A stretch of DNA of 64,000 nt, from NCBI RefSeq assembly GCF_000181515.1, contig NZ_ABCG01000002.1, positions 310,001 to 374,000 of the forward strand, written 5' to 3'. Below the pieces are notes generated by a model. The model saw nothing but the letters and a program-made list of their open reading frames with translations, ran no database searches and was not told the DNA's origin. Below, in pieces: positions 1-64,000 of the stretch (positions within the stretch are counted from its first letter, which is position 1; each line of letters opens with the position of its first letter). The position numbers and the translations under genes are program-made. Source of the stretch: Erythrobacter sp. SD-21 (GTDB taxonomy: Bacteria; Pseudomonadota; Alphaproteobacteria; Sphingomonadales; Sphingomonadaceae).

Positions 1-1
1 C

Positions 2-217
2 TTCGATTCCAGCTTCGATCGCGGCGAACCCGCCACCTTCCCGCTCCATCGCCTGGTCGAGGCGTGGCAGATGGCCATCCCCCAGATGGGCGTGGGCGAC
101 ACGATCGAGATCGCCGCGCCCGCCGACCTCGCCTATGGCCCCAAGGGCAAGGGGCCGATCCCCGGCGGCGCGACGCTGCTGTTCACCGTAAAGCTGATCG
201 CCATTCCCGAGGACTGA
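2..217 (+). CDS. FKBP-type peptidyl-prolyl cis-trans isomerase, C-terminal part
   Basis: The window opens inside a gene; 71 residues of its C-terminus are visible, ending at TGA 215-217. The piece has the hallmarks of the FKBP fold: a Glu-Ala-Trp-Gln segment after the 'V.EAWQ' turn, a stretch matching 'Y G P K G', and the final strand 'LLFTVKLI'. FKBPs catalyse cis-trans isomerisation of Xaa-Pro bonds and often act as periplasmic or cytoplasmic chaperones. The N-terminus, including any signal peptide, is outside the window, so cell location cannot be judged. Confidence 0.85.
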   Translation, partial: FDSSFDRGEPATFPLHRLVEAWQMAIPQMGVGDTIEIAAPADLAYGPKGKGPIPGGATLLFTVKLIAIPED

Positions 218-276
218 CGCCCGCTTGCCGGGCGCGCGATGTGTGGTAGCCTTGCCGCGCAGGAGGGAAGGCTTTC

Positions 277-960
277 ATGGACCCACTCGTTTCGCTCATC
301 GCCGCATCGCTGGCCTTCGTCGGCACGCATTTCGCGCTATCGCATCCCTTGCGCGCACCGCTCGCCGGGCGGATCGGGGAGAACGGGTTTCGCGGGCTCT
401 ATTCGGTCGTCGCGCTGGGGACGTTCGTCTGGGCGGTGACCGCCTTTCGCGCGGTCGGCCCGGGCGACGCGCCGCTGTGGCACGGCATGAGCGAAGTCCT
501 GTGGGCGATCGGGACCGTCGTGATGCTGCTGGCCTCGGTCCTGCTGGCCGGGTCTTTCTTGCGCAACCCCGCCCTGCCCGATCCCCGCGCGGCGCAGCAT
601 GCTGCTGCCGGGCCGCACGGGGTCTTCCATGTCACGCGCCACCCGATGATGTGGAGTTTCGCGCTCTGGGCGGGCGTGCATATCCTGCTGAGCCCGACAC
701 CGCGCCAGCTCGTGCTGGCCGGGGCGCTCGGCTTCCTCGCGCTGGTCGGCGCCCGCATGCAGGATCGCAAGAAGGAGCAGCTGATGGGCGAGGCCTGGGC
801 CGGGTGGGAGGCGCAGACGAGCTACTGGCCGCGGCTGGGACGGATTGCCAGGTCCGGGACCGTCGCCTGGATCGGGGGCATAGTGATCTGGCTCGCGGCC
901 ACTTACGGCCATATCCACGCGAACGGCGTGCCGGCAGGGCTGTGGCGCTGGATCGGCTAG
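277..960 (+). CDS. NnrU family integral membrane protein
   Basis: A 227-aa protein with about five or six hydrophobic helices. It begins with a segment ending in 'THFALSHP' and carries the central 'VTRHPMMWSF' motif typical of the NnrU/MAPEG-like membrane family. NnrU was named from denitrification clusters, and related plant and bacterial proteins (15-cis-zeta-carotene isomerase) share the fold, so the substrate cannot be inferred. The ATG at 277 follows a purine-rich AGGAGGG stretch at about -18 to -12. No denitrification genes are nearby. The family call is firm; function is open. Confidence 0.8.
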   Translation: MDPLVSLIAASLAFVGTHFALSHPLRAPLAGRIGENGFRGLYSVVALGTFVWAVTAFRAVGPGDAPLWHGMSEVLWAIGTVVMLLASVLLAGSFLRNPALPDPRAAQHAAAGPHGVFHVTRHPMMWSFALWAGVHILLSPTPRQLVLAGALGFLALVGARMQDRKKEQLMGEAWAGWEAQTSYWPRLGRIARSGTVAWIGGIVIWLAATYGHIHANGVPAGLWRWIG

Positions 961-1125
961 CCGCCGCGTTCAGCCTTCCGGGCGCGAGGGTGAACCATGG
1001 AACACATGGAACACGGTCCTGGAACAAGAACCGGCCAGCCCCACTAGGGCTGCGCCAGCGGGAAATCTCGACGGTTTGAAAGAGCCGCTGACGGCATACC
1101 AGCGGCCTGCAGCTGTAGGACAGCG

Positions 1126-1923
1126 CTACCTGCCCCGGAACTGCGGTGCGCGTTTCTCGATCAGGGCGTCGACCCCCTCCATGTGATCCTCGGTCGAATG
1201 CATCAGAGCCTGCGCGTTGGCCGCCATTTCGAGCGCCGCATCGTAAGTGGTCGAGCGACCCTGGCGCATGAGGTTCTTCGCCTGCCGCAGCGCGTGCGGC
1301 GGCATCGCCGCAACCTTGGCGGCGAGACCAAGCGCCTCGTCCGTCAGTGAATCATGTTCGAGCACGCGGCTCACAAGACCCCAGTCGAGCGCGGTGGAGG
1401 CGTCAATCACATCGCCGGTGTAGAAGAGCTCCGCCGCGCGCGCCTCGCCAATGATGCGCGGCAGGATCCATGTGCCGCCGTCGCCCGGAATGATGCCGAG
1501 CTTGAGGAAGGTGACGCCGAATTTCGCCTTCTCGCTCGCAATTCGCATGTCCGCGAGGCAGGCAAGGTCGCAGCCCAGTCCGATGGCCGGCCCGTTGACC
1601 GCTGCGATCAGTGGCACGCGTAGCGAATAGAGCGCGCGCAGGATCTTGTGGATGTTGTTGCGATATCCATCGGCAATCTCGGGCGCGGTGCCGCCGAAAT
1701 TGCCGGTCTTCTCCTTCATCGCCTTGATGTCGCCACCCGCGGAAAAGGCGCGTCCCGCCCCAGTGAGGATTACACAGCGCACATCGAGATCGGCGTTGAT
1801 CGCATCGCAGGCCGCGACGAAGGCATCCCCGTCGCCCGCCGCGCCGAGCGGATTCATGCTTTCGGGCCGATTGAGAGTGAGGGTGGTGACGTGGTCGGCG
1901 GTGTCGATCTGGAGGAGGCTCAT
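1126..1923 (-). CDS. Enoyl-CoA hydratase/isomerase (crotonase) family protein
   Basis: A 265-aa crotonase-fold protein, normal length for the family. The first oxyanion-hole segment 'AFSAGGDIKAM' (about residues 60-70) and the second around 'NGPAIGLGCDLA' (about residues 110-121) are both present. The family acts on acyl-CoA thioesters, for example hydrating 2-enoyl-CoA in beta-oxidation. A Gly-Asp-Gly pair follows in 'GIIPGDGGTW', where classical hydratases often carry a catalytic Glu, so activity may be a non-classical hydratase or isomerase. It shares 4 bp (ATGA) with the upstream hydrolase gene, which suggests one operon with the hydrolase and dxs. Confidence 0.88.
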   Translation of the reverse strand: MSLLQIDTADHVTTLTLNRPESMNPLGAAGDGDAFVAACDAINADLDVRCVILTGAGRAFSAGGDIKAMKEKTGNFGGTAPEIADGYRNNIHKILRALYSLRVPLIAAVNGPAIGLGCDLACLADMRIASEKAKFGVTFLKLGIIPGDGGTWILPRIIGEARAAELFYTGDVIDASTALDWGLVSRVLEHDSLTDEALGLAAKVAAMPPHALRQAKNLMRQGRSTTYDAALEMAANAQALMHSTEDHMEGVDALIEKRAPQFRGR

Positions 1924-2738
1924 CGGGCTTCGCTTTCTTCGGGGTGCTTTGCGAGAAATGTCAGAACGGCCTCTTCGGCCTCGTCGTCCCAGGCAAGGTC
2001 GTGGCCCTTGCCGGGAAAGATGACCAGTTCGGCATCGTCCCGCACCGAAGCAAGTTGGTGTGCGTGCGCCTCCGGGATGAGCGTATCGGCAGTGCCGTGG
2101 AGGATAAGGACCGGTGCGGCGACTTGGGCGAGTTTCCGTTCGTTATCATAACGCGAACGCAGGAGAAGGCGGGTCGGCAGGAAACGCAGCTTCTCCGCCG
2201 CAAGCTGGCGAAGGCTTGCGAATGGCGAAATCAGGATGAGGGCGCGAGGAGCGTGCTCGCTGGCAAGCTGTGTTGCGACGCCCGACCCGATGGAATTGCC
2301 TATCAGCACCATTTCGTTCGCCGCAACTCCTTGCTGGGCGAGGAAACCGAGGGCAGCGCGGCCGTCTGCATACAATCCCTCTTCGCTGGGATGTCCTGGA
2401 TTGCCGCGATAGCCGCGATATTCCGCGGCCAGCACGCCGTATCCGGCTGGCACGAGGCGGTCGGTTGCGACCACGCTGGAGACCCAATCGGCACCGTTGC
2501 CGTGAAAATAGGCAATTGTCGGAAAGCCGGGTGTGGCCGGTCGGTAGCCCGCGGTGATGTCGAGCCCATCGCTGGTGCGATATGTGACTTCCTCAAAGCC
2601 ACCGGTGGCCGGGCCGATGCCCTGTGGCGCAGGGTAGATCAGCCGCTCCTGCTGGTTCCACAGCAGCAGCGCGACAGCTAAGTAGGAAATGAGAAGAAGG
2701 CCGAAAAACCACATGGTCTTGCGGACCAGTGGGCTCAA
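1920..2738 (-). CDS. Alpha/beta hydrolase, membrane-anchored (YqkD/BEM46-like)
   Basis: A 272-aa protein with an N-terminal hydrophobic helix (about residues 9-28) followed by an alpha/beta hydrolase domain. Visible landmarks are the oxyanion region 'YFHGNGADW', the nucleophile elbow 'GNSIGSG', and the C-terminal acid and His regions around 'HGTADTLIP' and 'GKGHDL'. This arrangement resembles the BEM46/ABHD13 group of anchored serine hydrolases; the substrate is unknown. It overlaps dxs upstream and the crotonase gene downstream by 4 bp each, so the three are probably co-transcribed and translationally coupled. Confidence 0.85.
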
Positions 2739-4657
2739 GCCCGCGCCTCTTCCACGCCTGCGCTGTTATGCCTCAGCGCGCTGAGCACCGTGTCAACGAT
2801 ATGCGGCGCGTTGAGGCCCGCCTCGTCATACTGCTTCGTCGGATCGTCCTGGTCCTGGAAGGCATCGGGCAGGCGCATGGTGCGTACCTTTAGCCCGCCA
2901 TCCGTTAGGCCCTCGTCGCTGGCGTAGGTCAGCACATGCGCGCCGAGTCCGCCCACGGCGCCTTCCTCGATGGTTACCACGACCTCGTGGCTGCGCATGA
3001 TTTGCTCGATCAGCGCAGTGTCGAGCGGCTTGGCAAAGCGCATGTCGGCGACGGTCGTCGACAGGCCCTTGGCTTCCAGCTGGTCGGCGGCCTTCTTGGC
3101 CTCCTCCAGCCGCGCGCCCAAGGAAAGGATGGCGACCTTGCTGCCTTCGCGCATGATGCGGCCCTTGCCGATCTCAAACTTTTCGAGCTTCTCCGGAATT
3201 TCGACGCCGGTGCCTGCGCCGCGCGGATAGCGGAAGGCGATGGGGCCATCATCATATTCGGCCGCCGTGTAGGTCATATGCGCCAGCTCCGCCTCGTCGG
3301 CGGCGGCCATGACCACGAAATTGGGCAGCGTGGCGAGATAGGTTATGTCGAAGCTTCCGGCGTGCGTGCAGCCATCCGCACCGACCAGCCCGGCGCGATC
3401 GATGGCGAAGCGCACGGGCAGGTTCTGGATCGCCACGTCATGCACCACCTGGTCGTAGGCGCGCTGGAGGAAGGTCGAATAGATCGCGGCGAAGGGCCGC
3501 ATGCCTTCCGCGGCAAGGCCGGCGGCAAACGTCACGCCGTGCTGTTCGGCGATGCCGACGTCGAAGGCCTTGTCGGGATGCGCTTGCGCGAATTTGTCGA
3601 CGCCCGTCCCGCTCGGCATGGCGGCGGTGATGGCGCAGATGCGCGGATCGTCGTTGGCGAGCTTGGCCAGCGTTTCGCCGAAGACGTTCTGGTAGGCGGG
3701 CGGGCCGCCGCTCGACTTCTTCTGCTCGCCGGTCACGACATCGAACTTGGCGACGCCGTGGTATTTGTCGGCGCTGTTTTCGGCGGGCGCGTAGCCCTTG
3801 CCCTTTTGCGTCACCACATGGATCAGCACCGGGCCCTGCTCGCTGTCACGCACATTTTCGAGCACCGGGATGAGGTGGTCGAGGTTGTGCCCGTCGATCG
3901 GGCCGACGTAATAGAAGCCGAGCTCTTCGAACAGCGTGCCACCGGTGACCATGCCGCGCGCGTATTCCTCGGCCTTTTCCAGGCTGGAATGGACGCGTCG
4001 GCTGAGCTTCTTCGACAAGCGCGAGGCAAGGCTGCGCAGGCCGAGATATTCGCTGCTCGACACGGTGCGCGCGAGATAGGCCGATAGCCCGCCCACGGGC
4101 GGGGCGATCGACATGTCGTTATCGTTGAGGATCACCACCAGGCGATTGCCCGCCTGTTCGGCGTTGTTCATCGCCTCATAGGCCATGCCGGCGCTCATCG
4201 CGCCGTCGCCGATCACGGCAATGCCGCGGCCCGGGCGGCCCTGCATCTTGTTGGCCATGGCAAAGCCGAGCGCGGCGCTGATCGAGGTCGAGGAATGCGC
4301 GGCGCCAAAGGGATCGTATTCGCTCTCGCTGCGCTTGGTGAAACCCGACAGGCCCCCACCCTGGCGCAGGGTGCGGATACGGTCGCGGCGACCGGTGAGG
4401 ATCTTGTGCGGATAGCACTGGTGGCCCACGTCCCACACCAGCTTGTCGGTCGGCGTGTCGAACACGTAATGGATGGCGGTGGTCAGCTCGACCACGCCAA
4501 GGCCGGAACCGAGATGCCCGCCGGTGGTCCCGACCGCGTCGATCATTTCAGTGCGCAGTTCGTCGGATAGCTGGCGGAGCTGGTCCTGCTTCAGCTTGCG
4601 CAGGTCGGCGGGTGTGTCGACCGTGTCGAGCAGAGGGGTATGGGGGCGTTCACTCAT
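2735..4657 (-). CDS. dxs: 1-deoxy-D-xylulose-5-phosphate synthase
   Basis: The 640-aa protein has the full length and landmarks of Dxs. The thiamine diphosphate site appears as '[17 protein letters not shown]' followed by 'NDNDMSI', the central transketolase pyrimidine domain contains '[18 protein letters not shown]', and a C-terminal transketolase domain closes the protein. It condenses pyruvate with glyceraldehyde 3-phosphate in the first step of the MEP isoprenoid pathway, which supplies quinones, carotenoids and hopanoids. It leads a three-gene minus-strand operon with the hydrolase and crotonase genes, both ATGA-overlapped. The start at 4657 gives the usual short N-terminal extension before '[14 protein letters not shown]'. 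Confidence 0.97.
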
Positions 4658-4734
4658 ACGAATGTTCTACACGCGGATTTCCGAACTGTCGATGAACGGT
4701 TTACCGCTGATAATGCACGGCTTGGCGCTGGCGC

Positions 4735-5202
4735 TCAGGCGGCGCAGTCGTCACACAACCCGCGCAGCTCGACCACAGGGCGCACATCGGTGAAGCCCGC
4801 GTCCTTTCCCGCCTCGCGCAACGCGCCTGTGACGCGGTCGTCGTCGATATGGGTGGCCTTGCCGCAATCGTCGCAGATGAGGAAGATACAGTCGTGGCGG
4901 CAGCCCGGGTGCGTGTTGACGAGATAGGCGTTCGCGCTCTCGATCCGGTTGGCGAGATTGGTCCGCACGAAGAGATCGAGGATGCGATAGACGCTGTTGG
5001 GCGCGACCCTCTTGCCGCGTGCGGCCGAAAGGTTGTCGGCAATGTCATAGGCACTGGCGGGCTTTTCGTGCCGCGCGAGTTCCTGGAACACGGACTGGCG
5101 CATGCCGGTCCACTGCTCGCCGGCGTCGGTCAGAGTGAGGCGAGCGGCGTCGATCAGATCGTCGCCCGAATGTTCGTGATGCGCGTGTGCGTGTCCTGCC
5201 AT
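4735..5202 (-). CDS. Fur family transcriptional regulator, Zur-like
   Basis: A 155-aa Fur-superfamily repressor. The N-terminal His-rich tail (AHAHHEH) precedes a winged helix containing 'NSVYRILDLF'. The C-terminal half carries two Cys-x2-Cys pairs, in 'ICDDCG' and 'GLCDDC', as in structural zinc sites of Fur proteins. The 'FLICDDCGKA' and 'ELRGLCDDC' arrangement is closer to Zur than to Fur or Irr, so zinc-responsive repression is the best guess. No zinc-uptake genes lie alongside, and PerR-like roles cannot be excluded by eye. It sits between msrA and dxs on the same strand, with 37 bp to msrA. Confidence 0.82.
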   Translation of the reverse strand: MAGHAHAHHEHSGDDLIDAARLTLTDAGEQWTGMRQSVFQELARHEKPASAYDIADNLSAARGKRVAPNSVYRILDLFVRTNLANRIESANAYLVNTHPGCRHDCIFLICDDCGKATHIDDDRVTGALREAGKDAGFTDVRPVVELRGLCDDCAA

Positions 5203-5239
5203 GCGTCAGGAGGTAAGACGCGTCGCGCAAGCGCGCAAG

Positions 5240-5920
5240 TCAGTTGCGGCGGAACTCGGCCCGGTAGAGCGCGGGGTATAGCCGCTTGAGGGCCGCCACC
5301 TTGGGCGCGTCCCAGCGCAGGATATAGCCGTGGCGCGGGTTCTTTGCGGCGAAGTCCTGGTGGTAGGTTTCGGCGGCGTAGAAGGTGCGGGCCGGCTCGA
5401 TGCTCGTGACGATCGGCGCGTCCCACTTGCCGCTCTTGGGCAGCTGGGCCAGATAGCTTCCCGCCACCGTGCGTTGTTCGGCAGACAGGGGAATCAGCTC
5501 GGCGTTGTAGTGCGCGCCGCGGTCGGGGCCCTGGCGGTTCTTGAGCGTGGGGTCGATCACCACCGAGAAGAAGATGCGCAGCAGCTGATCATAGCGCACG
5601 ACGCTGGGGTCGTAGGTGACCTTCACCGCCTCGACATGGTCAGTTACGCCCGAGGATACGAGGCTGTAATCGGCCTGGCGCTTCGTCCCGCCGTGATAGC
5701 CCGAGACGGCGCTGGTCACGCCCTTGGTGTGGCTGAAGACGGCCTCGACGCCCCAGAAACAGCCTCCGGCGAAGATCGCAGTTTTCAGACCCTTGCCTTC
5801 GCTGGCCTTGCGCGCAGCTGCGGGCGCCTCGACCACCTTTTCGGCGGCGAAGGCGGGCTGCTGGCAGGCGGAAGCGAAGGTGAGCGCGCCTGCCGCCATG
5901 ATAAGGGCGGCACGGCGCAT
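5240..5920 (-). CDS. msrA: Peptide-methionine (S)-S-oxide reductase, exported
   Basis: MsrA repairs oxidised methionine in proteins. The catalytic 'GGCFWGVEAVF' motif lies about 55 residues in, and 'YHGGTKRQADYSLVSSG' and 'YHQDF' also match the family. The N-terminus is a hydrophobic signal ending 'FASAC', so the protein is exported and may be a lipoprotein with an imperfect lipobox; many MsrA proteins are cytoplasmic, so this one probably protects the envelope. I place the start at the ATG at 5920, which shares one base with the TGA of the small upstream gene. A TTG at 5923 is the other candidate. Confidence 0.93.
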   Translation of the reverse strand: MRRAALIMAAGALTFASACQQPAFAAEKVVEAPAAARKASEGKGLKTAIFAGGCFWGVEAVFSHTKGVTSAVSGYHGGTKRQADYSLVSSGVTDHVEAVKVTYDPSVVRYDQLLRIFFSVVIDPTLKNRQGPDRGAHYNAELIPLSAEQRTVAGSYLAQLPKSGKWDAPIVTSIEPARTFYAAETYHQDFAAKNPRHGYILRWDAPKVAALKRLYPALYRAEFRRN

Positions 5921-6039
5921 CAAAGGACCGCCGCGATGGCCGAGACGATTTCCGTCCCGTTGGAGAAGGCGATGACAAAGGTTCCGGCGAGGAAGCCGAT
6001 GCCGAAATTGCGATAGAGGTCGGGGCTGAAGAGGTTCAT
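5920..6039 (-). CDS. 39-aa membrane microprotein coupled to msrA
   Basis: A short reading frame starts at ATG 6039 with sequence MNLFSPDLYRNFGIGFLAGT and continues into a hydrophobic helix ending AIAAVL. Its TGA overlaps the msrA ATG by one base (TGATG), a classic coupling arrangement. The single hydrophobic segment suggests an inner-membrane peptide. I do not recognise a family. It could be a true small protein or a leader peptide that drives msrA translation. Confidence 0.5.
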   Translation of the reverse strand: MNLFSPDLYRNFGIGFLAGTFVIAFSNGTEIVSAIAAVL

Positions 6040-6154
6040 GTCGTATTCTTTCGTGGACTTATCCCACGTGGTTACACATCGCCCGATGTAAAGGCGCTGA
6101 ATGGCTTGGTTGTGCGGCGTTCAGGACCGATTGTGGCCGCCCGGCAAAGGCCCC

Positions 6155-7741
6155 TTAGTGCCGGAAGTGTCGCATTCCGGTAAACACCATGGCGAGGCCC
6201 TGTTCGTCCGCTGCGGCGACCACTTCCTCGTCGCGGATCGAGCCGCCCGGCTGGATGATCGCAGTTGCGCCCGCCTCGGCGGCGGCCTGCAGGCCGTCGG
6301 CGAAGGGGAAGAAGGCGTCCGAGGCCACGGCGCTGCCCACGGCACGGCTCTGGTCCCAGCTGTATTTCTCGGCAGCTTCGGCGGCCTTGATCGCGGCGAT
6401 GCGCGAGCTGTCGCGGCGGTTCATCTGCCCAGCACCGATGCCCGCCGTCGCGCCGTCCTTGGCGTAGACGATGGCGTTCGATTTCACGTGGCGCGCCACG
6501 GTCCAGGCGAAGAGACAGTCCTTCAGTTCTTGGCTTGTCGGTTCGCGTTTGGTGACGACCTTGAGGTCGGCTTCGGTAATCGCGCCGTTGTCGCGCGTCT
6601 GGACGAGCAGGCCGCCGGTGATCGGCTTGACGAGCAGTCCGCCCCGGCGCGGGTCGGGCAGGTCGCCGGTGACGAGCAGGCGCAGGTTCTTTTTCTTCGC
6701 AAAGGCGGCACGGGCCTCGTCGCTGACCGACGGGGCGATGACGACTTCGGTGAAGATCTGGCAGATCGCCTCGGCGGTTTCGCCGTCGAGCTCGGTGTTG
6801 ACCGCGACGATGCCGCCAAAGGCCGAAACGCTGTCGCACTGCAGCGCCTCGTTCCACGCATCGATCAGCCTCGCGCCTTGCGCGACGCCGCAGGGGTTGG
6901 CGTGCTTCACGATCACGACCGCCGGCTCGCCGCCGGCAAATTCGGCGCACAGCTCGAGCGCGGCGTCGGCGTCGTTGTAATTGTTGTAGCTGAGTTCCTT
7001 GCCCTGCAGCTGCTCGGCCTGCGCGATGCCCTTCGCGTGCGGGCCAACCGGGGTGTATAGCGCCGCCTTCTGGTGCGGGTTCTCGCCATAGCGCAAGGTC
7101 ACCGGCGCCTTGCCGTTGATGGCGAGGAAGTCGGGGAACAGCTGCTGCTGGTCCGAAAAACCGAACCACTGGCTGATCATCGAATCATAGGCGGCGGTTG
7201 CAGCGAAGGCCTTAGCCACGCATTTGCGGCGGAAGTCGAGGCTGGTCGCACCGCTGGCTTCCAGCTCGCCCAGCAGCGTGTCGTAATCGGCCGGGTCGGT
7301 GACGATGGTGACGAACTGATGGTTCTTCGCCGCGCTGCGCACCATGGACGGCCCGCCGATATCGATGTTCTCGATGATCTCGTCGCGCTCCGCGCCCTTG
7401 GCGACGGTCGCCTCGAAGGGATAGAGATTGACCACCACGAGGTCGATCGCGCCGATTGCGTGTTCCTCCATGGCGGCCGCGTGCTCGGGATTGTCGCGCA
7501 CGGCGAGGAGCCCGCCGTGAACCATGGGGTGCAGCGTCTTCACGCGGCCGTCCATCATTTCGGGAAAACCGGTGAGGTCGGAGACGTCCTTCACCTCGAG
7601 GCCCGCTTCGCGCAGCGCCTTCGCCGTACCACCGGTCGAGACCAGCTCGACACCCTTGGCGGCCAGCGCCTTGCCCAGATCCACCAAACCGCTCTTGTCG
7701 GACACCGAAAGAAGTGCCCGCTTGATTGCCACGTCTGACAT
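6155..7741 (-). CDS. purH: Bifunctional AICAR transformylase / IMP cyclohydrolase
   Basis: A 528-aa protein, the usual length for PurH. The N-terminal MGS-like IMP cyclohydrolase domain starts '[17 protein letters not shown]' and contains '[14 protein letters not shown]'. The C-terminal AICAR formyltransferase domain contains '[14 protein letters not shown]' and '[10 protein letters not shown]', the latter carrying the conserved Lys-His pair. It performs the last two steps of de novo purine synthesis, in the cytoplasm. It is the last gene of rpe - heparinase-like - purH, with only 8 bp separating it from the heparinase gene. Confidence 0.98.
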
Positions 7742-7749
7742 TGAAACTT

Positions 7750-9780
7750 CTATCCCATTTTCTTGAGCAGCCAGGGGAAGCGTTCCCCGCTGCGAGCGGC
7801 CATGCCTTCGACCACGATCTGCTGCGTGCCATGCGGACGGCCCTGGCCATCGACCCAGAGGCTGTCCTCCAGCGCGCAGTGCGCCTCGCCGCTAGAACCT
7901 GCGAGGCGGAATTGCCAGTAGCTTGCGTCGGCCAGCGCCAGATGAACGCCCATTGCGTCGTCGGTCAGCCTGGCCTCCACTCCGCGCCCGAGGTGGAAGC
8001 GGATGGCGAATCCGATCTTGCCGCGCTTGCCCTTGCGTCCCGAAGGCTCGAGCACATCCTCTCCGCGCAGTTCTGTGCCGTCGTCGGAAAGGATGAGGAT
8101 GCGGCGATGCAGTAGCCCGTGGCGTGCGACATACCCGTTGTGCGAGGCTTCCAGCTTGGCCGCCTTGCGTTCGTTCGTGTGGACCGTCTCGCGGTGGAAA
8201 TCGACTTCCTCCACCCCCTTGCCGATCTTGCCGTTGATTAGGACGGCGGTGGAATTCGCCTCGTCCAGCACCAGCGTCGAATGGGCCGAGGTGCCGCGCA
8301 ATCCCTGTTCGATTCGCGCAGGCACCAGCGCTCCGGCAAGCTCCGCGCCGCCGCAATTGACGACGATCCGCTGAGCCCCATGCGAAAATTCGAATGCCAG
8401 CGTCGAAGCGCAGCCGTGGCGCGCGTGGCGCGGCTTGGGCGGCGGTGCGGCGTCCATCACCAGCACGCCTTCCTTCGCGCGGACGCGCTGGTAGCCCCAG
8501 TGCCGAGCATCGACCATCGGCCGTGCGCGCACGCCGCTAGCGGTCACCAGCGAGTCGAGCGCCGGTTCGCCCACGACGGCGCTGCCCTGCCAGCTGCCGA
8601 GGCCCCTGTCCCCCATGCGCAGCGAAAGCAGCGCCGGGACCAGCAGGCCGAGCAGCGCGTCGAGGACGGTGGGCGGCTCTTCCTTCACCGCTTCGTAGCA
8701 GGCGCGAAGATCGGTCAGCAGCGCAATCGCCTGCGCCTGCGCGGTCGGACTGCGCGAGAGCACCCCGCCGTCGTCGCTCACCAGTTCGCCCAGCGTGCGC
8801 AGCAGGCCGGCTTCGCCATGCAAGCGGCGCGGCTTGCCGTCGGGAAGCAGCAGACCGGCCGCCACGATGGCGGTCCAGCCGGTGACCTGCGCCATCCGGT
8901 CTTCGCCGTTCGCCACCTGCCGGTCGAGCCAGCGTGCGGTCATCTCGATCGCCTCGAGCAGCGGGTTCTTGAGCCTTTCGCCTTCGCCCGAAAGCAGGAC
9001 AGGCGTGTGCACCAGCCAATTGAGGAGGCGCAGGCCCGCAAGTTCGACATCCCACGCCGGCCCCTTGCCCGGCTCAGGGTTCTTGGCGAGCCACTTCTCG
9101 AAGATCGCGCCCGAGGTATCCGCGCATTGCCCGCGCGGTGCGCAGGATGAGAGGTCGCGCATCCAGGTAAATCCGTGGACCGCCCGCACGAAAGGCTCGG
9201 CTAGCTTCGAGGGCGAGCCGAAGTCGAGCTTCGCGATCGCCACTTTCAGCCCGGCGACCTGCATCTGCCCCGCGCGCAGAGACATGCCCGCCACGCGGTC
9301 GCCCGCCAGCGGGGTTTCGACCATGGCGAGGAAGCGCGGGCGGGCAGGCTTGCGCAGCGGCGCGGCGAGCACCGAGCCGGGCACGCCCATCTTGTATCCC
9401 CAGCGGACCAGCGCATCGAGCGCGCCGCCATGCGGGAGGGCGAAGTCGGCCGGCACGAGCGAGCGCGCCGGTTCGAGCGGTTCGGGATCGATCTCCGGCT
9501 CGGGCGCCGGTGTGACGACTGGCCTGGGTGCCGGCTCGGCCACCGGGGCAGGCGTCGCTGCAGCCGGCTCGGGCTCGACCGCGATCCTGGCCTCGGATCC
9601 CGCTTCGGGCACGGGCGCGGAATTCGTCGCCTCGATCGCCTCTTCGATATCGATCTGGTCGGACTCGACCTCGTCCTCGACCAGAGGTTCGGGATCGTCG
9701 AACAGCGGCAGGGCGACCTGGACCTCGTGCCCGGCATCCTCGCGCGCGGCGCTGAGGAGGTCGGAGTGCCCCTCGCTCAT
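7750..9780 (-). CDS. Heparinase II/III family protein
   Basis: A protein of about 676 aa. Residues roughly 20-130 are an acidic, Pro/Ala/Glu-rich segment of low complexity, followed by an alpha-helical region ('[10 protein letters not shown]', '[16 protein letters not shown]') and a C-terminal beta-rich heparinase II/III-like domain (from about residue 440, with '[16 protein letters not shown]' and '[16 protein letters not shown]'). The family cleaves uronate-containing polysaccharides by lyase chemistry. I see no signal peptide. The start at ATG 9780 shares ATGA with the end of rpe; a longer in-frame extension upstream would lie inside rpe and is rejected. The substrate is unknown; an envelope or capsular polysaccharide is plausible. 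Confidence 0.88.
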
Positions 9781-10439
9781 CCCCGCCCCTTCAGAGCAGC
9801 AATGTTGGAGGCGTATTTCTCCGGCCCGCCCCGGAAAGTGGCCGATCCGGCAACCAGCACATCGGCCCCCGCCTCCACGCAAAGCGGTGCGGTGGTCGGG
9901 TCGACCCCGCCGTCGACCTCGAGGCGGATGTCCTTGCCGCATTGATCGATCATCTTGCGGATCGCTTCGATCTTGCGCAGCTGCGAATGGATGAAGCTCT
10001 GCCCACCGAAACCGGGATTGACGCTCATCACCAGCACGAGGTCGACTTCCTCGATGAGGTAGTCGAGCATCTTCGCAGGCGTGCCCGGGTTGAGCACCAC
10101 GCCCGCCTGCTTGCCGAGGTTCTTGATCGCCTGCAGCGTGCGATGGATGTGCGGGCCAGCTTCCGGATGGACGGTGATGATGTCCGCGCCGGCTTCGGCA
10201 AAAGCCTCAAGGTAAGGGTCGACCGGTTCGATCATCAGGTGGACGTCGAAGGGCTTCTTCGTATGCGGGCGCAGCGCCTTCACCACGGCTGGACCGATGG
10301 TGATGTTGGGCACGTAATGCCCGTCCATCACATCGATGTGGATCCAGTCCGCCCCGGCCTCGTCGACCGCGCGAACCTCCTCGCCCAGCCGGGCGAAATC
10401 GGCGGAAAGGATCGAGGGAGAAATCAGCGGAACGGTCAT
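9777..10439 (-). CDS. rpe: Ribulose-phosphate 3-epimerase
   Basis: The 220-aa TIM-barrel enzyme interconverts ribulose 5-phosphate and xylulose 5-phosphate. Diagnostic motifs are the N-terminal '[17 protein letters not shown]', the metal-binding '[17 protein letters not shown]', and the phosphate-binding end '[15 protein letters not shown]'. I chose the ATG at 10439 ([10 protein letters not shown]) because it matches the family's N-terminus; an upstream in-frame start would add 19 residues unlike the family. It leads the operon with the heparinase-like gene (ATGA overlap) and purH. Confidence 0.97.
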
Positions 10440-10698
10440 AGAGCCCTGTCCGGCGTTGAAAGGGTACGTACGCGAGCGGGAAATACCCCTCTCCACCGCG
10501 CCTCCACAAGCTTGTCCGCAGGCTTATCCACCGGTGACCGGCTGGGGAGACGATTGCCAAACGGATCGACGTGCCCGATCAATTCAGCGCGAATTAAGCG
10601 TGTCATCTATAGATATGAGCCTAAACAACGGTGGCTTTCGCCGCCGAAGAGGCGCGCCTGGATGAGCGCGCAGACGAAAGATTAACGGGGCATTCGAC

Positions 10699-11196
10699 AT
10701 GAAACGCAAGATTGCAGCTATCACCGCGGGCGCAGCGCTGGCCATTACCGGCCTTGCAATGACCGTTCCGGCGCAGGCCCAGTACCGCGAGAAGATCTCA
10801 CACGATCCCGGCAAGTGCGCGGCGGGCAAGGGTCCCGCCGTCCTGGTTTCGGTCACTGATATCAAGGAAAGCATGGGCACGATCCGCATCCAGTCCTACC
10901 GCGCCACCAAGGCCGACTGGCTGGAGAAGGGCCGCTGGATCTACCGCATGGAGGCACCGGCCAAGGCGGGCACGATGCGCTTCTGCATGCCGCTGCCCAA
11001 GGCAGGCCATTATGGCATCGCGGTGCGGCACGATCTCGACGGTGACGGGGAAACCGATATCTTCGGCGACGGCGGCGCGATGTCAAACAATCCCAGCATC
11101 AATATCTTCAACCTCGGCAAGCCGAGCTACAAAAAGGTCGGCTTCGACGTCGGCAGCGGGGTCGAGAGCATCTCGATCCGGATGCGCTACCGCTGA
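10699..11196 (+). CDS. DUF2141 family secreted protein
   Basis: A 165-aa protein with a clean Sec signal peptide: a basic start, a hydrophobic core, and a likely cut after 'VPAQAQ'. The mature part follows the DUF2141 pattern, with a short beta-rich domain containing 'YGIAVRHDLDGDGETDIFG' and a closing 'ISIRMRY' strand. The Asp/Gly-rich loop could bind a cation, but no function is established for the family. A paralogue lies at 50439-50888. Its last 10 bp overlap the end of the convergent nucleotidyltransferase-like gene. Confidence 0.8.
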   Translation: MKRKIAAITAGAALAITGLAMTVPAQAQYREKISHDPGKCAAGKGPAVLVSVTDIKESMGTIRIQSYRATKADWLEKGRWIYRMEAPAKAGTMRFCMPLPKAGHYGIAVRHDLDGDGETDIFGDGGAMSNNPSINIFNLGKPSYKKVGFDVGSGVESISIRMRYR

Positions 11197-12095
11197 GCCT
11201 GGTCGCTGCGGCGTTTCGCGCGCCATAGGTCCCAGGCCGCACCGGGCATGGCGAGCAGGGGGTGTTTCTCCCGGAACGGCGTGACTTCGAGCGCGATGCC
11301 CGTGTGCCGCTCCAGCTTCCACGCGCCGTAGCGCGCGGCGCCCTCGAAGGTCGTGGTGGCCTTGGCGAGGCGCAGGATATTGAGCGCCTTGCCCATCCGC
11401 TCGCGCCGCTTCCACGCCTCGGCAGTCCGGGCGCGAGCCGCAGGATCGAGCCGTGGCTCCAGCATCCTCCCATCCCTCTCGAACGCGATACCCTCCGCCT
11501 GCCAGGCTAGCGGCAGCAAGCCTTCGAAATGGCCTGCGTTGACCGAGAGGATCGAATCCTCGCGACCCGGTTTCTCCACCCGGAACTCCGCGCGATAGGT
11601 GGCCTGGAAAAGCGCCCGCCAATAGGCTTCGGCCGGCCCTTTTTCCGGCCCGAGGACCGCCGCGAAACGCGAAGCGGTGCGCGCCGCCTGCGCCACTGCG
11701 CTCAAGGTCTGCTTGCGGGCGTCCTCGCCGTTGGCCCAGATCAGCGCGCTGGGCTGGACGAAGCGTGTCCAGATCGTCGTGTCGCGACTTTCCCCGCGCG
11801 CGGCCTCGGCGAATTTCGCAAGGCTTATGGTCGCGATCTTTGCGCGCAGCACCTCGCCCTCGCGTTCCCATTCGCGGTAGCTCACGCGCGGCCAGATCCT
11901 TTCCTGCTGGGGGCCTGGCAGGAGGACATAGAAATCGAGCACGCCTTCGAGCGAACCGGTGCGCAAATTGGAACCGTAGAACAAAACCGCGCAGGCCCCG
12001 GCCTCCTCGCCCAGCTTGCGCGCATATTCGGCTACCTCGGGGTGGATTTCGCGCGCGAGGCTCGCCGCGACCCTCTCTTGGAGCGTCTCGCTCAC
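11187..12095 (-). CDS. Tam41-like nucleotidyltransferase (candidate CDP-lipid synthase)
   Basis: A 302-aa soluble protein. I recognise a resemblance to mitochondrial Tam41/Mmp37, the peripheral CDP-diacylglycerol synthase. The shared features are the nucleotidyltransferase start 'VLFYGSNLRTG' with a downstream Asp in 'VLDFYVLLP', a helix pair around 'ISLAKFAEAARG', and a 'YRAEFRVEKPGREDSI' segment matching the Tam41 segment with Phe-Arg. This is comparison from memory, not a search. The start is GTG 12095, sharing GTGA with the lipid kinase upstream. Phosphorylation of a lipid followed by CMP or CDP transfer would make sense of the pair. I am moderately sure of the nucleotidyltransferase fold, less of the substrate. 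Confidence 0.5.
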   Translation of the reverse strand: MSETLQERVAASLAREIHPEVAEYARKLGEEAGACAVLFYGSNLRTGSLEGVLDFYVLLPGPQQERIWPRVSYREWEREGEVLRAKIATISLAKFAEAARGESRDTTIWTRFVQPSALIWANGEDARKQTLSAVAQAARTASRFAAVLGPEKGPAEAYWRALFQATYRAEFRVEKPGREDSILSVNAGHFEGLLPLAWQAEGIAFERDGRMLEPRLDPAARARTAEAWKRRERMGKALNILRLAKATTTFEGAARYGAWKLERHTGIALEVTPFREKHPLLAMPGAAWDLWRAKRRSDQAQR

Positions 12096-13120
12096 CCGGC
12101 GACGAAAGTCAGCGGCGCGCCCTGTTCGACGCGGTAGCTGCCGCCCGGAAAATGCTCGCCATCGAGGATGAATTGCGAATCGAGCGTGATCGCGAAGCCT
12201 TCGACCGACAAATGGTGCAGCCCCGCTGACTTCAGCCAGCGCGGATGCCAGCCGGCAAGGATTGCCGGGACCGAGAACAGCACCCGGCGGCGTGGGTGGT
12301 CGAGAACCAGCATGCGAATATCGCCCTGCCCCTTGCCGAACAGCTTGATGTCGAGCGGCATGGTGGTGAGCGTGGAGGCAAGCACGATATTGCGCCGCGC
12401 CGGGTCGCCGTGGCGCGAGTGCGGCAAGGGCTCGCCGGAAGGCAGGTATTCGAGTTCCATCCGTGCGCCGCGCCGCCACATGTTGTCGTCGCTCCCGAAG
12501 AGCGCCTGCAACACGCCCCAGGCGCTGGTCATCCCCACGGCGAGCGAGTTGAAAAAGCCGATCTTGTGGGCGTCCTGCCCGGCATCCACACCGAGCGTGA
12601 AGGCGCCTGCACCCATGATGAAGCCGAGGATGGGCGGCTCTTCGTCATCGACCTTGCTCACGGCAAGCGGACGGCGCTGGATCCGCCGGCCCTGAGTGCG
12701 ATCTTCGAAAGCCGCGATCGCATCGGCCAGCGACCAGTCGCGCGGGCTGCCGAGATCGACGTTGAGCGCGTTGGTCTTGCCGCGAGGGAGCACCGCCAGT
12801 TCCGGCCAGTTTTCACCAAAGGCGGCTTGCCCCATGGTGAGGACGTCGCGCACCGTGCCGTCGCCGCCGCTGATAACGAGGAATTCGGTCCCGGCTGCGG
12901 CGAAATCGGCGAGCGCCAGCGCGATGTCACGCCGGGTTTCGGGCCGCACGATAGTGACATCGGAACGGTTGCCGAAATCGGGCTCGCGCCCCTTGTTGTG
13001 GTGGCTGCGCGCGCTGAAGACCACGCCGATGCGCATCGCGTGCCCGGGGCCCTTCGCACCCGCACGCCTTGCGCCGGTCCGTTCGGGAAGATCGTCGAAC
13101 TGGTAGATCTTGCGCTCCAT
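12092..13120 (-). CDS. Diacylglycerol-kinase-family lipid kinase
   Basis: A 342-aa protein with the DAG kinase catalytic domain. The nucleotide-binding 'VISGGDGTVRDVLTM' (GGDGT) lies near residue 90, and the C-terminal domain ends with 'FQLILDGEHFPGG'-like features, here 'SQFILDGEHFPGGSYRV'. The usual N-terminal 'NPxSG' is replaced by 'SARSHHNKG'. The family phosphorylates diacylglycerol or other lipids; a member in Caulobacter acts on ceramide, and sphingomonads make sphingolipids, so a ceramide substrate is possible. I take ATG 13120 as the start. It is coupled by GTGA to the Tam41-like gene. Confidence 0.8.
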   Translation of the reverse strand: MERKIYQFDDLPERTGARRAGAKGPGHAMRIGVVFSARSHHNKGREPDFGNRSDVTIVRPETRRDIALALADFAAAGTEFLVISGGDGTVRDVLTMGQAAFGENWPELAVLPRGKTNALNVDLGSPRDWSLADAIAAFEDRTQGRRIQRRPLAVSKVDDEEPPILGFIMGAGAFTLGVDAGQDAHKIGFFNSLAVGMTSAWGVLQALFGSDDNMWRRGARMELEYLPSGEPLPHSRHGDPARRNIVLASTLTTMPLDIKLFGKGQGDIRMLVLDHPRRRVLFSVPAILAGWHPRWLKSAGLHHLSVEGFAITLDSQFILDGEHFPGGSYRVEQGAPLTFVAG

Positions 13121-13615
13121 GATTGGCTCTTGGCGCGGGTCTAAGCGGTTTCGGCGGCTTTGGCGAGGGCGCGGTGGGTAATATGGCGCGCCCGACGTGA
13201 AAGTGATGGGCACTATCATCGTTGGCAAATTCGAGTTCCCCTATCGTCTTAACGACAGCTTTGCGCCCTCGTAGTGACCGTAGCGAGCATTCACCACTTT
13301 ACCAAAAAGCACATCAGAATGGCTCAAGCTCGCGCCAAGGCGATCGGCTCCAGGCCTTCTCGCGATCAGAAGGAATGCGAGGGGCTATTCGCCATTTGAT
13401 CCTCCAATTGCTGGTCAGGCACTTAGAGTGCCGGTAGGCGGGGGTAACGAAGCAATGGCTCGCGCAAAAGCAGATTTGCAGGGTGCGATTCTTTTCGATC
13501 GTCAGGGACCGATGAATTCTTCTCAGGTCACTGCGATCTACTACGACTGCCCCGATGAAATATCGGAGCAGTCGATTGAGCCGGGCTTCGCCTCAGAACG
13601 CGACCATGTCGGTCA
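13121..13615. other. Region without a convincing gene
   Basis: About 495 bp with no reading frame that has recognisable features. Short frames at 13222-13437 and 13428-13619 have mixed composition and match nothing I know. Together with the following hydrolase remnant, this looks like decayed or recently rearranged DNA between the lipid kinase and the chemotaxis-type genes. Confidence 0.4.
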
Positions 13616-13915
13616 TTGAAAGATCGGCCATTGAAAGACTGCCTAGATGACTACGTTCTGGAAGTTTCCGCATGGGCAAACGGGTGGGAACCAAACCCAA
13701 CGCATGAAGGGGAGGGGTGGACCATTCTCCTTGGTTCGCATTTCGCCTTGCACGATCCACGGATTGCTGCCGAGTACCTAGCGGAATGCCTTCCTTCAGC
13801 CACCGTTCGCATGGTTCGCAATGGCGGAACAATGCTGGCCTGGTCTCACCCCGACCTCATCGCCGAAGCTATCTGTCGACGGTACCGGCGGTCGCCCCTC
13901 CATGACCAACCCTAA
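13616..13915 (+). pseudogene. C-terminal remnant of an alpha/beta hydrolase
   Basis: This 99-codon frame reads like the last third of an alpha/beta hydrolase: a 'WANGWEP' segment, 'GWTILLGSHFALHDP' where the acid loop normally lies, and 'VRNGGTMLAWSHPDLIAEAI' around the usual catalytic His region. There is no nucleophile elbow or N-terminal domain in frame, and the only start is a TTG. I read it as a decayed gene; a short expressed protein is less likely. Confidence 0.45.
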
Positions 13916-14196
13916 TACCATCGATTGTCTGGATTGGTTCGCATCAGCCCGTTGCTACGCTTAGGTGCGGCACCCGTCGTGAGGAGCAACAGTTCTGTCG
14001 ATATCCGAAGCGTGAGAAAGCGCGCATTTCAGACTTGGGGATACCCCAGAAGGAAGAATCCCACGATATCGGCAGACTCCTGGACTGTGCAAGCCAGTCT
14101 ACCGCCTGCTGCAAATTCGGATTGCGGGGCGAAGGCGATCACGTCCTGCAATTCGAACGGCTTGAAAACGACGACCAGTCTCGTTGGCGAGTGTGC
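13916..14196. other. Region with a possible degenerate reading frame
   Basis: No full gene is visible. One plus-strand frame ending at TGA 14203-14205 stays open from about 13910 and has a protein-like tail (GDHVLQFERLENDDQSRW), but it has no clear start, matches no family I know and runs into the 3' end of the convergent cheB. It may be a leftover of a small lost gene. Confidence 0.25.
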
Positions 14197-15186
14197 TCAG
14201 CTTGAAGCTACGACAGGATTGCGGTCCTTGATAAGCGCTTCCAGCAAGGCGCAATCTCTCTCGTAACCTTGTGCACGCTCGGTCCAGTGATCTTTGTTCG
14301 TCGCATCACGTTTGGCGAGGTTGCGAACGAAATTGGCTCTTTCCCGGCACGCCCTGAGGCTGTCGAACAAGCTTCTCTCCAACATTTCGTCCTGTTGTCT
14401 TTCCAATGATCGGCTGGTGTAGGCATGGCCGGTGTGGCAGCGGTATCGCGTTAGCGGTCCGTCCGAAATCTCCCAAAGCACACCGTTGCAATCGGGGCAG
14501 TTATAGGGAGTAAGTTCTCCAAGACTTTCTTCGCTTGCCATGCTGGCCTTCTCCAGTCCGGCGATCATCATTTCCAACTTGACTTCCCGGTCGACTTCGC
14601 GGTGTGGTCCCGTCTCTTCGCATACCGTTTGCGATAACCTCGCTCCGAGGTCTTTTGCCGCAAAAATCGCGTCCGGCTCTCCCACCGCGCTGATCGTGGC
14701 ACGCGGCATGTCGGGGGACATCGCTTCTGCGGGATCCTGCACCATTACCTTGCCCCCGATGCCCTGAATAGCGCGAGCTCCGGCTGCGCCATCGTCCAGG
14801 TAGCCCGACAAGATTACCCCTACCGCGCGGGTTGAACCGAAAACAGCAAGGCTGCGGAACAACGGATCTATCGCCGGCCTGAAATTGTTTTCGCGCGGTC
14901 CGTGGCGCAAGTGGATGTGGTTCTCGCCGATCATCATGTGACGGTCGGGGCGGGCGATATAGAGGCAGTTTGCCCGCATCGGCTCGCAATCGTCCGGTTC
15001 GCAAACTTCCAGCTTGGAAACTCGCTGAATGATAGATTTCAAATGCTGGGATTCGTTGGAGCGGTGAACAACAAGAAAGACAGTGGCGTCATCCTCCGGG
15101 TCGAATGATCCGAGCAGATCGATGAGCGCGGGAATCGCCCCGGCGCTACCGCCTATGCCGATCAGATTCCGCCGCCGTGTGGTCAT
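14197..15186 (-). CDS. CheB-type protein-glutamate methylesterase, no receiver domain
   Basis: A 329-aa protein. Residues about 1-185 are a CheB catalytic domain with the Ser in 'GIGGSAGAIPAL', the His in 'FLVVHRSN' and the Asp in 'GVILSGYLDDGAAG'. The remainder has a small Cys/His cluster ('YNCPDC', 'YRCHTGHAY') that looks like a zinc ribbon, then a helical tail. CheB domains hydrolyse methyl-glutamate on chemoreceptors or related signalling proteins. No receiver domain is present. It lies 4 bp downstream of the large CheB-CheR-kinase gene, so it is probably in the same operon and signalling route. Confidence 0.88.
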   Translation of the reverse strand: MTTRRRNLIGIGGSAGAIPALIDLLGSFDPEDDATVFLVVHRSNESQHLKSIIQRVSKLEVCEPDDCEPMRANCLYIARPDRHMMIGENHIHLRHGPRENNFRPAIDPLFRSLAVFGSTRAVGVILSGYLDDGAAGARAIQGIGGKVMVQDPAEAMSPDMPRATISAVGEPDAIFAAKDLGARLSQTVCEETGPHREVDREVKLEMMIAGLEKASMASEESLGELTPYNCPDCNGVLWEISDGPLTRYRCHTGHAYTSRSLERQQDEMLERSLFDSLRACRERANFVRNLAKRDATNKDHWTERAQGYERDCALLEALIKDRNPVVASS

Positions 15187-15190
15187 TGTA

Positions 15191-18100
15191 CTATTCCATC
15201 ATTTCCTGCCGCGACACAAGGCGCGCAGCATTGGCCAACAAAGCGTTGGCACTCGCGGGTTTCGGGACAACTATGTCCTGTTCGAACCCGTTGGGAAGGT
15301 CGGTATTGGAACCGTACCCGGTTACGAAAAGGATCGGCACCGCAGCCTCCTTGAGCTTTTTCGCGAGTGGCAGAACGGTATCATCCTCAGCCAGAGAGAA
15401 GTCCAGGATTGCCAGATCGATGGCTTCGGCCTCCTCGGCCATGGCATCCGAAAGGGATAAGAAAGGCCCCACAATTTCGGCCCCCACGGCGGAGAAGACT
15501 TCGGCGTGCTGCTCTGCAATCAGCCATTCGTCGTCGAGCACGAGGATGCGTTTTCCGTCGAGACAATCATGGGAGACGTACTCGCCGTTCGTCTGCTCGG
15601 GCGTTTCGGTAGCAGTGGGGGGCAGAACATTCGGTAACCGAATGATGGCCTTTAGCTCCATCCCCTTCGCTTTCCAGGAAGTCGTCGTTTCCGCCGACAA
15701 TTGACGCTTGACGATCTGGCCCAAGACCTTCGTGCCAAAACCGGTCTTCGTTGGCTTCTTGACATGCGGTCCGCCCGATTCCGTCCAGACCAAGTGCAAG
15801 TCGTCTCCGTCGCCCCTTCGCCAACTGATCTCGACATGCCCTTCGGGCACTGAAAGCGCACCGTACTTATGAGCATTGGTGTTCAACTCATGGAAGAACA
15901 TCGAAAGTGCCTGGGCCGCGCTGGGTGCGATGGGCACATTTGGCCCGGATACCGAAACCTGATTTTTGCCTGCCTGCTTCACCACCTCGTCGACAACGAG
16001 CGAGCGTAGGTCGGTTCCCGTCCACCGCGCGTCGGCCAAGAGGCTGTGGGTGCGGGCCATCGCATCCAGCCGGGCACGGAAATCCGATTTGAAGGACTCA
16101 AGGTCGCGACTAGAACGCGAGGTGATTTCGGCAATCGAAAGAATAATCGCGAGCAGGTTTTTGACGCGGTGATCGAGTTCACGCATCATGAACTCGCTCC
16201 GCTCTTCGCTCTTCTTGCGTTCCGTCACATCTGCATTGATGCCGAGTACAGTCGAGCGGCCATCCTGCTGGAGACGCTCTCCCTTGCCCAGCAGCCAGAT
16301 CATTTCCCCGTCCGGGCGGATGAAGCGGAACTCTTCGTCGAACGGAACGCCGCGGGATACGGTCGCGGCGAGAGCTTCTTCGACCCTCTCGCGATCGTCC
16401 GGAGCAATGCGTGCAAAAAAGCTACCGGCATCGGGACGCGTTTTCACGCTCTCGATGCCGATCATCGCGCGGAGGCGCTGGTCCCATGTCACCTCGCCGG
16501 TTTCGACGTCCATGGTCCAAAGGCCCATTTCTGCAACGCCCATCGCGAGTGACTGGATCAGCCTTTCTCGAGACAGGTAATTTTCGCGCGTTGTCTGCAT
16601 CACCGTCATCGAGATGATGTTCGAAACCGCTTCCAGGATCGCAAGGTCTTCCTCGTCAAATGCGTCCGGCTCGCGGTTGTGCAGGCCGATCACGCCCCAA
16701 GGCTTTCCGCCGACGGTAATCAGAGTGCTGATGCCAGAACGCACGGCATGATCGGTTAGGAGTGTGGGTCCTTCGAAACGCTTTTCTTCCAAAAGATCGC
16801 CCACGAGGACCGAATGCTCTTCGAGAAGGGTGTAGCCAGCCTGACTGTGGCGCCCACTTTCGACACGCGCGCTGCCGACGCAGCCAGAATTCCAGCCAGC
16901 TCCGGCAGAGACGAAAAAGCTCTCATCTTTCTCGATCTGTAGAACTTTCGAAAAATCACAATTCATGGCCTCGCGGAGCGAGCCACATACCTCGTCGAAG
17001 AATTCTCCGAGATCACGTGTCGCGAGTGCCTTCTGGCTGAGGTCCGCGACAATGCGCGCCTGGCGTTCCCGTGCAGCAAGCATACGCGAAGTGTTCGCCT
17101 GCTCGGTAATGTCGGTGAAAGTAGCAACTACGCCGCCGATTTTCTCCTCGGCCGTGCGATAAGGCTGAAGCCGCCGTAGATAGATCCGATCGTCCTTACC
17201 GGAAATCTCACGTTCGACAGGCTGCAGGGTGTCGAGCACGCCTCGAGCCTCCTTGGCGAGGTCTGGATCATCAATCTTCGTGGCAAGCTCGCTGAACGGT
17301 CTACCGATGTCGCCGTCGCGCAATTCAATGAGGCCTCTCATCGAAGCGGTAAAACTCGAGATATTGAGGTCCTGATCGAGAAACAGGACCGGAAGCCTGG
17401 TTGAGGCGAAAAGGTTGCGGAGGTCGTCGGTCGCCTTCTCGACTTCGAAAATCTTGTCTTCGAGCTGATGGTTTACAGTAACCAGCTCTTCGTTGAGAGA
17501 CTGCAGTTCTTCGCGACTGGTTTCGAGTTCCTCGTTTGCCGATTGAAGCTCCTCGTTGGAGGCCATGGCCTCTTCGTGGCTTGCCTTCAGCTCTTCGTTC
17601 GATGTCTCGAGCTCTTCAACGGTGGTCTGCAAATCCTCGCGTACGATCTCGAGTTCGTTTTCCAAATGACGGACATAGTCGTCGTCATCGGTTTCCGGTA
17701 CATCGCCTGGCTTTTGACTGGCGCTGACTTCGACAAAAGTGACGAGATAGCGAGCGTCGTCACCTTCCTCGTCCACCTTGGTGCAATCCACACGCACCGA
17801 TTGATCGCGATCGGGGAAACGTACTGCCACACCCCGGCCGTCGGGATTTTCACCCATCGCGCGGCGGCGCACCGCATCGCGTACCCGCGCCCTCAACGGT
17901 GCGGGTAGGATGTCGTAGATATTGTTGGTTGGCTCGCCCTCGGGCGTATCCACGAAACGGCGTACGGGTCCGACGTAATGGTGAATGTTGCCATTGGTGT
18001 CGATGACGACCCCGGCCGGCGCATAGCGTTCCAGCAGCGAACGGCGAACCTGCTCACCAAGGTCGCTGGCTTTCTCACGCCTGCTCTTTTGGAGGAAGCG

Positions 18101-19555
18101 CTGGATTTCATTGGCCCCCATATCGGCATTGTTACGCGCAGAAAACTGGGCAACCGAACGACCGGCCTTACGCTGGTAGATGTGCGCCTTTGCGGCAATC
18201 GTCCTGAATTCCCGCGATTGAGAAGACACGGTCTCGGATGTGCCGAGCATCAGGTAGCCGTTTTCCCTCAAGGCAAAATGGAATGTCTCGATCAGTTGCT
18301 TCTGATGGGCCGCATCCAGATAGATCATCAGATTGCGGCATGAGACGAGTTCGAGGCGCGAAAACGGCGGATCGGCGAGAAGGTTCTGCTGCGCGAAAAC
18401 CACGCGTTCACGCAGCCGCTTTTCCACACGATAGTGCTTGCCTTCCTGGCGGAAGCACTCGCGGAGCCGCTCGGCCGTGAGATCCGCTGCAATGCTGTGT
18501 GGGTATATCCCCTCACGGCCCTGCGCGATGGCATCTTCATCGAGGTCGGTAGCGAAAATCTGCCAATCGCATGACTTTGACTTCTTCGCACAATGCTCTT
18601 CGAACAGGATAGCGAGGGTGTATGCTTCTTCACCGCTCGAACAGGCCGGAACCCATATGCGGATCGGTTCGTCGCCTGCCGCTTCGATTAACGGGGCAAT
18701 GATAGTCTCTTCGACCTGTGGCCAGACCTCTGCATCGCGGAAGAAGCTGGTCACATTGATCAGCATGTCGTCAGCGAGCTGGCGCAGCTCGTTGGCATCC
18801 GATCGCAGGTGGTCGGTATATTCTGAAAGGTTAGCGAACCGCAGTAGGTTCATCCGGCGGCGGATACGCCTTCCGATCGTACCGCCCTTGTAGGCGCTAA
18901 AATCATACTTGAGGCGCGCCTTTATCAACGCCAGCACGCCTTTCAGGTCGGCCTGGCTGAAGCCCTTGTCACCTTCCTTCTCGGTCCGCTCCGCATATTT
19001 GACGATCGATCTCGAAATCTCGGAAATTGTCCCGACCTCATCGGCATTGTCGCTGTCGATCGCCGCCTGAGGCATGCCATCGTAAAGCGCGGTTTCCGGT
19101 GACTGGGCAAAGGTGAGCCCTCCTGCGCCTTTGATTGCACGCAATCCCAAAGTTCCGTCGCTTCCAGTGCCGGAAAGGATTACTCCTACCGATTGGGAAC
19201 CCGCGGTCTCGGCGAGCGAACGCATGAAGTAGTCGATCGGCATACGCGAACCGCGAGGGTGCTGGGGCGTGTCCACGAACAGGCCATGATCGACGATCCG
19301 CAAGTATCGGTTTGGCGGCAAGACATAGATATGACCGGGATCGACGGACATATCCTCTTCGGCTTCCACACAGGGTAAGTTCGCCGATCGCGAGAGGATG
19401 CTGACAAGCTGGCTCTCGTAGTCGGGCGCGAGATGCTGCAGGATGACAAAGCTGGCTTTGGTACCCGAAGGTATGCACTCGACCAGCGACTTGAGCGCCT
19501 CGATCCCGCCGGCGGATGCGCCAACAGCCACAATCGGATACTTGAATACCGACAT
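15191..19555 (-). CDS. CheB-CheR-PAS-GAF-HWE histidine kinase-receiver fusion
   Basis: A 1454-aa multidomain signalling protein. In order: CheB methylesterase (residues 1-180, 'VGASAGGIEAL'), CheR methyltransferase (about 205-470, 'VPACSSGEEAYTLAI' near 300), a long heptad-like coiled coil with repeated 'EELxxxNEEL' units (about 620-710), PAS (about 720-830), GAF (about 850-990), PAS (about 1000-1110), an HWE kinase (His in 'ELDHRVKN' near 1125, Trp-x-Glu in 'LVWTESGG' near 1257), and a C-terminal receiver (Asp in 'AILDFS' near 1383). HWE kinases often feed the alphaproteobacterial general stress response, but no PhyR or EcfG is in the window. The ATG at 19555 begins at the CheB domain. Confidence 0.93.
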   Translation of the reverse strand: MSVFKYPIVAVGASAGGIEALKSLVECIPSGTKASFVILQHLAPDYESQLVSILSRSANLPCVEAEEDMSVDPGHIYVLPPNRYLRIVDHGLFVDTPQHPRGSRMPIDYFMRSLAETAGSQSVGVILSGTGSDGTLGLRAIKGAGGLTFAQSPETALYDGMPQAAIDSDNADEVGTISEISRSIVKYAERTEKEGDKGFSQADLKGVLALIKARLKYDFSAYKGGTIGRRIRRRMNLLRFANLSEYTDHLRSDANELRQLADDMLINVTSFFRDAEVWPQVEETIIAPLIEAAGDEPIRIWVPACSSGEEAYTLAILFEEHCAKKSKSCDWQIFATDLDEDAIAQGREGIYPHSIAADLTAERLRECFRQEGKHYRVEKRLRERVVFAQQNLLADPPFSRLELVSCRNLMIYLDAAHQKQLIETFHFALRENGYLMLGTSETVSSQSREFRTIAAKAHIYQRKAGRSVAQFSARNNADMGANEIQRFLQKSRREKASDLGEQVRRSLLERYAPAGVVIDTNGNIHHYVGPVRRFVDTPEGEPTNNIYDILPAPLRARVRDAVRRRAMGENPDGRGVAVRFPDRDQSVRVDCTKVDEEGDDARYLVTFVEVSASQKPGDVPETDDDDYVRHLENELEIVREDLQTTVEELETSNEELKASHEEAMASNEELQSANEELETSREELQSLNEELVTVNHQLEDKIFEVEKATDDLRNLFASTRLPVLFLDQDLNISSFTASMRGLIELRDGDIGRPFSELATKIDDPDLAKEARGVLDTLQPVEREISGKDDRIYLRRLQPYRTAEEKIGGVVATFTDITEQANTSRMLAARERQARIVADLSQKALATRDLGEFFDEVCGSLREAMNCDFSKVLQIEKDESFFVSAGAGWNSGCVGSARVESGRHSQAGYTLLEEHSVLVGDLLEEKRFEGPTLLTDHAVRSGISTLITVGGKPWGVIGLHNREPDAFDEEDLAILEAVSNIISMTVMQTTRENYLSRERLIQSLAMGVAEMGLWTMDVETGEVTWDQRLRAMIGIESVKTRPDAGSFFARIAPDDRERVEEALAATVSRGVPFDEEFRFIRPDGEMIWLLGKGERLQQDGRSTVLGINADVTERKKSEERSEFMMRELDHRVKNLLAIILSIAEITSRSSRDLESFKSDFRARLDAMARTHSLLADARWTGTDLRSLVVDEVVKQAGKNQVSVSGPNVPIAPSAAQALSMFFHELNTNAHKYGALSVPEGHVEISWRRGDGDDLHLVWTESGGPHVKKPTKTGFGTKVLGQIVKRQLSAETTTSWKAKGMELKAIIRLPNVLPPTATETPEQTNGEYVSHDCLDGKRILVLDDEWLIAEQHAEVFSAVGAEIVGPFLSLSDAMAEEAEAIDLAILDFSLAEDDTVLPLAKKLKEAAVPILFVTGYGSNTDLPNGFEQDIVVPKPASANALLANAARLVSRQEMME

Positions 19556-19645
19556 AATGCCTTTCTGCCCCCTATGCGCGCCGGCCAGCCTAAACCCGTT
19601 TGCGCTTGCAAAACCCGATTGGATAGTCCCGGTCAAGGCCAGGCT

Positions 19646-20422
19646 TCATTTGCGGCCGCCACTATGGAAAAAGCTGCGATATGAGAGGCTTTCGCGCACT
19701 TTGGTAGCATCCGTCAGACGGATCGAGCGATTATTGCGCTCGACAATACCATCTTCTTCGAGTCGAGAGAATGTCCGGCTGATATGAACTGGCGTGACGC
19801 CCAGCAGGTCGGCGAGTTCTTGCTGTATAAACGGCATTGGAATTCGGTCGTCTACAAAGCCCGCCGTCGCGAACTCGTCGTAAAGATCGAGAAGAACCAC
19901 CAGCAAGCTTTCTGTAGCGCTTAACGAAATCAGGGCACGGACACGCTGCGTCACACGCATGGTCCGGGCCAGTTCATGGCGCTTGATAATCGAGGCCAGC
20001 CCCGGTTTATCGTCGAGAAGGGCCTCAAGCTTGCGCGCATCTAATATCGTCGCGACCGAATGCGCCTTGAAGAGGATGTCGTCCTGTTCCTCGAATGCGC
20101 TTAAGCGCGACCAGTTGCAAATTGCACCGGGACCAAAAAAATCGGCAATGTGCCGCTGACCGTTCGGCAATATCTCGAACTTGAACGCAAAGCCCTGTTG
20201 CAAGATGAACAGGTTCGACAAATGCCCCCGGTCGGACCAACTCGGCTGATCATTGGGGAACGTTTTCTGACCGACGATGATATCAGACAGGTCGTCGCGC
20301 AGAAAACGGCCGGAAAAATTTCCGAGGCGCTGCACGAGTAATTCGAGTGGGTCACAAGCAACGGCCTCCGGACGCCCGAAAGGCGCTGAGTTTGATCTGC
20401 CAATAGTTTGGTTTTGTCCCAT
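19646..20422 (-). CDS. Crp/Fnr family transcriptional regulator
   Basis: A protein of about 258 aa with a cyclic-nucleotide-binding-like sensor domain ('ILPNGQRHIADFFGPGAIC' region) and a C-terminal Crp-type helix-turn-helix in 'LADLLGVTPVHISRTFSRL'. The Cys residues that would make an Fnr iron-sulfur cluster are not arranged in the usual way, so the effector is unknown. The ATG at 20422 is the most natural start; an in-frame extension to 21127 runs antisense to other features and is rejected. It is upstream of the CheB-CheR kinase on the same strand, separated by about 90 bp, and may regulate it. Confidence 0.85.
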   Translation of the reverse strand: MGQNQTIGRSNSAPFGRPEAVACDPLELLVQRLGNFSGRFLRDDLSDIIVGQKTFPNDQPSWSDRGHLSNLFILQQGFAFKFEILPNGQRHIADFFGPGAICNWSRLSAFEEQDDILFKAHSVATILDARKLEALLDDKPGLASIIKRHELARTMRVTQRVRALISLSATESLLVVLLDLYDEFATAGFVDDRIPMPFIQQELADLLGVTPVHISRTFSRLEEDGIVERNNRSIRLTDATKVRESLSYRSFFHSGGRK

Positions 20423-20509
20423 ACCGAAAAAACCGATGAGCGGGGGCCATGTTCCGAATGACTTCCTTGCCTGATGGATAGCTAGTCCTACTCGGCTACC
20501 GACAAAAAA

Positions 20510-20589
20510 GGCGAATGGCCCGCATGGAGGAGCGGAACCCAAATGGCACAGGTCGCGACTTTCAGTGGGACAGGTCGACGCCATTCGCC
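20510..20589. repeat. 10-bp perfect inverted repeat, arms 20510-20519 and 20580-20589
   Basis: GGCGAATGGC at 20510-20519 is matched by its reverse complement GCCATTCGCC at 20580-20589. The 60 bp between contain two copies of ACAGGTCG, and a third copy lies outside. It may be the end of a degraded insertion element or a regulatory dyad; there is no gene inside. Confidence 0.5.
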
Positions 20590-20659
20590 AAGTTAGGATG
20601 CAACAAATTTCGAGCTCGTTCGATAACAAAGGTTTAGTCGGATTGATTGTGACAGGTCG
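20548..20659 (+). repeat. Three direct copies of ACAGGTCG
   Basis: The octamer occurs at 20548-20555, 20570-20577 and 20652-20659, the first two exactly 22 bp apart. This is noncoding DNA between the Crp/Fnr gene and the broken response-regulator gene. It could be a remnant of insertion-element terminal repeats or a set of regulator sites. Confidence 0.4.
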
Positions 20660-20752
20660 CATAACATTTGTTATCTGACGGCTATTGCCGGAAGGAGCTA
20701 TTAGCTGGGGGAGAGAGGGGCGGCGACTTTTTGCGACCCTGGCGCCGCCGTT

Positions 20753-21096
20753 GTGGGATCTAGGGTGGCCGGAAAACCGAGAATCTTCGACGAGGACGAG
20801 CCGCTCATTCTGATGGACTTGATCGACACTCTCAACGAGGTCGGCTTCAAGACCTTCGAAGCGAGTTGCGCGAAAGAGGCCGTCGAGATTATGGGACGCC
20901 GACCGGAAGACATTAGCCTCTTGATAACAGACATCAATCTTGGCGCAGGACCGAGCGAGTGATAAATTGCTGAAAAACTCTGCGGGGGTTCTCCGGAGGC
21001 ACCGATCATTTTTGCGGCCGGTGACAGCTTTCATGATCGGGAGAGGCTCGCACTCGCGAACAGTCCTCTTCTTGTAAAAGCCTTGTCTCCAAAAAA
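20753..21096 (+). pseudogene. Broken response-regulator receiver gene
   Basis: The first frame reads as a receiver domain from its acidic pocket ('RIFDEDEPLILMDLIDTL') to the phospho-acceptor Asp in 'LLITDINLGAG', then stops at TGA 20960-20962. In another frame, from about 20978, the sequence continues with receiver-like residues ('PEAPIIFAAGD' and later 'LVKALSP', matching the usual strand 4 and conserved Lys-Pro region). A frameshift and an early stop therefore split the gene. It lies just outside the left end of the island. Confidence 0.6.
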
Positions 21097-21272
21097 TGAT
21101 GCTCCGCGCAGTGAAGAATGTCATCACCTATACAGTGGGCTGACCGGCCGTTCCGCGTGAACTCAGATCGATACCAGACTGTCCGGTTACGGCCCGATAG
21201 CTTCTATTCGGCGCCCATCAGATTCCTGCCGGGCGAATCCGAGAATCCCAAAATTCTGCAGATTTTCGCCAA

Positions 21273-21318
21273 TGGCGCACCCGACAGGATTCGAACCTGT
21301 GGCCTCTGCCTTCGGAGG
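21273..21318 (-). repeat. attL: 46-bp copy of the tRNA-Arg 3' end
   Basis: Forty-six bases here are identical to 48547-48592, which are the CCA end, T arm, variable loop and anticodon arm of tRNA-Arg(CCG). After the 46 bp the two copies diverge and this one has no D arm or 5' acceptor strand, so it is not a tRNA gene. This is the left attachment-site duplication made by integration into the tRNA 3' end. Confidence 0.9.
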
Positions 21319-21410
21319 ACAGCACCTAATTCCGGAAATGGCGGAAAACGGCGATGTCTGCCCTTTCAATACGCGGAACAATACAAGAATACAACGTGAA
21401 TATCTGCAAA

Positions 21411-21432
21411 TTTCACCGGAGTTTCACCGGAG
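21411..21432 (+). repeat. Two tandem 11-bp units near attL
   Basis: TTTCACCGGAG occurs twice in direct tandem at 21411-21421 and 21422-21432. The same unit recurs at 48487-48497 beside attR in the same orientation, followed by a related unit. Tandem short repeats inside both element ends fit arm-type recombinase or accessory-factor sites. The second copy overlaps the end of the metallopeptidase gene. Confidence 0.5.
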
Positions 21433-22158
21433 AACCGGTGCGTCGAAAAGCTCCGGCGCGAGCTTCTCCAGCGCCCTTTTACGCTTTCTCCAGTCCGGCA
21501 TCTTCTCAGTGAGGTGAGCAATGAAAGCCGCTCCATGATCGCCATATCCAACGTGCGCGAGTTCGTGAGCGACAACGTAATCGATCAGCGGTGGCGAGAC
21601 CTGCACGAGTGATCGGTTGAGAATCAATGTATGGGTCGCCGAGATATAAGATCCCCAGCGCATCTTGATTGGCCTGATGAGAAGGTTGGGCTTTCGCTCT
21701 ACCTCCTTGCGAAAACTGGGCAGACATCTTTCGACCGCGGCAGGCAAGTGGTGTCGAGCCTCCTTCATATACCATCTAACCAAGCGATTGCGGATGCGAC
21801 CGGCTTCGTTCGGTTGGATGGCACCCACGATTATGCGCGACCCTTCGCGCACCACCCCCACCCTCTCTGGATCCACCCGCAGCCGATACTGCTGGCCGAG
21901 ATGAAGGAATGTTTCACCTGGCTTGAACTGCCTCGCAGTTGCCTCAATACTCCTAGTCGAGAACTCGGCCTGCTTATCGAGGATCCAGCCAGCTTTTTTT
22001 CGAACGCGACTTTCGATGTCGGCGAAATCCGCCTTCTCGGGTGCGCTGACCACAACCGCTTGATCGGGCGAAACCGAGATTCCCATGGTCTTTCGCGGCG
22101 AGCGACGCAGCTGGAAACGTATCAGTTCCCCACCGATCTCGATTACGTGCTGTTCCAT
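21424..22158 (-). CDS. YgjP-like zinc metallopeptidase (M48/DUF45 group)
   Basis: A 244-aa protein of the YgjP/WLM-like metallopeptidase group. The zinc motif is HELAH in 'VVAHELAHVGYGDHGAAF', preceded by the family's 'MRWGSYISATHTLILNRSL' region (Trp-Gly-Ser). These proteins are often encoded next to type I restriction genes; their role is unclear and may involve DNA-repair-linked proteolysis. It is the last gene of the hsd operon here, 3 bp after hsdR. Its 3' end carries one of the repeated 11-bp units. Confidence 0.88.
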   Translation of the reverse strand: MEQHVIEIGGELIRFQLRRSPRKTMGISVSPDQAVVVSAPEKADFADIESRVRKKAGWILDKQAEFSTRSIEATARQFKPGETFLHLGQQYRLRVDPERVGVVREGSRIIVGAIQPNEAGRIRNRLVRWYMKEARHHLPAAVERCLPSFRKEVERKPNLLIRPIKMRWGSYISATHTLILNRSLVQVSPPLIDYVVAHELAHVGYGDHGAAFIAHLTEKMPDWRKRKRALEKLAPELFDAPVLR

Positions 22159-22161
22159 TGA

Positions 22162-25100
22162 TTAGCGAGCCGCCTGGCGTTTCGCGATCGCGATGGCGGC
22201 GTCCATCAGGCTGTCCATCGCTTCGACAGAAAAACCGTAAAGGCCTCGCGCGCCCTTGATGTGGTCGAACAGGTAGTCGTCCATATCCTGCCGCATTGCG
22301 TTTTCGGCATTCGGATCGGTCGTCCAGCCGACACGTTTGTGGCGCTCAATGATCGACGCAAATTCGACAGCGATCTCCTCGGAAATCTCGGTAGACTGCT
22401 CGCCCGCCAATTCTCCGACAGCATCCCGTGCTTGGCCGTAGATCGCACTGCCCAACGGATCTCCGCGGAGCGATGCGGGCGTTTCCTCCGTTTTCGCCCG
22501 CGATCCCTCTACTACCTGCTCCCGGATTTCGTGGGCCTTCGCCAGATAATCCTTCTCGCTCAGGCGACCCTCGCGAAACCCGTCTATGATGTCCTGCACC
22601 ATCTTGGCGAAGCGCCGATACATCGCCGGGTCCTCATCCATTCGTTCGGTGATCGAACGCTGAGTGGCCGACGTAATGGCGTCGGCAACGCTGGCCGCCG
22701 TCCCCGTCTGCTCCTCGACAGTGCGCTTGAAATTCTCTTCGTCGAAAATGTCGACCGGCGGCACAATAGCCACCAGTTCCGTCGCATCGATGTGCTTGTC
22801 TAGCAGCGCACGGATCGACGCCTGATACCGCTTGTAGTCGTAATCCTCCTCGGCATCACCGTAACGCAGGCGAACCGCGCGCCGTAACGCCTCGAAGCGC
22901 TTCAGGTCCTGCTTGTAGTTCGCAATCACCCGGGGCTCCGTATTCTCTACGAATTGATCGGAGCCGAAGGCCGTCTGGAGGGTGCGAGCAAAATCGGACA
23001 GTCGATCATAGAAGCGCTTGCGGCGAAGCTCGTCGCGCAGGTGAAGCGCATAGGCTTCCGGATCGTAGTGATTGCCCACACCCTTGAAGAGGTCAAGCAA
23101 GGCCGCGTGCTTGTCCGGCAAGGTGTCGACCTCTTCACGGATCGACACCAGAGCTTGCGCAACGTCGCCCTCGTCATAGCCTTCGAAGGCGCTGTAAGCC
23201 GTCAGTGCCTGGTCAAGATCTTCGAGGATGCCGACGTAATCGACGATACGGCCGTGCTCCTTGTCATAGAGCGCGTCGCCATCCTCGTCCTTCTCCTCGC
23301 TGGAGAACAGCCGATTAACCCGCGCAATCGCCTGCAGCAGCTTATGGTCCCGCAAGTTCTTGGCGATGTAGAGCGTCTGGTTGCGGGGCGCATCGAAGCC
23401 GGTGAGCAGTTTGTCGACGACGATCAGAACATCCACCCCCACGCCATTCTTGAACGCGCGGATCGTGTCTTCCTCGTATTTGGCCAAGGGCTGCTTCGCC
23501 TCGACCTTCTTGATGAAGGACTGGACGATATCATCGTCATCGTCGCCGACGTCCTCGTGGCCGTCACGGTCGTCGCTCTTCGAGATGATGACGGCGCTTT
23601 CGACGATGCCAATCTCCTCGAGCATCTGGTGCAACAGCACGGCCTCGCGCTTGAATGGGGCGACGAGCTGCGCCTTGTAGGGCGTGCCCAACATCGTCCG
23701 CTCGAAATCCTCGCTTACGTCCTGGGCGACTTCGTTCAGCCACGGCTCCACGCCCTGGACGACCTGCGCGCGGGCGATGCGCTTCTTCAGGTCGGCCTTC
23801 TGACCATCGGTCAGATTACGCGTCTTGCGCTCGAACCACTTGTCTAGGTTCGCCTGCTGCGCCTCCATCTCAACGTGACGCCCTTCGTAAAGCAGCGGCA
23901 CCACCGCCTTGTCCGCCACGGCCTGGTCGATCTTGTAATCGTGGATCAGCCCGCCGAAGCGGTCGAAGGTGCTTTTCTCACGCTTCAGAAGCGGGGTGCC
24001 GGTGAAGCCGATATAAGCCGCACCGGGCAGCACCTTCCGCATTTGGCGATGCAGGCTGTCGATGTCCTTCACCGTCTGGCTGCGGTGGCTTTCGTCGACC
24101 AGCACGAAGATATCGGTGTCGGGATCGGTGAAACTGCCTGCCGATTTCAGCCCGGCCTTGAACTTGTGAATCAGCGTCGTGATAACGGGGCGCTTGTCTT
24201 TCAGCATGCGGATCAAATCGCTACCTCGCGTCGCCTGCTGCGGTAGCTTGCCGGCATTACGGAAAGTTTGGGTAAGCTGACGGTCGAGATCGACACGGTC
24301 TGTCACCAGCACGAAGCGCGCCTTTCCGAACTCGCGTTCGATCGCGCCGGCCAGCATCACCATCGTCAGCGATTTGCCCGAACCCTGCGTGTGCCAGACC
24401 ACGCCGCCCTTGCGGTGACCATCATCGTCGTGCTGGCGGACGCGTTCGAGCGAACGGCGCACGCCGAAATACTGCTGGTATCGCGCGACCTTCTTCACGC
24501 CGTTGTCGAACAGCGTGTAGCCGCGGACGATATCGAGAAGGCGGTCGGGGCGGCACAGGCTGATGAGCAAGCGGTCGAGCTGGTTGGGCAGACGTCCGCC
24601 CGCGCCCGGATCCATCAGGCCGTCATGCGTCCGGCGGTGGCGGTCGAAATCGATCCAGATCTTCGAGGCTTCGTCCGGGTCGAGCCCAGCATTGACGATC
24701 CGCTCGACCTGGCTGTCGGCGATCTCTTCCTCGCGCCAGAGCGACCAGAACTTAGACGGCGTGCCACTGGTGGCGTAGCGCGGATCGCTGTCGTTGGCGG
24801 CGATCAGCATTTGCGAGACGGTGAAGAGGCGCGGGATCTCGTCCGGCGCCTGATTACGAAGCTGCTGGCTGATGCCTTGCTGAGTCTCGATCGCGGAGCA
24901 TTTCACCTCGATCACCACCAGTGGGATGCCGTTGACGAAGAGCACGATATCGGGTCGCCGCGTATCCTCGCGCCGCTCTCGGCGGACGGGAAACTCGGCG
25001 GTCATGTGGAACAGGTTGTTGGCGGGAGTGTCCCAGTCGATGAACTTGAGCTGCCGCCCGCGCTTCTCGCCATCGACTTCCACGTCGACGCTCTCGCCCA

Positions 25101-25419
25101 GCTTGAGCAGGTTCGTCACCCGCTCGTTTGCTGGCATCAGACCGATGGCGCGATCGCTGGCCGCTTCCTTCAGCTTTTCGATCAGTTCGCGCGCTGCATC
25201 GTCGGGAACGGCATGGGTCCTGCCGCGCTGGCGGATGCGATTGATCGCCACCATGCGCTCGGCAAGCACGTCCTCGAGGATGACCTGCTCCAGCCGACCA
25301 CGCCTTTGCGCTTCTCCTTCAGCCCGGCTGACGTAGCGCCAGCCCAGCCGCGCCAGGGTCATGACGGCGGGCAGTTGCACGCCGCCTTCTTCGCTGGTGG
25401 AGAAGCGGGGGGAGGTCAT
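22162..25419 (-). CDS. hsdR: Type I restriction enzyme, R subunit
   Basis: A 1085-aa HsdR. The N-terminal PD-(D/E)XK nuclease shows 'PDIVLFVNGIPLVVIEVKCS' (Asp near 156, Glu-x-Lys near 170). The translocase follows, with Walker A 'GSGKSLTMV' near 345, a DEAD-like 'VDESHRSQ' near 440 and later superfamily-2 motifs including 'LLTGFDAP'. It cleaves foreign DNA at a distance after ATP-driven translocation, in complex with HsdM and HsdS. I prefer ATG 25419 because it shares ATGA with the upstream DUF3800 gene; a GTG at 25428 is possible. Confidence 0.96.
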   Translation of the reverse strand: MTSPRFSTSEEGGVQLPAVMTLARLGWRYVSRAEGEAQRRGRLEQVILEDVLAERMVAINRIRQRGRTHAVPDDAARELIEKLKEAASDRAIGLMPANERVTNLLKLGESVDVEVDGEKRGRQLKFIDWDTPANNLFHMTAEFPVRRERREDTRRPDIVLFVNGIPLVVIEVKCSAIETQQGISQQLRNQAPDEIPRLFTVSQMLIAANDSDPRYATSGTPSKFWSLWREEEIADSQVERIVNAGLDPDEASKIWIDFDRHRRTHDGLMDPGAGGRLPNQLDRLLISLCRPDRLLDIVRGYTLFDNGVKKVARYQQYFGVRRSLERVRQHDDDGHRKGGVVWHTQGSGKSLTMVMLAGAIEREFGKARFVLVTDRVDLDRQLTQTFRNAGKLPQQATRGSDLIRMLKDKRPVITTLIHKFKAGLKSAGSFTDPDTDIFVLVDESHRSQTVKDIDSLHRQMRKVLPGAAYIGFTGTPLLKREKSTFDRFGGLIHDYKIDQAVADKAVVPLLYEGRHVEMEAQQANLDKWFERKTRNLTDGQKADLKKRIARAQVVQGVEPWLNEVAQDVSEDFERTMLGTPYKAQLVAPFKREAVLLHQMLEEIGIVESAVIISKSDDRDGHEDVGDDDDDIVQSFIKKVEAKQPLAKYEEDTIRAFKNGVGVDVLIVVDKLLTGFDAPRNQTLYIAKNLRDHKLLQAIARVNRLFSSEEKDEDGDALYDKEHGRIVDYVGILEDLDQALTAYSAFEGYDEGDVAQALVSIREEVDTLPDKHAALLDLFKGVGNHYDPEAYALHLRDELRRKRFYDRLSDFARTLQTAFGSDQFVENTEPRVIANYKQDLKRFEALRRAVRLRYGDAEEDYDYKRYQASIRALLDKHIDATELVAIVPPVDIFDEENFKRTVEEQTGTAASVADAITSATQRSITERMDEDPAMYRRFAKMVQDIIDGFREGRLSEKDYLAKAHEIREQVVEGSRAKTEETPASLRGDPLGSAIYGQARDAVGELAGEQSTEISEEIAVEFASIIERHKRVGWTTDPNAENAMRQDMDDYLFDHIKGARGLYGFSVEAMDSLMDAAIAIAKRQAAR

Positions 25420-26255
25420 AGCGCCCACTCGGGATGGCGGGCGCCTTTGTAGAAATCGACACAGGGCGCGTCTGGCGTCTGCCCGATTTTCACGCGGTGC
25501 GGCTCCAGAATGTCGATTAGGCTCTGATAATAGGCCTGCTCACCTTGATAAGCTTCGGCTTGCGACCTCAGTTCGAGGTGACGCCGATAGACATAGCAAA
25601 TTGCGTCAGCGACCTGCACGAGAGATGAGTGATCCGACTTGATCGCGAAGGCCGTGTTTATGATCTGGTCAAAGCGGTCCTTTTTTGAGCGGGGCTGCCA
25701 GATGCGCTTCTTCCGCTTCGTCACACGGCATTGATAAAGACCGTCATACCAACCGTCGCACGCATAAAGACCGTCCGAAAGGTTCGCCATTTCCGCTTTG
25801 TTGTCGTCCATTATGACAACAGTCAGCCCTTTGCTGTTGGCCACTCCTTGCATCTTCTTCTGGACGAGGGCGCTTGTGAACATCCCGCCGGCGATCCAGT
25901 AGCTGTTGCCGAAAGGGTGTCCGTGACCCGCGGCTCTAGCCGCATCGAAGGCCTCGAAGGAGAGGGCTACACCGAAGATCTTGCCACCATTTGCGACCGC
26001 GAGCGCACAGACCTCGGTAAGGAAATCCTTTCGTTCTTGCGCATCAATCTGATTCCAAGCACCCTTTCCATTAATAAAGCGGCTAGTCTTCAAGTCTGCC
26101 CGGTTACCGGGGTGTTTGGCGAAAAGAGCTTCGAGTCTCGCATCGAAGTCTGCGGTCTTCTTGCGCAGTTTATATGCATCGACCATCAAACCGCACATGA
26201 CGAATACGTCACCTTGATCACGTGCTCCGCTCTCATCGACATAGACAAACTTCAT
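25416..26255 (-). CDS. DUF3800 family protein
   Basis: A 279-aa protein starting 'MKFVYVDESGARDQG', the signature opening of DUF3800, with an Asp/Glu pair on the first strand as in RNase H-like folds. A later 'VIMDDNKAE' offers further acidic residues. DUF3800 proteins are widespread in mobile elements and defence islands and are suspected nucleases, but no activity is established. It overlaps hsdR and hsdS by 4 bp each, so it is embedded in the restriction operon and probably co-translated. Confidence 0.85.
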   Translation of the reverse strand: MKFVYVDESGARDQGDVFVMCGLMVDAYKLRKKTADFDARLEALFAKHPGNRADLKTSRFINGKGAWNQIDAQERKDFLTEVCALAVANGGKIFGVALSFEAFDAARAAGHGHPFGNSYWIAGGMFTSALVQKKMQGVANSKGLTVVIMDDNKAEMANLSDGLYACDGWYDGLYQCRVTKRKKRIWQPRSKKDRFDQIINTAFAIKSDHSSLVQVADAICYVYRRHLELRSQAEAYQGEQAYYQSLIDILEPHRVKIGQTPDAPCVDFYKGARHPEWAL

Positions 26256-27418
26256 CGGTCGAGTGCCTCCCCTTTTTCCTCGCGGCGAGAAATCGAAGCT
26301 CGTTCATCTCCGGTGTCCGGAAGAAGTCGCTGCATCAACGAACGCTTTTTTATCTGAAGAAGTTCGCCCCTCCGGATCTCCGCGAGCCAATCGCTGTGAG
26401 CTGCATCTAAAGGCAATAAGAGGTTAGCTTGTTCGTCCTTGCTCGGGAGCGGCAGGGGCGCTCCTTGGACAACCTCCCAATCTGCTCGCGGCATTCGCGA
26501 GCCTGTTGGGCGATTAGCCTCTGCCGCGAACTCGTGTGTCTGGATTAGATGGAATAAGAAACGCTGCTCACAAACATCGCGGTCGGCGCGCAACACCCAA
26601 AATTCGGTCGATGCGAGGCCGGGCCTATCGGCGTAATGGAACTTGTTGAGATACGGTCGCAGCTTACAGTATAGGATATCCGCAGTCTGGAAAGTTGCCC
26701 GGGCGCCTTGCAATTCCTTTGTCGGGGTGGCGCCAATCAGGCGGCCGCTTTGACCCTCCACGTTATCGAGTTCGATTGATGTTGGGGCAGAATCTACGCT
26801 GGCCTTTTGACTGCTCCTCGCAACAAAATCTCCGAGCTCAGTCCTCGCTCCCGCGTGGTTCGAAGATAGTCGCTGGATGAGCGCGCGATATCTCCGGCCC
26901 TTTGCGCCTGCGAGGCGATGCGAAAGCAGGATCAGGCGTTCAATTTGGTCGAGCGCATCGGCAGTCTGTATTTGATCTAAAAACTCAGGCCACGAGACAG
27001 GGATCTCGAGAAACTCAGCCGGATACAAACGGAGGCGGTCTTCGGTTAGGCCATAAGAAAAAGCCCATAGCATGTAGAGACCGCGGTCTGACTTGAACCA
27101 GTGTTTGGCGAAACGCGGATCAACAGTATTTTTCGGACGCATAACGCCATACGCTGGGCTAACATTCGCCGCCTCATCTGCGAGACCCAAAGCGCCCTGC
27201 CACATCCGCATCATATTGTAGGCAATATCGCCTGGCTCAACGAGCAAATGCTCTTCGTCCTTCAGCGCACTATCCGTTTTGCGGTCGAGACTATCGCGGC
27301 GAACCAGACCGTCGTGCATGGTGACCGACATCAGCGGCAAGCCTGCGCGGCCCTTGCGCTTACTGTGCGTGAAATAGTGCGAGAGCTTCCGAGGTGCATC
27401 AGCCATTGCTGCCCCCAT
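26252..27418 (-). CDS. hsdS: Type I restriction-modification specificity subunit
   Basis: A 388-aa specificity protein with two target-recognition halves. Each half ends in a helical spacer, around 'LDQIQTADALDQIERLILLS' and 'EIRRGELLQIKKRSLMQRLL'. Motifs such as 'VEPGDIAYNMMRMWQGALG' and 'ADILYCKLRPYLNKFHY' are typical of TRDs. It sets the bipartite DNA site for methylation and restriction. The nominal start is ATG 27418; ATG 27406 has a better-spaced GGGGG and may be the real one. It overlaps the 3' end of rhuM and shares ATGA with the DUF3800 gene. Confidence 0.93.
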   Translation of the reverse strand: MGAAMADAPRKLSHYFTHSKRKGRAGLPLMSVTMHDGLVRRDSLDRKTDSALKDEEHLLVEPGDIAYNMMRMWQGALGLADEAANVSPAYGVMRPKNTVDPRFAKHWFKSDRGLYMLWAFSYGLTEDRLRLYPAEFLEIPVSWPEFLDQIQTADALDQIERLILLSHRLAGAKGRRYRALIQRLSSNHAGARTELGDFVARSSQKASVDSAPTSIELDNVEGQSGRLIGATPTKELQGARATFQTADILYCKLRPYLNKFHYADRPGLASTEFWVLRADRDVCEQRFLFHLIQTHEFAAEANRPTGSRMPRADWEVVQGAPLPLPSKDEQANLLLPLDAAHSDWLAEIRRGELLQIKKRSLMQRLLPDTGDERASISRREEKGEALDR

Positions 27419-28442
27419 CTTTCCGCTTCGCGCCGATCCGCTTCACCGTCTGCGTCGCTTCGAGGAAATGCCGTTCGACAGCGCTCGGCGCTTCGATGGC
27501 GCGGGTGTGCCATTTGTCGTATTCAACGTCGGCCTTCTTCTTGGCGAGCTTTGCCGAGATACGACCCGCATTCGTCAGGATCTCGCGATCCGACAGCGAC
27601 AGGAACTGGTCGAGCTTGGCGATCCAGTCCTTCATATACATCGGCTTGCGGTTCTCTGCCTGCAGTTCAGCAAATTCGAGATAGGCGGTGACGATGCGAT
27701 TGAGCGCCTTGATCTCGTCTTCCTCGAGGTAGTTCTTCGCCACTCGCGCGTCGTCCTTGCGCGGCAGGTTGCCCCGGGTTTCGCCCGCCCAGCTGGTGAG
27801 GCCCATATGATCCTTCTGCGCATCGGCGCGGGCGTGGATAACCTCTGCCGCGGTATGGCCGTGAGCCGCCCAGTGCATCTTGTTCTGCACCGTCTGGAAG
27901 AAGGTCTGGCTGGTTTCCGCCTTCGGGTCGTAATCCACACTGAGCGCGTAGATATCGAGCACCTTGCGGTAGAACACCTTCTCCGACGAACGGATATCGC
28001 GAATGCGGGCGAGCAGTTCGTCGAAATAGTCGGCCTCGGGGTCCTTCAATCGCTCGTCATCCATGACGAAGCCCTTGACCAGATACTCCGACAGAGCATC
28101 CGCCGCCCAGCGCCGGAACTGCGCGCCGCGAGGGCTGCGCACCCGGAAACCAACGCCAAGGATGATGGGGAGGCTGTAGTGCGCAATTGAGCGCTTTACC
28201 TCACGTCCGCCCTCGGTTCGAACTTGTAAGTAATCGTTACAAGTTGCCTCCTCGCCGTATTCCTCGTCCTCGTAAATTGCCCGGATATGCTGGGTCACCG
28301 CCTGAGGCGTCACCTGATAGAGGTCCGCAATCTCCGCCTGGCTGAGCCAGACGTTGCCGTCTCGCGCCTGAAGCCGGATGACCGTCACACCGTCCTCAGT
28401 CTGATACTGGATCAGCTCTCCATTGCTTTTACGGTCTGCCAT
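27399..28442 (-). CDS. RhuM family protein
   Basis: A 347-aa protein of the RhuM family. Its N-terminal part has a winged-helix-like DNA-binding segment ('WLSQAEIADLYQVTPQAVTQHI'), followed by the conserved 'HYSLPIILGVGFRVRSPRG' and 'QFRRWA' and a C-terminal helical domain. RhuM was named from a Salmonella pathogenicity island; the molecular role is unknown, but it commonly sits inside type I restriction operons. Here it lies between hsdM (1-bp overlap) and hsdS, so it may regulate or modulate the system. Confidence 0.9.
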   Translation of the reverse strand: MADRKSNGELIQYQTEDGVTVIRLQARDGNVWLSQAEIADLYQVTPQAVTQHIRAIYEDEEYGEEATCNDYLQVRTEGGREVKRSIAHYSLPIILGVGFRVRSPRGAQFRRWAADALSEYLVKGFVMDDERLKDPEADYFDELLARIRDIRSSEKVFYRKVLDIYALSVDYDPKAETSQTFFQTVQNKMHWAAHGHTAAEVIHARADAQKDHMGLTSWAGETRGNLPRKDDARVAKNYLEEDEIKALNRIVTAYLEFAELQAENRKPMYMKDWIAKLDQFLSLSDREILTNAGRISAKLAKKKADVEYDKWHTRAIEAPSAVERHFLEATQTVKRIGAKRKDGGSNG

Positions 28443-29995
28443 CAGAGGACGCCCAGCTCCTTGAGGTAGCCGTTCATCTTCTGGCGCGTTTCGGCCAGTT
28501 CCTTCTCCAGCTCCTCGATCTCGGCCTGGACCGCCGCGATGTCGATTTCCTCCTCGGGCTCGAAGGTGTCGACGTAGCGCGGAATGTTGAGGTTGTAGCC
28601 GTTCTCGGCGATCTGCTCGCGCGTGATGACACTGGCGTAGCGTTCGACATCCTCACGCGCGCGCCACGTATCGACGATCTTGTTCAGGTGATCCTTCGAC
28701 AGCTCGTTTTGCTTCTTGCCCGGCACGAATTCGCGGCTGGCATCGATGAAGAGGACGTCATCGGCATCCTCGCGCGCGCCACCCTTTTCGCGGGCGCGGT
28801 CGAAGATTACCATGCAGACCGGAATGCCGGTCGAAGGAAAGAGTTGCGCGGGGAGGCCAACCACACCGTCGAGCAGGTTCTCCTCAATCAGCGCCTGCCT
28901 GATCTTGCCCTCGGCTCCGCTTCGGAAGAGCACACCATGCGGCGCGATGACAGCTACACGGCCTTCACGCGGCTTGGCGCTCTCGACCATGTGGCTGATG
29001 AACGCATAGTCCCCGCGGGACTTCGGCGGCACGCCGCGATGATAGCGGTTGAAGCGATCGTCGCCTGCAACCTCATGCCCCCATTTCTTGAGCGAGAAGG
29101 GCGGGTTGGCAATGATCCTGTCGAACCGCATCAGCGCGTCGCCATTGACGAACTTCGGATTGGTGAGCGTGTCGCCCCATTCGATCCGCGCATTGTCGAG
29201 CCCGTGGAGGAACATGTTCATCCGGGCGAGCGCCTGGGTCTGGTTCGTGGCCTCCTGTCCAAAAACCTGCGCATTTGCTTGGCTTGCATGTTCCTTGCCC
29301 TCGATACCGGCGACATATTCGGCCGCGCGGACCAACAAAGTGGATGAACCACAGGCTGGATCGAGGATCTTGTTGCCAGGTTGAGGATCGGCCAACCGCA
29401 CCAGTAATTCCGAAACCTTGCGCGGCGTGAAGAACTCACCCGCCTTCTTGCCGGCGTCAGATGCGAAGCGGGAAATCAGGTAGATGTATGTCTCGCCAAT
29501 TACATCCTCCGCATTATCCTCACCACCAAATCGGGAGGGCGAGAAATCGAGCGCAGGACGCGCGAAGTTGTCGAACAGATCCTTGATCCGTCGATTGCGA
29601 TCCGCCGTTTCGCCAAGATTGGTTCGGCTGTTGTAGTCCGTTTCGCTTAGCACGCCTTCCAGTTTCGCGATGTTAGCTTGCTCGATTGCCTCTAGCGCAA
29701 CATTAACCTGCTCGCCGATGTTGTCGGCGTTACGGTTCGGATAGAGATCGTGGAAACTCGAGCCTTCTGGGATCTGGAACCGGAAACGGGAAAGACGCCG
29801 TGCAACACGCTCACTGTCCCCCGCATACTGGTCTTCGGCAGCTTTCCTTTCGTCCGCCCAAAGGTCGCTTAGAAACTTCCAAAACAGAAAAACAAGGATG
29901 TAATCCTTATAAGCTGATGGATCGATCGTGCCGCGAAACGTATCGCAGGCATCCCACGCGGCTTTATTGACATCCGATTGCTTGATTGCGGGCAC
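28442..29995 (-). CDS. hsdM: Type I DNA methyltransferase, M subunit
   Basis: A 517-aa HsdM with an N-terminal helical domain ('AWDACDTFRGTIDPSAYKDY') and an N6-adenine methyltransferase domain. The SAM motif 'ILDPACGSSTLLVRAAEYV' lies near residue 212 and catalytic 'NPPF' near 296. A C-terminal coiled coil ends the protein, matching HsdS-binding helices. It modifies the host's own sites and is the core of the restriction complex. It is followed by rhuM and preceded by the half-size S-like gene with a 2-bp gap. Confidence 0.97.
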   Translation of the reverse strand: MPAIKQSDVNKAAWDACDTFRGTIDPSAYKDYILVFLFWKFLSDLWADERKAAEDQYAGDSERVARRLSRFRFQIPEGSSFHDLYPNRNADNIGEQVNVALEAIEQANIAKLEGVLSETDYNSRTNLGETADRNRRIKDLFDNFARPALDFSPSRFGGEDNAEDVIGETYIYLISRFASDAGKKAGEFFTPRKVSELLVRLADPQPGNKILDPACGSSTLLVRAAEYVAGIEGKEHASQANAQVFGQEATNQTQALARMNMFLHGLDNARIEWGDTLTNPKFVNGDALMRFDRIIANPPFSLKKWGHEVAGDDRFNRYHRGVPPKSRGDYAFISHMVESAKPREGRVAVIAPHGVLFRSGAEGKIRQALIEENLLDGVVGLPAQLFPSTGIPVCMVIFDRAREKGGAREDADDVLFIDASREFVPGKKQNELSKDHLNKIVDTWRAREDVERYASVITREQIAENGYNLNIPRYVDTFEPEEEIDIAAVQAEIEELEKELAETRQKMNGYLKELGVL

Positions 29996-29997
29996 TA

Positions 29998-30591
29998 CTA
30001 GTCCTCTCGTCCTGGGCCACTCAGGAATTGCGCGGCGGCTTGGGTCATCACTTCTTCGAATACGGTTTCTCTGCGAACGGCAATGCTTCGCTCGAGCTTT
30101 GCGATCTTCCGGCCAGCTACACCGGCTCGCACGAACATTTCAGCCGACTGCGGCGGAAATAGAGGCACCTCCAATCTTCGGAGTGCTGGTAGCGGAAGCC
30201 TGAATGCGTGACTTCCGACGCGATGGACTGCTAACTTGGACTGCGTGCTTTCGAGATTGAACCACAGCGACAGCGCGAGCGCTCCAATCTGGTCTGGGTG
30301 ACGAAGCCTGATTACAGCCACGTCGAGCGAGGCATAAACAGGCAGGCCTTGAAACTTCGCTGCGGTAAAGACTGAGGTCCCATTCCGCTTACCCCTCAGC
30401 GAGATCAGGATGTCCGAATCTTCCAAGCGCGCATCCTCGCCAGCCGGAGCAACCGCTGCCAAATCTGTGCTGATAACCACCTGAGCGCCGACGTCGCCCA
30501 CCATGACAGCCAGAGCGCCACAGCCAGACCGGTCGACTGAGATGCCACTGTATACTGAGGCTATAGACTCAAGTGGGTAATTTTTACTCAT
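29998..30591 (-). CDS. Half-size HsdS-like protein, single target-recognition domain
   Basis: A 197-aa protein that reads as one half of an HsdS. 'LEDSDILISLRGKRNGTSVF' and 'GLPVYASLDVAVIRL' match TRD strands, and the C-terminus ('FPPQSAEMFVRAGVAGRKIA' onwards) is the usual spacer helix. It is first in the hsd operon, immediately before hsdM, while a full hsdS lies after rhuM. It may dimerise to give an alternative specificity, modulate the main S subunit, or be a duplicated relic. The start codon ATG 30591 is followed by a normal TRD N-terminus ('YPLESIASVYSGIS'). Confidence 0.7.
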   Translation of the reverse strand: MSKNYPLESIASVYSGISVDRSGCGALAVMVGDVGAQVVISTDLAAVAPAGEDARLEDSDILISLRGKRNGTSVFTAAKFQGLPVYASLDVAVIRLRHPDQIGALALSLWFNLESTQSKLAVHRVGSHAFRLPLPALRRLEVPLFPPQSAEMFVRAGVAGRKIAKLERSIAVRRETVFEEVMTQAAAQFLSGPGRED

Positions 30592-30733
30592 GGATCGCCG
30601 ATCTAACGACCAAAGCGGTTAAGTCAATGGATTTGCGATCCAACCTAAAATTCGGGTCATTCGGCCCCGCTTGGCGTAGAAAGGAGTCGATGAGTGAGGC
30701 GGTCCAACGCCGGCAGCTGTAGCTTTTGGGGCG

Positions 30734-31387
30734 TCAGGGAGCGCCCTCCAGAATGCTCACGTTTTCTGCATGGTCTGCATAGGGGATCAATATCTCTGCC
30801 TCGCTTCGGTCGTTGAGAAAGGCGAATGCCTCATTCTCATCTACGCTGCGCGACACGATCACGGGTTCACCTTTGGCTCCCCAGCTGCGAGGCCACTCGT
30901 TCGCATAAAAGGAGGCTACCTCACGGTCGAGCGTCCAACTCACGCCAGATGCGACTTCGTCGACCGTGCCCGTCCCGCCACGATAAACGGTCAGCGGGAA
31001 AGCCATTGCCTTCAATTCCCGCGCCTCAGCGTCCGACATGAGAGAGACGCCCCATTCCTCGATAAACTCGTCCATGCTGAACGCCCAGGCGTCTCGCAGT
31101 CTCGCTGCAGCGCTTGTCACATATGAACCCACTCGGGCTCCGCCGGTGTAGGGCTCGCTATCCCAAGCATGGCGCAGGGCTCCGCTCACCATGGCGTGAT
31201 TAAGTTCTTCCCCATCCAGCCAGTTGTCGAGAATCCTGGCGATCAGATCGACCCGTGCGCCATCGTCGAGGCGAAGGAAGATGGAAGCACCTTTCTCTCG
31301 ATCATCTGCTCGGGCTTTGACACCCTGGCGGCCGACCTTGAAGAAATCCTCTGCGTGCTGCAGTTCATATTCAACAGTTTCGTTCAA
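30734..31387 (-). CDS. Candidate R-S-E ADP-ribosyltransferase, orphan
   Basis: About 217 aa. I recognise no named family. The C-terminal 90 residues have the order expected of an R-S-E ADP-ribosyltransferase: Arg in 'LTVYRGG', a Ser-Trp-Thr in 'ASGVSWTLDREVASFYA', then 'RSEAEILIP' with Glu-x-Glu. The N-terminal half is helical. If real, it would transfer ADP-ribose from NAD to a protein, nucleic acid or small molecule. I take TTG 31387, which has GGGAG spaced 7 nt upstream; a GTG at 31486 is in frame but less supported. It lies just upstream of the restriction operon on the same strand, so it may act as a phage-defence toxin. Confidence 0.45.
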   Translation of the reverse strand: MNETVEYELQHAEDFFKVGRQGVKARADDREKGASIFLRLDDGARVDLIARILDNWLDGEELNHAMVSGALRHAWDSEPYTGGARVGSYVTSAAARLRDAWAFSMDEFIEEWGVSLMSDAEARELKAMAFPLTVYRGGTGTVDEVASGVSWTLDREVASFYANEWPRSWGAKGEPVIVSRSVDENEAFAFLNDRSEAEILIPYADHAENVSILEGAP

Positions 31388-31945
31388 GATATTGCTCCCT
31401 CTGATTTCAGCAGGGTGGCCGCAAGATATTGAGATTTTGTTGAATTTCGGACTCTGCCAATCGCGATTTCGCTTGGTGGTGGCCACTCAAGCGCACAATC
31501 GACAAAGCCTATCGAACGAGTTCTATCATGAACGTCGCGGGGATTTGGCATGGCCCTTCCGACCCGCGTCAGCAGGGTGTCCCACCTGCAATGAGTGCAG
31601 CGTCGTCTCCGTGTCCGGAGGGTGGCTTACTTGCTATAAACGAAGTTCACCCCCCATGTCCGGAGGGTGGCTTACTTGCTATAAAGTATAAGGCATTTGA
31701 GCAGACCAAGCGCCTCACTCCAGTTCGAGGCCTGACAAGGGTTCCTACCCTAAATTTATGGGCGCAATAGGGCAGGAAGGTCCTCCTTCGTCGAACCTGC
31801 CTGCTTTGCTTCTTAACATTCAGAAGTATCTGCGCGCGATCTGCGCTAAGATCAATCTGTGTTCACCCGAACATTTCCGCATACGCAAGTGAAATCGGCC
31901 ATTTTCCCGGTTTCATCATAATCGTCGCCACCCGATATTAACGGA
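31388..31945. other. Noncoding region upstream of the relaxase gene
   Basis: About 560 bp between the ART-like gene (minus strand) and the relaxase (plus strand). It holds a pair of 29-bp direct repeats, a short inverted repeat (GCAGG 31572-31576 with CCTGC 31585-31589) and AT-rich DNA before the relaxase start. No protein-coding frame is convincing. Position and content suit a transfer origin plus divergent promoters. Confidence 0.5.
31612..31685 (-). repeat. 29-bp direct repeat pair, candidate oriT nic region
   Basis: Two identical 29-bp copies lie at 31612-31640 and 31657-31685, 45 bp apart start to start. On the minus strand each reads AGTAAGCCACCCTCCGG near its end, which resembles the nic core TAAGTGCGCCCT of RSF1010-type (MOBQ) transfer origins with one gap. 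The relaxase encoded 260 bp away is of the MobA/MobL type that acts on such sites. The duplication of a nic-like core is unusual. This is inference from motif likeness and position. Confidence 0.4.
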
Positions 31946-34900
31946 ATGACCGATAAGAAAATCACCACGCGGCAAGCTCATGCGCAACTGCGGCAAGTAG
32001 AGCGTCTCGTCTCCGCCCTGATGCGTGGCCCCAACCTCGACGCGGCCATGGTCGTCGCCATCCGCAAATCCGGGCCTAGTGCTGAACTTTTGGCCCGCAT
32101 GAATTTGCAGAATGCGGTAATCCAGGCCCCGAACCTTTTGCCCGACCCATTGAATAAAGATTTACACATCACCGGCAAAGTCGGAGGGCTGGCGAAGCGC
32201 CGCCGCGCCGCAGTTGGAGAATGGGGCTCGGGGCCGAACCACCATCAGCGCACGAATCTCATGTATCCCGTTTCGCGTCCATCCCGACCGCGCGGACCTG
32301 ATGGCGGCCGCTCATTCCATATGCGCGAAGAAATCATGCACACGGTCAAGCAGGGTGCTCGCTCCGTCAAACAGGCGCGACAAGATTATACGTTGGACGC
32401 GAGCAAGGTCCCCATCTCCGAAGCAATGCTCGGCGGAAGCTATTTGGAACGCGGCCTATATCTGTTTCGGGATACCGTATCCGTCGACCATAATGGCTAC
32501 CGCCTCGCTCTGACCTCGCTCGGCAATGGAAACGATGCGGTGATCGATGGCTGGCAACTCATCGAGAGCACCGAAATTCGGCGTGTCGGCAAGCCAATCG
32601 AGCGACACCTCACCATCGATTTATCCAAATCGGAAGATCTCGGTTTCTGGCAGGCGATTAAGAAACAGCCGAAAGCACCCGACAGCCTAATCGAATTTCT
32701 CGATTCGGGTGACGACAGTGTGAGATTCACAGGTGATGAGGCGATGTTGGTCGAGTGCTTCCTTCGTAAGAACGGCTGGCACAATCGAAATTCGAAGAAA
32801 CGTAAAGACGTGATATTTCATCTCGGCCGACAGGTCATCACGCAGCGCCGGCTCGTATTCGAACTTCCTACCGGCATGCCGTTAGCCGCTATCGAGCGCA
32901 TCACTCGCAGCCTCGCGAAAGAGTTTTCGGACCGCGATCTTCCTTTTGTCCTGGTGGTTCACAAACCAGACGAGACCAATGACGATCGGAATTGGCACGT
33001 CCATTTGGATTATCATCACAGGCCGATGAGGCGCTTCGATCCCGCGAAATATCAGCTTGACCCAGTCCCGCCCCCAAAGAAGGTCACGGCCCCGGACAAT
33101 AAGGAGATCAACAAAGGTGAGAAGGCTTATGCAAAATATTGCTTGGCGCTAAAAGCCCTAGCCAACCCGGATCCGTCATGGACCGGGAAATGGGACAGTG
33201 AGATTGAATACGAGTATCGAACGCCCAGCGGCCGGAAGAAGAAGGCCTTCCCGTTCATCCAGGATACTCATCCGGTATTCCGCGAGGACGGCAAGTGGCT
33301 CAAGACGCTTCGCAGCAAATACGCCGACATCATAAACGCCGAACTTGTCCGAGAAAATCTTCCAGATCGCTTTGATCCTCGCAGCTTCGAAGATCGCAAC
33401 ATCGACAAGATCCCGGATGCACATCTCAACACTTCGAAAACACGCTGCGAAAGGACCGGTCGCCCTACACTCGAGGGGGCAATGAATGAGCAGTGCCAAT
33501 GGAATTACGAGGTAAGTGAACTTCGTAAGCGCCATCCGGGCGGGGATCGACCAAATGGCGATCCTCTCGCGGTCGCTGGTTACATATCCGCATATCTCGA
33601 ACTGCTTAGGATGCGGCTTCGCTCGCGCAGCGAATACGTGCTGAAGTTTGCCGACCAAGAAACGGAGTGGGATAGTCGGCCCAGTCCCACGCCCTCATCG
33701 GTGCGGCGAAATAAACGAGGCGACTACAGACCAGAAGCACTTGCCCCAGACGCTAGCGCAATGCTCAATCGGATTGACGACATATGGCCGCACATCGCGC
33801 AAGGGCTGGAGAACCTCGCTGGACGCATTCGATCGGTGGTCCCGCAACACCAAGCACGAGAGGCTACAACTTCTAGTTCAATGACCCCCACCGCGGCGGC
33901 TAAACATCCGTGCCAGGCTGGGAATGAAGATGCCGACCAGGCGAACGCTCACGCGCCTTTAGTGGCGTCAACCAAGCTTATTTCAGATCCTCCGCTCAAG
34001 CAGGAGGTGATAGCGCCTTCTAAACCGCCACAATCTTTCGATGTGATGCTTCGGAAAATGCGCGAAAGCCGCGTCGCTTTCAGCATCAGCCAAACATACG
34101 AACAGGACAAGAAGGTGCTGATCGCTTCGGTGGCTGACCGTGATGCATCAGCCATTGGCCTGCCTCGCAGAATTATCGCTCGCCTACCTCAGGAACGTGC
34201 CGACCTCATGTCGCTGCTCGACGAGCGGGCAAATATCGATGCGCCTTCAACAAAAACGCAGCGTGCGGCTGTGGAACCTGATGGAAGCGCTGTCTCGCCC
34301 CGCGTGACAGACATTGCGGAGGCTTCGCCTAAGGTTGCTGATCAAGATCGGGATCGCGAGGGACAGCCTCGGAAGCACACGCTCCCAGACACCACTAAGC
34401 AGCAGAGTGATACTTCGCCGTCGACAAGGCCGCCTATCGAAAAGCTTGAGAAGCAGCCAGCCGCACCATTCGTTTTCGACGCAAAATTCCCTGACCGGAA
34501 AAGCAGCGTTAAGGCAAGTGTGGCGAATTCAAGTCCTGCCCATAATCGCGCCGAGCTCGGTGGTGCAAAGCCCAGGTCCACGCCTTCCGCTAATCCACGG
34601 ATGCGTCAGACACAGACGCCAATTGCGCAAGCTTCCGCCCCTAAGCCGAAGCCCAGCAAATCAATCGTGAGCCAGAATCCTACGGCGCTCACAGCGGCAG
34701 ATCGCAATCAGATGGAGACCAAACCGTTTTATCTGATCAAGCAACCCGCCGGCTCGTTCCTTGTTTGCTCCAACAAGGCCCCTTCTTCGCTAGTTTCCGC
34801 AGCATCGGACTCGCGCTACGCCATCAATTTCGAAGAGTGGCTTCGACGCCAGCAGTCCGAGCAACAGGAAATCGCGGAGCTATTCACGCGGTCGAGATAC

Positions 34901-35125
34901 TCCGACACATCGGAAACCGATCGGGCGGTCGCGAGCGGCAAGGCAGACCCTCGTCTGACCGAACTCTGGAAGCGCTGGGAGAATACCCCGCTTCTCAACA
35001 ATGCCGTCTCGCTAGGGATGACGATGCGACGCGAAGCCGAACGCGAGGAGGTCAAATCCGCGAAACGCGAGCGCGAATTACAGCGCCAGGCGGTAATTGC
35101 TCAGCAATTCGGGCGTAGCATTTGA
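31946..35125 (+). CDS. MobA/MobL-type relaxase
   Basis: A 1059-aa protein. The best-recognised segment is about residues 305-355: 'RRLVFELPTGMPLAAIERIT' followed by a metal-binding 'NWHVHLDYHHRP' (His-x-His near 350), as in MobA/MobL (MOBQ) relaxases. These nick oriT, attach covalently by a Tyr and lead the strand through a conjugation channel. I cannot assign the catalytic Tyr by eye. The long C-terminal part (from about 620) is hydrophilic and low complexity until a helical end. The N-terminal 300 residues precede the relaxase motifs and may be a separate domain. No mobB or mobC partner was recognised. Confidence 0.7.
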   Translation: MTDKKITTRQAHAQLRQVERLVSALMRGPNLDAAMVVAIRKSGPSAELLARMNLQNAVIQAPNLLPDPLNKDLHITGKVGGLAKRRRAAVGEWGSGPNHHQRTNLMYPVSRPSRPRGPDGGRSFHMREEIMHTVKQGARSVKQARQDYTLDASKVPISEAMLGGSYLERGLYLFRDTVSVDHNGYRLALTSLGNGNDAVIDGWQLIESTEIRRVGKPIERHLTIDLSKSEDLGFWQAIKKQPKAPDSLIEFLDSGDDSVRFTGDEAMLVECFLRKNGWHNRNSKKRKDVIFHLGRQVITQRRLVFELPTGMPLAAIERITRSLAKEFSDRDLPFVLVVHKPDETNDDRNWHVHLDYHHRPMRRFDPAKYQLDPVPPPKKVTAPDNKEINKGEKAYAKYCLALKALANPDPSWTGKWDSEIEYEYRTPSGRKKKAFPFIQDTHPVFREDGKWLKTLRSKYADIINAELVRENLPDRFDPRSFEDRNIDKIPDAHLNTSKTRCERTGRPTLEGAMNEQCQWNYEVSELRKRHPGGDRPNGDPLAVAGYISAYLELLRMRLRSRSEYVLKFADQETEWDSRPSPTPSSVRRNKRGDYRPEALAPDASAMLNRIDDIWPHIAQGLENLAGRIRSVVPQHQAREATTSSSMTPTAAAKHPCQAGNEDADQANAHAPLVASTKLISDPPLKQEVIAPSKPPQSFDVMLRKMRESRVAFSISQTYEQDKKVLIASVADRDASAIGLPRRIIARLPQERADLMSLLDERANIDAPSTKTQRAAVEPDGSAVSPRVTDIAEASPKVADQDRDREGQPRKHTLPDTTKQQSDTSPSTRPPIEKLEKQPAAPFVFDAKFPDRKSSVKASVANSSPAHNRAELGGAKPRSTPSANPRMRQTQTPIAQASAPKPKPSKSIVSQNPTALTAADRNQMETKPFYLIKQPAGSFLVCSNKAPSSLVSAASDSRYAINFEEWLRRQQSEQQEIAELFTRSRYSDTSETDRAVASGKADPRLTELWKRWENTPLLNNAVSLGMTMRREAEREEVKSAKRERELQRQAVIAQQFGRSI

Positions 35126-35281
35126 TCCCATGCTGACTGACCTCGGCCTGTATCCGCATTGGGAAAAGGCGCGGCCGGAAAGCCCGCGCAAGAACTAGGG
35201 AAGGACGCTGTCCGTGAGGACAGCGGAGTGAACGGAAAAACGCCTTCGGCTGTCCTCGTCACCAACGACGAGGAACTGAAC

Positions 35282-36187
35282 ATGAATACTAAAAACTGCT
35301 CTTCAGAGGATAGCGATGCCGGTGACGGCAACCGCATTCTGCGCCGTATCACTCCCCTTTCGAAATGGCCAAATCTACCAGGCGAGCCACATTGTAAAAT
35401 CTGCGTGATCGACCTCGAAACCGAAGGCTTCGATGCGCAATATCACCACATCCTAGAATTCGCCGGCGCCATGATCGAAGTCGATCGCCAAGGCCGTATC
35501 CTGTCCGTCGAAGGACCCAAGGGTGGATTCAACGACCCGGGCCGACCGATCGAGCGCAAGATTGCGGAACTCACCGGCATCACCGACGAGATGGTCGCAG
35601 GCGTGCGCCTCAGCCCCAGAAAGCTTGCCGACTGGATCGGGCAGGCTGACGCATGCCTCAGCTTCAATGCTGCTTTCGACCGCGTGCATCTTGAAGAACT
35701 GGTGCCGGAGGTCGGCAAGATGGCGTGGATCTGCGCCATGGCAGATGTGAACTGGCGGCGGCTCGGCTTCGATGGCCGCGCGCAAGCATACCTCGCCATG
35801 CAAGCCGGTCTCTTCAATGACAACGCTCACCGCGCCACGGATGATGTGGAGACGCTCGTCAGCCTGCTGAGCCACAGCTTGGATGACGGATGGACAGTGC
35901 TCTCCCACGCGATGGAAGGCGCGCGAACGAAGACCTGGCGCTTCGAAGCCACGCAACTGCCTTACCGGTTCAAGGACGATGTGAAGCGGCGTGGCTACCG
36001 CTTCTCTGGCCTCAACAAGGTTTGGCACACGCTCGTGCGCGAAGATGAGTTCGACGAGGAACTTGCCTGGTATCGCGGACTGACGGGCGAGGATCCGTCC
36101 ATCGTGCCGGTCAACGCCTTCGAGCGCTACCGAGCAGATTGGAACTGGAACGCGGTCAAGCCGAAACGGCATTCTTTGGGAGGATGA
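35282..36187 (+). CDS. DnaQ-like (DEDDh) 3'-5' exonuclease
   Basis: A 301-aa protein. DEDDh motifs are in order: 'VIDLETEGFD' (Asp and Glu), 'FNAAFDRVHL' (Asp) and 'HRATDDVETL' (His and Asp), all in the first 200 residues. The C-terminal third is unlike known domains. The family removes 3'-terminal nucleotides from DNA or RNA. The ATG at 35282 has GAGGAA 6-11 bp upstream and is preferred over a TTG at 35159. It leads a plus-strand run of four genes in the element and follows the relaxase. Confidence 0.85.
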   Translation: MNTKNCSSEDSDAGDGNRILRRITPLSKWPNLPGEPHCKICVIDLETEGFDAQYHHILEFAGAMIEVDRQGRILSVEGPKGGFNDPGRPIERKIAELTGITDEMVAGVRLSPRKLADWIGQADACLSFNAAFDRVHLEELVPEVGKMAWICAMADVNWRRLGFDGRAQAYLAMQAGLFNDNAHRATDDVETLVSLLSHSLDDGWTVLSHAMEGARTKTWRFEATQLPYRFKDDVKRRGYRFSGLNKVWHTLVREDEFDEELAWYRGLTGEDPSIVPVNAFERYRADWNWNAVKPKRHSLGG

Positions 36188-36266
36188 GAAGATCTGAGCA
36201 GGATCCTGTGAAGGGAAAATGCTTCGGCCGGGCACGGCCGCAAACTCCATCCGAAGGAATATATCT

Positions 36267-36800
36267 ATGACGAATATGAATGACCGCGGCGTGCAGCATC
36301 GCAAGCGCCGCATGATGGCGCTGCGCTCACTGTTGGGCTTCCCTGATGTGGCCCCAGTTTCCAGTGGCCTCGCATTTGCCGCGGTAGACGAACCGACCGA
36401 CGCACTAATGTCGGGTCTGGCGCAAAAGGCTATCGCAGAGCGGCAGGACACGTTGCTTCAATGCTATGCCTCGATAGCAGCGGAAGAAGTAATGGTGACA
36501 GTCCTGGTTCTGCGCACACCGCTGGGTGCGGAATTGCTGCCTGTCGAGCTGATCGAGCGCAGCAAGGCGAAGCCGCTAGAACTGATCACCATGGACCGGA
36601 AGCGCTGCTTCTCTCTCGATAGCCGCTGGCAGCTGCGTGAAAAGAAGGTGCTGCGTCAATCGAGGCTGCATGAAGCTTTGGCTGCAGCGCAGGTCCGCCA
36701 CAAAGCGATGCTCGCTAATACCAATGGTGAGCAAGCGAAGTGGGATCCCCAGATCGTGATCTTCCAGGACGGTCCAAATCCCTTGGCCACTAACCAGTAA
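36267..36800 (+). CDS. Hypothetical protein
   Basis: A 177-aa protein of unknown family. It has an Arg/Lys-rich start ('RGVQHRKRRMMALRSLLGF'), a helical middle with 'EEVMVTVLVLRTPLGAELLP' and a charged C-terminus. The ATG at 36267 is preceded by GAAGGAAT. It lies 79 bp after the DEDDh exonuclease and before another unknown gene, so it is probably part of one island operon that ends with the second exonuclease-like gene. Confidence 0.55.
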   Translation: MTNMNDRGVQHRKRRMMALRSLLGFPDVAPVSSGLAFAAVDEPTDALMSGLAQKAIAERQDTLLQCYASIAAEEVMVTVLVLRTPLGAELLPVELIERSKAKPLELITMDRKRCFSLDSRWQLREKKVLRQSRLHEALAAAQVRHKAMLANTNGEQAKWDPQIVIFQDGPNPLATNQ

Positions 36801-36878
36801 CACATCCTCAAACTCTGTTCGCGTGCGGGCGGTGTCTCTTTCGAGATGCCGCCCGCGGCGCATGAAGGGAAGGCAAAA

Positions 36879-37445
36879 ATGCTTGAACACCCCAACCACG
36901 TTCTGGCGATCTCGACAGTGCGTCTCGGCGACAGAACGCGCATAGGTCACCGTGGGCCAATCGTCTGCGTCGGCACTCTGTCCGTAGAGCGAGCCACTGA
37001 CGAGGAGGCGCGGTTCGCGGCGACCCACGTGCTGTTTGACCCAGAGGACGACTGGAGAGCTCCAGGCGCACACATCCGCTGTCTCCTGCACCCCCACAGT
37101 TACGCTCTCGGTTGCAGAGCGCGTATTCGGACTCGGAATGAACGCCTGCGAAGTTCCGGTTCGGCTTCATACGAAGAGCTTCCCGGCACGGCCCATCTCC
37201 CGCCACTCCAACGTCATGTCATCTGGGCGCGTGAGGAAACGCTGGCAGACCTCGCTCGAGAGAATGGCCTGAACATTAGCGAGCGGCCGCGAGATTTATT
37301 GCAGGCCAAGCGTGAAGCAGCAGACCGCGCACAGGCGGTTTGGCTCATGGCCCTAGGCTTTGTGCGGCACCCTGAAGAACGAAGCCATCTCTACGCGGCA
37401 TGGCAAGCCTGGTCCGCACTTCAGCACGCTGCTGTCCCCTTCTGA
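36879..37445 (+). CDS. Hypothetical protein
   Basis: A 188-aa protein without recognisable domains. The N-terminal part is mixed beta-like ('VLAISTVRLGDRTRIGHRGP'); the C-terminal part is helical ('AREETLADLARENGLNISER'). The ATG at 36879 has GGGAAGG 7-13 bp upstream and is preferred to an in-frame ATG at 36846. It sits between the first unknown gene and the second exonuclease-like gene, with short gaps that suggest shared transcription. Confidence 0.5.
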   Translation: MLEHPNHVLAISTVRLGDRTRIGHRGPIVCVGTLSVERATDEEARFAATHVLFDPEDDWRAPGAHIRCLLHPHSYALGCRARIRTRNERLRSSGSASYEELPGTAHLPPLQRHVIWAREETLADLARENGLNISERPRDLLQAKREAADRAQAVWLMALGFVRHPEERSHLYAAWQAWSALQHAAVPF

Positions 37446-37485
37446 ACAATAGGAATTGCGCTCGCCAGCGGAAAGGAAAATTACA

Positions 37486-38265
37486 ATGCAAAGCATGAGA
37501 AGAAATTTAAGCCGGCAGAAATACCTGGTCATCGATACGGAGTCCGTATGGGATCCCTATTTGCGGGAGGCTTATGCCGACATCGACAAGAAAAACGAGC
37601 ACCCGCGTATCGGTTGCCGCCGACTGCTCGCTATATCGCTCTGGCCGCTCGAATTCGACGGCCTGGATCGGCTGTCGACTGGACCGATGCACACGTTTGT
37701 CGCAGCTGACGGGCAGAGTGAAGCAGACATTCTGACAGAAGCATTCAATGTGATGCGCCGGTATTCAGATCATGTGATCGTCGGTCACGGCACAATCGCG
37801 CATGATTGCCAAATTATGATCCTAGCGGCGATGGCGGCAGATCTCGAATTACCAGCACAACTCAAGGAACCGACAGGCCCTCGCTGGAGAGATTTGCGAC
37901 ACATCGATATCGGGCTGGCGCTCAAAGGAAGCGGTAAGACCTGGCATCATCAAACGGAATTGCTTCTGCGCTTGGGCCTTCCGGTGGGCATCATGCTTGG
38001 AAAGGCCGATCCGAACGTGCGCGAGAGCTCCGTGCAGTGGGACAGATTGATCGAGCACTGCGAAAAGGACGTTTTGTTTGCTGCCATGACGCTGGTTGCA
38101 TGGCTCCGACTGCAGGGTCAGGTGTCCGGAAAAATCTCCGGTATGCTTCTGGCTCTTTGCGAGGTTTTTCTGCGGCGTCGACCGCACGCGAACTGCGGTC
38201 CGATGCTACGGCGATATGCTGATGAGCTTCTTCAGAAAATTGGGCCGCAAGATGTCGCCGCATAG
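37486..38265 (+). CDS. Second DnaQ-like exonuclease-fold protein
   Basis: A 259-aa protein with RNase H/DEDD-type motifs: 'YLVIDTESVWD' (Asp-x-Glu), 'VGHGTIAHDCQIM' (Asp) and 'HCEKDVLFAAMT' (Asp). This order resembles predicted PolB-type 3'-5' exonucleases. The ATG at 37486 has AAAGGAAA upstream. It closes the four-gene run and is followed by a strong hairpin. Whether it is a true exonuclease or a degenerate relative cannot be judged by eye. Confidence 0.65.
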   Translation: MQSMRRNLSRQKYLVIDTESVWDPYLREAYADIDKKNEHPRIGCRRLLAISLWPLEFDGLDRLSTGPMHTFVAADGQSEADILTEAFNVMRRYSDHVIVGHGTIAHDCQIMILAAMAADLELPAQLKEPTGPRWRDLRHIDIGLALKGSGKTWHHQTELLLRLGLPVGIMLGKADPNVRESSVQWDRLIEHCEKDVLFAAMTLVAWLRLQGQVSGKISGMLLALCEVFLRRRPHANCGPMLRRYADELLQKIGPQDVAA

Positions 38266-38303
38266 CAGCAATTGGCGATAAGTTTGACATGTTTGAAAAG
38301 GAG

Positions 38304-38330
38304 GGGCCCGCTTGCGGCGCAAGCGGGTCC
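38304..38330. terminator. Bidirectional hairpin terminator
   Basis: CCCGCTTGC at 38307-38315 pairs with GCAAGCGGG at 38319-38327 around a 3-nt loop, extended by G-C/G-T pairs to 38304-38330. It lies between convergent genes ending at 38265 and 38355. On the minus strand it is followed by TTTT, so termination of the 38355-38669 gene is best supported. Confidence 0.6.
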
Positions 38331-38354
38331 GATTTGCCGACCTCACCAGTAGCG

Positions 38355-38669
38355 TCAATGACCAGGCTCGTATCGATAGTCCTTTAGGCGCTTCCGGGCC
38401 CGGGTGAGTTCCTCCGTAGTGAACAAGCTATGCCAGCGCTCGTCTTCGATCACCAACGCTTCGACGGTTAGGTCAAGCCGGCCTCGCATATAGAGCGCGG
38501 TATATCCATCGGATGCCGCAGAAGAGTTTATCAGGGTCTTGGCCGTTTCAATCCCGCGCTTCTTCATCAACATCTGGAGGAAAACGGTAGCGTTGTAACC
38601 GGCCTCGTCCTTGGCCCGGCGATAGACATCCATCATCGCCTGATCGAATTCCGCTTCAAGACTGCTCAT
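38355..38669 (-). CDS. Hypothetical protein
   Basis: A 104-aa protein starting 'MSSLEAEFDQAMMDVYRRAK'. It is helical with mixed charge, contains 'VFLQMLMKKRGIETAKTLIN' and ends 'RARKRLKDYRYEPGH'. The style is that of small cargo proteins often seen in genomic islands, but I assign no function. The start at 38669 has a purine-rich GGGGTGGGG just upstream. It is a single gene facing the plus-strand exonuclease cluster. Confidence 0.55.
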   Translation of the reverse strand: MSSLEAEFDQAMMDVYRRAKDEAGYNATVFLQMLMKKRGIETAKTLINSSAASDGYTALYMRGRLDLTVEALVIEDERWHSLFTTEELTRARKRLKDYRYEPGH

Positions 38670-38772
38670 TCCCCACCCCCTAAAGCCCAGCAATGAATTA
38701 CTGGGTGCCCACTGAACCCATCATTCAAAAAGTGCCTAGCCAAATCAAGTCCGGCTATGTCACGCTCAGGAA

Positions 38773-39393
38773 ATGGAGAGACCGGGCCCCGATGCTGTCG
38801 TCAAAGGCATGACGACCAAATCCGACAAAATTCGTGCGCTGGCGAAGGCCGGATTTCCACGAACAGAGATCGCGAGATACCTCGACATTCGATATCAGCA
38901 CGTCCGCAACGTGTTACTGCAGTCGGGGATCGAGGCGGGTAAGATCAATGGCACCGGCCTTAAGGGTCAAAGGACTGCGGCACCCGCCGCCGAACCTTGG
39001 CCTATCTCGCGACTTCTAGAAGCAGGCTTTGAGCTACTCGGATCCTGCCAGTTAACTGCCGAAGACGCGTTTCAATATTCTGATCCTGCGCCTTCAGCAC
39101 CGGGAGTTTATGCTTTCGCGGTTAATGACACTGTGTCCTATGTTGGCCTCACGAGAGGCACATTGCGGACTAGGCTGGGTCATTACGTTTACGGACACGC
39201 AAAACAGCGAACAAGCGCACGAGTAAAAGGTTTAATCCTAGCGTCCCTTGCAGAAGGACACGACGTTTCGGTCTGCATCGCTTGTCCGCCTGCTCAGGAT
39301 TGGAATGGACTGCCAGTCGACACGGCGGCCGGACTTGAAACGGGTCTCATCAAGCTGATACGCCCACCTTGGAACCAGCAGGGTGTCACTTGA
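38773..39393 (+). CDS. GIY-YIG nuclease-domain protein with N-terminal HTH
   Basis: A 206-aa protein. Residues about 12-55 contain a helix-turn-helix-like segment ('FPRTEIARYLDIRYQHVRNV'). The C-terminal half is a GIY-YIG domain: 'PGVYAFAVNDTVSYVGLT' followed by a conserved Arg in 'TLRTRLGHYVYG' and a Glu in 'GLETGLIKLIRPPWN'. GIY-YIG nucleases cut DNA or RNA in repair, mobile elements and restriction. The HTH suggests site-guided binding. A tiny membrane-protein frame overlaps its stop codon. Confidence 0.8.
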   Translation: MERPGPDAVVKGMTTKSDKIRALAKAGFPRTEIARYLDIRYQHVRNVLLQSGIEAGKINGTGLKGQRTAAPAAEPWPISRLLEAGFELLGSCQLTAEDAFQYSDPAPSAPGVYAFAVNDTVSYVGLTRGTLRTRLGHYVYGHAKQRTSARVKGLILASLAEGHDVSVCIACPPAQDWNGLPVDTAAGLETGLIKLIRPPWNQQGVT

Positions 39394-39500
39394 TACGAAA
39401 GCTCGGGTGCGCTGTGGTAATTGGGGCCATCGTCGGGCTTCTTGCAGGTTTCATGCTCCTAGTGGTCGGATCCCTGCTGCTAAACGAGCTTCTGTCTTAA
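39390..39500 (+). CDS. 36-aa single-pass membrane microprotein
   Basis: A short frame starts at TTG 39390, overlapping the GIY-YIG stop by 4 bp (TTGA), and ends at TAA 39500. It has a basic start ('IRKLGCAVVIGAIVGLLAGF') and a second hydrophobic half, consistent with one membrane helix. No database family is recognised. Coupling to a nuclease gene recalls small membrane partners of toxins, but this is speculation. Confidence 0.4.
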   Translation: MIRKLGCAVVIGAIVGLLAGFMLLVVGSLLLNELLS

Positions 39501-39617
39501 CCCCGTCACCGTTTCCGCTGAAAGCGAACGCGAGACGATCCAGCCTCCTGTAATTTTCTGAAATCGCCGCTAGTTGCTCAAACGATTGCGGCGCAATTGA
39601 GGTAGACCCAGCACCAC

Positions 39618-40172
39618 TCATAAGTTTTCGGAGAGATCGACGTCCTCGCAAGCTAGGGTAAGGGCGTCGGAATTTGGGAAGCCCAGTCTTTCAGCAAGTT
39701 TCTCGGACTTGAGGATTAAGCGAACGCTCAAGTTCTTGCTCTCTGAGCCCTGCTTAAATGCTAGAGTTCCTTCCCCGTGAAGGCCCCTTTCAAACCGTGA
39801 TATTGTGCCGATGCTGACGCCAGCCGCCGCAGCAAGGTCTGCTTGGGTTAGCCCTCTTTCCATTCGAATTTTTCGAAGGCCGATACCGGTATGCTCGATC
39901 CCTGTAGTGAGTTTTTCTAAGTCGTCAGCCTTCCAACCGGGCGCCAGCACTCCCAGGGTTGTGCCAAGTGCCTTGGCCAGCAGCCGAAGTGTCTTTTCCG
40001 TCGGAAACTGAGCTGACCGCTCGATACGAGCGAGGGTTCTTGGAGCTAGTCCGCTTTTTTTGGCCAACTCAACTCGGCTGAGGCCGAGCTCTTTTCGCCT
40101 TTTTAGAATCTCACCGCCAACCTCGGAATTGAGGTCACTTCGAGAAAAACGTGGCGGTCCTTTCTTGGGCAT
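39618..40172 (-). CDS. XRE-type regulator with two helix-turn-helix domains
   Basis: A 184-aa protein with two Cro/CI-like HTH domains. One is near residues 20-75 ('LSRVELAKKSGLAPRTLARI') and the other near 95-140 ('GLTQADLAAAAGVSIGTISR'). The remaining tail may be for dimerisation. I prefer ATG 40172 over a GTG at 40193. It is divergent from the recombinase region, and a GTCCGA/TCGGAC dyad overlaps its start, so it probably controls integration genes and itself. A two-HTH layout is less usual than a single CI-like domain. Confidence 0.85.
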   Translation of the reverse strand: MPKKGPPRFSRSDLNSEVGGEILKRRKELGLSRVELAKKSGLAPRTLARIERSAQFPTEKTLRLLAKALGTTLGVLAPGWKADDLEKLTTGIEHTGIGLRKIRMERGLTQADLAAAAGVSIGTISRFERGLHGEGTLAFKQGSESKNLSVRLILKSEKLAERLGFPNSDALTLACEDVDLSENL

Positions 40173-40173
40173 G

Positions 40174-40201
40174 GTCCGAGTTTGCACAAACACATTCGGA
40201 C
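40174..40201. promoter_or_regulatory. Candidate operator between XRE gene and recombinase genes
   Basis: GTCCGA at 40174-40179 and its reverse complement TCGGAC at 40196-40201 form a dyad with arm centres 22 bp apart, about two helical turns. It sits immediately upstream of the XRE gene's ATG (40172) and before the plus-strand genes, the right place for an autoregulatory operator. Confidence 0.4.
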
Positions 40202-40255
40202 AAAATCTACAAGTTTAATCAGCCAATTTGGCGTGTGAATTTGCAGGAGCGAAGC

Positions 40256-40576
40256 GTGGAGCAGTCTTTGGGTGAGATCGCCCGGAAGTGGTCGAGGAAC
40301 AGCGAGAAGGGAAAAGGGCTTCGGCTCGATTCCGTCGCGCTCGACCGGCTCAACGAGATTGGCGTCGGTGAACTCATTCAGACCGAGGCTGCAAAACAAC
40401 AGAGGTTAGAATGCGCAAAACGGAGAAGCCCCTCTACGAGCGGGGAGACTACAAACTCGTCTACGATCGGAAGCGCGACGGCACCCTCCGATCCCCCTAT
40501 CTCCAGATCGTCTGGTATGACGCGACTGCAGGACGTCAACGAAGCAAGTCGACGGGCACGGCGGATGCTGAAGTAG
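40256..40576 (+). CDS. Possible small protein upstream of and overlapping the recombinase
   Basis: A 106-codon frame from GTG 40256, with GGAG well placed upstream. Its first half reads like a real protein ('IARKWSRNSEKGKGLRLDSV'), but the last half overlaps the recombinase gene by 166 bp out of frame and looks less protein-like. It may be a short leader gene that ends within the recombinase, or only its first half may be meaningful. Confidence 0.3.
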   Translation: MEQSLGEIARKWSRNSEKGKGLRLDSVALDRLNEIGVGELIQTEAAKQQRLECAKRRSPSTSGETTNSSTIGSATAPSDPPISRSSGMTRLQDVNEASRRARRMLK

Positions 40577-41643
40577 CTGAGCTGCAGCTGGACGCGCTCT
40601 ACCTCGCAAACGAGAAAGGACGGGCCGTCTGTTACGCCTGTGGCCAACCCATCGCAGCCGACGACAGCTATCTGCTCACCGAAGCCATCGAAGCATACGT
40701 GGCTGCCAGACAGAACAGGCCGAGTATCAGCTCAATACGGCCACGGCTCGCTCATGTGCTGGACTTCCTTGCGCAGAACGATGCCGTAGCCACTCTATGT
40801 AACGAGGTGGACGAAGAATGGATCGAGGAATTCCGCGAATGGAATATTTTGATCCCTGTCGAGGAGGGCAATGGTTCGACCCGGGAACGTGCTCCCGGCA
40901 CAGTCGAAGCAAGTGTCAGGCAACTAGCAGCGGCGATCAACTACGCAAAGAAGAAGGAACACATTCGAAAGGGTGCCCAGTTCAAGCCAAAGAAGCATAC
41001 CGAGGTAAGCCATACTCCGACCTACCGTGCGTCGGTATCCGAGCTCGCTGATATGTTTCGCTATTGCACCGAGCCGCCCAGAAAAGATGGAGAAAGTGAC
41101 AAGGTCTATGCGAAGCGCGTCGCGGACCGTCGCAACCTCCTGCGCTTTCTGCAAATCAGCGTAGCCACGTGGGCGCGCCCGGATGCAGCGCATGACGTAT
41201 CGACCAGCAGAAAGCGTGGTCAGTGGCAGTCAAAACGCCGGTTGCTCAACCTCAACCCCAAGGGCCGCACTCAGACCCGTAAGTATCGTCCGACAGTTCC
41301 GATTGCCTCTCAGGTGGCACCGTTGTTGGACTCCACCCACGGTTTCTTCGTAACCGTTGCCTCCGTCCGGAAGGCGTTCGAAGCAATGCAAGACGCGCTC
41401 GGGCTTCCCGGCGATCGTGAAGCAGGGTTGAAACTCATTCGCCGGTCGATGGCACAGCTGGGCCGCGATCGCCTTGGCCGCACCGCGTGGATCGAGGGCA
41501 AATATATGTTGGGCCATCATCGTCCGGACCCGTCGGACCTCTACGGAATCGATACACCCGGCGATTTCCCACTCGCTCTGAAGGTCACCGAAGAGATCAT
41601 TGACGAGATTATTGCGTTCGCTCCCAAAGCTTTCAGAGCTTGA
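40411..41643 (+). CDS. Tyrosine recombinase / site-specific integrase
   Basis: A 410-aa phage-type integrase. A catalytic Arg lies in 'ATWARPDAAHD' (near 254), box II in 'LKLIRRSMAQLGRDR' (near 343), and the C-terminal His and Tyr in 'GHHRPDPSDLYGI' (near 367 and 377). The N-terminal 'YDRKRDGTLRSPYLQIVWYD' is the arm-binding style of such enzymes. It is the only recombinase in the element and so presumably acts on the tRNA-Arg att sites. It is 26 bp upstream of the small DUF7673-like gene. Confidence 0.93.
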   Translation: MRKTEKPLYERGDYKLVYDRKRDGTLRSPYLQIVWYDATAGRQRSKSTGTADAEVAELQLDALYLANEKGRAVCYACGQPIAADDSYLLTEAIEAYVAARQNRPSISSIRPRLAHVLDFLAQNDAVATLCNEVDEEWIEEFREWNILIPVEEGNGSTRERAPGTVEASVRQLAAAINYAKKKEHIRKGAQFKPKKHTEVSHTPTYRASVSELADMFRYCTEPPRKDGESDKVYAKRVADRRNLLRFLQISVATWARPDAAHDVSTSRKRGQWQSKRRLLNLNPKGRTQTRKYRPTVPIASQVAPLLDSTHGFFVTVASVRKAFEAMQDALGLPGDREAGLKLIRRSMAQLGRDRLGRTAWIEGKYMLGHHRPDPSDLYGIDTPGDFPLALKVTEEIIDEIIAFAPKAFRA

Positions 41644-41668
41644 AGCGACTTAGATAAGGGAAAGCAAA

Positions 41669-41959
41669 ATGGGTTACTCAAGGCAAACTAAAGCCGTGAA
41701 GTCCGCATACGAGCGCATTCTATCAGTCGCGATGACTGATACATCTGCAGCAAGCGTGTGTGAGGCTTTCCTTCTCAGCTGGTATAACGTTCGAGCGTGG
41801 GGTGGCTGGGCGCCGCAATCTATTGCACATCTCGATGGGGAAAACGCTTTAGCCATTCTTACTTTGCTCTCGTCGATAAAAGCGGCGACGTGGTATCCTG
41901 AGTCTGACGATATCGACCATCTCGTCGCGACTAAGGGTCACAAACCCATTTCTAGTTAG
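41669..41959 (+). CDS. DUF7673-like small protein
   Basis: A 96-aa protein that resembles short proteins often next to integrases in integrative elements. Its features are a helical start, then 'AFLLSWYNVRAWGGWAP', 'LDGENALAILTLLSSIKA' and 'WYPESDDIDHLV', the pattern of DUF7673 as I recall it. The RBS AAGGGAAA lies 6-13 bp upstream. No function is known. It follows the recombinase by 26 bp and probably shares its transcript. Confidence 0.5.
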   Translation: MGYSRQTKAVKSAYERILSVAMTDTSAASVCEAFLLSWYNVRAWGGWAPQSIAHLDGENALAILTLLSSIKAATWYPESDDIDHLVATKGHKPISS

Positions 41960-42160
41960 GGGTATTTAGGATTCTGCAACTATCCTAAGGTAAGCATCTG
42001 AGGGTTATACGAATTCTTACAGGGCTCTCGGTTCAACATCCGGGCGTTCTGTCCCGGAAGGGTCATCCTCGATATGTGTCCACCAGAAGATTTCGCTATA
42101 CGTTAGCTAAACTATGCTGATGCAGTTGGCGAAAGAGGGGGCTCGTCCTAGAACGATCTA

Positions 42161-44884
42161 ATGACATCTGAAAACGTTGACAATTTTGGGTTTCTGAAAA
42201 GCGTTTGGCCGGATCTTTATGATCTAGGATCACGTGCCGAAAGTGCTGCTCACGATGAGCCGGATATCACGGCGGTCAGACTACGATCTTATACCGAACG
42301 CATGGTCGAGATGTTGTTCGATCATTACGGCCTGACCTTCCAGACAAGTCAGACCCATGCAGAGCGTCTAAATCTTCTCGAGAAGAGCGGTTTCTTGAAC
42401 CGCCGTCTGCTCGCCAAGCTTCAGGCCATCCGAAACTTTGGAAACCGGGGTGCGCACGGACGCAAGGTGACAACCTCTCAGGCCGAAGATCTGACAATCG
42501 ATGCCTGGTCCTTGGGTTGCTGGTTCGCTAGGCTCGTGCGCCCTGACGTTGACTGGATTATCCGTCCCTATGGGCAAGGCAGTCCTGGTTTTCACTCCCA
42601 ACAGGAGAATGCCGACGCGGCTGTTCCCGAAAACAATGATCAGGATGAGGCACCTTCCAACGTATTTCGCTTTCCGCAAGAACGGATTCGCCGGATACAG
42701 GACGAGGTAAGCCATGCTCTGTCCCAAGTAGATCCCAGAGTAAGGCATCTGCGGACGCGCATGACATTGCGCGAGGCGTTTCTGGAGGACCTCAACGAAG
42801 ATCAGCAAGCCTGCGCAGATAAGCTCGAAGCGTTCTTGTCAGACCCATCCGCGCGAGTGTTCTTGCTTAAAGGTGACGCCGGCGCCGGTAAAACCTTCAT
42901 GGCGAGAGGTCTGGTGGAATATCTTTCCGCGCAAGGCCGTGGGTATCGATTGGCCGCGCCCACGGGTAGGGCGGCAAAGATAATTGCTGATAAGACCGGC
43001 CGGGATGCCCGCACACTCCATAGCCTCATTTATGACTACGGAAATTTGCGGGAATTCGATGGTGAAGATGGCGCCGATCTTGCCACGTTCAAATTCTACG
43101 CGGATGTCGCGCCAAACCGTGATCCTGCCAATGCTGTCTACCTGATCGATGAAGCATCATTGGTCTCTGACGATTATTCTGAGTCAGATTTCTTCCGCTC
43201 CGGTAGTGGCTATCTCCTGCGCGACATCATGAACTTCGCAGGTTTCAACGCGAGCGAGAATGACCGAAAGATCATCTTCATCGGCGATCCTGTCCAAATT
43301 CCCCCCGTCGGGATGAACACATCTCCAGCGCTAGACCGGGAATATCTCAAAGCACAATTCGGCATTGAAGCTCACGAGTATCGCTTGACCGAAGTCGTTC
43401 GGCAGAAGTCCGATAGCGGCATCCTTGCAAATGTCGCGCAGCTGCGAGATGGCGTGGAGCAAGGCGTCTACCGCGGTTTGGAATTCAATTTTTCAGAAGA
43501 CGTGGTGCGCCTAGACTCCGAAGATCTTCTTCCCGCGTATCTGAAAATTGTTCGCGATCAGACCGACGAACTTCCAATTGTGATTGCCCGTTCCAATGCG
43601 GAAGCTGCCGAATTCAATAAAGCGGTTCACTCGCAGATTTTTCCTGGACGCGACTCCGTTTGCGCCGGTGATAGGCTGCTCGTTACGAGTAACACGATTG
43701 TTGGCGGCCATTTCGTGGCAAATGGCGAATTCGTCGATGTCGTTTCCGCCGAGCCAATGGTTGAAAGGCGAAGCGTAAGGCTTCGCACCCGCGTAGGCGA
43801 TTCTGATGAAGTAGAAACTAGCGAGGTAACGCTGGTTTTCAGGGAATTGGAAATTGCTCTAAGGGCTGAAGGCGAAGAGAAATTCGTGCAGAGGGTGAAG
43901 GTGCTCGACACTCTCTTGCACGATGGCCAGGCCAATCTTTCGGCGGATGAGCAGCGGGCTCTCTACGTCGATTTCCTAAGGCGGCACCCAGACCTGCGCG
44001 GCCAAGACCCGCACCAGTTTCACGTCGCACTTCATAATGATCCCTACTTTAACGCTATGCGGGTCAAATTCGGCTACGCGGTGACAGGGCATAAGGCTCA
44101 AGGGGGAGAGTGGAAAAACGTATTTGTGATCTGCCCGAGCGGAGGCGATCCCAGAAACGAAGATTATTTCCGCTGGCTCTACACCGCAATGACCCGCTCG
44201 AGCTCGATGCTATTTCTGGTGAACCCTCCTGAAGTTCGGCTCAAAGTATCTGGCCTTGATTTCCGCGAACAGCAAAACAGGCCCGAAGGCAGTCTCGAGA
44301 ATCCGAATAAATCTCCCATTAGCCAGTTCAGAGATGCTCTTCGGAATGCAATTCGTGAGCGCCTCGAGGGTAGTGACATCACGATTGAGGACGTTGCGCA
44401 TAAACCCTATCAGGAGGTCTTTTACTGCGGCAAAGGGGTTCACGAGTGTCGCGTCAACGTCAGCTACAATAAGAATTTCCAGGTGGGTTCGGTCTCTATC
44501 ATGTCCGAAACTGATCTCGCGGAGGAGCTACGTCAGCGCCTTGTATCTTTGGCTGGTCGAAGCCCGGCCCAAGAAGCAACGGGCTTGGATGAGGATAAAT
44601 CTGGGGCTAGGCTCAGCAGGCCATTTCTCGCCGAATTCGATACTCGCCTGAAAGGGTTGCTCACACATCGAGGCATCGACACTATCTCCGTGGACGAGAA
44701 GCAATGGAACCTGCGCTATGTCACCTCGCGTGATCAGGCCTCTGCGACGGTCGATATATATTTTGACGGGAGAGAGCGCTTTACAAAGGTAGTCCCTCTA
44801 CGTTCTGGCGGATTTCCCAGTCTTAGGGATGATGACTTGTTGCACGATGTTCTTAAGGTCATGACGACGGAAATAGTCGTATGA
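42161..44884 (+). CDS. DUF4145-superfamily 1 helicase
   Basis: A 907-aa protein. The N-terminal 150 residues carry a DUF4145-like helical domain ('KLQAIRNFGNRGAHGRKVTT'). A superfamily-1 RecD/UvrD-type helicase follows, with Walker A 'GDAGAGKTF' near 237, Walker B 'LIDEASLV' near 329, 'GDPVQIPPVG' near 373 and C-terminal motifs 'VTGHKAQGGEW' near 641 and 'YTAMTRSSSML' near 672. The last 200 residues are unassigned. DUF4145 occurs in restriction and antiphage helicases. It leads a three-gene operon with a TPR protein and a nuclease-like membrane protein. I do not recognise the trio as a named defence system. Confidence 0.88.
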   Translation: MTSENVDNFGFLKSVWPDLYDLGSRAESAAHDEPDITAVRLRSYTERMVEMLFDHYGLTFQTSQTHAERLNLLEKSGFLNRRLLAKLQAIRNFGNRGAHGRKVTTSQAEDLTIDAWSLGCWFARLVRPDVDWIIRPYGQGSPGFHSQQENADAAVPENNDQDEAPSNVFRFPQERIRRIQDEVSHALSQVDPRVRHLRTRMTLREAFLEDLNEDQQACADKLEAFLSDPSARVFLLKGDAGAGKTFMARGLVEYLSAQGRGYRLAAPTGRAAKIIADKTGRDARTLHSLIYDYGNLREFDGEDGADLATFKFYADVAPNRDPANAVYLIDEASLVSDDYSESDFFRSGSGYLLRDIMNFAGFNASENDRKIIFIGDPVQIPPVGMNTSPALDREYLKAQFGIEAHEYRLTEVVRQKSDSGILANVAQLRDGVEQGVYRGLEFNFSEDVVRLDSEDLLPAYLKIVRDQTDELPIVIARSNAEAAEFNKAVHSQIFPGRDSVCAGDRLLVTSNTIVGGHFVANGEFVDVVSAEPMVERRSVRLRTRVGDSDEVETSEVTLVFRELEIALRAEGEEKFVQRVKVLDTLLHDGQANLSADEQRALYVDFLRRHPDLRGQDPHQFHVALHNDPYFNAMRVKFGYAVTGHKAQGGEWKNVFVICPSGGDPRNEDYFRWLYTAMTRSSSMLFLVNPPEVRLKVSGLDFREQQNRPEGSLENPNKSPISQFRDALRNAIRERLEGSDITIEDVAHKPYQEVFYCGKGVHECRVNVSYNKNFQVGSVSIMSETDLAEELRQRLVSLAGRSPAQEATGLDEDKSGARLSRPFLAEFDTRLKGLLTHRGIDTISVDEKQWNLRYVTSRDQASATVDIYFDGRERFTKVVPLRSGGFPSLRDDDLLHDVLKVMTTEIVV

Positions 44885-44952
44885 TCCTTGCTTTCGTTTG
44901 CAGACATCCTGCCCGCCTCCGCGCACTATTTATCCCCCCGGGGGCGTGAGCG

Positions 44953-46704
44953 ATGTCTTTTTTCAAAAATTCCAGAAGCGGTTCAGCCTCATATCCCGAC
45001 AAGCAAATCACGGCGCTGCGCAAGGAAGGCAAGCTAGAGGAAGCCTATGACCTGGGCATCCGAACGGTTGCCGACGATCCGACAAAATGGAATATTGGAG
45101 CACTCGGATGGGTCCTAATCGGCTTGGTCAAGCGAGAGGCGAGAAACCCTCAATCAGATAGCTTTCAGCGTTTCGCTCGTGAGCTTAGAGAACTCGACAT
45201 CCCTGCTACAGATGAGCTTCTGACAGAGCATCGCTCACAAGCTCTCGCGCTCACCAGCGATGAGGGACGCAGATTCAATGACAAGCGGCTTGCAGCGCGG
45301 GATGCTTATCAAGCCGGCCATTACGAAGATGCCATATCCCTCTATCTGGAGTTAGCAAAAAATGGCCACCTTCAGGATCAGGATTTATTCTCTTTCGGAT
45401 GGGCATTGTCCCGAGCAATTCAAGCAATCTTGAACCGCGGCAAAGAGGGAAACTTCTCCGACGTTCCTGTGGGGCGCGCTAAGAAATTCCTGAATTACTA
45501 TTTCAAGATTGGATTGAGCGGACCGGAGCTTCTCCATAGCATCATACTTCAGCAAGCACTTGCGCTCGCCAAAGAGCGGCAACTCGACATCATCCCCTTC
45601 CTGCAGCTTTGGGGCGTTGATTCGTTTCGGTCGGAAGATTGGCAGCGAGATGTTCTAGAGGCGGAAGACGGTCGCGGTGGTGCCCAAGGCAAAAAACGAA
45701 CCCTCCCCGCACTGGGGGAAAGCGTATTCCTTCGTGCGGCTAAGGAAGCTGTCAGATCACAGCGTCAAGCCAGCGCCGACTTCGTTCTTCCTCATCTAGA
45801 GAGGGTTGCCGATCGCTTCCCCGATAACGCGCACCTGAAGAGATACCAAGCCGAACTACTCCACGCGATCGGCCGAAGCGATGAAGCTCGCGACCGCGCG
45901 GTGGTCTTCGTTCGCTCCATGTCGCGCGAGTATTGGGCGTGGGAGGTTCTCGGAGATCTGGTCCCGGATCCTGATATCAAACAAGGCTGTTATGCAAAGG
46001 CGCTTCTCTGCTCTCCAAAAGAGGAGTTTATCGGCAAACTACGCTTGAAGTTTGCCGAGTGCATTCGCCGAGATCACCCAGGGCAGGCGCGCGGCGAGAT
46101 TGAGCGGGTCATTCGACACAAACAGCAAAAAGGGCAGCGCATACCAAGGAAGGCTGAGGAGCTTTCTAAACGGTCATGGTTTGCCGATGCCCAAGCTGTT
46201 GAGCCATCAGCCGCCTTCTACGAACAGTTGGTCGCGCCCGCCGACAATTATCTGGTTGCGCAAATTCCTGTTTGCCTGGCGGTTATCGATCGCCTGAACA
46301 ACGATAAGAAACTCTTCCACTTCACTGTCGACAAGACCACCGATGGGATCTGCTTCTTTTCGAAATACAACGATAAGCCACAGATTGGCGATGTTGTAGC
46401 CGTTCGCTTTGAGCATGTGGCCGGTGTTGGAACAAAAAAGACCAACCTCCTCACCATTGAACCATCGGATCAGCCAGCCCCAGAGCATCTCTTGAAGGAG
46501 TTCAGCGGGCCGGTTCGCGTTAGTAACGGAATGGGCTTCATGGAGGACGGAACCTTCATATCTCCGACGCTCATTGCGGCTTCACAGATCTCTGATGGGG
46601 AGCAGGTCACGGGACGTGCCATAATAAGCTATGATCGGAAAAAGGCTCGCTGGAGCTTCGCAGCTTTCGAAGTGAAAGTCATCCCGAGAGTTATTTTCTC
46701 TTAG
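44953..46704 (+). CDS. TPR-like protein with C-terminal OB-like domains
   Basis: A 583-aa protein. The N-terminal 300 residues are TPR-like helices ('DKQITALRKEGKLEEAYDLG', 'DAYQAGHYEDAISLYLELAK', 'QAELLHAIGRSDEARDRAVV'). The C-terminal 150 residues look beta-rich and resemble cold-shock or S1-like OB folds ('GICFFSKYNDKPQIGDVVAV'). Such proteins could scaffold nucleic acid and partner proteins. A GGGGG sequence 8 bp upstream of ATG 44953 is a likely RBS. It lies 68 bp after the helicase and 1 bp before the nuclease-like gene. No enzymatic motif is visible. Confidence 0.65.
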   Translation: MSFFKNSRSGSASYPDKQITALRKEGKLEEAYDLGIRTVADDPTKWNIGALGWVLIGLVKREARNPQSDSFQRFARELRELDIPATDELLTEHRSQALALTSDEGRRFNDKRLAARDAYQAGHYEDAISLYLELAKNGHLQDQDLFSFGWALSRAIQAILNRGKEGNFSDVPVGRAKKFLNYYFKIGLSGPELLHSIILQQALALAKERQLDIIPFLQLWGVDSFRSEDWQRDVLEAEDGRGGAQGKKRTLPALGESVFLRAAKEAVRSQRQASADFVLPHLERVADRFPDNAHLKRYQAELLHAIGRSDEARDRAVVFVRSMSREYWAWEVLGDLVPDPDIKQGCYAKALLCSPKEEFIGKLRLKFAECIRRDHPGQARGEIERVIRHKQQKGQRIPRKAEELSKRSWFADAQAVEPSAAFYEQLVAPADNYLVAQIPVCLAVIDRLNNDKKLFHFTVDKTTDGICFFSKYNDKPQIGDVVAVRFEHVAGVGTKKTNLLTIEPSDQPAPEHLLKEFSGPVRVSNGMGFMEDGTFISPTLIAASQISDGEQVTGRAIISYDRKKARWSFAAFEVKVIPRVIFS

Positions 46705-46705
46705 T

Positions 46706-48415
46706 ATGTCGTGGGCTTCTGATCAAGGATCGCAGGTGAACCAGATGGATGCAAAAAACGCCGCGCGCTCTGCCCTGCAGACCAGCGCTACTTTTTGGAG
46801 GCGCGTCACGTGGTCGATCGCTGGTGTAACTCTGACGTCGATCGCGTTGGCTTCCCTGCTCGGCTGGACCTCGCTCGATAGCCACCTGATCATTGTCCTT
46901 GGCGCGTTGTTCAGCTTGGCGTTTATCGCCGCGTTCTTAGTTGCCAGTCGTTCGAAATCTAGGCTTCAGCGTTTCATTTCAGCCGAACGAGAAATTGCTA
47001 AAGCAATAGGCTCGACCTCTTCCGAAGACATCCGAAACATAGTTCATGATCTCCGGAGGTCCGCCGAGACGGATCTAGCAGTTCGCGACCTATTTGCCGC
47101 TTCTAGTCCGCAAATTTCCTATCACCTCGAGCGTGTTATAGAAGTGGAGGTTCGCAATGAACGTAGCCGGAGGGTCCGTGAGCTCTGCGAAAACGCCAGA
47201 AAGATAGTTCTACGACAGATCGAACTGCAGCGTTCAAAGTCGCCGGCGATAAATGCTGAGCGAACGATCAGTGGCGCGATCGAGAATCTCGTCAAGCTCA
47301 AGGCCGATGCGGAGAAACGGTTGGACGAAGAGCGAGAAAGTCGGCGTCTCAAGTGGTGGTTCGACCTCACTCGTCCGGATTTCGAAGAAGTTGAGGAGAA
47401 AATTGAGGAGCTGCGGAGAGCCCGCCAGAAACTCATCGCCTCAGGCGACATCGCCAAAACCGAAAGCTATTTTCGCGATCTTTCCGACCGCGTCGAACGT
47501 CGAACACGCGATATCCAAAAGGATGCTATCGCCTCTATTCCGGCGCGTCCTCATGACAAGTTTGACGATCAGCGCGTTGTGCAAGGTGCGCTCATGCTCT
47601 CGGCCTTATCGGTGCCAATTTCTGCGTGGGCCGATATCAGTCAGGCTGGAAACGTCTTCGACAGTCTGCGCGCGGTAAACGGCAATTACGCCGATATGAC
47701 CGATACCGAAATCTGGTTCGATACCTTGACCATGGCAGGGCCCGAACTTGCTGGCTTGGCCAACCTCACCAAAGGCGCCCTTTTCGAGGCCCACGTAGAA
47801 TCCAGCTTCGGAGGGGAACTTCACGAACACTTCAACCATCCCGACACGGACATCGTGATCGACGGTGTCGCCTATCAGATCAAGGCCACCGATAGCGCCA
47901 GTTATATTGATACCGTCGCCGATGGGATCCCCGTTATCAGCACGTCAGAGGTCGCCAGTATCACCGGTTCACTCGATGGAGGGTATTCCAATGAGGATCT
48001 GACCGATACCGTTGACCTCGCGCTTGGCGGGACAGTGCTGGACATTAGCGATACAGCACTGGATGCCGTGCTAACGGGCGTCGGCGGCGTTGGGATCTTT
48101 GCTATCCTGAGCGGAGTGCGCAGCGCGTCTGCAAAATACAAGGAAACCGGTGATGCGCTAGAGTCGCTGGCGGAAGGCCTCAGCACTGCAACGGTCCACA
48201 CTGCGAGAACGACGGTGAATATGGCAGAAATGGCCACCAAGGGTGTAGTGGGCGTCGCAACTTCACGACCAGTGCGGTTCGCCGGTAGCATGGTAGCATC
48301 AATGGCAACCAAGGCAGCGGCTAGGTTCGATCGCTGGTTAGAAGACGAAGCGCCGACGGGACTGGCCGAGGGCTCGTGGGCCAGCCCGCAAAAAACGCCT
48401 CGCGGTTCGCGCTGA
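46706..48415 (+). CDS. Membrane-anchored PD-(D/E)XK-like nuclease
   Basis: A 569-aa protein. Two hydrophobic helices (about 34-53 and 61-80) come first, then a long charged coiled coil (about 85-280). A nuclease-like core follows around residues 355-395: Glu in '[13 protein letters not shown]', Asp in '[17 protein letters not shown]', then Gln-x-Lys, matching PD-(D/E)XK with a Q variant. A Gly/Ala-rich hydrophobic part (about 430-480) could contact membrane. It starts 1 bp after the TPR gene. Its position at the end of a helicase operon suggests that it is the effector. Nuclease activity is inferred only from the motif pattern. Confidence 0.6.
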
Positions 48416-48486
48416 ACCATGCGTCAGCCCGTCTCGCAAGACTCGCCTCGTGCTGAAGTCGACTTATGAGGCCGTGTTCCGGACGA

Positions 48487-48508
48487 TTTCACCGGAGATT
48501 CGCCGGGG
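48487..48508 (+). repeat. Two 11-bp units near attR, matching the attL pair
   Basis: TTTCACCGGAG at 48487-48497 is identical to the tandem units at 21411-21432, and ATTCGCCGGGG at 48498-48508 is a related second unit. The pair begins 39 bp inside attR, in the same orientation as at the left end. Likely recombinase or accessory-protein sites. Confidence 0.45.
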
Positions 48509-48546
48509 CCAGAGCCTGCAGAAAACCACTAAATGCTTGAAAAAGC

Positions 48547-48623
<77 letters not shown>

Positions 48624-48734
48624 ATGCCGTGGCGGGGGCGCTTAGCAAGCCGCTGGCGCGCCTGCCAGAAAAAACGCATTTGCTGAATCGCGCGTTAGGA
48701 ATTTGGCAAGCGAGGGCGGGTAGCTTGCCCTGCC

Positions 48735-49133
48735 ATGAGCGCGATGTCCCACGAATTCGACCTGTCGCTTGCGACAATGCTCCCGGCGCGGGGCGAGCCC
48801 GATGCGCGGCTGAGCGAACCGGCCGCGATGGCGGTGCAGTGGGACGCGGTGCACGAAGCGGCTGCGGCCGTCGCGATCCTCGCCCAGCTCGGCGAGGAAG
48901 AAATTTCCGATGCGATCCGCCACCTCCCCGAGCGCGCTGCGGCAGCCGGCGGCGCGCAGCTCGACCTTGCGCGGCGAGGAATCGACGACCTTGCCGCCGT
49001 GATGCAGGCGGGCCTGCGCGCCTTGCTCGCGCTGACCGCCAAGGGGCAGGACACGACCAGCGCCGCGCTGACGCTCTGGCGCGAATTCCACACGGCGCGC
49101 TCTGCGGTTCTCGCACTCGTCCCGGCAAAATAA
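48735..49133 (+). CDS. Hypothetical protein
   Basis: A 132-aa protein, largely helical and Ala-rich, with 'AVQWDAVHEAAAAVAILAQL' and 'AALTLWREFHTARSAVLALV'. No domain is recognised. Base composition is that of the backbone, so it is outside the island. It lies between tRNA-Arg and mmcB on the plus strand. Start ATG 48735; a second in-frame ATG follows at 48744. Confidence 0.6.
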   Translation: MSAMSHEFDLSLATMLPARGEPDARLSEPAAMAVQWDAVHEAAAAVAILAQLGEEEISDAIRHLPERAAAAGGAQLDLARRGIDDLAAVMQAGLRALLALTAKGQDTTSAALTLWREFHTARSAVLALVPAK

Positions 49134-49193
49134 GCCCGGCGGACCATCGCGGCGCGGCTTGACCGCGTTCTTATTCTGTTCCATTCGCTCGGG

Positions 49194-49679
49194 ATGAGCG
49201 ATTCTCCTGTCATCGAAACCCTTCCCGACGCGGGGAGCGTATGCCGCGGTATCCAGCGCCTGTTCGCGCGCAACGACGTGTGGTTGCTGCCAGAAATGCC
49301 CCTGCGCAACGGCCGCCGGGCGGATTTGATGGGGCTCGACCCCAAGGGCCGGATTGTGATCGTCGAGGTCAAGGTCCAGCGCGGCGACCTCCTGGGCGAT
49401 GGCAAGTGGCCCGACTATCTCGATTTCTGCGACCGCTTTTACTGGGGCCTCCCGCCGCATCTCGACCGCGCGGTGCTCGACCAGGACGAGTATCGCCCCG
49501 ATTGCTGTGGCATCGTGGTGGCCGATGGCTATGACGGCGAGATTGTCCGCCCCGCCCCGCTCCAGCCGCTCGCCGCCGCGCGCCGCAAGACCGAGGTCGA
49601 GCGGATCGCCCGCGCCGCCATGCGCCGCGCAACGGTGGGGGCGGACCCGCATTGCGCGCCTTGGGGGAACAGCGAATAG
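49194..49679 (+). CDS. mmcB: MmcB family DNA repair nuclease
   Basis: A 161-aa protein with the PD-(D/E)XK fold of MmcB. It shows 'RRADLMGLDPKGRIVIVEVK' (Asp then Glu-x-Lys) and 'YLDFCDRFYWGLP'. In Caulobacter, MmcB is LexA-regulated and helps repair mitomycin C damage. No SOS box was confirmed here. A signature alphaproteobacterial gene; the call is firm by motif. Confidence 0.88.
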   Translation: MSDSPVIETLPDAGSVCRGIQRLFARNDVWLLPEMPLRNGRRADLMGLDPKGRIVIVEVKVQRGDLLGDGKWPDYLDFCDRFYWGLPPHLDRAVLDQDEYRPDCCGIVVADGYDGEIVRPAPLQPLAAARRKTEVERIARAAMRRATVGADPHCAPWGNSE

Positions 49680-49725
49680 AGGCGGCTGTTAACCCGCACC
49701 GCTTTGCGGCATAGCAGAGGCGACC

Positions 49726-50442
49726 ATGTGGACCGCGATCCTCCTTTCTGCCGCCGCGATGACCGCCATCGTTGCCCTGCGTTACCTCGCTTCTAGCGGC
49801 ATTTTCGCGTTCGCCACCAATCGACGGCTTCCCGGCTATCACGCCAAACTCGGCCAGCAGATCCGCAGCGAGATCGGCTGGTCGCTTGCCTCCGCCGCGA
49901 TCTACGGCGTTCCGGCCGGAGTGGTCGCCTGGGGCTGGCAGGAACATGGCTGGACGCGCATCTATACCGAGTGGGACGCGATGCCGCTCTGGTACCTGCC
50001 GCTGGCACCGCTGCTCTATCTCTTCCTCCACGACACGTGGTTCTACTGGACGCACCGGCTGATGCACCGTCCGAAACTGTTCCGCGCGATGCACGCCGTC
50101 CACCACGCCAGCCGCCCGCCGACCGCGTGGGCGGCGATGAGTTTCCACCCATGGGAAGCGATCACCGGCGCCATCGTGATCCCGCTGCTCGTCTTTCTCG
50201 TCCCGATCCATGTCGCCATGCTCGGCCTCGTGCTGCTGGTGATGACGGTAATGGGCGTCACCAACCACATGGGCTGGGAAATGTTTCCCCGCGCGCTGGT
50301 TCACTCGCGGTTAGGGGGATGGCTGATAACCGCCAGCCATCATCAACGCCATCACGAAGAGTATCGATGCAATTACGGCCTCTATTTCCGGCTCTGGGAT
50401 CGCCTGTGCGGCACCGACAAGGGTCTGAGCGCAAGTATATGA
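49726..50442 (+). CDS. Sterol desaturase/fatty acid hydroxylase family membrane protein
   Basis: A 238-aa integral membrane diiron protein. The His motifs are 'HDTWFYWTHRLMH' near residues 102-114, 'HAVHH' near 123-127 and 'HHQRHH' near 204-209. The family hydroxylates or desaturates lipid substrates including carotenoids, sterols and fatty acids. Sphingomonads make carotenoids and hydroxylated sphingolipids, so either is possible. Its TGA overlaps the start of the DUF2141 gene (ATGA), so the two proteins are co-expressed. Confidence 0.85.
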   Translation: MWTAILLSAAAMTAIVALRYLASSGIFAFATNRRLPGYHAKLGQQIRSEIGWSLASAAIYGVPAGVVAWGWQEHGWTRIYTEWDAMPLWYLPLAPLLYLFLHDTWFYWTHRLMHRPKLFRAMHAVHHASRPPTAWAAMSFHPWEAITGAIVIPLLVFLVPIHVAMLGLVLLVMTVMGVTNHMGWEMFPRALVHSRLGGWLITASHHQRHHEEYRCNYGLYFRLWDRLCGTDKGLSASI

Positions 50443-50888
50443 TGCGATTCGCCCTGCTCCCGCTCGCCGCGCTGGCGCTGGGCGCCGGGGCGCCGTTCCC
50501 CAAGGAAGGCGGGTCCACCATCACGCTGACCGTGACCGACCTGCGCAACGCCAAGGGCGTCGTGCGCGCCTGCATGACGACGCGGGAGAAGACCTTTCCC
50601 AAGTGCCGCGGCGTGGCCGGCGCGCATGCAGCCACGGTCGATGCCCGCGAAGGCGCGATCACGCTCACCTTCGAAGATGTGAAGCCCGGCCGCTATGCCA
50701 TCGCCCTGCTCCATGACGAGAACGACAACGGCAAGGCCGACCGCGCGCTCGGCATGATGCCCAAGGAAGGCTTCGGCTTTTCGCGCGACGCGCCGGTGCG
50801 CATGGGTCCGCCGAGCTTTTCCGATGCGGTCTTCGATATCGGCGAAGCGGACAAGGCGATGACCGTCCGCATGCGCTACATGCTCTGA
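50439..50888 (+). CDS. DUF2141 family secreted protein
   Basis: A 149-aa protein with a short Sec signal ('FALLPLAALALGAGA') and a mature domain matching DUF2141: 'VTDLRNAKGVVRACM', an acidic loop 'LLHDENDNGKADRALGM', and a last strand 'MTVRMRYML'. It is a paralogue of the protein at 10699-11196. I choose ATG 50439, coupled by ATGA to the upstream membrane enzyme; a second ATG at 50442 is in frame. The coupling suggests the pair works together, perhaps on envelope lipids, but this is inference. Confidence 0.8.
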   Translation: MMRFALLPLAALALGAGAPFPKEGGSTITLTVTDLRNAKGVVRACMTTREKTFPKCRGVAGAHAATVDAREGAITLTFEDVKPGRYAIALLHDENDNGKADRALGMMPKEGFGFSRDAPVRMGPPSFSDAVFDIGEADKAMTVRMRYML

Positions 50889-50993
50889 CGGGCGCGCCTC
50901 GCTGGAAGGACCCGGTTAACCTTAACCATTTTTTCAGCACGCCGAGCGCATAGCCGGACACGATAACCACTCGTTTCCGGGGGCATTAGTGCA

Positions 50994-53423
50994 ATGGACA
51001 GGCTAGGCGGCAACTTCGATTCGTTCGACGGCGAAGGCGAATACGACGATCACATCGAAGACATCGGCCCCGATCACGGCGCCCATTCCAATCCGCCGCC
51101 CTCGCCGGTCGGGCAGGACGAGCGCCGCATGCAGGTGCGAGCCTACAACCACTGGTCCGAACTGCTCGGCGGGCAGAACCTTCCGCATATCGAGGATCTC
51201 GAACCCGAATTCCTCGGCGATTTCGGCCCCTATTCGGTGCTGCTCGACTTTTCGACCGGCAGCACCACGCCGACGGTCCAGTTCATCGGGTCCGAGCTGC
51301 GCGGCGAATGCCGGATGCACGACCTGGTCGAGGAACTGGGCGACATCCCCCGCGATTCGCTGCTCGCCCGGATTGCCGACAACTACCTTCAGGTCACCAC
51401 CGCGCAGGCTCCCGTCCCCTTCGAGGACGAATGCACCAACGCCCGGGGTCAGAAGGTCGCCTATCGCGGCATCCTGCTGCCCTATTCAAGCGATCACGAC
51501 ACGATCGATTTCGTCTACGCGGTCGTCAACTGGAAGGAAGTGGCCGACAGCCGCACCGCCGACGAACTGCTCGCCGAAATCGACCACGCAATGGAACAGG
51601 TTGCTCCCGTAGCCACCGAGGACGCCGAGGAAACCCCGGCCAGCGTCGCCGAGATCGTCCGCTTCCACGGCGCCGTACCGGTGGGCGAAGACCCCGCCGA
51701 AGACGAAGCGGGCGAGGCTCAAGCGTCCGATCCCCGGGCGCAAGACGAGAACATCCTCGAAATGCGCGGCAACAACATCGCCGAGAGCGGCGATTTCGGC
51801 GAGCTGCCCGCTCCAAGGTTCGGCCATCACGACGGTGAAGAGGACGAGTACGAACCGCTTTACGGCGAAGAAGGCTATGTCGGCGCCGAAGATGACGCCG
51901 AGGATGGAGACTACGCCCCGCTCTATGGCGAGGAAGGCTATGTCTCCGACGAGGATGATGCCGGTTGCGCCGAAGTCGAGACCGAAGCGGTGCAGGATTA
52001 CGACCCCGCTCCGCGCAAGCGTGACCGCATGGTCGACGCGCTCGGCAATCCGATCGGCGGCGCCGCGCAGGATGACGAGGGCGAGGAACCGGCTGCCGGC
52101 GGCATCACGACCGCGGCCGACTACGGCCTGCCCGAATGGGACGAAGAAGAGGACGAGGGCGAGGATGTCGACGAGCTCGTCAACCCGCTTGCCGATATCG
52201 ACCTCAACAGCCGCCTCCTTTCGCTGGTGAACGCGGGTACGCGCGGCAAGAAGACCGTCGACCTCGCCACGCTGTCAGATTCGCCTTCAGACGAAGACGA
52301 AGACGAAGAGGAAGCACAGGTCGATCGCCAGCTGTTCCGCCCCAAGGCGCCATCGGTCGACACGCTGCTGTCCCCCGAACCCTATGACGCGGAGGCCGAA
52401 GCGCAAGAGGACCACGACGAGTACGACTATGACCAGCCCGCCCGGCCGCAGCCGGTCGAAGACTACGCTGCCGACTATGCGGCTCCGGTCGAAGAGGACG
52501 CGGTCGTGGACGAAGAAGCGACCGCCGCCGAGGTCTACGAAGTCCAGGACGCGGTCGAGCCCGAAGCGGTAGCGCAGGCCGACACCGCCGATGAGACGGT
52601 CGCGGACGTCGGAGAGGCTTACGGCTACGAGGCTGGCGAGGGTATCTCGGAGGCCGCCGAAGCCGAAGAGGTCGCTGCCTCTTTCGAAGCGCCGGCCGGG
52701 GAAATCGTCCAATACGCATACGAGGCCGTCGAGGTCGAAGCCCACTTCGAGCAGCAGCCGGTCGAAGCTGTCGAAGCCGCCGGAGAGTTTGCGGAAGTCG
52801 AACCGCTCGAACTCGGCGAAGAGATGATCCTCGAGGAAACCGTCGTCGAGGATGTGGTCGAGGAGGTTGCGGCCGGGGAATTCGCGCCCGTCGAAGCGAT
52901 CAAAGTCGAAGCGACCGAAGCCGAACAGGACGACGCCATTCTCGACGCGCAGGTCTACGAAGCCGAGCCGGTGGAAATCGAAGCGGAAGCCGACGAAGCG
53001 GTCGAAGCTGCTGTGGGAGTTTACGAACCGGTCGTGGAAGATGCCGCAGAAGAGACCGCGCATGATATCTCCGCACCGGAGCAGCCGGCGCAGGAAGGAA
53101 GCCTCGTCGGCCTGCAGGCCGCGGTGCGCGATCTTGCCGAAGCCGCGCGCAGCACCGAGGATGTCAGCCGCCGCGCGCTCTACGAGGCCGTCGGCCGCGC
53201 CTTCGATGTCAGCATCAAGGCGGTGATCGCCGCCGAGACCCATGCCGAGCAGCGCGCCAATGTCGTCGAGCACCTGCCGCTCGATCGCCTGCCCGCACAG
53301 GGGCCGGAAACGGCGCTCGTCATGGTCCGCCGCACCGCCAATGGCGGGACGGAGATCGTCGGCGAGGTCCCGCATGACAGCATCCTGCTGGAAACCGCCG
53401 CGCTGAAACTGGCGGGCAACTAA
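50994..53423 (+). CDS. Very acidic protein with N-terminal PAS-like domain
   Basis: An 809-aa protein. Residues about 40-185 resemble a PAS_5-type domain ('WSELLGGQNLPHIEDLEPEF', 'VQFIGSELRGECRMHDLVEE'). From about 190 to 690 the protein is a low-complexity acidic region rich in Glu, Asp, Ala and Val, with recurring 'EPL YGEEGYV'-like units near 285-320. A 100-residue C-terminal domain ('LQAAVRDLAEAARSTEDVSR') returns to normal composition. The pI must be extremely low. It may be a flexible sensor or scaffold. It is alone on the plus strand after a 105-bp gap. Confidence 0.7.
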   Translation: MDRLGGNFDSFDGEGEYDDHIEDIGPDHGAHSNPPPSPVGQDERRMQVRAYNHWSELLGGQNLPHIEDLEPEFLGDFGPYSVLLDFSTGSTTPTVQFIGSELRGECRMHDLVEELGDIPRDSLLARIADNYLQVTTAQAPVPFEDECTNARGQKVAYRGILLPYSSDHDTIDFVYAVVNWKEVADSRTADELLAEIDHAMEQVAPVATEDAEETPASVAEIVRFHGAVPVGEDPAEDEAGEAQASDPRAQDENILEMRGNNIAESGDFGELPAPRFGHHDGEEDEYEPLYGEEGYVGAEDDAEDGDYAPLYGEEGYVSDEDDAGCAEVETEAVQDYDPAPRKRDRMVDALGNPIGGAAQDDEGEEPAAGGITTAADYGLPEWDEEEDEGEDVDELVNPLADIDLNSRLLSLVNAGTRGKKTVDLATLSDSPSDEDEDEEEAQVDRQLFRPKAPSVDTLLSPEPYDAEAEAQEDHDEYDYDQPARPQPVEDYAADYAAPVEEDAVVDEEATAAEVYEVQDAVEPEAVAQADTADETVADVGEAYGYEAGEGISEAAEAEEVAASFEAPAGEIVQYAYEAVEVEAHFEQQPVEAVEAAGEFAEVEPLELGEEMILEETVVEDVVEEVAAGEFAPVEAIKVEATEAEQDDAILDAQVYEAEPVEIEAEADEAVEAAVGVYEPVVEDAAEETAHDISAPEQPAQEGSLVGLQAAVRDLAEAARSTEDVSRRALYEAVGRAFDVSIKAVIAAETHAEQRANVVEHLPLDRLPAQGPETALVMVRRTANGGTEIVGEVPHDSILLETAALKLAGN

Positions 53424-53453
53424 GCCGCCTTTCCGCATTAAGTGCTTGAGGAT

Positions 53454-53483
53454 GGGGCGGATCGCAGGCTAGCGACCCGCCCC
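53454..53483 (+). other. Hairpin ending one base before a start codon
   Basis: GGGGCGG at 53454-53460 pairs with CCGCCCC at 53477-53483 with an inner CGC/GCG pair, and the stem abuts ATG 53484. In RNA this could terminate the upstream transcript or cover the start of the phosphatase gene. No clear RBS lies between. Confidence 0.45.
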
Positions 53484-54590
53484 ATGCCTTTTCTCGCCAC
53501 CGCGCCGGTCCGTATCCAACCCTATTTCGGCTATCGAAACCGGGAGCGATTGTTCGTCACGGTGCGCGCCTTGCGGGCCCGCAAGAGCGAGTTTGAGCAG
53601 CGCGGCAAATGGCGCGCCATGCGCACCATGATGGCGCAGTTCGCCAGCCACGAGGTCAAGGACCTTCCGGTCGAGCTGGAGATCCGCTCGCCCGCAGGGG
53701 AAACGCGTCGCCACCAGGGTGTGACCGACAAGGACGGCTTCGTCCATTTCGACGTTCGGCTCGAAGGCGACTGGCCCTATGAAGAGTTGCCCGCCTGGGA
53801 AACGGTGACCTTCCACTGGACCAATGGGGGGGGCGCGCAATGCGTCGACGGCCATGTCCTCGCGCCGGGAGAGAGCACGGGGCTCGCGTTGATCTCCGAC
53901 ATCGACGACACGATCATCGAGACCGGGATCACCGGCAATTTCCGTGCGGTCATGCGCAACTGGCGGCGCGTACTGATGCAAATGCCGGCGGAGCGGATTC
54001 TCGTCCCCGGGGCGGACCTGTTCTACAACGCGCTGGGCGGGAACGAGGGCCTGCCCGAGGGCGAAGGCCACGCGGGCGACCACCAGCCGGCGTCGCGCCG
54101 CCCCTTCTTCTACGTGTCGTCCAGCCCGTGGAACCTGTTTTCCTATCTTGTCACCTACATGAAGGGTCGCGGCCTGCCGCTGGGCCCGATCAGTCTGCGC
54201 CAATGGGGGCTCAATCGCGAAACCTTCGGGTCCTCCAGCCACGGCGCCCACAAGCGCGCGGCGATCGAGGGCATTCTCGAGACCTATCCCGACATCCGCT
54301 TCGCGCTGCTCGGGGACGATTCGCAGGGCGATCTGACGGCCTTTGCCGATATCGCTCTCGCCCATCCCGAGCGTGTCCGCGCGGTTTTCATCCGCAAGGT
54401 CGGCGAAGCGATGAGCCCGGAGGAAGTGGCCGCCAAGGCTGCGCTGAAGGGAGCGCATATCCCGCTGTGGCTGGGCGAAGGCTATGAGGAAGGGCACAAA
54501 TTCCTTGCCTCGATCGGCCTGCTGGAAGACGAAGAAGCCGAAACGCTCGTCGCCTCGGTCGGCAAGGGCGAATCAGGGGAGGCAGCGTGA
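53484..54590 (+). CDS. App1-family phosphatase (DUF2183)
   Basis: A 368-aa HAD-superfamily protein. The first motif is Asp-x-Asp in 'LISDIDDTIIETGI' near residue 139. 'FFYVSSSPWNLFSYLV' (motif II) and 'LGDDSQGDLTAF' (motif III/IV) follow the App1 phosphatidate phosphatase pattern. The N-terminal beta-rich domain ('VELEIRSPAGETRRHQGVTD') is also usual. It may dephosphorylate phosphatidate or a related lipid. Its stop overlaps the next gene by GTGA. I prefer ATG 53484, although a strong hairpin covers the upstream region. Confidence 0.82.
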   Translation: MPFLATAPVRIQPYFGYRNRERLFVTVRALRARKSEFEQRGKWRAMRTMMAQFASHEVKDLPVELEIRSPAGETRRHQGVTDKDGFVHFDVRLEGDWPYEELPAWETVTFHWTNGGGAQCVDGHVLAPGESTGLALISDIDDTIIETGITGNFRAVMRNWRRVLMQMPAERILVPGADLFYNALGGNEGLPEGEGHAGDHQPASRRPFFYVSSSPWNLFSYLVTYMKGRGLPLGPISLRQWGLNRETFGSSSHGAHKRAAIEGILETYPDIRFALLGDDSQGDLTAFADIALAHPERVRAVFIRKVGEAMSPEEVAAKAALKGAHIPLWLGEGYEEGHKFLASIGLLEDEEAETLVASVGKGESGEAA

Positions 54591-55507
54591 GGCGGCGGAT
54601 CATGTGGAGCTTTGGCATCGTTCTCGGCCTGGCGCTGCTGGCCGCGCTCGCGCTGTGGATCGCGCTCCAGCGCAACGCGCCCGCCGTCCTCGATACCATC
54701 GACCGTCTGTCAGGCTCCGCTACTGAGGTCGAGCAGGTCCATCAGGCAAGCACAGGCGACCATCCGGAACAGCGGCTGATAGTCTATCGAGCCGGAGAGG
54801 CGGAAAAACCGCTTCCGGTCTTCATCTTCTTCCACGGCGGGGCATGGGCGCATGGCAGCCCGGTCGACTACGGTTTCATTGCCCGCAACTTCGCACCGGA
54901 AGGCTATGTCGTGGTGCTCGGCGGATACCGGATGAACGAGCCGGGGCGCTATCCCGCCATGCTCGAAGACACCGCCGCCGTAATCGGCTGGACGCATCGC
55001 AATATCGCGAAATTTGGTGGCGATCCCGACCGTATCCTGCTCTCCGGCCATTCGGCCGGCGCCTACAATGTGGCGCAGGTGGCGCTCGAGCGGCGCTGGC
55101 TGGAAAGCGAACAGGTTCCAGAAGGCGCCATACGGGGCCTTGTCGGCCTTGCCGGACCTTACGATTTCTATCCCTTCGACACCGATCGCAGCCGTGCGGC
55201 TTTCGGAAGAGTTGGGGCCGGCGAGGAAAGCCAGCCGGTCAACCATGCGCGGACCGATGCGCCGCCCATGCTGCTGGTCCATGGAGAGGACGACACCGTG
55301 GTGCGCATTCGCAATTCGCGCGCCCTCGAAAAGGCGCTCGGCGAGGTCGGCGTGCAGGTCGAGACGCTATACCTTGCCGGCAAAACGCATAACGATCCGC
55401 TGCTCGCCCTGACCAGCCCGTGGCGGCGCGACCCGCTGGTGTTCGACCGTGTGACGAATTTCATGGCCGCGCAGGTTTCAGTTCCGGTTCAGGCCCGAAG
55501 GCCTTAG
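54587..55507 (+). CDS. Membrane-anchored alpha/beta hydrolase (carboxylesterase-like)
   Basis: A 306-aa protein. An N-terminal helix (residues 6-26) is followed by a hydrolase with oxyanion motif HGG in 'FIFFHGGAWAHGSP', nucleophile elbow 'SGHSAGAYN', an Asp in 'HGEDDTVV' and a His in 'KTHNDP'. This is the hormone-sensitive-lipase-like (HGGG/GxSxG) pattern. The GTG start shares GTGA with the upstream phosphatase, suggesting co-translation. The substrate is unknown; an envelope ester or lipid is plausible. Confidence 0.85.
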   Translation: MRRRIMWSFGIVLGLALLAALALWIALQRNAPAVLDTIDRLSGSATEVEQVHQASTGDHPEQRLIVYRAGEAEKPLPVFIFFHGGAWAHGSPVDYGFIARNFAPEGYVVVLGGYRMNEPGRYPAMLEDTAAVIGWTHRNIAKFGGDPDRILLSGHSAGAYNVAQVALERRWLESEQVPEGAIRGLVGLAGPYDFYPFDTDRSRAAFGRVGAGEESQPVNHARTDAPPMLLVHGEDDTVVRIRNSRALEKALGEVGVQVETLYLAGKTHNDPLLALTSPWRRDPLVFDRVTNFMAAQVSVPVQARRP

Positions 55508-55518
55508 GCTGGCGCGCA

Positions 55519-56901
55519 ATGCGCTTTCTCTCCCACGTTCTCGCCCTGTTTGCCCTCGCGGTCTTCACCGCGCAGCCGGCCGTCGCGCAATCCATCCTGC
55601 GCGATGCCGAGACCGAGGCGTTCCTGCGCGATATCTCGGCCCCGCTGGTCGAGGCTGCCGGGCTGGAACCGGGCAATGTCGACGTGGTGCTGATCAACGA
55701 TCCCTCGATCAACGCCTTCGTCGCAGGCGGGCAGGCCGTCTATATCCACGCCGGCCTGATCGATGCCGCCGAAAGCGCCAACGAAGTGCAGGGCGTGATC
55801 GCGCACGAGCTGGGCCATATCACCGGCGGCCACGTGATCCGCATCGGCGAGGGCTACCAGACCGCCGGGCGCATTTCGCTGCTCACCATGCTGGCGGGGA
55901 TCGGCGCCGCGCTGGCCGGAGCGGGCGAGGCGGCGTTGGGCATCATGGCCGCGGGCCAGCAGGCGGCGATGGGCAAGTTTCTCGCCTTCAGCCGGACGCA
56001 GGAAGCCAGCGCCGATGCGGCCGGAGCGCAGTATCTTTCCGAGGCCGGCATCACCGGGCGCGGATCGCTCGAGTTTTTCGGCAAGCTGCTCAATCAGGAG
56101 TTCCGCCGCGGCATCCGACAGGACGACGAGGCCGGTTTCTATCGCACCCACCCGCTTTCGGGCGACCGCATGGCCAAGCTGCGCGAGGTCTACACGGTCG
56201 ATCCCGCCTGGGACGCGCCGCTCGACACCGACTGGGAGCGCCGGTTCGCCCGTATAAAAGCCAAGCTGCAGGGCTATGTCGCCAAGCCCGAGGCGACCCT
56301 GCGCGACTACCCCGAGACCGATACCTCCACCCCGGCGCTGCTGGCGCGCGCCTACGCCTATCACAAGCAAGCCCGAATTGACCGCGCTCTGGAAGCCGCC
56401 GACACGCTGATCGCGCGCGAGCCGACCGATCCCTATTTCCTCGAACTGAAGGGCCAGGTCCTGCTCGAATCGGGTCGGGCGGACCAGGCCATCGAGCCGC
56501 TGCGTCAGGCGACCGACCTGACCCGGGCCGAGCCGCTCATCGCCTCCATGCTCGGCCATGCGCTGATCGCCACCGAGGACAAGGGCAATTTCGAGGAAGC
56601 CGAACGCGTGCTGCGCGCTGCCGTGGGCCGCGATCGCTACAACCCGTTCGCCTGGTACCAGCTGGGCGTCGTCTACGCCGCGCGTGGCGACATGGCCCGC
56701 GCGCGCCTCGCCAGCGCCGAACAGCAGGTGATGAGCCGGCAGTATCCGCTCGCGCTGCGCAGCGCGCAGGCGGCCGAAGCGCAGCTGCCCTATGGCTCGC
56801 CCGACTGGCTGCGCGCGCAAGACATCGCCATGGAAGCGCGCGCATGGATGGAACAATTGTGCGAGATGAACCGCGCCCGCTGCGACACGCGCAGGCGCTA
56901 G
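55519..56901 (+). CDS. BepA-like M48 metalloprotease with TPR domain
   Basis: A 460-aa exported protein. A signal peptide ends at about 'AQPAVAQ'. HELGH near 96-100 in 'VIAHELGHITGGHVIR' is the zinc motif, with a later Glu in 'TQEASADAAGAQYL'. The C-terminal 200 residues contain TPR-like helices ('YAYHKQARIDRALEAADTL'). BepA/YfgC assembles and degrades outer membrane proteins such as LptD. It starts a plus-strand run with DsbA-like and M48-PDZ proteins, an envelope quality-control group. The start ATG 55519 gives the signal peptide. Confidence 0.92.
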   Translation: MRFLSHVLALFALAVFTAQPAVAQSILRDAETEAFLRDISAPLVEAAGLEPGNVDVVLINDPSINAFVAGGQAVYIHAGLIDAAESANEVQGVIAHELGHITGGHVIRIGEGYQTAGRISLLTMLAGIGAALAGAGEAALGIMAAGQQAAMGKFLAFSRTQEASADAAGAQYLSEAGITGRGSLEFFGKLLNQEFRRGIRQDDEAGFYRTHPLSGDRMAKLREVYTVDPAWDAPLDTDWERRFARIKAKLQGYVAKPEATLRDYPETDTSTPALLARAYAYHKQARIDRALEAADTLIAREPTDPYFLELKGQVLLESGRADQAIEPLRQATDLTRAEPLIASMLGHALIATEDKGNFEEAERVLRAAVGRDRYNPFAWYQLGVVYAARGDMARARLASAEQQVMSRQYPLALRSAQAAEAQLPYGSPDWLRAQDIAMEARAWMEQLCEMNRARCDTRRR

Positions 56902-56920
56902 GAAGTATCGAAGGGGCAAG

Positions 56921-57607
56921 ATGAAACATGTGATCACCGTGCTGATCGCGCTCGTCGCGGGGTTTGCCGGCGCGGCGGCCTTCAGCTTCAGCGGTCTCGG
57001 CAATCCGCAGACCCGGGAATACCTGCTCGAGAACCCCGAAATCCTGCCCGAGCTGGCCTCCGCCTGGCAGCAACGGGACGCGCAGGACCGGCTTACCTCG
57101 ATCTCCGCCAACGTCACCCGTCCCTTCGACGGCGCCGTGCTGGGCAACCCCAATGGCTCGAAGACGCTGGTCAAATTCACCGATTATGCATGCGGGTACT
57201 GCCGCGCCACGGTGGCCGATATCGACCGCCTGATTGCGGAAGACCCGGAGCTTCGCGTGGTGGTCCGCGAATGGCCGATTTTCGATGGCAGTGAAGCCCC
57301 CGCCCGCATGAGTCTCGCCGCCGCGGCGCAGGGCAAGTACGACGCCTTCTACCACGCCATGTTCGCGCTCGGATCGCCCACCGCAGAGAATATCGCAGCG
57401 GCGGCCCGGACCGCCGGGCTCGACATGGAGGCGGCACGCCTGTTCGGATCGTCGGACGATGTTACCGCCGAACTGGCGCGTAACGGCGAATTTGCCCGCC
57501 AGCTCCAGTTCACCGGCACGCCGAGCTGGGTTTACGGGGACCGCGTGTTCGAGGGCGCCGTGGGCTACGAACAAATGCGCAAGATCATCGCCGAAACCGA
57601 GGGGTAG
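56921..57607 (+). CDS. DsbA-like thioredoxin-fold protein
   Basis: A 228-aa protein with an N-terminal signal or anchor ('VITVLIALVAGFAGAAAF') and a thioredoxin fold with CGYC in 'FTDYACGYCRATVADIDR' near residue 90. A cis-Pro loop occurs in 'FTGTPSWVYGDRVFEG'. Such proteins oxidise or isomerise disulfides in the periplasm. It lies 19 bp after the BepA-like gene, so it may help fold envelope proteins. Whether it is a DsbA- or DsbG-type enzyme cannot be decided by eye. Confidence 0.9.
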   Translation: MKHVITVLIALVAGFAGAAAFSFSGLGNPQTREYLLENPEILPELASAWQQRDAQDRLTSISANVTRPFDGAVLGNPNGSKTLVKFTDYACGYCRATVADIDRLIAEDPELRVVVREWPIFDGSEAPARMSLAAAAQGKYDAFYHAMFALGSPTAENIAAAARTAGLDMEAARLFGSSDDVTAELARNGEFARQLQFTGTPSWVYGDRVFEGAVGYEQMRKIIAETEG

Positions 57608-57611
57608 GATC

Positions 57612-58571
57612 GTGGCTGCGCGCCTTGCCGGGCTGGGATCACTTCTGGCTGCGCTGACCCTGCCCGGCCCGCTTTCGGCCGAGCCTGGGCCGAGCCCGTA
57701 TGCCGAGTTCCAGAGGCGCGAAGCGCTCCTGTTCGAGAACGGATGGCAGCTTGCCCGCGCCAACCGCGCGTTCTGCAAGAATACCGAGACTTCGCTCGGC
57801 TTCCTGATCCACGATGCCGGCAATTACGGCCGACCAGACGCGGTGAAGGCCGCGCTGGGCCTCGAAGGCGAAATCGCCGTGCAGGCCGTCGCCAGCGGCT
57901 CGCCCGCCGCCAAAAGCGGAGTTGCGCCCAATCAGAGTCTCAGCGCCCTCGACGGTGAGGACGTGCAAACGCGGTGGCCAGCGACGCGGCCTACGGTGAA
58001 ACGCACCCTGCAGATCGAGGACGCGCTTGCCCGCAGCCTCGCCGACGGGAATGCGCAGCTAACCTTCGCCGGCGCCGGTTCCAGCGCCGAGCGCGTGTTT
58101 GCGGGGGTGACCGTGTGCACGGCCAAGTTCCGCCTGACCTCCGGTAACGATGCCTATGCCGGCCCCGACACGGTCTTCCTCGGGGCGGAGTTTGCAGGGT
58201 TCGGGATGCCCGAAGAACTCCTTGCCGCGGCCATCGCCCACGAGCTGGCCCATGTCCTGCTCGACCACCCGGCCCGCAAGGAAGCCGAACGATGGGGCCG
58301 GAGCGAGACCCGCCGGAGCGAGCGGGTGGCCGATCGCATGATGCCCTGGCTGCTGTTCAACGCCGGGCGCGACCCGCGCGACACCGCGCGCTGGATGCGC
58401 GCCTGGGGCCCGAAGCATTCGGGCGGCCTCCTGCGCAAACGCACGCATGACGGGTGGGACGAACGTCTGCAGATGATCGAGGAGGAGATCGCCCTCCTCG
58501 AAGCGCAGGTCCTGCGCAACCGCTGGGAGCCGGGCGAAGCCGACTGGGCCAGCCGTTTCGCCGAAGACTAG
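57612..58571 (+). CDS. M48-type metalloprotease with PDZ-like domain
   Basis: A 319-aa protein. After an N-terminal signal-like segment, a PDZ-like part ('VASGSPAAKSGVAPNQSLSA') precedes the zinc motif HELAH near residue 210 in 'AIAHELAHVLLDHPARKEAE'. The third ligand is likely a Glu in 'ETRRSERVADRMM'. It starts at GTG 57612, 4 bp after the DsbA-like stop. Together with BepA-like and DsbA-like neighbours it probably serves envelope protein maturation. It ends 3 bp before the convergent HD gene. Confidence 0.8.
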   Translation: MAARLAGLGSLLAALTLPGPLSAEPGPSPYAEFQRREALLFENGWQLARANRAFCKNTETSLGFLIHDAGNYGRPDAVKAALGLEGEIAVQAVASGSPAAKSGVAPNQSLSALDGEDVQTRWPATRPTVKRTLQIEDALARSLADGNAQLTFAGAGSSAERVFAGVTVCTAKFRLTSGNDAYAGPDTVFLGAEFAGFGMPEELLAAAIAHELAHVLLDHPARKEAERWGRSETRRSERVADRMMPWLLFNAGRDPRDTARWMRAWGPKHSGGLLRKRTHDGWDERLQMIEEEIALLEAQVLRNRWEPGEADWASRFAED

Positions 58572-58574
58572 GCG

Positions 58575-59183
58575 CTATTCCTCAACCGCGACCTTGTACA
58601 TCGAGGCCAGCGGACGTGCCATGACCCGGCGCACCATCGGTTCGAAGAATTCGAGGCTCTCGCTCTCATAGTCGGGATCGAAGGCGGCCTGGTCGTATTT
58701 CTCGCAGAATTCCGCGCAGGCATCGAAATGCGGATTGTCGCGGAATTCCTCGCGGATCTCGCGGTCCATGCCCAGGTGGTGAAAATAGTAATAGCCCTGG
58801 AAGGCGCCGTGGTTCTGGCAGATCCAGTGCACCTCCTCGGTCACGAAGGGCTTGATGATCGCCGCGGCCACTTCGGGATGGTTGTAGCTGCCCAGCGTGT
58901 CGCCGATGTCGTGGAGCAGCGCCATGACCACGTATTGCTCGTCGCGCCCGTCGCGATGCGCGCGAGTCGCGGTCTGGAGCGAGTGTTCGAGACGGCAGAC
59001 GGGGAAGCCGCCGAAATCGCCATCGAGCAGTTTGAGGTGTTCGAGCACGCGATCGGGCAAGTCCTTGGCAAAGGCGCGGTATTCGGCGCCGATGATGCTC
59101 CAGTCTTCCTTGGTCCCCTCTTTCATCTCGCGGAACTTGGCGCGTTCCATGATCGCATGAGTCAGGTTTTCGGGCTTGTTCAT
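58575..59183 (-). CDS. HD-domain protein, MIOX/PhnZ-like
   Basis: A 202-aa HD-domain protein. 'CRLEHSLQTATRAHRDGRDE' and 'VMALLHDIGDTLG' give the metal-binding His and His-Asp, and 'CQNHGAFQGYYYFHHLG' and 'CEKYDQAAFDP' follow the pattern of MIOX/PhnZ-type mixed-valent diiron oxygenases rather than simple phosphohydrolases. The substrate is unknown. I take ATG 59183 rather than an upstream frame. It diverges from the LytS-like kinase gene (82 bp apart). Confidence 0.7.
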   Translation of the reverse strand: MNKPENLTHAIMERAKFREMKEGTKEDWSIIGAEYRAFAKDLPDRVLEHLKLLDGDFGGFPVCRLEHSLQTATRAHRDGRDEQYVVMALLHDIGDTLGSYNHPEVAAAIIKPFVTEEVHWICQNHGAFQGYYYFHHLGMDREIREEFRDNPHFDACAEFCEKYDQAAFDPDYESESLEFFEPMVRRVMARPLASMYKVAVEE

Positions 59184-59265
59184 CGCTGCTCTCCCACTGT
59201 TTCGCGCCAGAGAGCCATAGTAGCGTCTGGCGCAGCCCCAAGCAATTGGGCTAGGGGAAGGGCAG

Positions 59266-60483
59266 ATGGCCGTGTTGCCCCTCAATCCGACGCCGTTCTT
59301 TGCGAACAAGAACCAGGCGTTCTGGAACCTCCAGCTGGCGGGCTGGGGCGGAACCGCGCTGCTGCGCGCCATGTCAGCCTTCGCCAACGGACAGCCGCTC
59401 GAATTCTTCTTCGTCATCCTGATCGCGACGATCACGGGGTTCTCGCTCAGCCTGATCCTCTCGGTGATCTTTGCCTATCTGATCCGTCAGAAACCGCTTT
59501 TGACCTGGGGCGGGACGGCGGCGACTCTGGCCATCGCGGTGGGTGTCTACGCTTTCATTGACAGCTGGGTGCTGGGCCTTACGCGCCCGGCCGCCGAGGC
59601 CGGTTTTGTGCGAATTTTCCTCGGGATCTACTTCTTCGACCTGACGCTGCTCGGTGCATGGTCGGCGCTCTATTACGCGATCAATTTCTTCCTCCAGGTC
59701 GAACAGCAGGCCGATCGGCTCGAGCGGCTCGAAGCGCAGGCCACCAGCGCGCAGCTCGCCATGCTGCGCTACCAGCTCAACCCGCACTTCCTGTTCAACA
59801 CGCTCAATTCGATCAGCACGCTGGTCCTGCTCAACCAGACGAAGCCCGCGAACGCCATGCTGACCCGGCTGTCGAGCTTCCTGCGGCATACGCTTGTCAC
59901 CCAACCAGGGGGCAAGGTCACGGTGGAGCAGGAGGTCGAGACGCTCAAGCTCTACCTCGAGATCGAGCGCATGCGCTTCGAGGAGCGCCTGCAGACCGAG
60001 TTCCGGGTCGAAGAACGGGCCTCGCGCGCCCAGATCCCCTCCATGCTGCTGCAGCCGCTGATCGAGAACGCGATCAAATACGGTGTCAGCCCGCAGGAGG
60101 AAGGCGCTGAGATCTCGCTGCTCGCGCAGATCGTCGGTCCGCGGCTGCGGATTACCGTCTCCGACACCGGCCCCGGCATGGATGTCGGCGGAATGGCAGA
60201 CGATTTGCCGGCGGTGATGGCGACCCACAAGCGCCGCGATTCCACCGGCGTCGGCCTCGCCAACATCCGCGACCGCCTCGCGCAGGCCTATGGCGACGAC
60301 CACCGCTTCGAAATCCGCAGCCCAGAGAGCGGCGGTTTCACGGTGCTGATCGAGATTCCGCACGAATTCGCCGATGAAGCGGACCCGCCTGCCGCAGGCA
60401 AGGCGACAGGGTCCGGGAAACCGGCAAGTGGTTCAGGTGTTGAACTCATGAATCCCCCCCAGAAGGTAAGCAGTGTAAAATGA
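59266..60483 (+). CDS. LytS/AlgZ-like sensor histidine kinase
   Basis: A 405-aa membrane kinase. About four hydrophobic helices lie in residues 40-150, followed by a His_kinase domain ('LRYQLNPHFLFNTLNSISTL', His near 175) and a C-terminal ATPase with 'ENAIKYGVSP' and 'VSDTGPGMD'. It probably phosphorylates the LytTR regulator encoded next (ATGA overlap). The signal is unknown. Such pairs in Erythrobacter-like bacteria often control envelope or metabolic genes, but nothing in the sequence shows the target. Confidence 0.93.
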   Translation: MAVLPLNPTPFFANKNQAFWNLQLAGWGGTALLRAMSAFANGQPLEFFFVILIATITGFSLSLILSVIFAYLIRQKPLLTWGGTAATLAIAVGVYAFIDSWVLGLTRPAAEAGFVRIFLGIYFFDLTLLGAWSALYYAINFFLQVEQQADRLERLEAQATSAQLAMLRYQLNPHFLFNTLNSISTLVLLNQTKPANAMLTRLSSFLRHTLVTQPGGKVTVEQEVETLKLYLEIERMRFEERLQTEFRVEERASRAQIPSMLLQPLIENAIKYGVSPQEEGAEISLLAQIVGPRLRITVSDTGPGMDVGGMADDLPAVMATHKRRDSTGVGLANIRDRLAQAYGDDHRFEIRSPESGGFTVLIEIPHEFADEADPPAAGKATGSGKPASGSGVELMNPPQKVSSVK

Positions 60484-61277
60484 CTATCCGAACGATCCTC
60501 GTCGACGATGAGAAACTCGCCATCCAGGGCCTCCAGCTGAGGCTCGAAGCGCACGAGGACGTCGAGGTGATCGAGACCTGCCAGAACGGGCGCGAGGCGA
60601 TCCGGGCGATCAAGACGCTGAAGCCCGATCTTGTCTTCCTCGACATCCAGATGCCCGGCTTCGACGGTTTCTCGGTGGTGCAGGGCGTGATGGAAATCGA
60701 CCCGCCCCTGTTCGTCTTCGTCACCGCCTTCCAGGAACACGCCATCCGCGCCTTCGAAGCGAACGCAGTCAACTACCTCATGAAGCCGGTGGACGAAGAC
60801 CGGCTCGCCGACACGATCGAACGCGTGCGCCAGCGCCTGGCCGAAAAGAAGAGCAGCGACGAGGCCGACCGCCTGCGCGGCGTGCTGTCCGAAGTCGCGC
60901 CCGAAGCGGTCGAGGAAATGGAGGGCGAGGATGCCGAGGCCGCCGGTCGCTACGAAAAGCTCATCAACATCAAGGACCGCGGCCAGATCTTCCGCGTTGA
61001 AGTCGACACGATCGAGCATATCGAGGCGGCGGGCGACTATATGTGCATCTACACCGGCGACAATTCGCTGATCCTGCGCGAAACGATGAAGGACCTGGAA
61101 CGCCGCCTCGACCCGCGCACTTTCCAGCGCGTGCACCGCTCGACCATCGTCAATCTCGACCAGGTCCGGCAGGTCAAGCCGCACACCAACGGCGAATGCT
61201 TCCTCGTGCTGGATAGCGGAGCCGAAGTGAAGGTGTCGCGCAGCTACCGTGACGTCGTGGCGCGCTTCGTTCACTAG
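60480..61277 (+). CDS. LytTR-type response regulator
   Basis: A 265-aa protein. The receiver domain has 'ILVDDEKLAIQGL' and Asp in 'LVFLDIQMPGFDGF' near residue 54. The C-terminal LytTR DNA-binding domain spans about 160-265, with 'EAAGDYMCIYTGD' and 'FQRVHRSTIVNLDQVR'. It is translated with its kinase via ATGA. It probably binds direct repeats at target promoters, but none are confirmed in this window. Confidence 0.95.
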   Translation: MTIRTILVDDEKLAIQGLQLRLEAHEDVEVIETCQNGREAIRAIKTLKPDLVFLDIQMPGFDGFSVVQGVMEIDPPLFVFVTAFQEHAIRAFEANAVNYLMKPVDEDRLADTIERVRQRLAEKKSSDEADRLRGVLSEVAPEAVEEMEGEDAEAAGRYEKLINIKDRGQIFRVEVDTIEHIEAAGDYMCIYTGDNSLILRETMKDLERRLDPRTFQRVHRSTIVNLDQVRQVKPHTNGECFLVLDSGAEVKVSRSYRDVVARFVH

Positions 61278-61320
61278 TTTGTTCTCCGCCCCGACATCCG
61301 CCGGCGCGTCCTCGCTAGAC

Positions 61321-61382
61321 GTGCAGCCAGCTGCACCCGCTGCGGGCGGGCGGCCGCCCTTGCCGGGCCTCCGCCGGCCCGG
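61321..61382. repeat. Three successive GC-rich dyads before nadC
   Basis: GTGCAG/CTGCAC at 61321-61336 with a 4-nt loop, a perfect GGGCGGCCGCCC at 61348-61359, and CCGGGCC/GGCCCGG at 61363-61382 with a 6-nt loop follow the LytTR gene. They may end the LytTR transcript or regulate nadC. None has a T run, so intrinsic termination is weak. Confidence 0.45.
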
Positions 61383-61395
61383 TTAAGAGCACTCC

Positions 61396-62256
61396 ATGGC
61401 ATTTGAACTTACCGGCTTCGACCTCGATGCATTCGTTCGTGACACGCTGGCGGAAGACCTCGGCGAGGGACTTCCCGGCGGCGGCAAGGACGTCACCAGC
61501 GAGAGCGTCATCCCTGCCGATGCGCGCTTTTCGGGCGTCATGGACACGCGCGACGCTATTCATGTCGCGGGACTGCCAGTAGCCGAGGCTTTCTTCCGCG
61601 CGCTCGATCCCGATATGGCGATCGACATTTTGGTCGAGGAAGGGGGTCAGGCCCCCTCCGGGACGGACCTGATGCGCCTCGAAGGGAACGCTCGCGCCAT
61701 GCTCACTGCCGAACGCGCGGCGCTCAACACGGTCCAGCACCTCTCCGGCATCGCCACCATGGTCGCCGAATACGTCGACGCGATGGATAATCCCGACTGC
61801 ACCCTGCTCGACACGCGCAAGACCATTCCCGGCCTTCGCCACCTGGAAAAATACGCCGTGCGCATGGGCGGCGGGGCGAACCACCGCATGGGCCTGTGGG
61901 ATGCCGCCATGATCAAGGACAACCACGTCCTCGTCGCCGGAAGCGTGGGCGAAGCAGTCCGGCGCGCGGTCGAGGCCGGTGTGAAGGACATCATTTGCGA
62001 GGTCGACCGGATCGACCAGATCGAACCTGCGCTCGAGGCCGGAGCCACCCGCCTGCTGCTCGACAACATGGAACCTGCAACCCTGCGCGAAGCCGTCGCG
62101 CTGGTCGCCGGCCGGGTACCGACCGAGGCGAGCGGCGGGATAAATCTCGATACCATCCGCGCCAAGGCCGCGACGGGGGTCGACTATGTTTCGGTGGGAA
62201 GATTGACCCAGAGCGCGCCGGCCGCCGATATCGGGCTGGACTTCACGCGGCTCTGA
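61396..62256 (+). CDS. nadC: Nicotinate-nucleotide pyrophosphorylase
   Basis: A 286-aa NadC (quinolinate phosphoribosyltransferase), normal length. Markers are 'ERAALNTVQHLSGIATM', 'LDTRKTIPGLR', 'GGGANHRMGLWDAAMIKDNH' and a C-terminal 'EASGGINLDTI'. It converts quinolinate and PRPP to nicotinate mononucleotide in NAD synthesis. No nadA or nadB neighbours are in the window. The upstream DNA contains strong dyads. Confidence 0.97.
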   Translation: MAFELTGFDLDAFVRDTLAEDLGEGLPGGGKDVTSESVIPADARFSGVMDTRDAIHVAGLPVAEAFFRALDPDMAIDILVEEGGQAPSGTDLMRLEGNARAMLTAERAALNTVQHLSGIATMVAEYVDAMDNPDCTLLDTRKTIPGLRHLEKYAVRMGGGANHRMGLWDAAMIKDNHVLVAGSVGEAVRRAVEAGVKDIICEVDRIDQIEPALEAGATRLLLDNMEPATLREAVALVAGRVPTEASGGINLDTIRAKAATGVDYVSVGRLTQSAPAADIGLDFTRL

Positions 62257-62294
62257 CCCTTATCAAAAGATGAGGACAGAAAGAGAAAAAAGCC

Positions 62295-62717
62295 ATGCGG
62301 CCCAAGGCGATCCGTACATTCGAGTTGCTCTATTTCGGCGCGATCGTGCTCGTGCTGGCCAACGCCGTGCGCGACTATGCCGCCATGCGCGAATCCGCCG
62401 CCGGCGATCTCGTGCGCCGCGGGCTCGATCCCGATACTCTGCTGGTTGCGAGCATCGCTTTCGTGGTCGGCATCATGGTGGTGCTGTGGTTCATGGCCGC
62501 ACGCCTCAGGGTCGGCTTCGTGCGCTATGTCATGGTCGGCCTGCTGGCGTGGCAGGCCTGGCCCGTCGTGACCGCCCTGTCGGAAGATCGCGGTGGCGGC
62601 ATCATCGTCGCGGCCGCCTCGGTCGTGTTGCAGCTTTTGGCCATCGTTTTCAGCTTCCTGCCCGAAGCGCGCGCGTGGTTTGCAGGCGACGATGCAAGCC
62701 TGCGCAGCGATCCGTAA
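62295..62717 (+). CDS. Small membrane protein, unknown
   Basis: A 140-aa protein with about four hydrophobic helices ('ELLYFGAIVLVLANAVRDYA', 'ASIAFVVGIMVVLWFMAARL', 'VAAASVVLQLLAIVFSFLPE'). It begins 'MRPKAIRTFELLYFG'. Similar short proteins occur across sphingomonads with no known role. It overlaps the start of the RNase T2 gene by 26 bp. Confidence 0.65.
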   Translation: MRPKAIRTFELLYFGAIVLVLANAVRDYAAMRESAAGDLVRRGLDPDTLLVASIAFVVGIMVVLWFMAARLRVGFVRYVMVGLLAWQAWPVVTALSEDRGGGIIVAAASVVLQLLAIVFSFLPEARAWFAGDDASLRSDP

Positions 62718-63411
62718 AGTTGCCAGCCTCGTGGCAGCAGCGATTGCCGCAATGCTGCCCTTGCCCGCCTTCGCGCAGGCCTATCAATGCAGCCTGCCGC
62801 GCAGCGTGGAGGTCCCGCGTGTCTCGACCGAGGCCCCGCGCCGCCTGCGGGTTACCGGCTATACGCTCGCGCTGAGCTGGTCGCCCGAATTCTGCCGCTT
62901 CCGCGAAAGCCAGCGCCGCCACGCCCGCCAGTGCTCAGGCCGCGAGGGACGTTTTGGCTTTACCGCCCATGGCCTCTGGCCCGAAAGCGGGGGAGGCTGG
63001 CCGCAATGGTGCGGGGGCCGCGACATGAGCGCTGTCGAACTGCGCAAGAGCCTCTGCATCAGCCCCGACGCCTCGCTGGTCACCCGCCAATGGGAAAAGC
63101 ATGGCACCTGTATGGCGAACGCCCCTGCGACCTATCTCAAGGTCACGCGCATCCTCTACAATGGTCTGCGCTGGCCCGATTTCGTCCGCATCAGCCGCGA
63201 GGACGACCTTACCGCCGGCACCATCCGCACCCGCTTGGCCGACGCCAATCCGGGCTGGTTTCCCGAGGCGATCGGCGTCCACCTCGACCGCAAGGGTTGG
63301 CTGGAGGAATTGCGCCTTTGCTACGACAAGCGCTTCATGCCCAAGGCCTGCGACCGGCGACGTTTCGGGGCGGGGGATGAACATGCGGCGAAGATCTGGC
63401 GGGGGCTGTAA
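62692..63411 (+). CDS. Ribonuclease T2 family protein, exported
   Basis: A 239-aa protein. The N-terminal signal ends about 'LPLPAFAQ'. Active-site blocks are 'FGFTAHGLWPESGGGWPQWC' (CAS-1 His) and 'RQWEKHGTCM' (CAS-2 His, Glu, Lys). Several Cys pairs suggest disulfides. RNase T2 cleaves RNA with weak base preference in the periplasm or outside. It overlaps the small membrane gene by 26 bp, with ATG 62692 as start. Confidence 0.92.
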   Translation: MQACAAIRKVASLVAAAIAAMLPLPAFAQAYQCSLPRSVEVPRVSTEAPRRLRVTGYTLALSWSPEFCRFRESQRRHARQCSGREGRFGFTAHGLWPESGGGWPQWCGGRDMSAVELRKSLCISPDASLVTRQWEKHGTCMANAPATYLKVTRILYNGLRWPDFVRISREDDLTAGTIRTRLADANPGWFPEAIGVHLDRKGWLEELRLCYDKRFMPKACDRRRFGAGDEHAAKIWRGL

Positions 63412-63473
63412 TTCACGCGCGAACGTGAGCCGTCGCTTGGGGCGTTGCGATAATTTGTGGAGTCAAGAACGTC

Positions 63474-63725
63474 ATGAATTTTCGGGATAACGACTGGATT
63501 GCACTAGTTAAAGCGACGCGCGAGAAGTTTGGCGTATCCATACAGGATGCTCATGACCTGATTTTCTCTGACGAAGAAATGCGCAGGCTCGTAACTAGGA
63601 TCAATCAGAACCTTCGATGTCGCACGATGGCCTCGAAAGACATAGCGCAAAACGGCAAGGCCTCCCGTTTCGTAAGAGATGGCGAACGGATCAAGTTTCG
63701 CCGTATCGACGGACAACGCGATTAG
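63474..63725 (+). CDS. Hypothetical protein
   Basis: An 83-aa protein: 'FRDNDWIALVKATREKFGVS', then helices and a basic C-terminus ('DGERIKFRRIDGQRD'). It is not in a family I can name. Codon use is less GC-rich than neighbouring genes, and it lies alone between RNase T2 and tadA. It may be horizontally acquired or a small regulator. Confidence 0.5.
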   Translation: MNFRDNDWIALVKATREKFGVSIQDAHDLIFSDEEMRRLVTRINQNLRCRTMASKDIAQNGKASRFVRDGERIKFRRIDGQRD

Positions 63726-63756
63726 TCTGAAATTCGGTCGTTTGCAGGCCGACAAT

Positions 63757-63999
63757 TTACCGCCGCCCCCTGAAAAAATCGCGCAGCATCTCCGCCGCCC
63801 TTTCCTCGCCAAGCCCCGCGTAGACCTCCGGCTTGTGCAGGCATTGCTCCTGCTCGAACACCCGCGCTCCATGCTCCACCGCGCCGCCCTTGGGGTCGCT
63901 CGCGCCGTAATAGACCTTGGCCAGCCGCGCGTGGACGATGGCGCCGGCACACATGGCGCAGGGTTCCAGCGTGACCCAGAGTTCGCATGTCGTGAGGCG
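63757..63999 (-). CDS. tadA: tRNA-specific adenosine deaminase, C-terminal part
   Basis: The gene enters from the right edge and ends at 63757; 80 residues are visible. 'CELWVTLEPCAMCAGAIVHA' gives the Pro-Cys-x2-Cys zinc site of the cytidine deaminase superfamily, and 'RLAKVYYGASDPKGGAVEHG' is diagnostic for TadA, which makes inosine at the Arg tRNA wobble base. The N-terminal His-Ala-Glu motif is outside the window. Confidence 0.93.
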   Translation of the reverse strand, partial: RLTTCELWVTLEPCAMCAGAIVHARLAKVYYGASDPKGGAVEHGARVFEQEQCLHKPEVYAGLGEERAAEMLRDFFRGRR

Positions 64000-64000
64000 T

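Follow-up and report, generated by a model that had tools for sequence, protein, structure and literature searches.

Our analysis of a 64,000-nucleotide stretch of the genome of Erythrobacter sp. SD-21 (hereafter the window) suggests that the half-size HsdS-like protein (half-S) encoded at the head of its Type I RM operon may, as a dimer and probably together with HsdM, bind its own promoter and autoregulate the operon, an interpretation towards which we lean on the basis of sequence comparisons and leader analysis. Autoregulation is the most likely of the roles considered here and an enzyme role of the S. xylosus type comes next, and both can hold together.

Operon organization and close relatives

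The operon lies on the reverse strand of the window and comprises the following genes.

29998..30591, (-): half-S, HsdS-like protein with a single TRD, 197 aa (ORF with ATG at 30591; PADLOC Specificity_I; AlphaFold2 model)
28442..29995, (-): hsdM, 517 aa, GTG start (N6_Mtase, E 2e-101; NPPF intact)
27399..28442, (-): rhuM, cargo of the hsdM-hsdS slot (PF13310, E 3e-112)
26252..27418, (-): full hsdS with two TRDs (PADLOC match clear, E 1e-30; Pfam match to PF01420 marginal, E 9e-4, under the cut-off)
25416..26255, (-): DUF3800 gene, cargo of the hsdS-hsdR slot (PF12686, E 2e-14)
22162..25428, (-): hsdR, 1088 aa (HSDR_N, E 1e-37)
21424..22158, (-): ygjP/SprT-like metallopeptidase gene, final gene of the operon (PF01863, E 7e-46)

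The gene order half-S, hsdM, rhuM, hsdS, DUF3800, hsdR and ygjP, as read in the initial annotation, was borne out by the ORFs and domain matches, and with hsdM, hsdS and hsdR side by side the operon is a Type I RM system. Only 2 nt separate the half-S stop codon from the hsdM start, and the downstream junctions overlap save for a 3-nt gap between hsdR and ygjP. The cargo of both slots varies: RhuM, GIY-YIG or PDDEXK proteins are encoded between hsdM and hsdS (window, L037-L077 and further loci), and DUF3800, Shedu, HAD, TIGR04141, DUF6119, kinase, Abi or Fic proteins between hsdS and hsdR. The operon adjoins genes for a MobA/MobL relaxase and an integrase-like protein with a phage integrase SAM-like domain (31946-35125, 40411-41643), so that it could be part of a mobile element.

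Two orthologous loci were found in Citromicrobium sp. JLT1363 (L001) and Qipengyuania aestuarii (L002). Among the three loci HsdM is 96-97%, HsdR 98% and half-S 72-82% identical, whereas the full HsdS proteins share only 49%, 28% and 23% identity, the 49% pair because its front part is retained while the rear part differs. Close relatives retain half-S together with hsdM and hsdR but have exchanged the full hsdS.

Half-S protein and its distribution

No Pfam domain matches half-S up to E 10; the protein is matched weakly (E 2e-4) by the PADLOC Specificity_I model PDLC03199, which with its 208 positions is itself half-size and matches 25 of the 27 members of the half-S alignment, the window's protein included. 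The AlphaFold2 model, based on 19 aligned sequences (mean pLDDT 85.6), predicts one TRD at approximately residues 1-140 and then one long helix of the dimerisation type (147-191). The closest structural match of this model (Foldseek, VIA-align) is Esub1, a half-size S-like chain (8vsr, E 6.5e-12, Z 18.6), further matches being the S subunit of PacII (Z 16.9), HsdS of M. jannaschii (1yf2, Z 15.8) and other HsdS proteins (Z 11.8-13.6), and the half-S profile matches 5ybb at E 2e-23. The predicted TRD fold with its long dimerisation helix places half-S in the HsdS/TRD family; with 197 aa, one TRD and one helix it is not a complete HsdS, which has two TRDs. The anatomy put forward in the initial annotation, a single-TRD protein adjoining hsdM with a full hsdS in the same operon, thus holds, and a fold unlike a TRD, which had been named as a finding that would speak against it, is not what the model predicts. 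Half-S is not a likeness of its cognate full HsdS, the mean rank of the cognate being 13.3 of 27 (expected 14), nor is it a strongly conserved protein, given a median pairwise identity of 0.25 as compared to 0.62 for HsdM and 0.23 for full HsdS.

Shortened or broken copies at L041, L063 and L074 could suggest that half-S is a functionless, decaying duplicate of hsdS. This is highly improbable, as the protein is under purifying selection (dN/dS 0.16-0.19 among the window, L001 and L002) and intact copies are known from Alpha-, Beta- and Gammaproteobacteria.

Half-S is a regular and common part at the head of operons of this hsdM clade. Intact half-S genes were present at nine of the 14 genome hsdM loci, which are the best 14 HsdM matches in the genome search with the window included, while one locus had a shortened copy (G475) and four had none. 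Likewise, 15 of the 21 plasmid hsdM loci (21 of the first 26 matches listed) carried an intact half-S, two a copy that is broken or cut short (L063, L074), and four lacked it. At L066 another ORF separates half-S from hsdM, and on the Zymomonas plasmid L074 half-S is reduced to a 60-aa rear piece, with hsdM, hsdS and hsdR annotated as whole. No half-S was found upstream of hsdM at 15 distinct loci with HsdM proteins 35-42% identical, although at L028 a possible short S-like ORF lies right at the edge of the locus. Other MTase genes can be preceded by half-S as well (L122-L125, L127, L128). With a profile of 27 half-S sequences and up to 8 candidates scored per genome, at least 19 half-size hits and one truncated hit were obtained among 398 genomes sampled from the phylum and at least nine hits among 385 sampled from the class, the window genome being counted in both. 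In the seed profile the 28 core half-S proteins, 20 of them in the seed, score 161-255 bits and divergent half-S down to 68 bits, and all full HsdS proteins reach at most 98 bits in total and at most 71 bits per domain. The Proteus half-S had no blastn match in 5,426 E. coli genomes, in 550 of which the hsdM part was matched, the L045 half-S had no match in phage records, and the window half-S had no plasmid match. Viral contigs gave 15 matches to the L061 half-S, one to the L047 half-S and none to those of the window and L057.

Several loci had further particular arrangements. In the IMG/VR contigs L138-L149 the half-S-hsdM start lies mostly just downstream of an apparent large serine recombinase gene, as judged by eye. 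L124 (6693-14232) has half-S as the first gene of an operon whose HsdM (736 aa, 24% identical) belongs to another family and which also contains hsdS and an HsdR-like gene. A Deinococcus plasmid (L065, 21-1979) encodes, close to an N-6 MTase gene, a separate S protein of half size (194 aa, 59 bits) whose gene lies upstream of an hsdM operon that lacks half-S.

Palindromes in the half-S leader of the window

The leader upstream of half-S contains two operator-like palindromes and a putative promoter element.

30628..30642, (-): operator-like site 1, TGGATCGCAAATCCA, TGGA-N7-TCCA or TGGAT-N5-ATCCA, conserved in L001 and L002
30622..30627, (-): putative -35 box TTGACT between both sites, TTGAC at -36
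30591..30605, (-): operator-like site 2, TAGATCGGCGATCCA, TAGA-N7-TCCA with one mismatch, conserved in the window, L001 and L002

The two palindromes are spaced 37 bp apart; site 1 abuts TTGACT, and site 2 overlies a possible weak -10 element and extends to the half-S start codon. A promoter scan of the half-S leader detected no sigma-70 consensus. When the leaders of the window, L001 and L002 were aligned, two blocks, TGGATCGCnAATCCATTGAC and TAGATCGnCGATCCATG, were conserved and the remainder had diverged, the long conserved blocks being GGATCGCnAATCC-ATTGAC and AGATCGnCGATCC-ATG. Operator-like sites and half-S are retained at these three loci despite full HsdS proteins that are only 23-49% identical. 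Farther upstream, on the same strand, lies a 250-aa ORF (30734-31486) with no Pfam match at E 0.001.

The sequence TGGATN5ATCCA occurs once in the 2.97-Mb genome, namely in the half-S leader, and since approximately three copies are expected by chance, the signal lies in its place and not in its number. The shorter form TGGAN7TCCA is found at 27 places, site 1 among them. Another TGGA-N7-TCCA within the operon, at 28408-28422 near the hsdM-rhuM junction, may be due to chance. The inner A and T of the window palindrome are 8 bp apart, which corresponds to a Type I methylation interval.

Paired palindromes across half-S leaders

Palindromes were also found in the leaders of other half-S genes, with a sequence that differs between groups. 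In one group, consisting of alphaproteobacterial and viral contigs, CTGTA-N7/8-TACAG is present in all 26 leaders, 13 of which contain two copies within one mismatch. In a second group, comprising Gamma- and Betaproteobacteria, acetic acid bacteria, Bartonella and others, GCAYYA-N7-TRRTGC is present in 19 of 22 leaders and twice in 12 of them. Sites of the CTGTA type number 39 in 4264 bp of leaders versus 1 in 288,664 bp outside, and those of the GCAYYA type 31 in 3608 bp versus 12 in 219,097 bp, while sites of the window type are less rare outside (6 in 492 bp of leaders versus 31 in 96,780 bp). This grouping covers 51 of 71 leaders and leaves 20 in no group, including L038 and L066 with a group-A-like half-S as well as L039, L064 and L071; the groups were chosen after the leaders had been seen, except for nine unseen loci, all of which were placed in group B (6/9 with the site).

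Palindromes were counted independently of these groups in 37 half-S clusters (60% identity) derived from 61 of 62 leaders, with L063 omitted due to its broken half-S. Clustering was applied because the leaders L139-L149 are near-identical, and half-S start codons were picked by a scripted rule. Perfect repeats with 5-bp arms occurred in 18 clusters at spacer 7 and in 20 at spacer 8, as compared to 6.3 and 6.5 in shuffled leaders, none of 200 shuffles reaching the observed values. Other spacers also exceeded the shuffles, namely 5, 6 and 9 (14, 14 and 15 of 37), to which long palindromes contribute by being counted at more than one spacer, and 14 (17 of 37), where the repeats had no sequence or place in common among the leaders. 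Repeats with spacer 7 or 8 were present in 30/37 half-S leaders versus 7/21 distinct half-S-less hsdM leaders (Fisher p 4e-4), whereas spacer 7 alone did not differ significantly from these controls (18/37 versus 5/21, p 0.056). With 6-bp arms the values were 15/37 and 3/21 (p 0.03), and some other spacers differed from the controls as well (spacers 10-14, 30/37 versus 12/21, p 0.05; spacers 2-4 with 6-bp arms, p 0.02). The controls exclude L028, L029 and L065, in which a short HsdS-like ORF was flagged; they are on average farther from the window than the half-S loci (13/21 with less than 48% HsdM identity) and have a higher G+C content (0.49 versus 0.44 in the first set of 27 leaders, duplicates included), and 3 of the 8 controls with HsdM of at least 48% identity have a spacer 7/8 repeat.

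Two copies of one half-site (at most two mismatches) were found in 20 of the 37 clusters, as compared to a mean of 3.2 and a maximum of 6 in 60 shuffles and to none of the 21 distinct half-S-less hsdM leaders (p 9e-6), and in 15 of 31 clusters when 50% identity was used (shuffled mean 3.0). Two-copy counts were elevated from spacers 4/5 through 11/12 with the top at 7/8, and 17 of the 37 clusters lacked two copies. The window leader is negative in the two-copy and the 5-bp-arm spacer 7/8 counts, since it has an arm of 4 bp at N7 and of 5 bp at N5; its site 2 carries a mismatch. In addition, a prediction written before the sequences were fetched was applied to nine held-out loci with half-S proteins related to that of L047; these loci were hand-picked, one from each genus, among the 30 records listed out of 56. 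Two copies were present in six of the nine unseen leaders (shuffled mean 1.05; 0/100), all six with A as the inner base, and the prediction failed in L160, L164 and L166. At least one perfect repeat occurred in seven of the nine (shuffled mean 3.6; 4/200). In L158 the second copy lies within the coding start and has two mismatches, and L159 shares its plasmid with L070. The seven annotated held-out loci have half-S, hsdM and hsdS in that order, the hsdS of L160 being annotated with only 627 bp.

The initial annotation had proposed that half and full forms in one operon suggest a regulated or an expanded specificity. The paired, group-specific palindromes in the half-S leaders lend support to regulation, in a form that had not been foreseen, while expanded specificity gained no positive support, the methylome table for the full S. 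xylosus constructs listing, in the available part of the source, the long-S motif only besides GATC.

Recognition of the palindromes

Regulation of Type I systems is generally described in post-translational terms. To our knowledge, HsdM sets no specificity in known systems. According to a review, neither S nor M alone binds DNA. These two points together lead us to propose a half-S/HsdM complex as the binding species.

A dimer of TRDs is expected to recognise an interrupted palindrome in which the helix determines the spacer length. The known systems considered here and below were taken from open-licence papers (PMC3874165, PMC6158711, PMC3874152, PMC9577141, PMC7394358, PMC12255303, PMC10030836, PMC12429846). 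In these, homodimers of half-size S proteins (NgoAV, EcoR124I delta50, EcoDXXI truncations) have palindromic bipartite A-N7/8-T targets as do the leaders, the published targets being GAA-N7-TTC, TCA-N8-TGA and GCA-N8-TGC. The geometry of the leader palindromes is that of known half-S homodimer targets with their A-N7/8-T shape, the inner base being A in 17 of the 20 two-copy half-sites. Moreover, among 17 leaders with confident half-sites, 13 of them from the CTGTA group, the half-site was shared in all 75 pairs with half-S identity of at least 40% and in none of the 48 pairs below 30% (Mantel r 0.83, p 0.007, for 11 cluster representatives). However, at nine loci the half-site correlated better with HsdM identity (0.97) than with half-S identity (0.58; half-S given HsdM, -0.57). 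Since covariation cannot separate half-S from HsdM, the assignment of half-S as the reader of the site draws on the known role of TRDs.

The mechanism that we propose is that half-S represents a specificity subunit turned into a controller of its own operon. Two half-S molecules would dimerise via the predicted helix, as suggested by the modelled fold and the palindromes, and the dimer would bind two HsdM to give a 2M+2(half-S) complex that recognises the palindrome (TGGA-N7-TCCA in the window). Bound at site 1, which abuts TTGACT, and at site 2, which reaches the start codon, this complex would repress the operon, so that HsdM would serve as corepressor and the level of the defence operon would be set by feedback.

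The covariation data, which cannot tell half-S from HsdM, could also be reconciled with another regulator, encoded by the host or the element, that binds the leader palindromes while half-S is unrelated to them. A precedent is RptR, a proven autorepressor, which shows that a separate small repressor can run such operons. In the E. coli island RRDM it heads, similar to half-S in the window, an hsdM-hsdS-darTG-hsdR-metallopeptidase operon (regulator first, then hsdM, hsdS, cargo, hsdR and metallopeptidase) and has repeats over the promoter. However, RptR is a 79-aa four-helix protein that binds TAGCTA, while half-S is related to HsdS and its leader has bipartite palindromes; half-S differs from it in size and predicted fold, and two or more TAGCTA-type hexamers were found in none of the 62 half-S leaders (140 bp). 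RptR as a replacement at half-S-less loci was also rejected, as two hexamers within 600 bp upstream of hsdM occurred at none of 28 such loci (23 distinct); the RptR parallel therefore rests on the published E. coli island. Furthermore, the palindrome varies by half-S group while its place and N7/8 spacing are kept, no cargo is constant (RhuM is absent in L057, L060 and L062, and DUF3800 in most annotated loci), operator-like sites stay when the full hsdS is swapped, and the 21 half-S-less leaders lack two-copy palindromes, all of which makes another regulator an improbable explanation.

Enzymatic roles and relation to known systems

A more serious alternative, although still unlikely, is that half-S is a needed or helping modification subunit that stabilises HsdM with the full HsdS, has no transcriptional role and is unrelated to the palindromes. 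The closest likeness is the hsdRSMS system of S. xylosus, a member of the Firmicutes, likened here by gene order and not by sequence: it has, as the window does, a short S gene, hsdM and a long S gene in this order, whereas in the window rhuM is inserted and hsdR lies downstream. Its short S (191 aa) has a predicted half-size S structure and is reportedly conserved without a variable region. Proper methylation in E. coli was obtained only with both S genes; without the short S, methylation was impaired although transcript levels under a foreign promoter were similar, and the authors proposed a stabilising role for hsdS_short. An attempt to complement with the short S was unsuccessful owing to the toxicity of its expression from pET3a. 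In addition, half-S tracks HsdM (Mantel 0.83) more closely than full HsdS (0.59). On the other hand, hsdM-hsdS-hsdR sets exist in which half-S is cut short (L074) or absent (L043, L044, L046, L065, L072, L073, L075) and which may not need it, and an enzyme subunit leaves unexplained why leader palindromes differ by half-S group. Unlike the window with its leader sites, an operator is not mentioned for S. xylosus in the part of the account of hsdS_short that was available, and no account of half-S operators was found in the accessible parts of the open-licence literature searched.

A second specificity appears somewhat less likely than a stabilising subunit. Here 2M+2(half-S) would be an enzyme similar to Type 1 1/2 systems that acts beside 2M+S, adds a second palindromic methylation and perhaps restriction, and finds mere targets in the leader sites. 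Engineered and natural precedents are EcoR124I delta50, the EcoDXXI truncations, NgoAV and the CC398 half-S, the window HsdM keeps NPPF, and TGGAN7TCCA would offer 27 targets in the genome. Similar to half-S, the Type 1 1/2 MTases (M.AhdI, M.BsaBI, M.PshAI) combine a single-TRD S with a separate M. However, in these MTases and in the homodimers the half-size protein is described as the only active specificity subunit of a methylating enzyme, whereas in the window a full HsdS is present and the sites lie in the leader of half-S itself. If ten bases are read, the leader would be the only genomic target, a weak argument given the approximately three copies expected by chance. The methylome table for the full S. 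xylosus constructs CM56 and CM5, as far as the source was available, lists the long-S motif and the host GATC and no palindromic second motif, and a second specificity leaves the pairing of sites in the leader unexplained.

Moreover, some half-S partners have altered MTase motifs. Among five pairs of half-S and a short MTase, with motifs assessed by eye, three have an altered catalytic or SAM-binding motif: VPPL in place of NPPF in L122, EPPM with a changed motif I in L127, and DPACRAG as motif I with NPPW kept in L123; the MTases of L125 and L128 appear intact. In these three pairs DNA binding rather than methylation may thus be retained. The HsdM of the window, in which NPPF is intact, has DPACGSS as motif I, which it shares with L001 and L002, while most relatives have DPACGSG and a few DPACGSA. 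In L127 (6998-17715) the half-S and altered MTase genes lie directly ahead of a second hsdM, followed by hsdS, an SMC/AAA-like gene and hsdR, and in L123 (6421-9130) half-S and the MTase with altered motif I precede an AbiEii-type gene.

The C (controller) proteins of Type II RM systems are regulators at RM loci that bind their own promoter, as proposed here for half-S, although they are HTH proteins whereas the half-S model is a TRD. Esub1 (PDB 8vsq, 8vsr) is a half-size S-like chain as is half-S, Prx-bound according to the entry title. Similar to the window, BlihIA of B. licheniformis (Firmicutes) has half and full HsdS genes in one operon, for which its authors speculate on a regulatory hybrid dimer and state, in a paper from 2025, that models for operons with half and full HsdS are lacking.

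Implications

We tentatively suggest, as a plausible extension, that Type I RM operons run by a halved S protein, acting as sequence-specific autorepressor with the MTase as corepressor, are widespread as a class in Proteobacteria and that in them the TRD diversifies with the operators and not with the restriction target. Given the m6A geometry of the site, the promoter may sense its own methylation, which could act as a built-in timer when the operon enters a new host. Should half-S indeed control its operon by promoter binding, this would offer a concrete answer to the puzzle of operons with half and full HsdS, and methylomes would be expected to lack a second motif from the extra short hsdS gene. 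The pairs of half-S and altered MTase that precede a second hsdM in L127 and an AbiEii gene in L123 would then represent the same controller reused. Furthermore, the half-sites of many half-S proteins would be readable from their own leaders, and a natural code from TRD sequence to DNA target would become testable.
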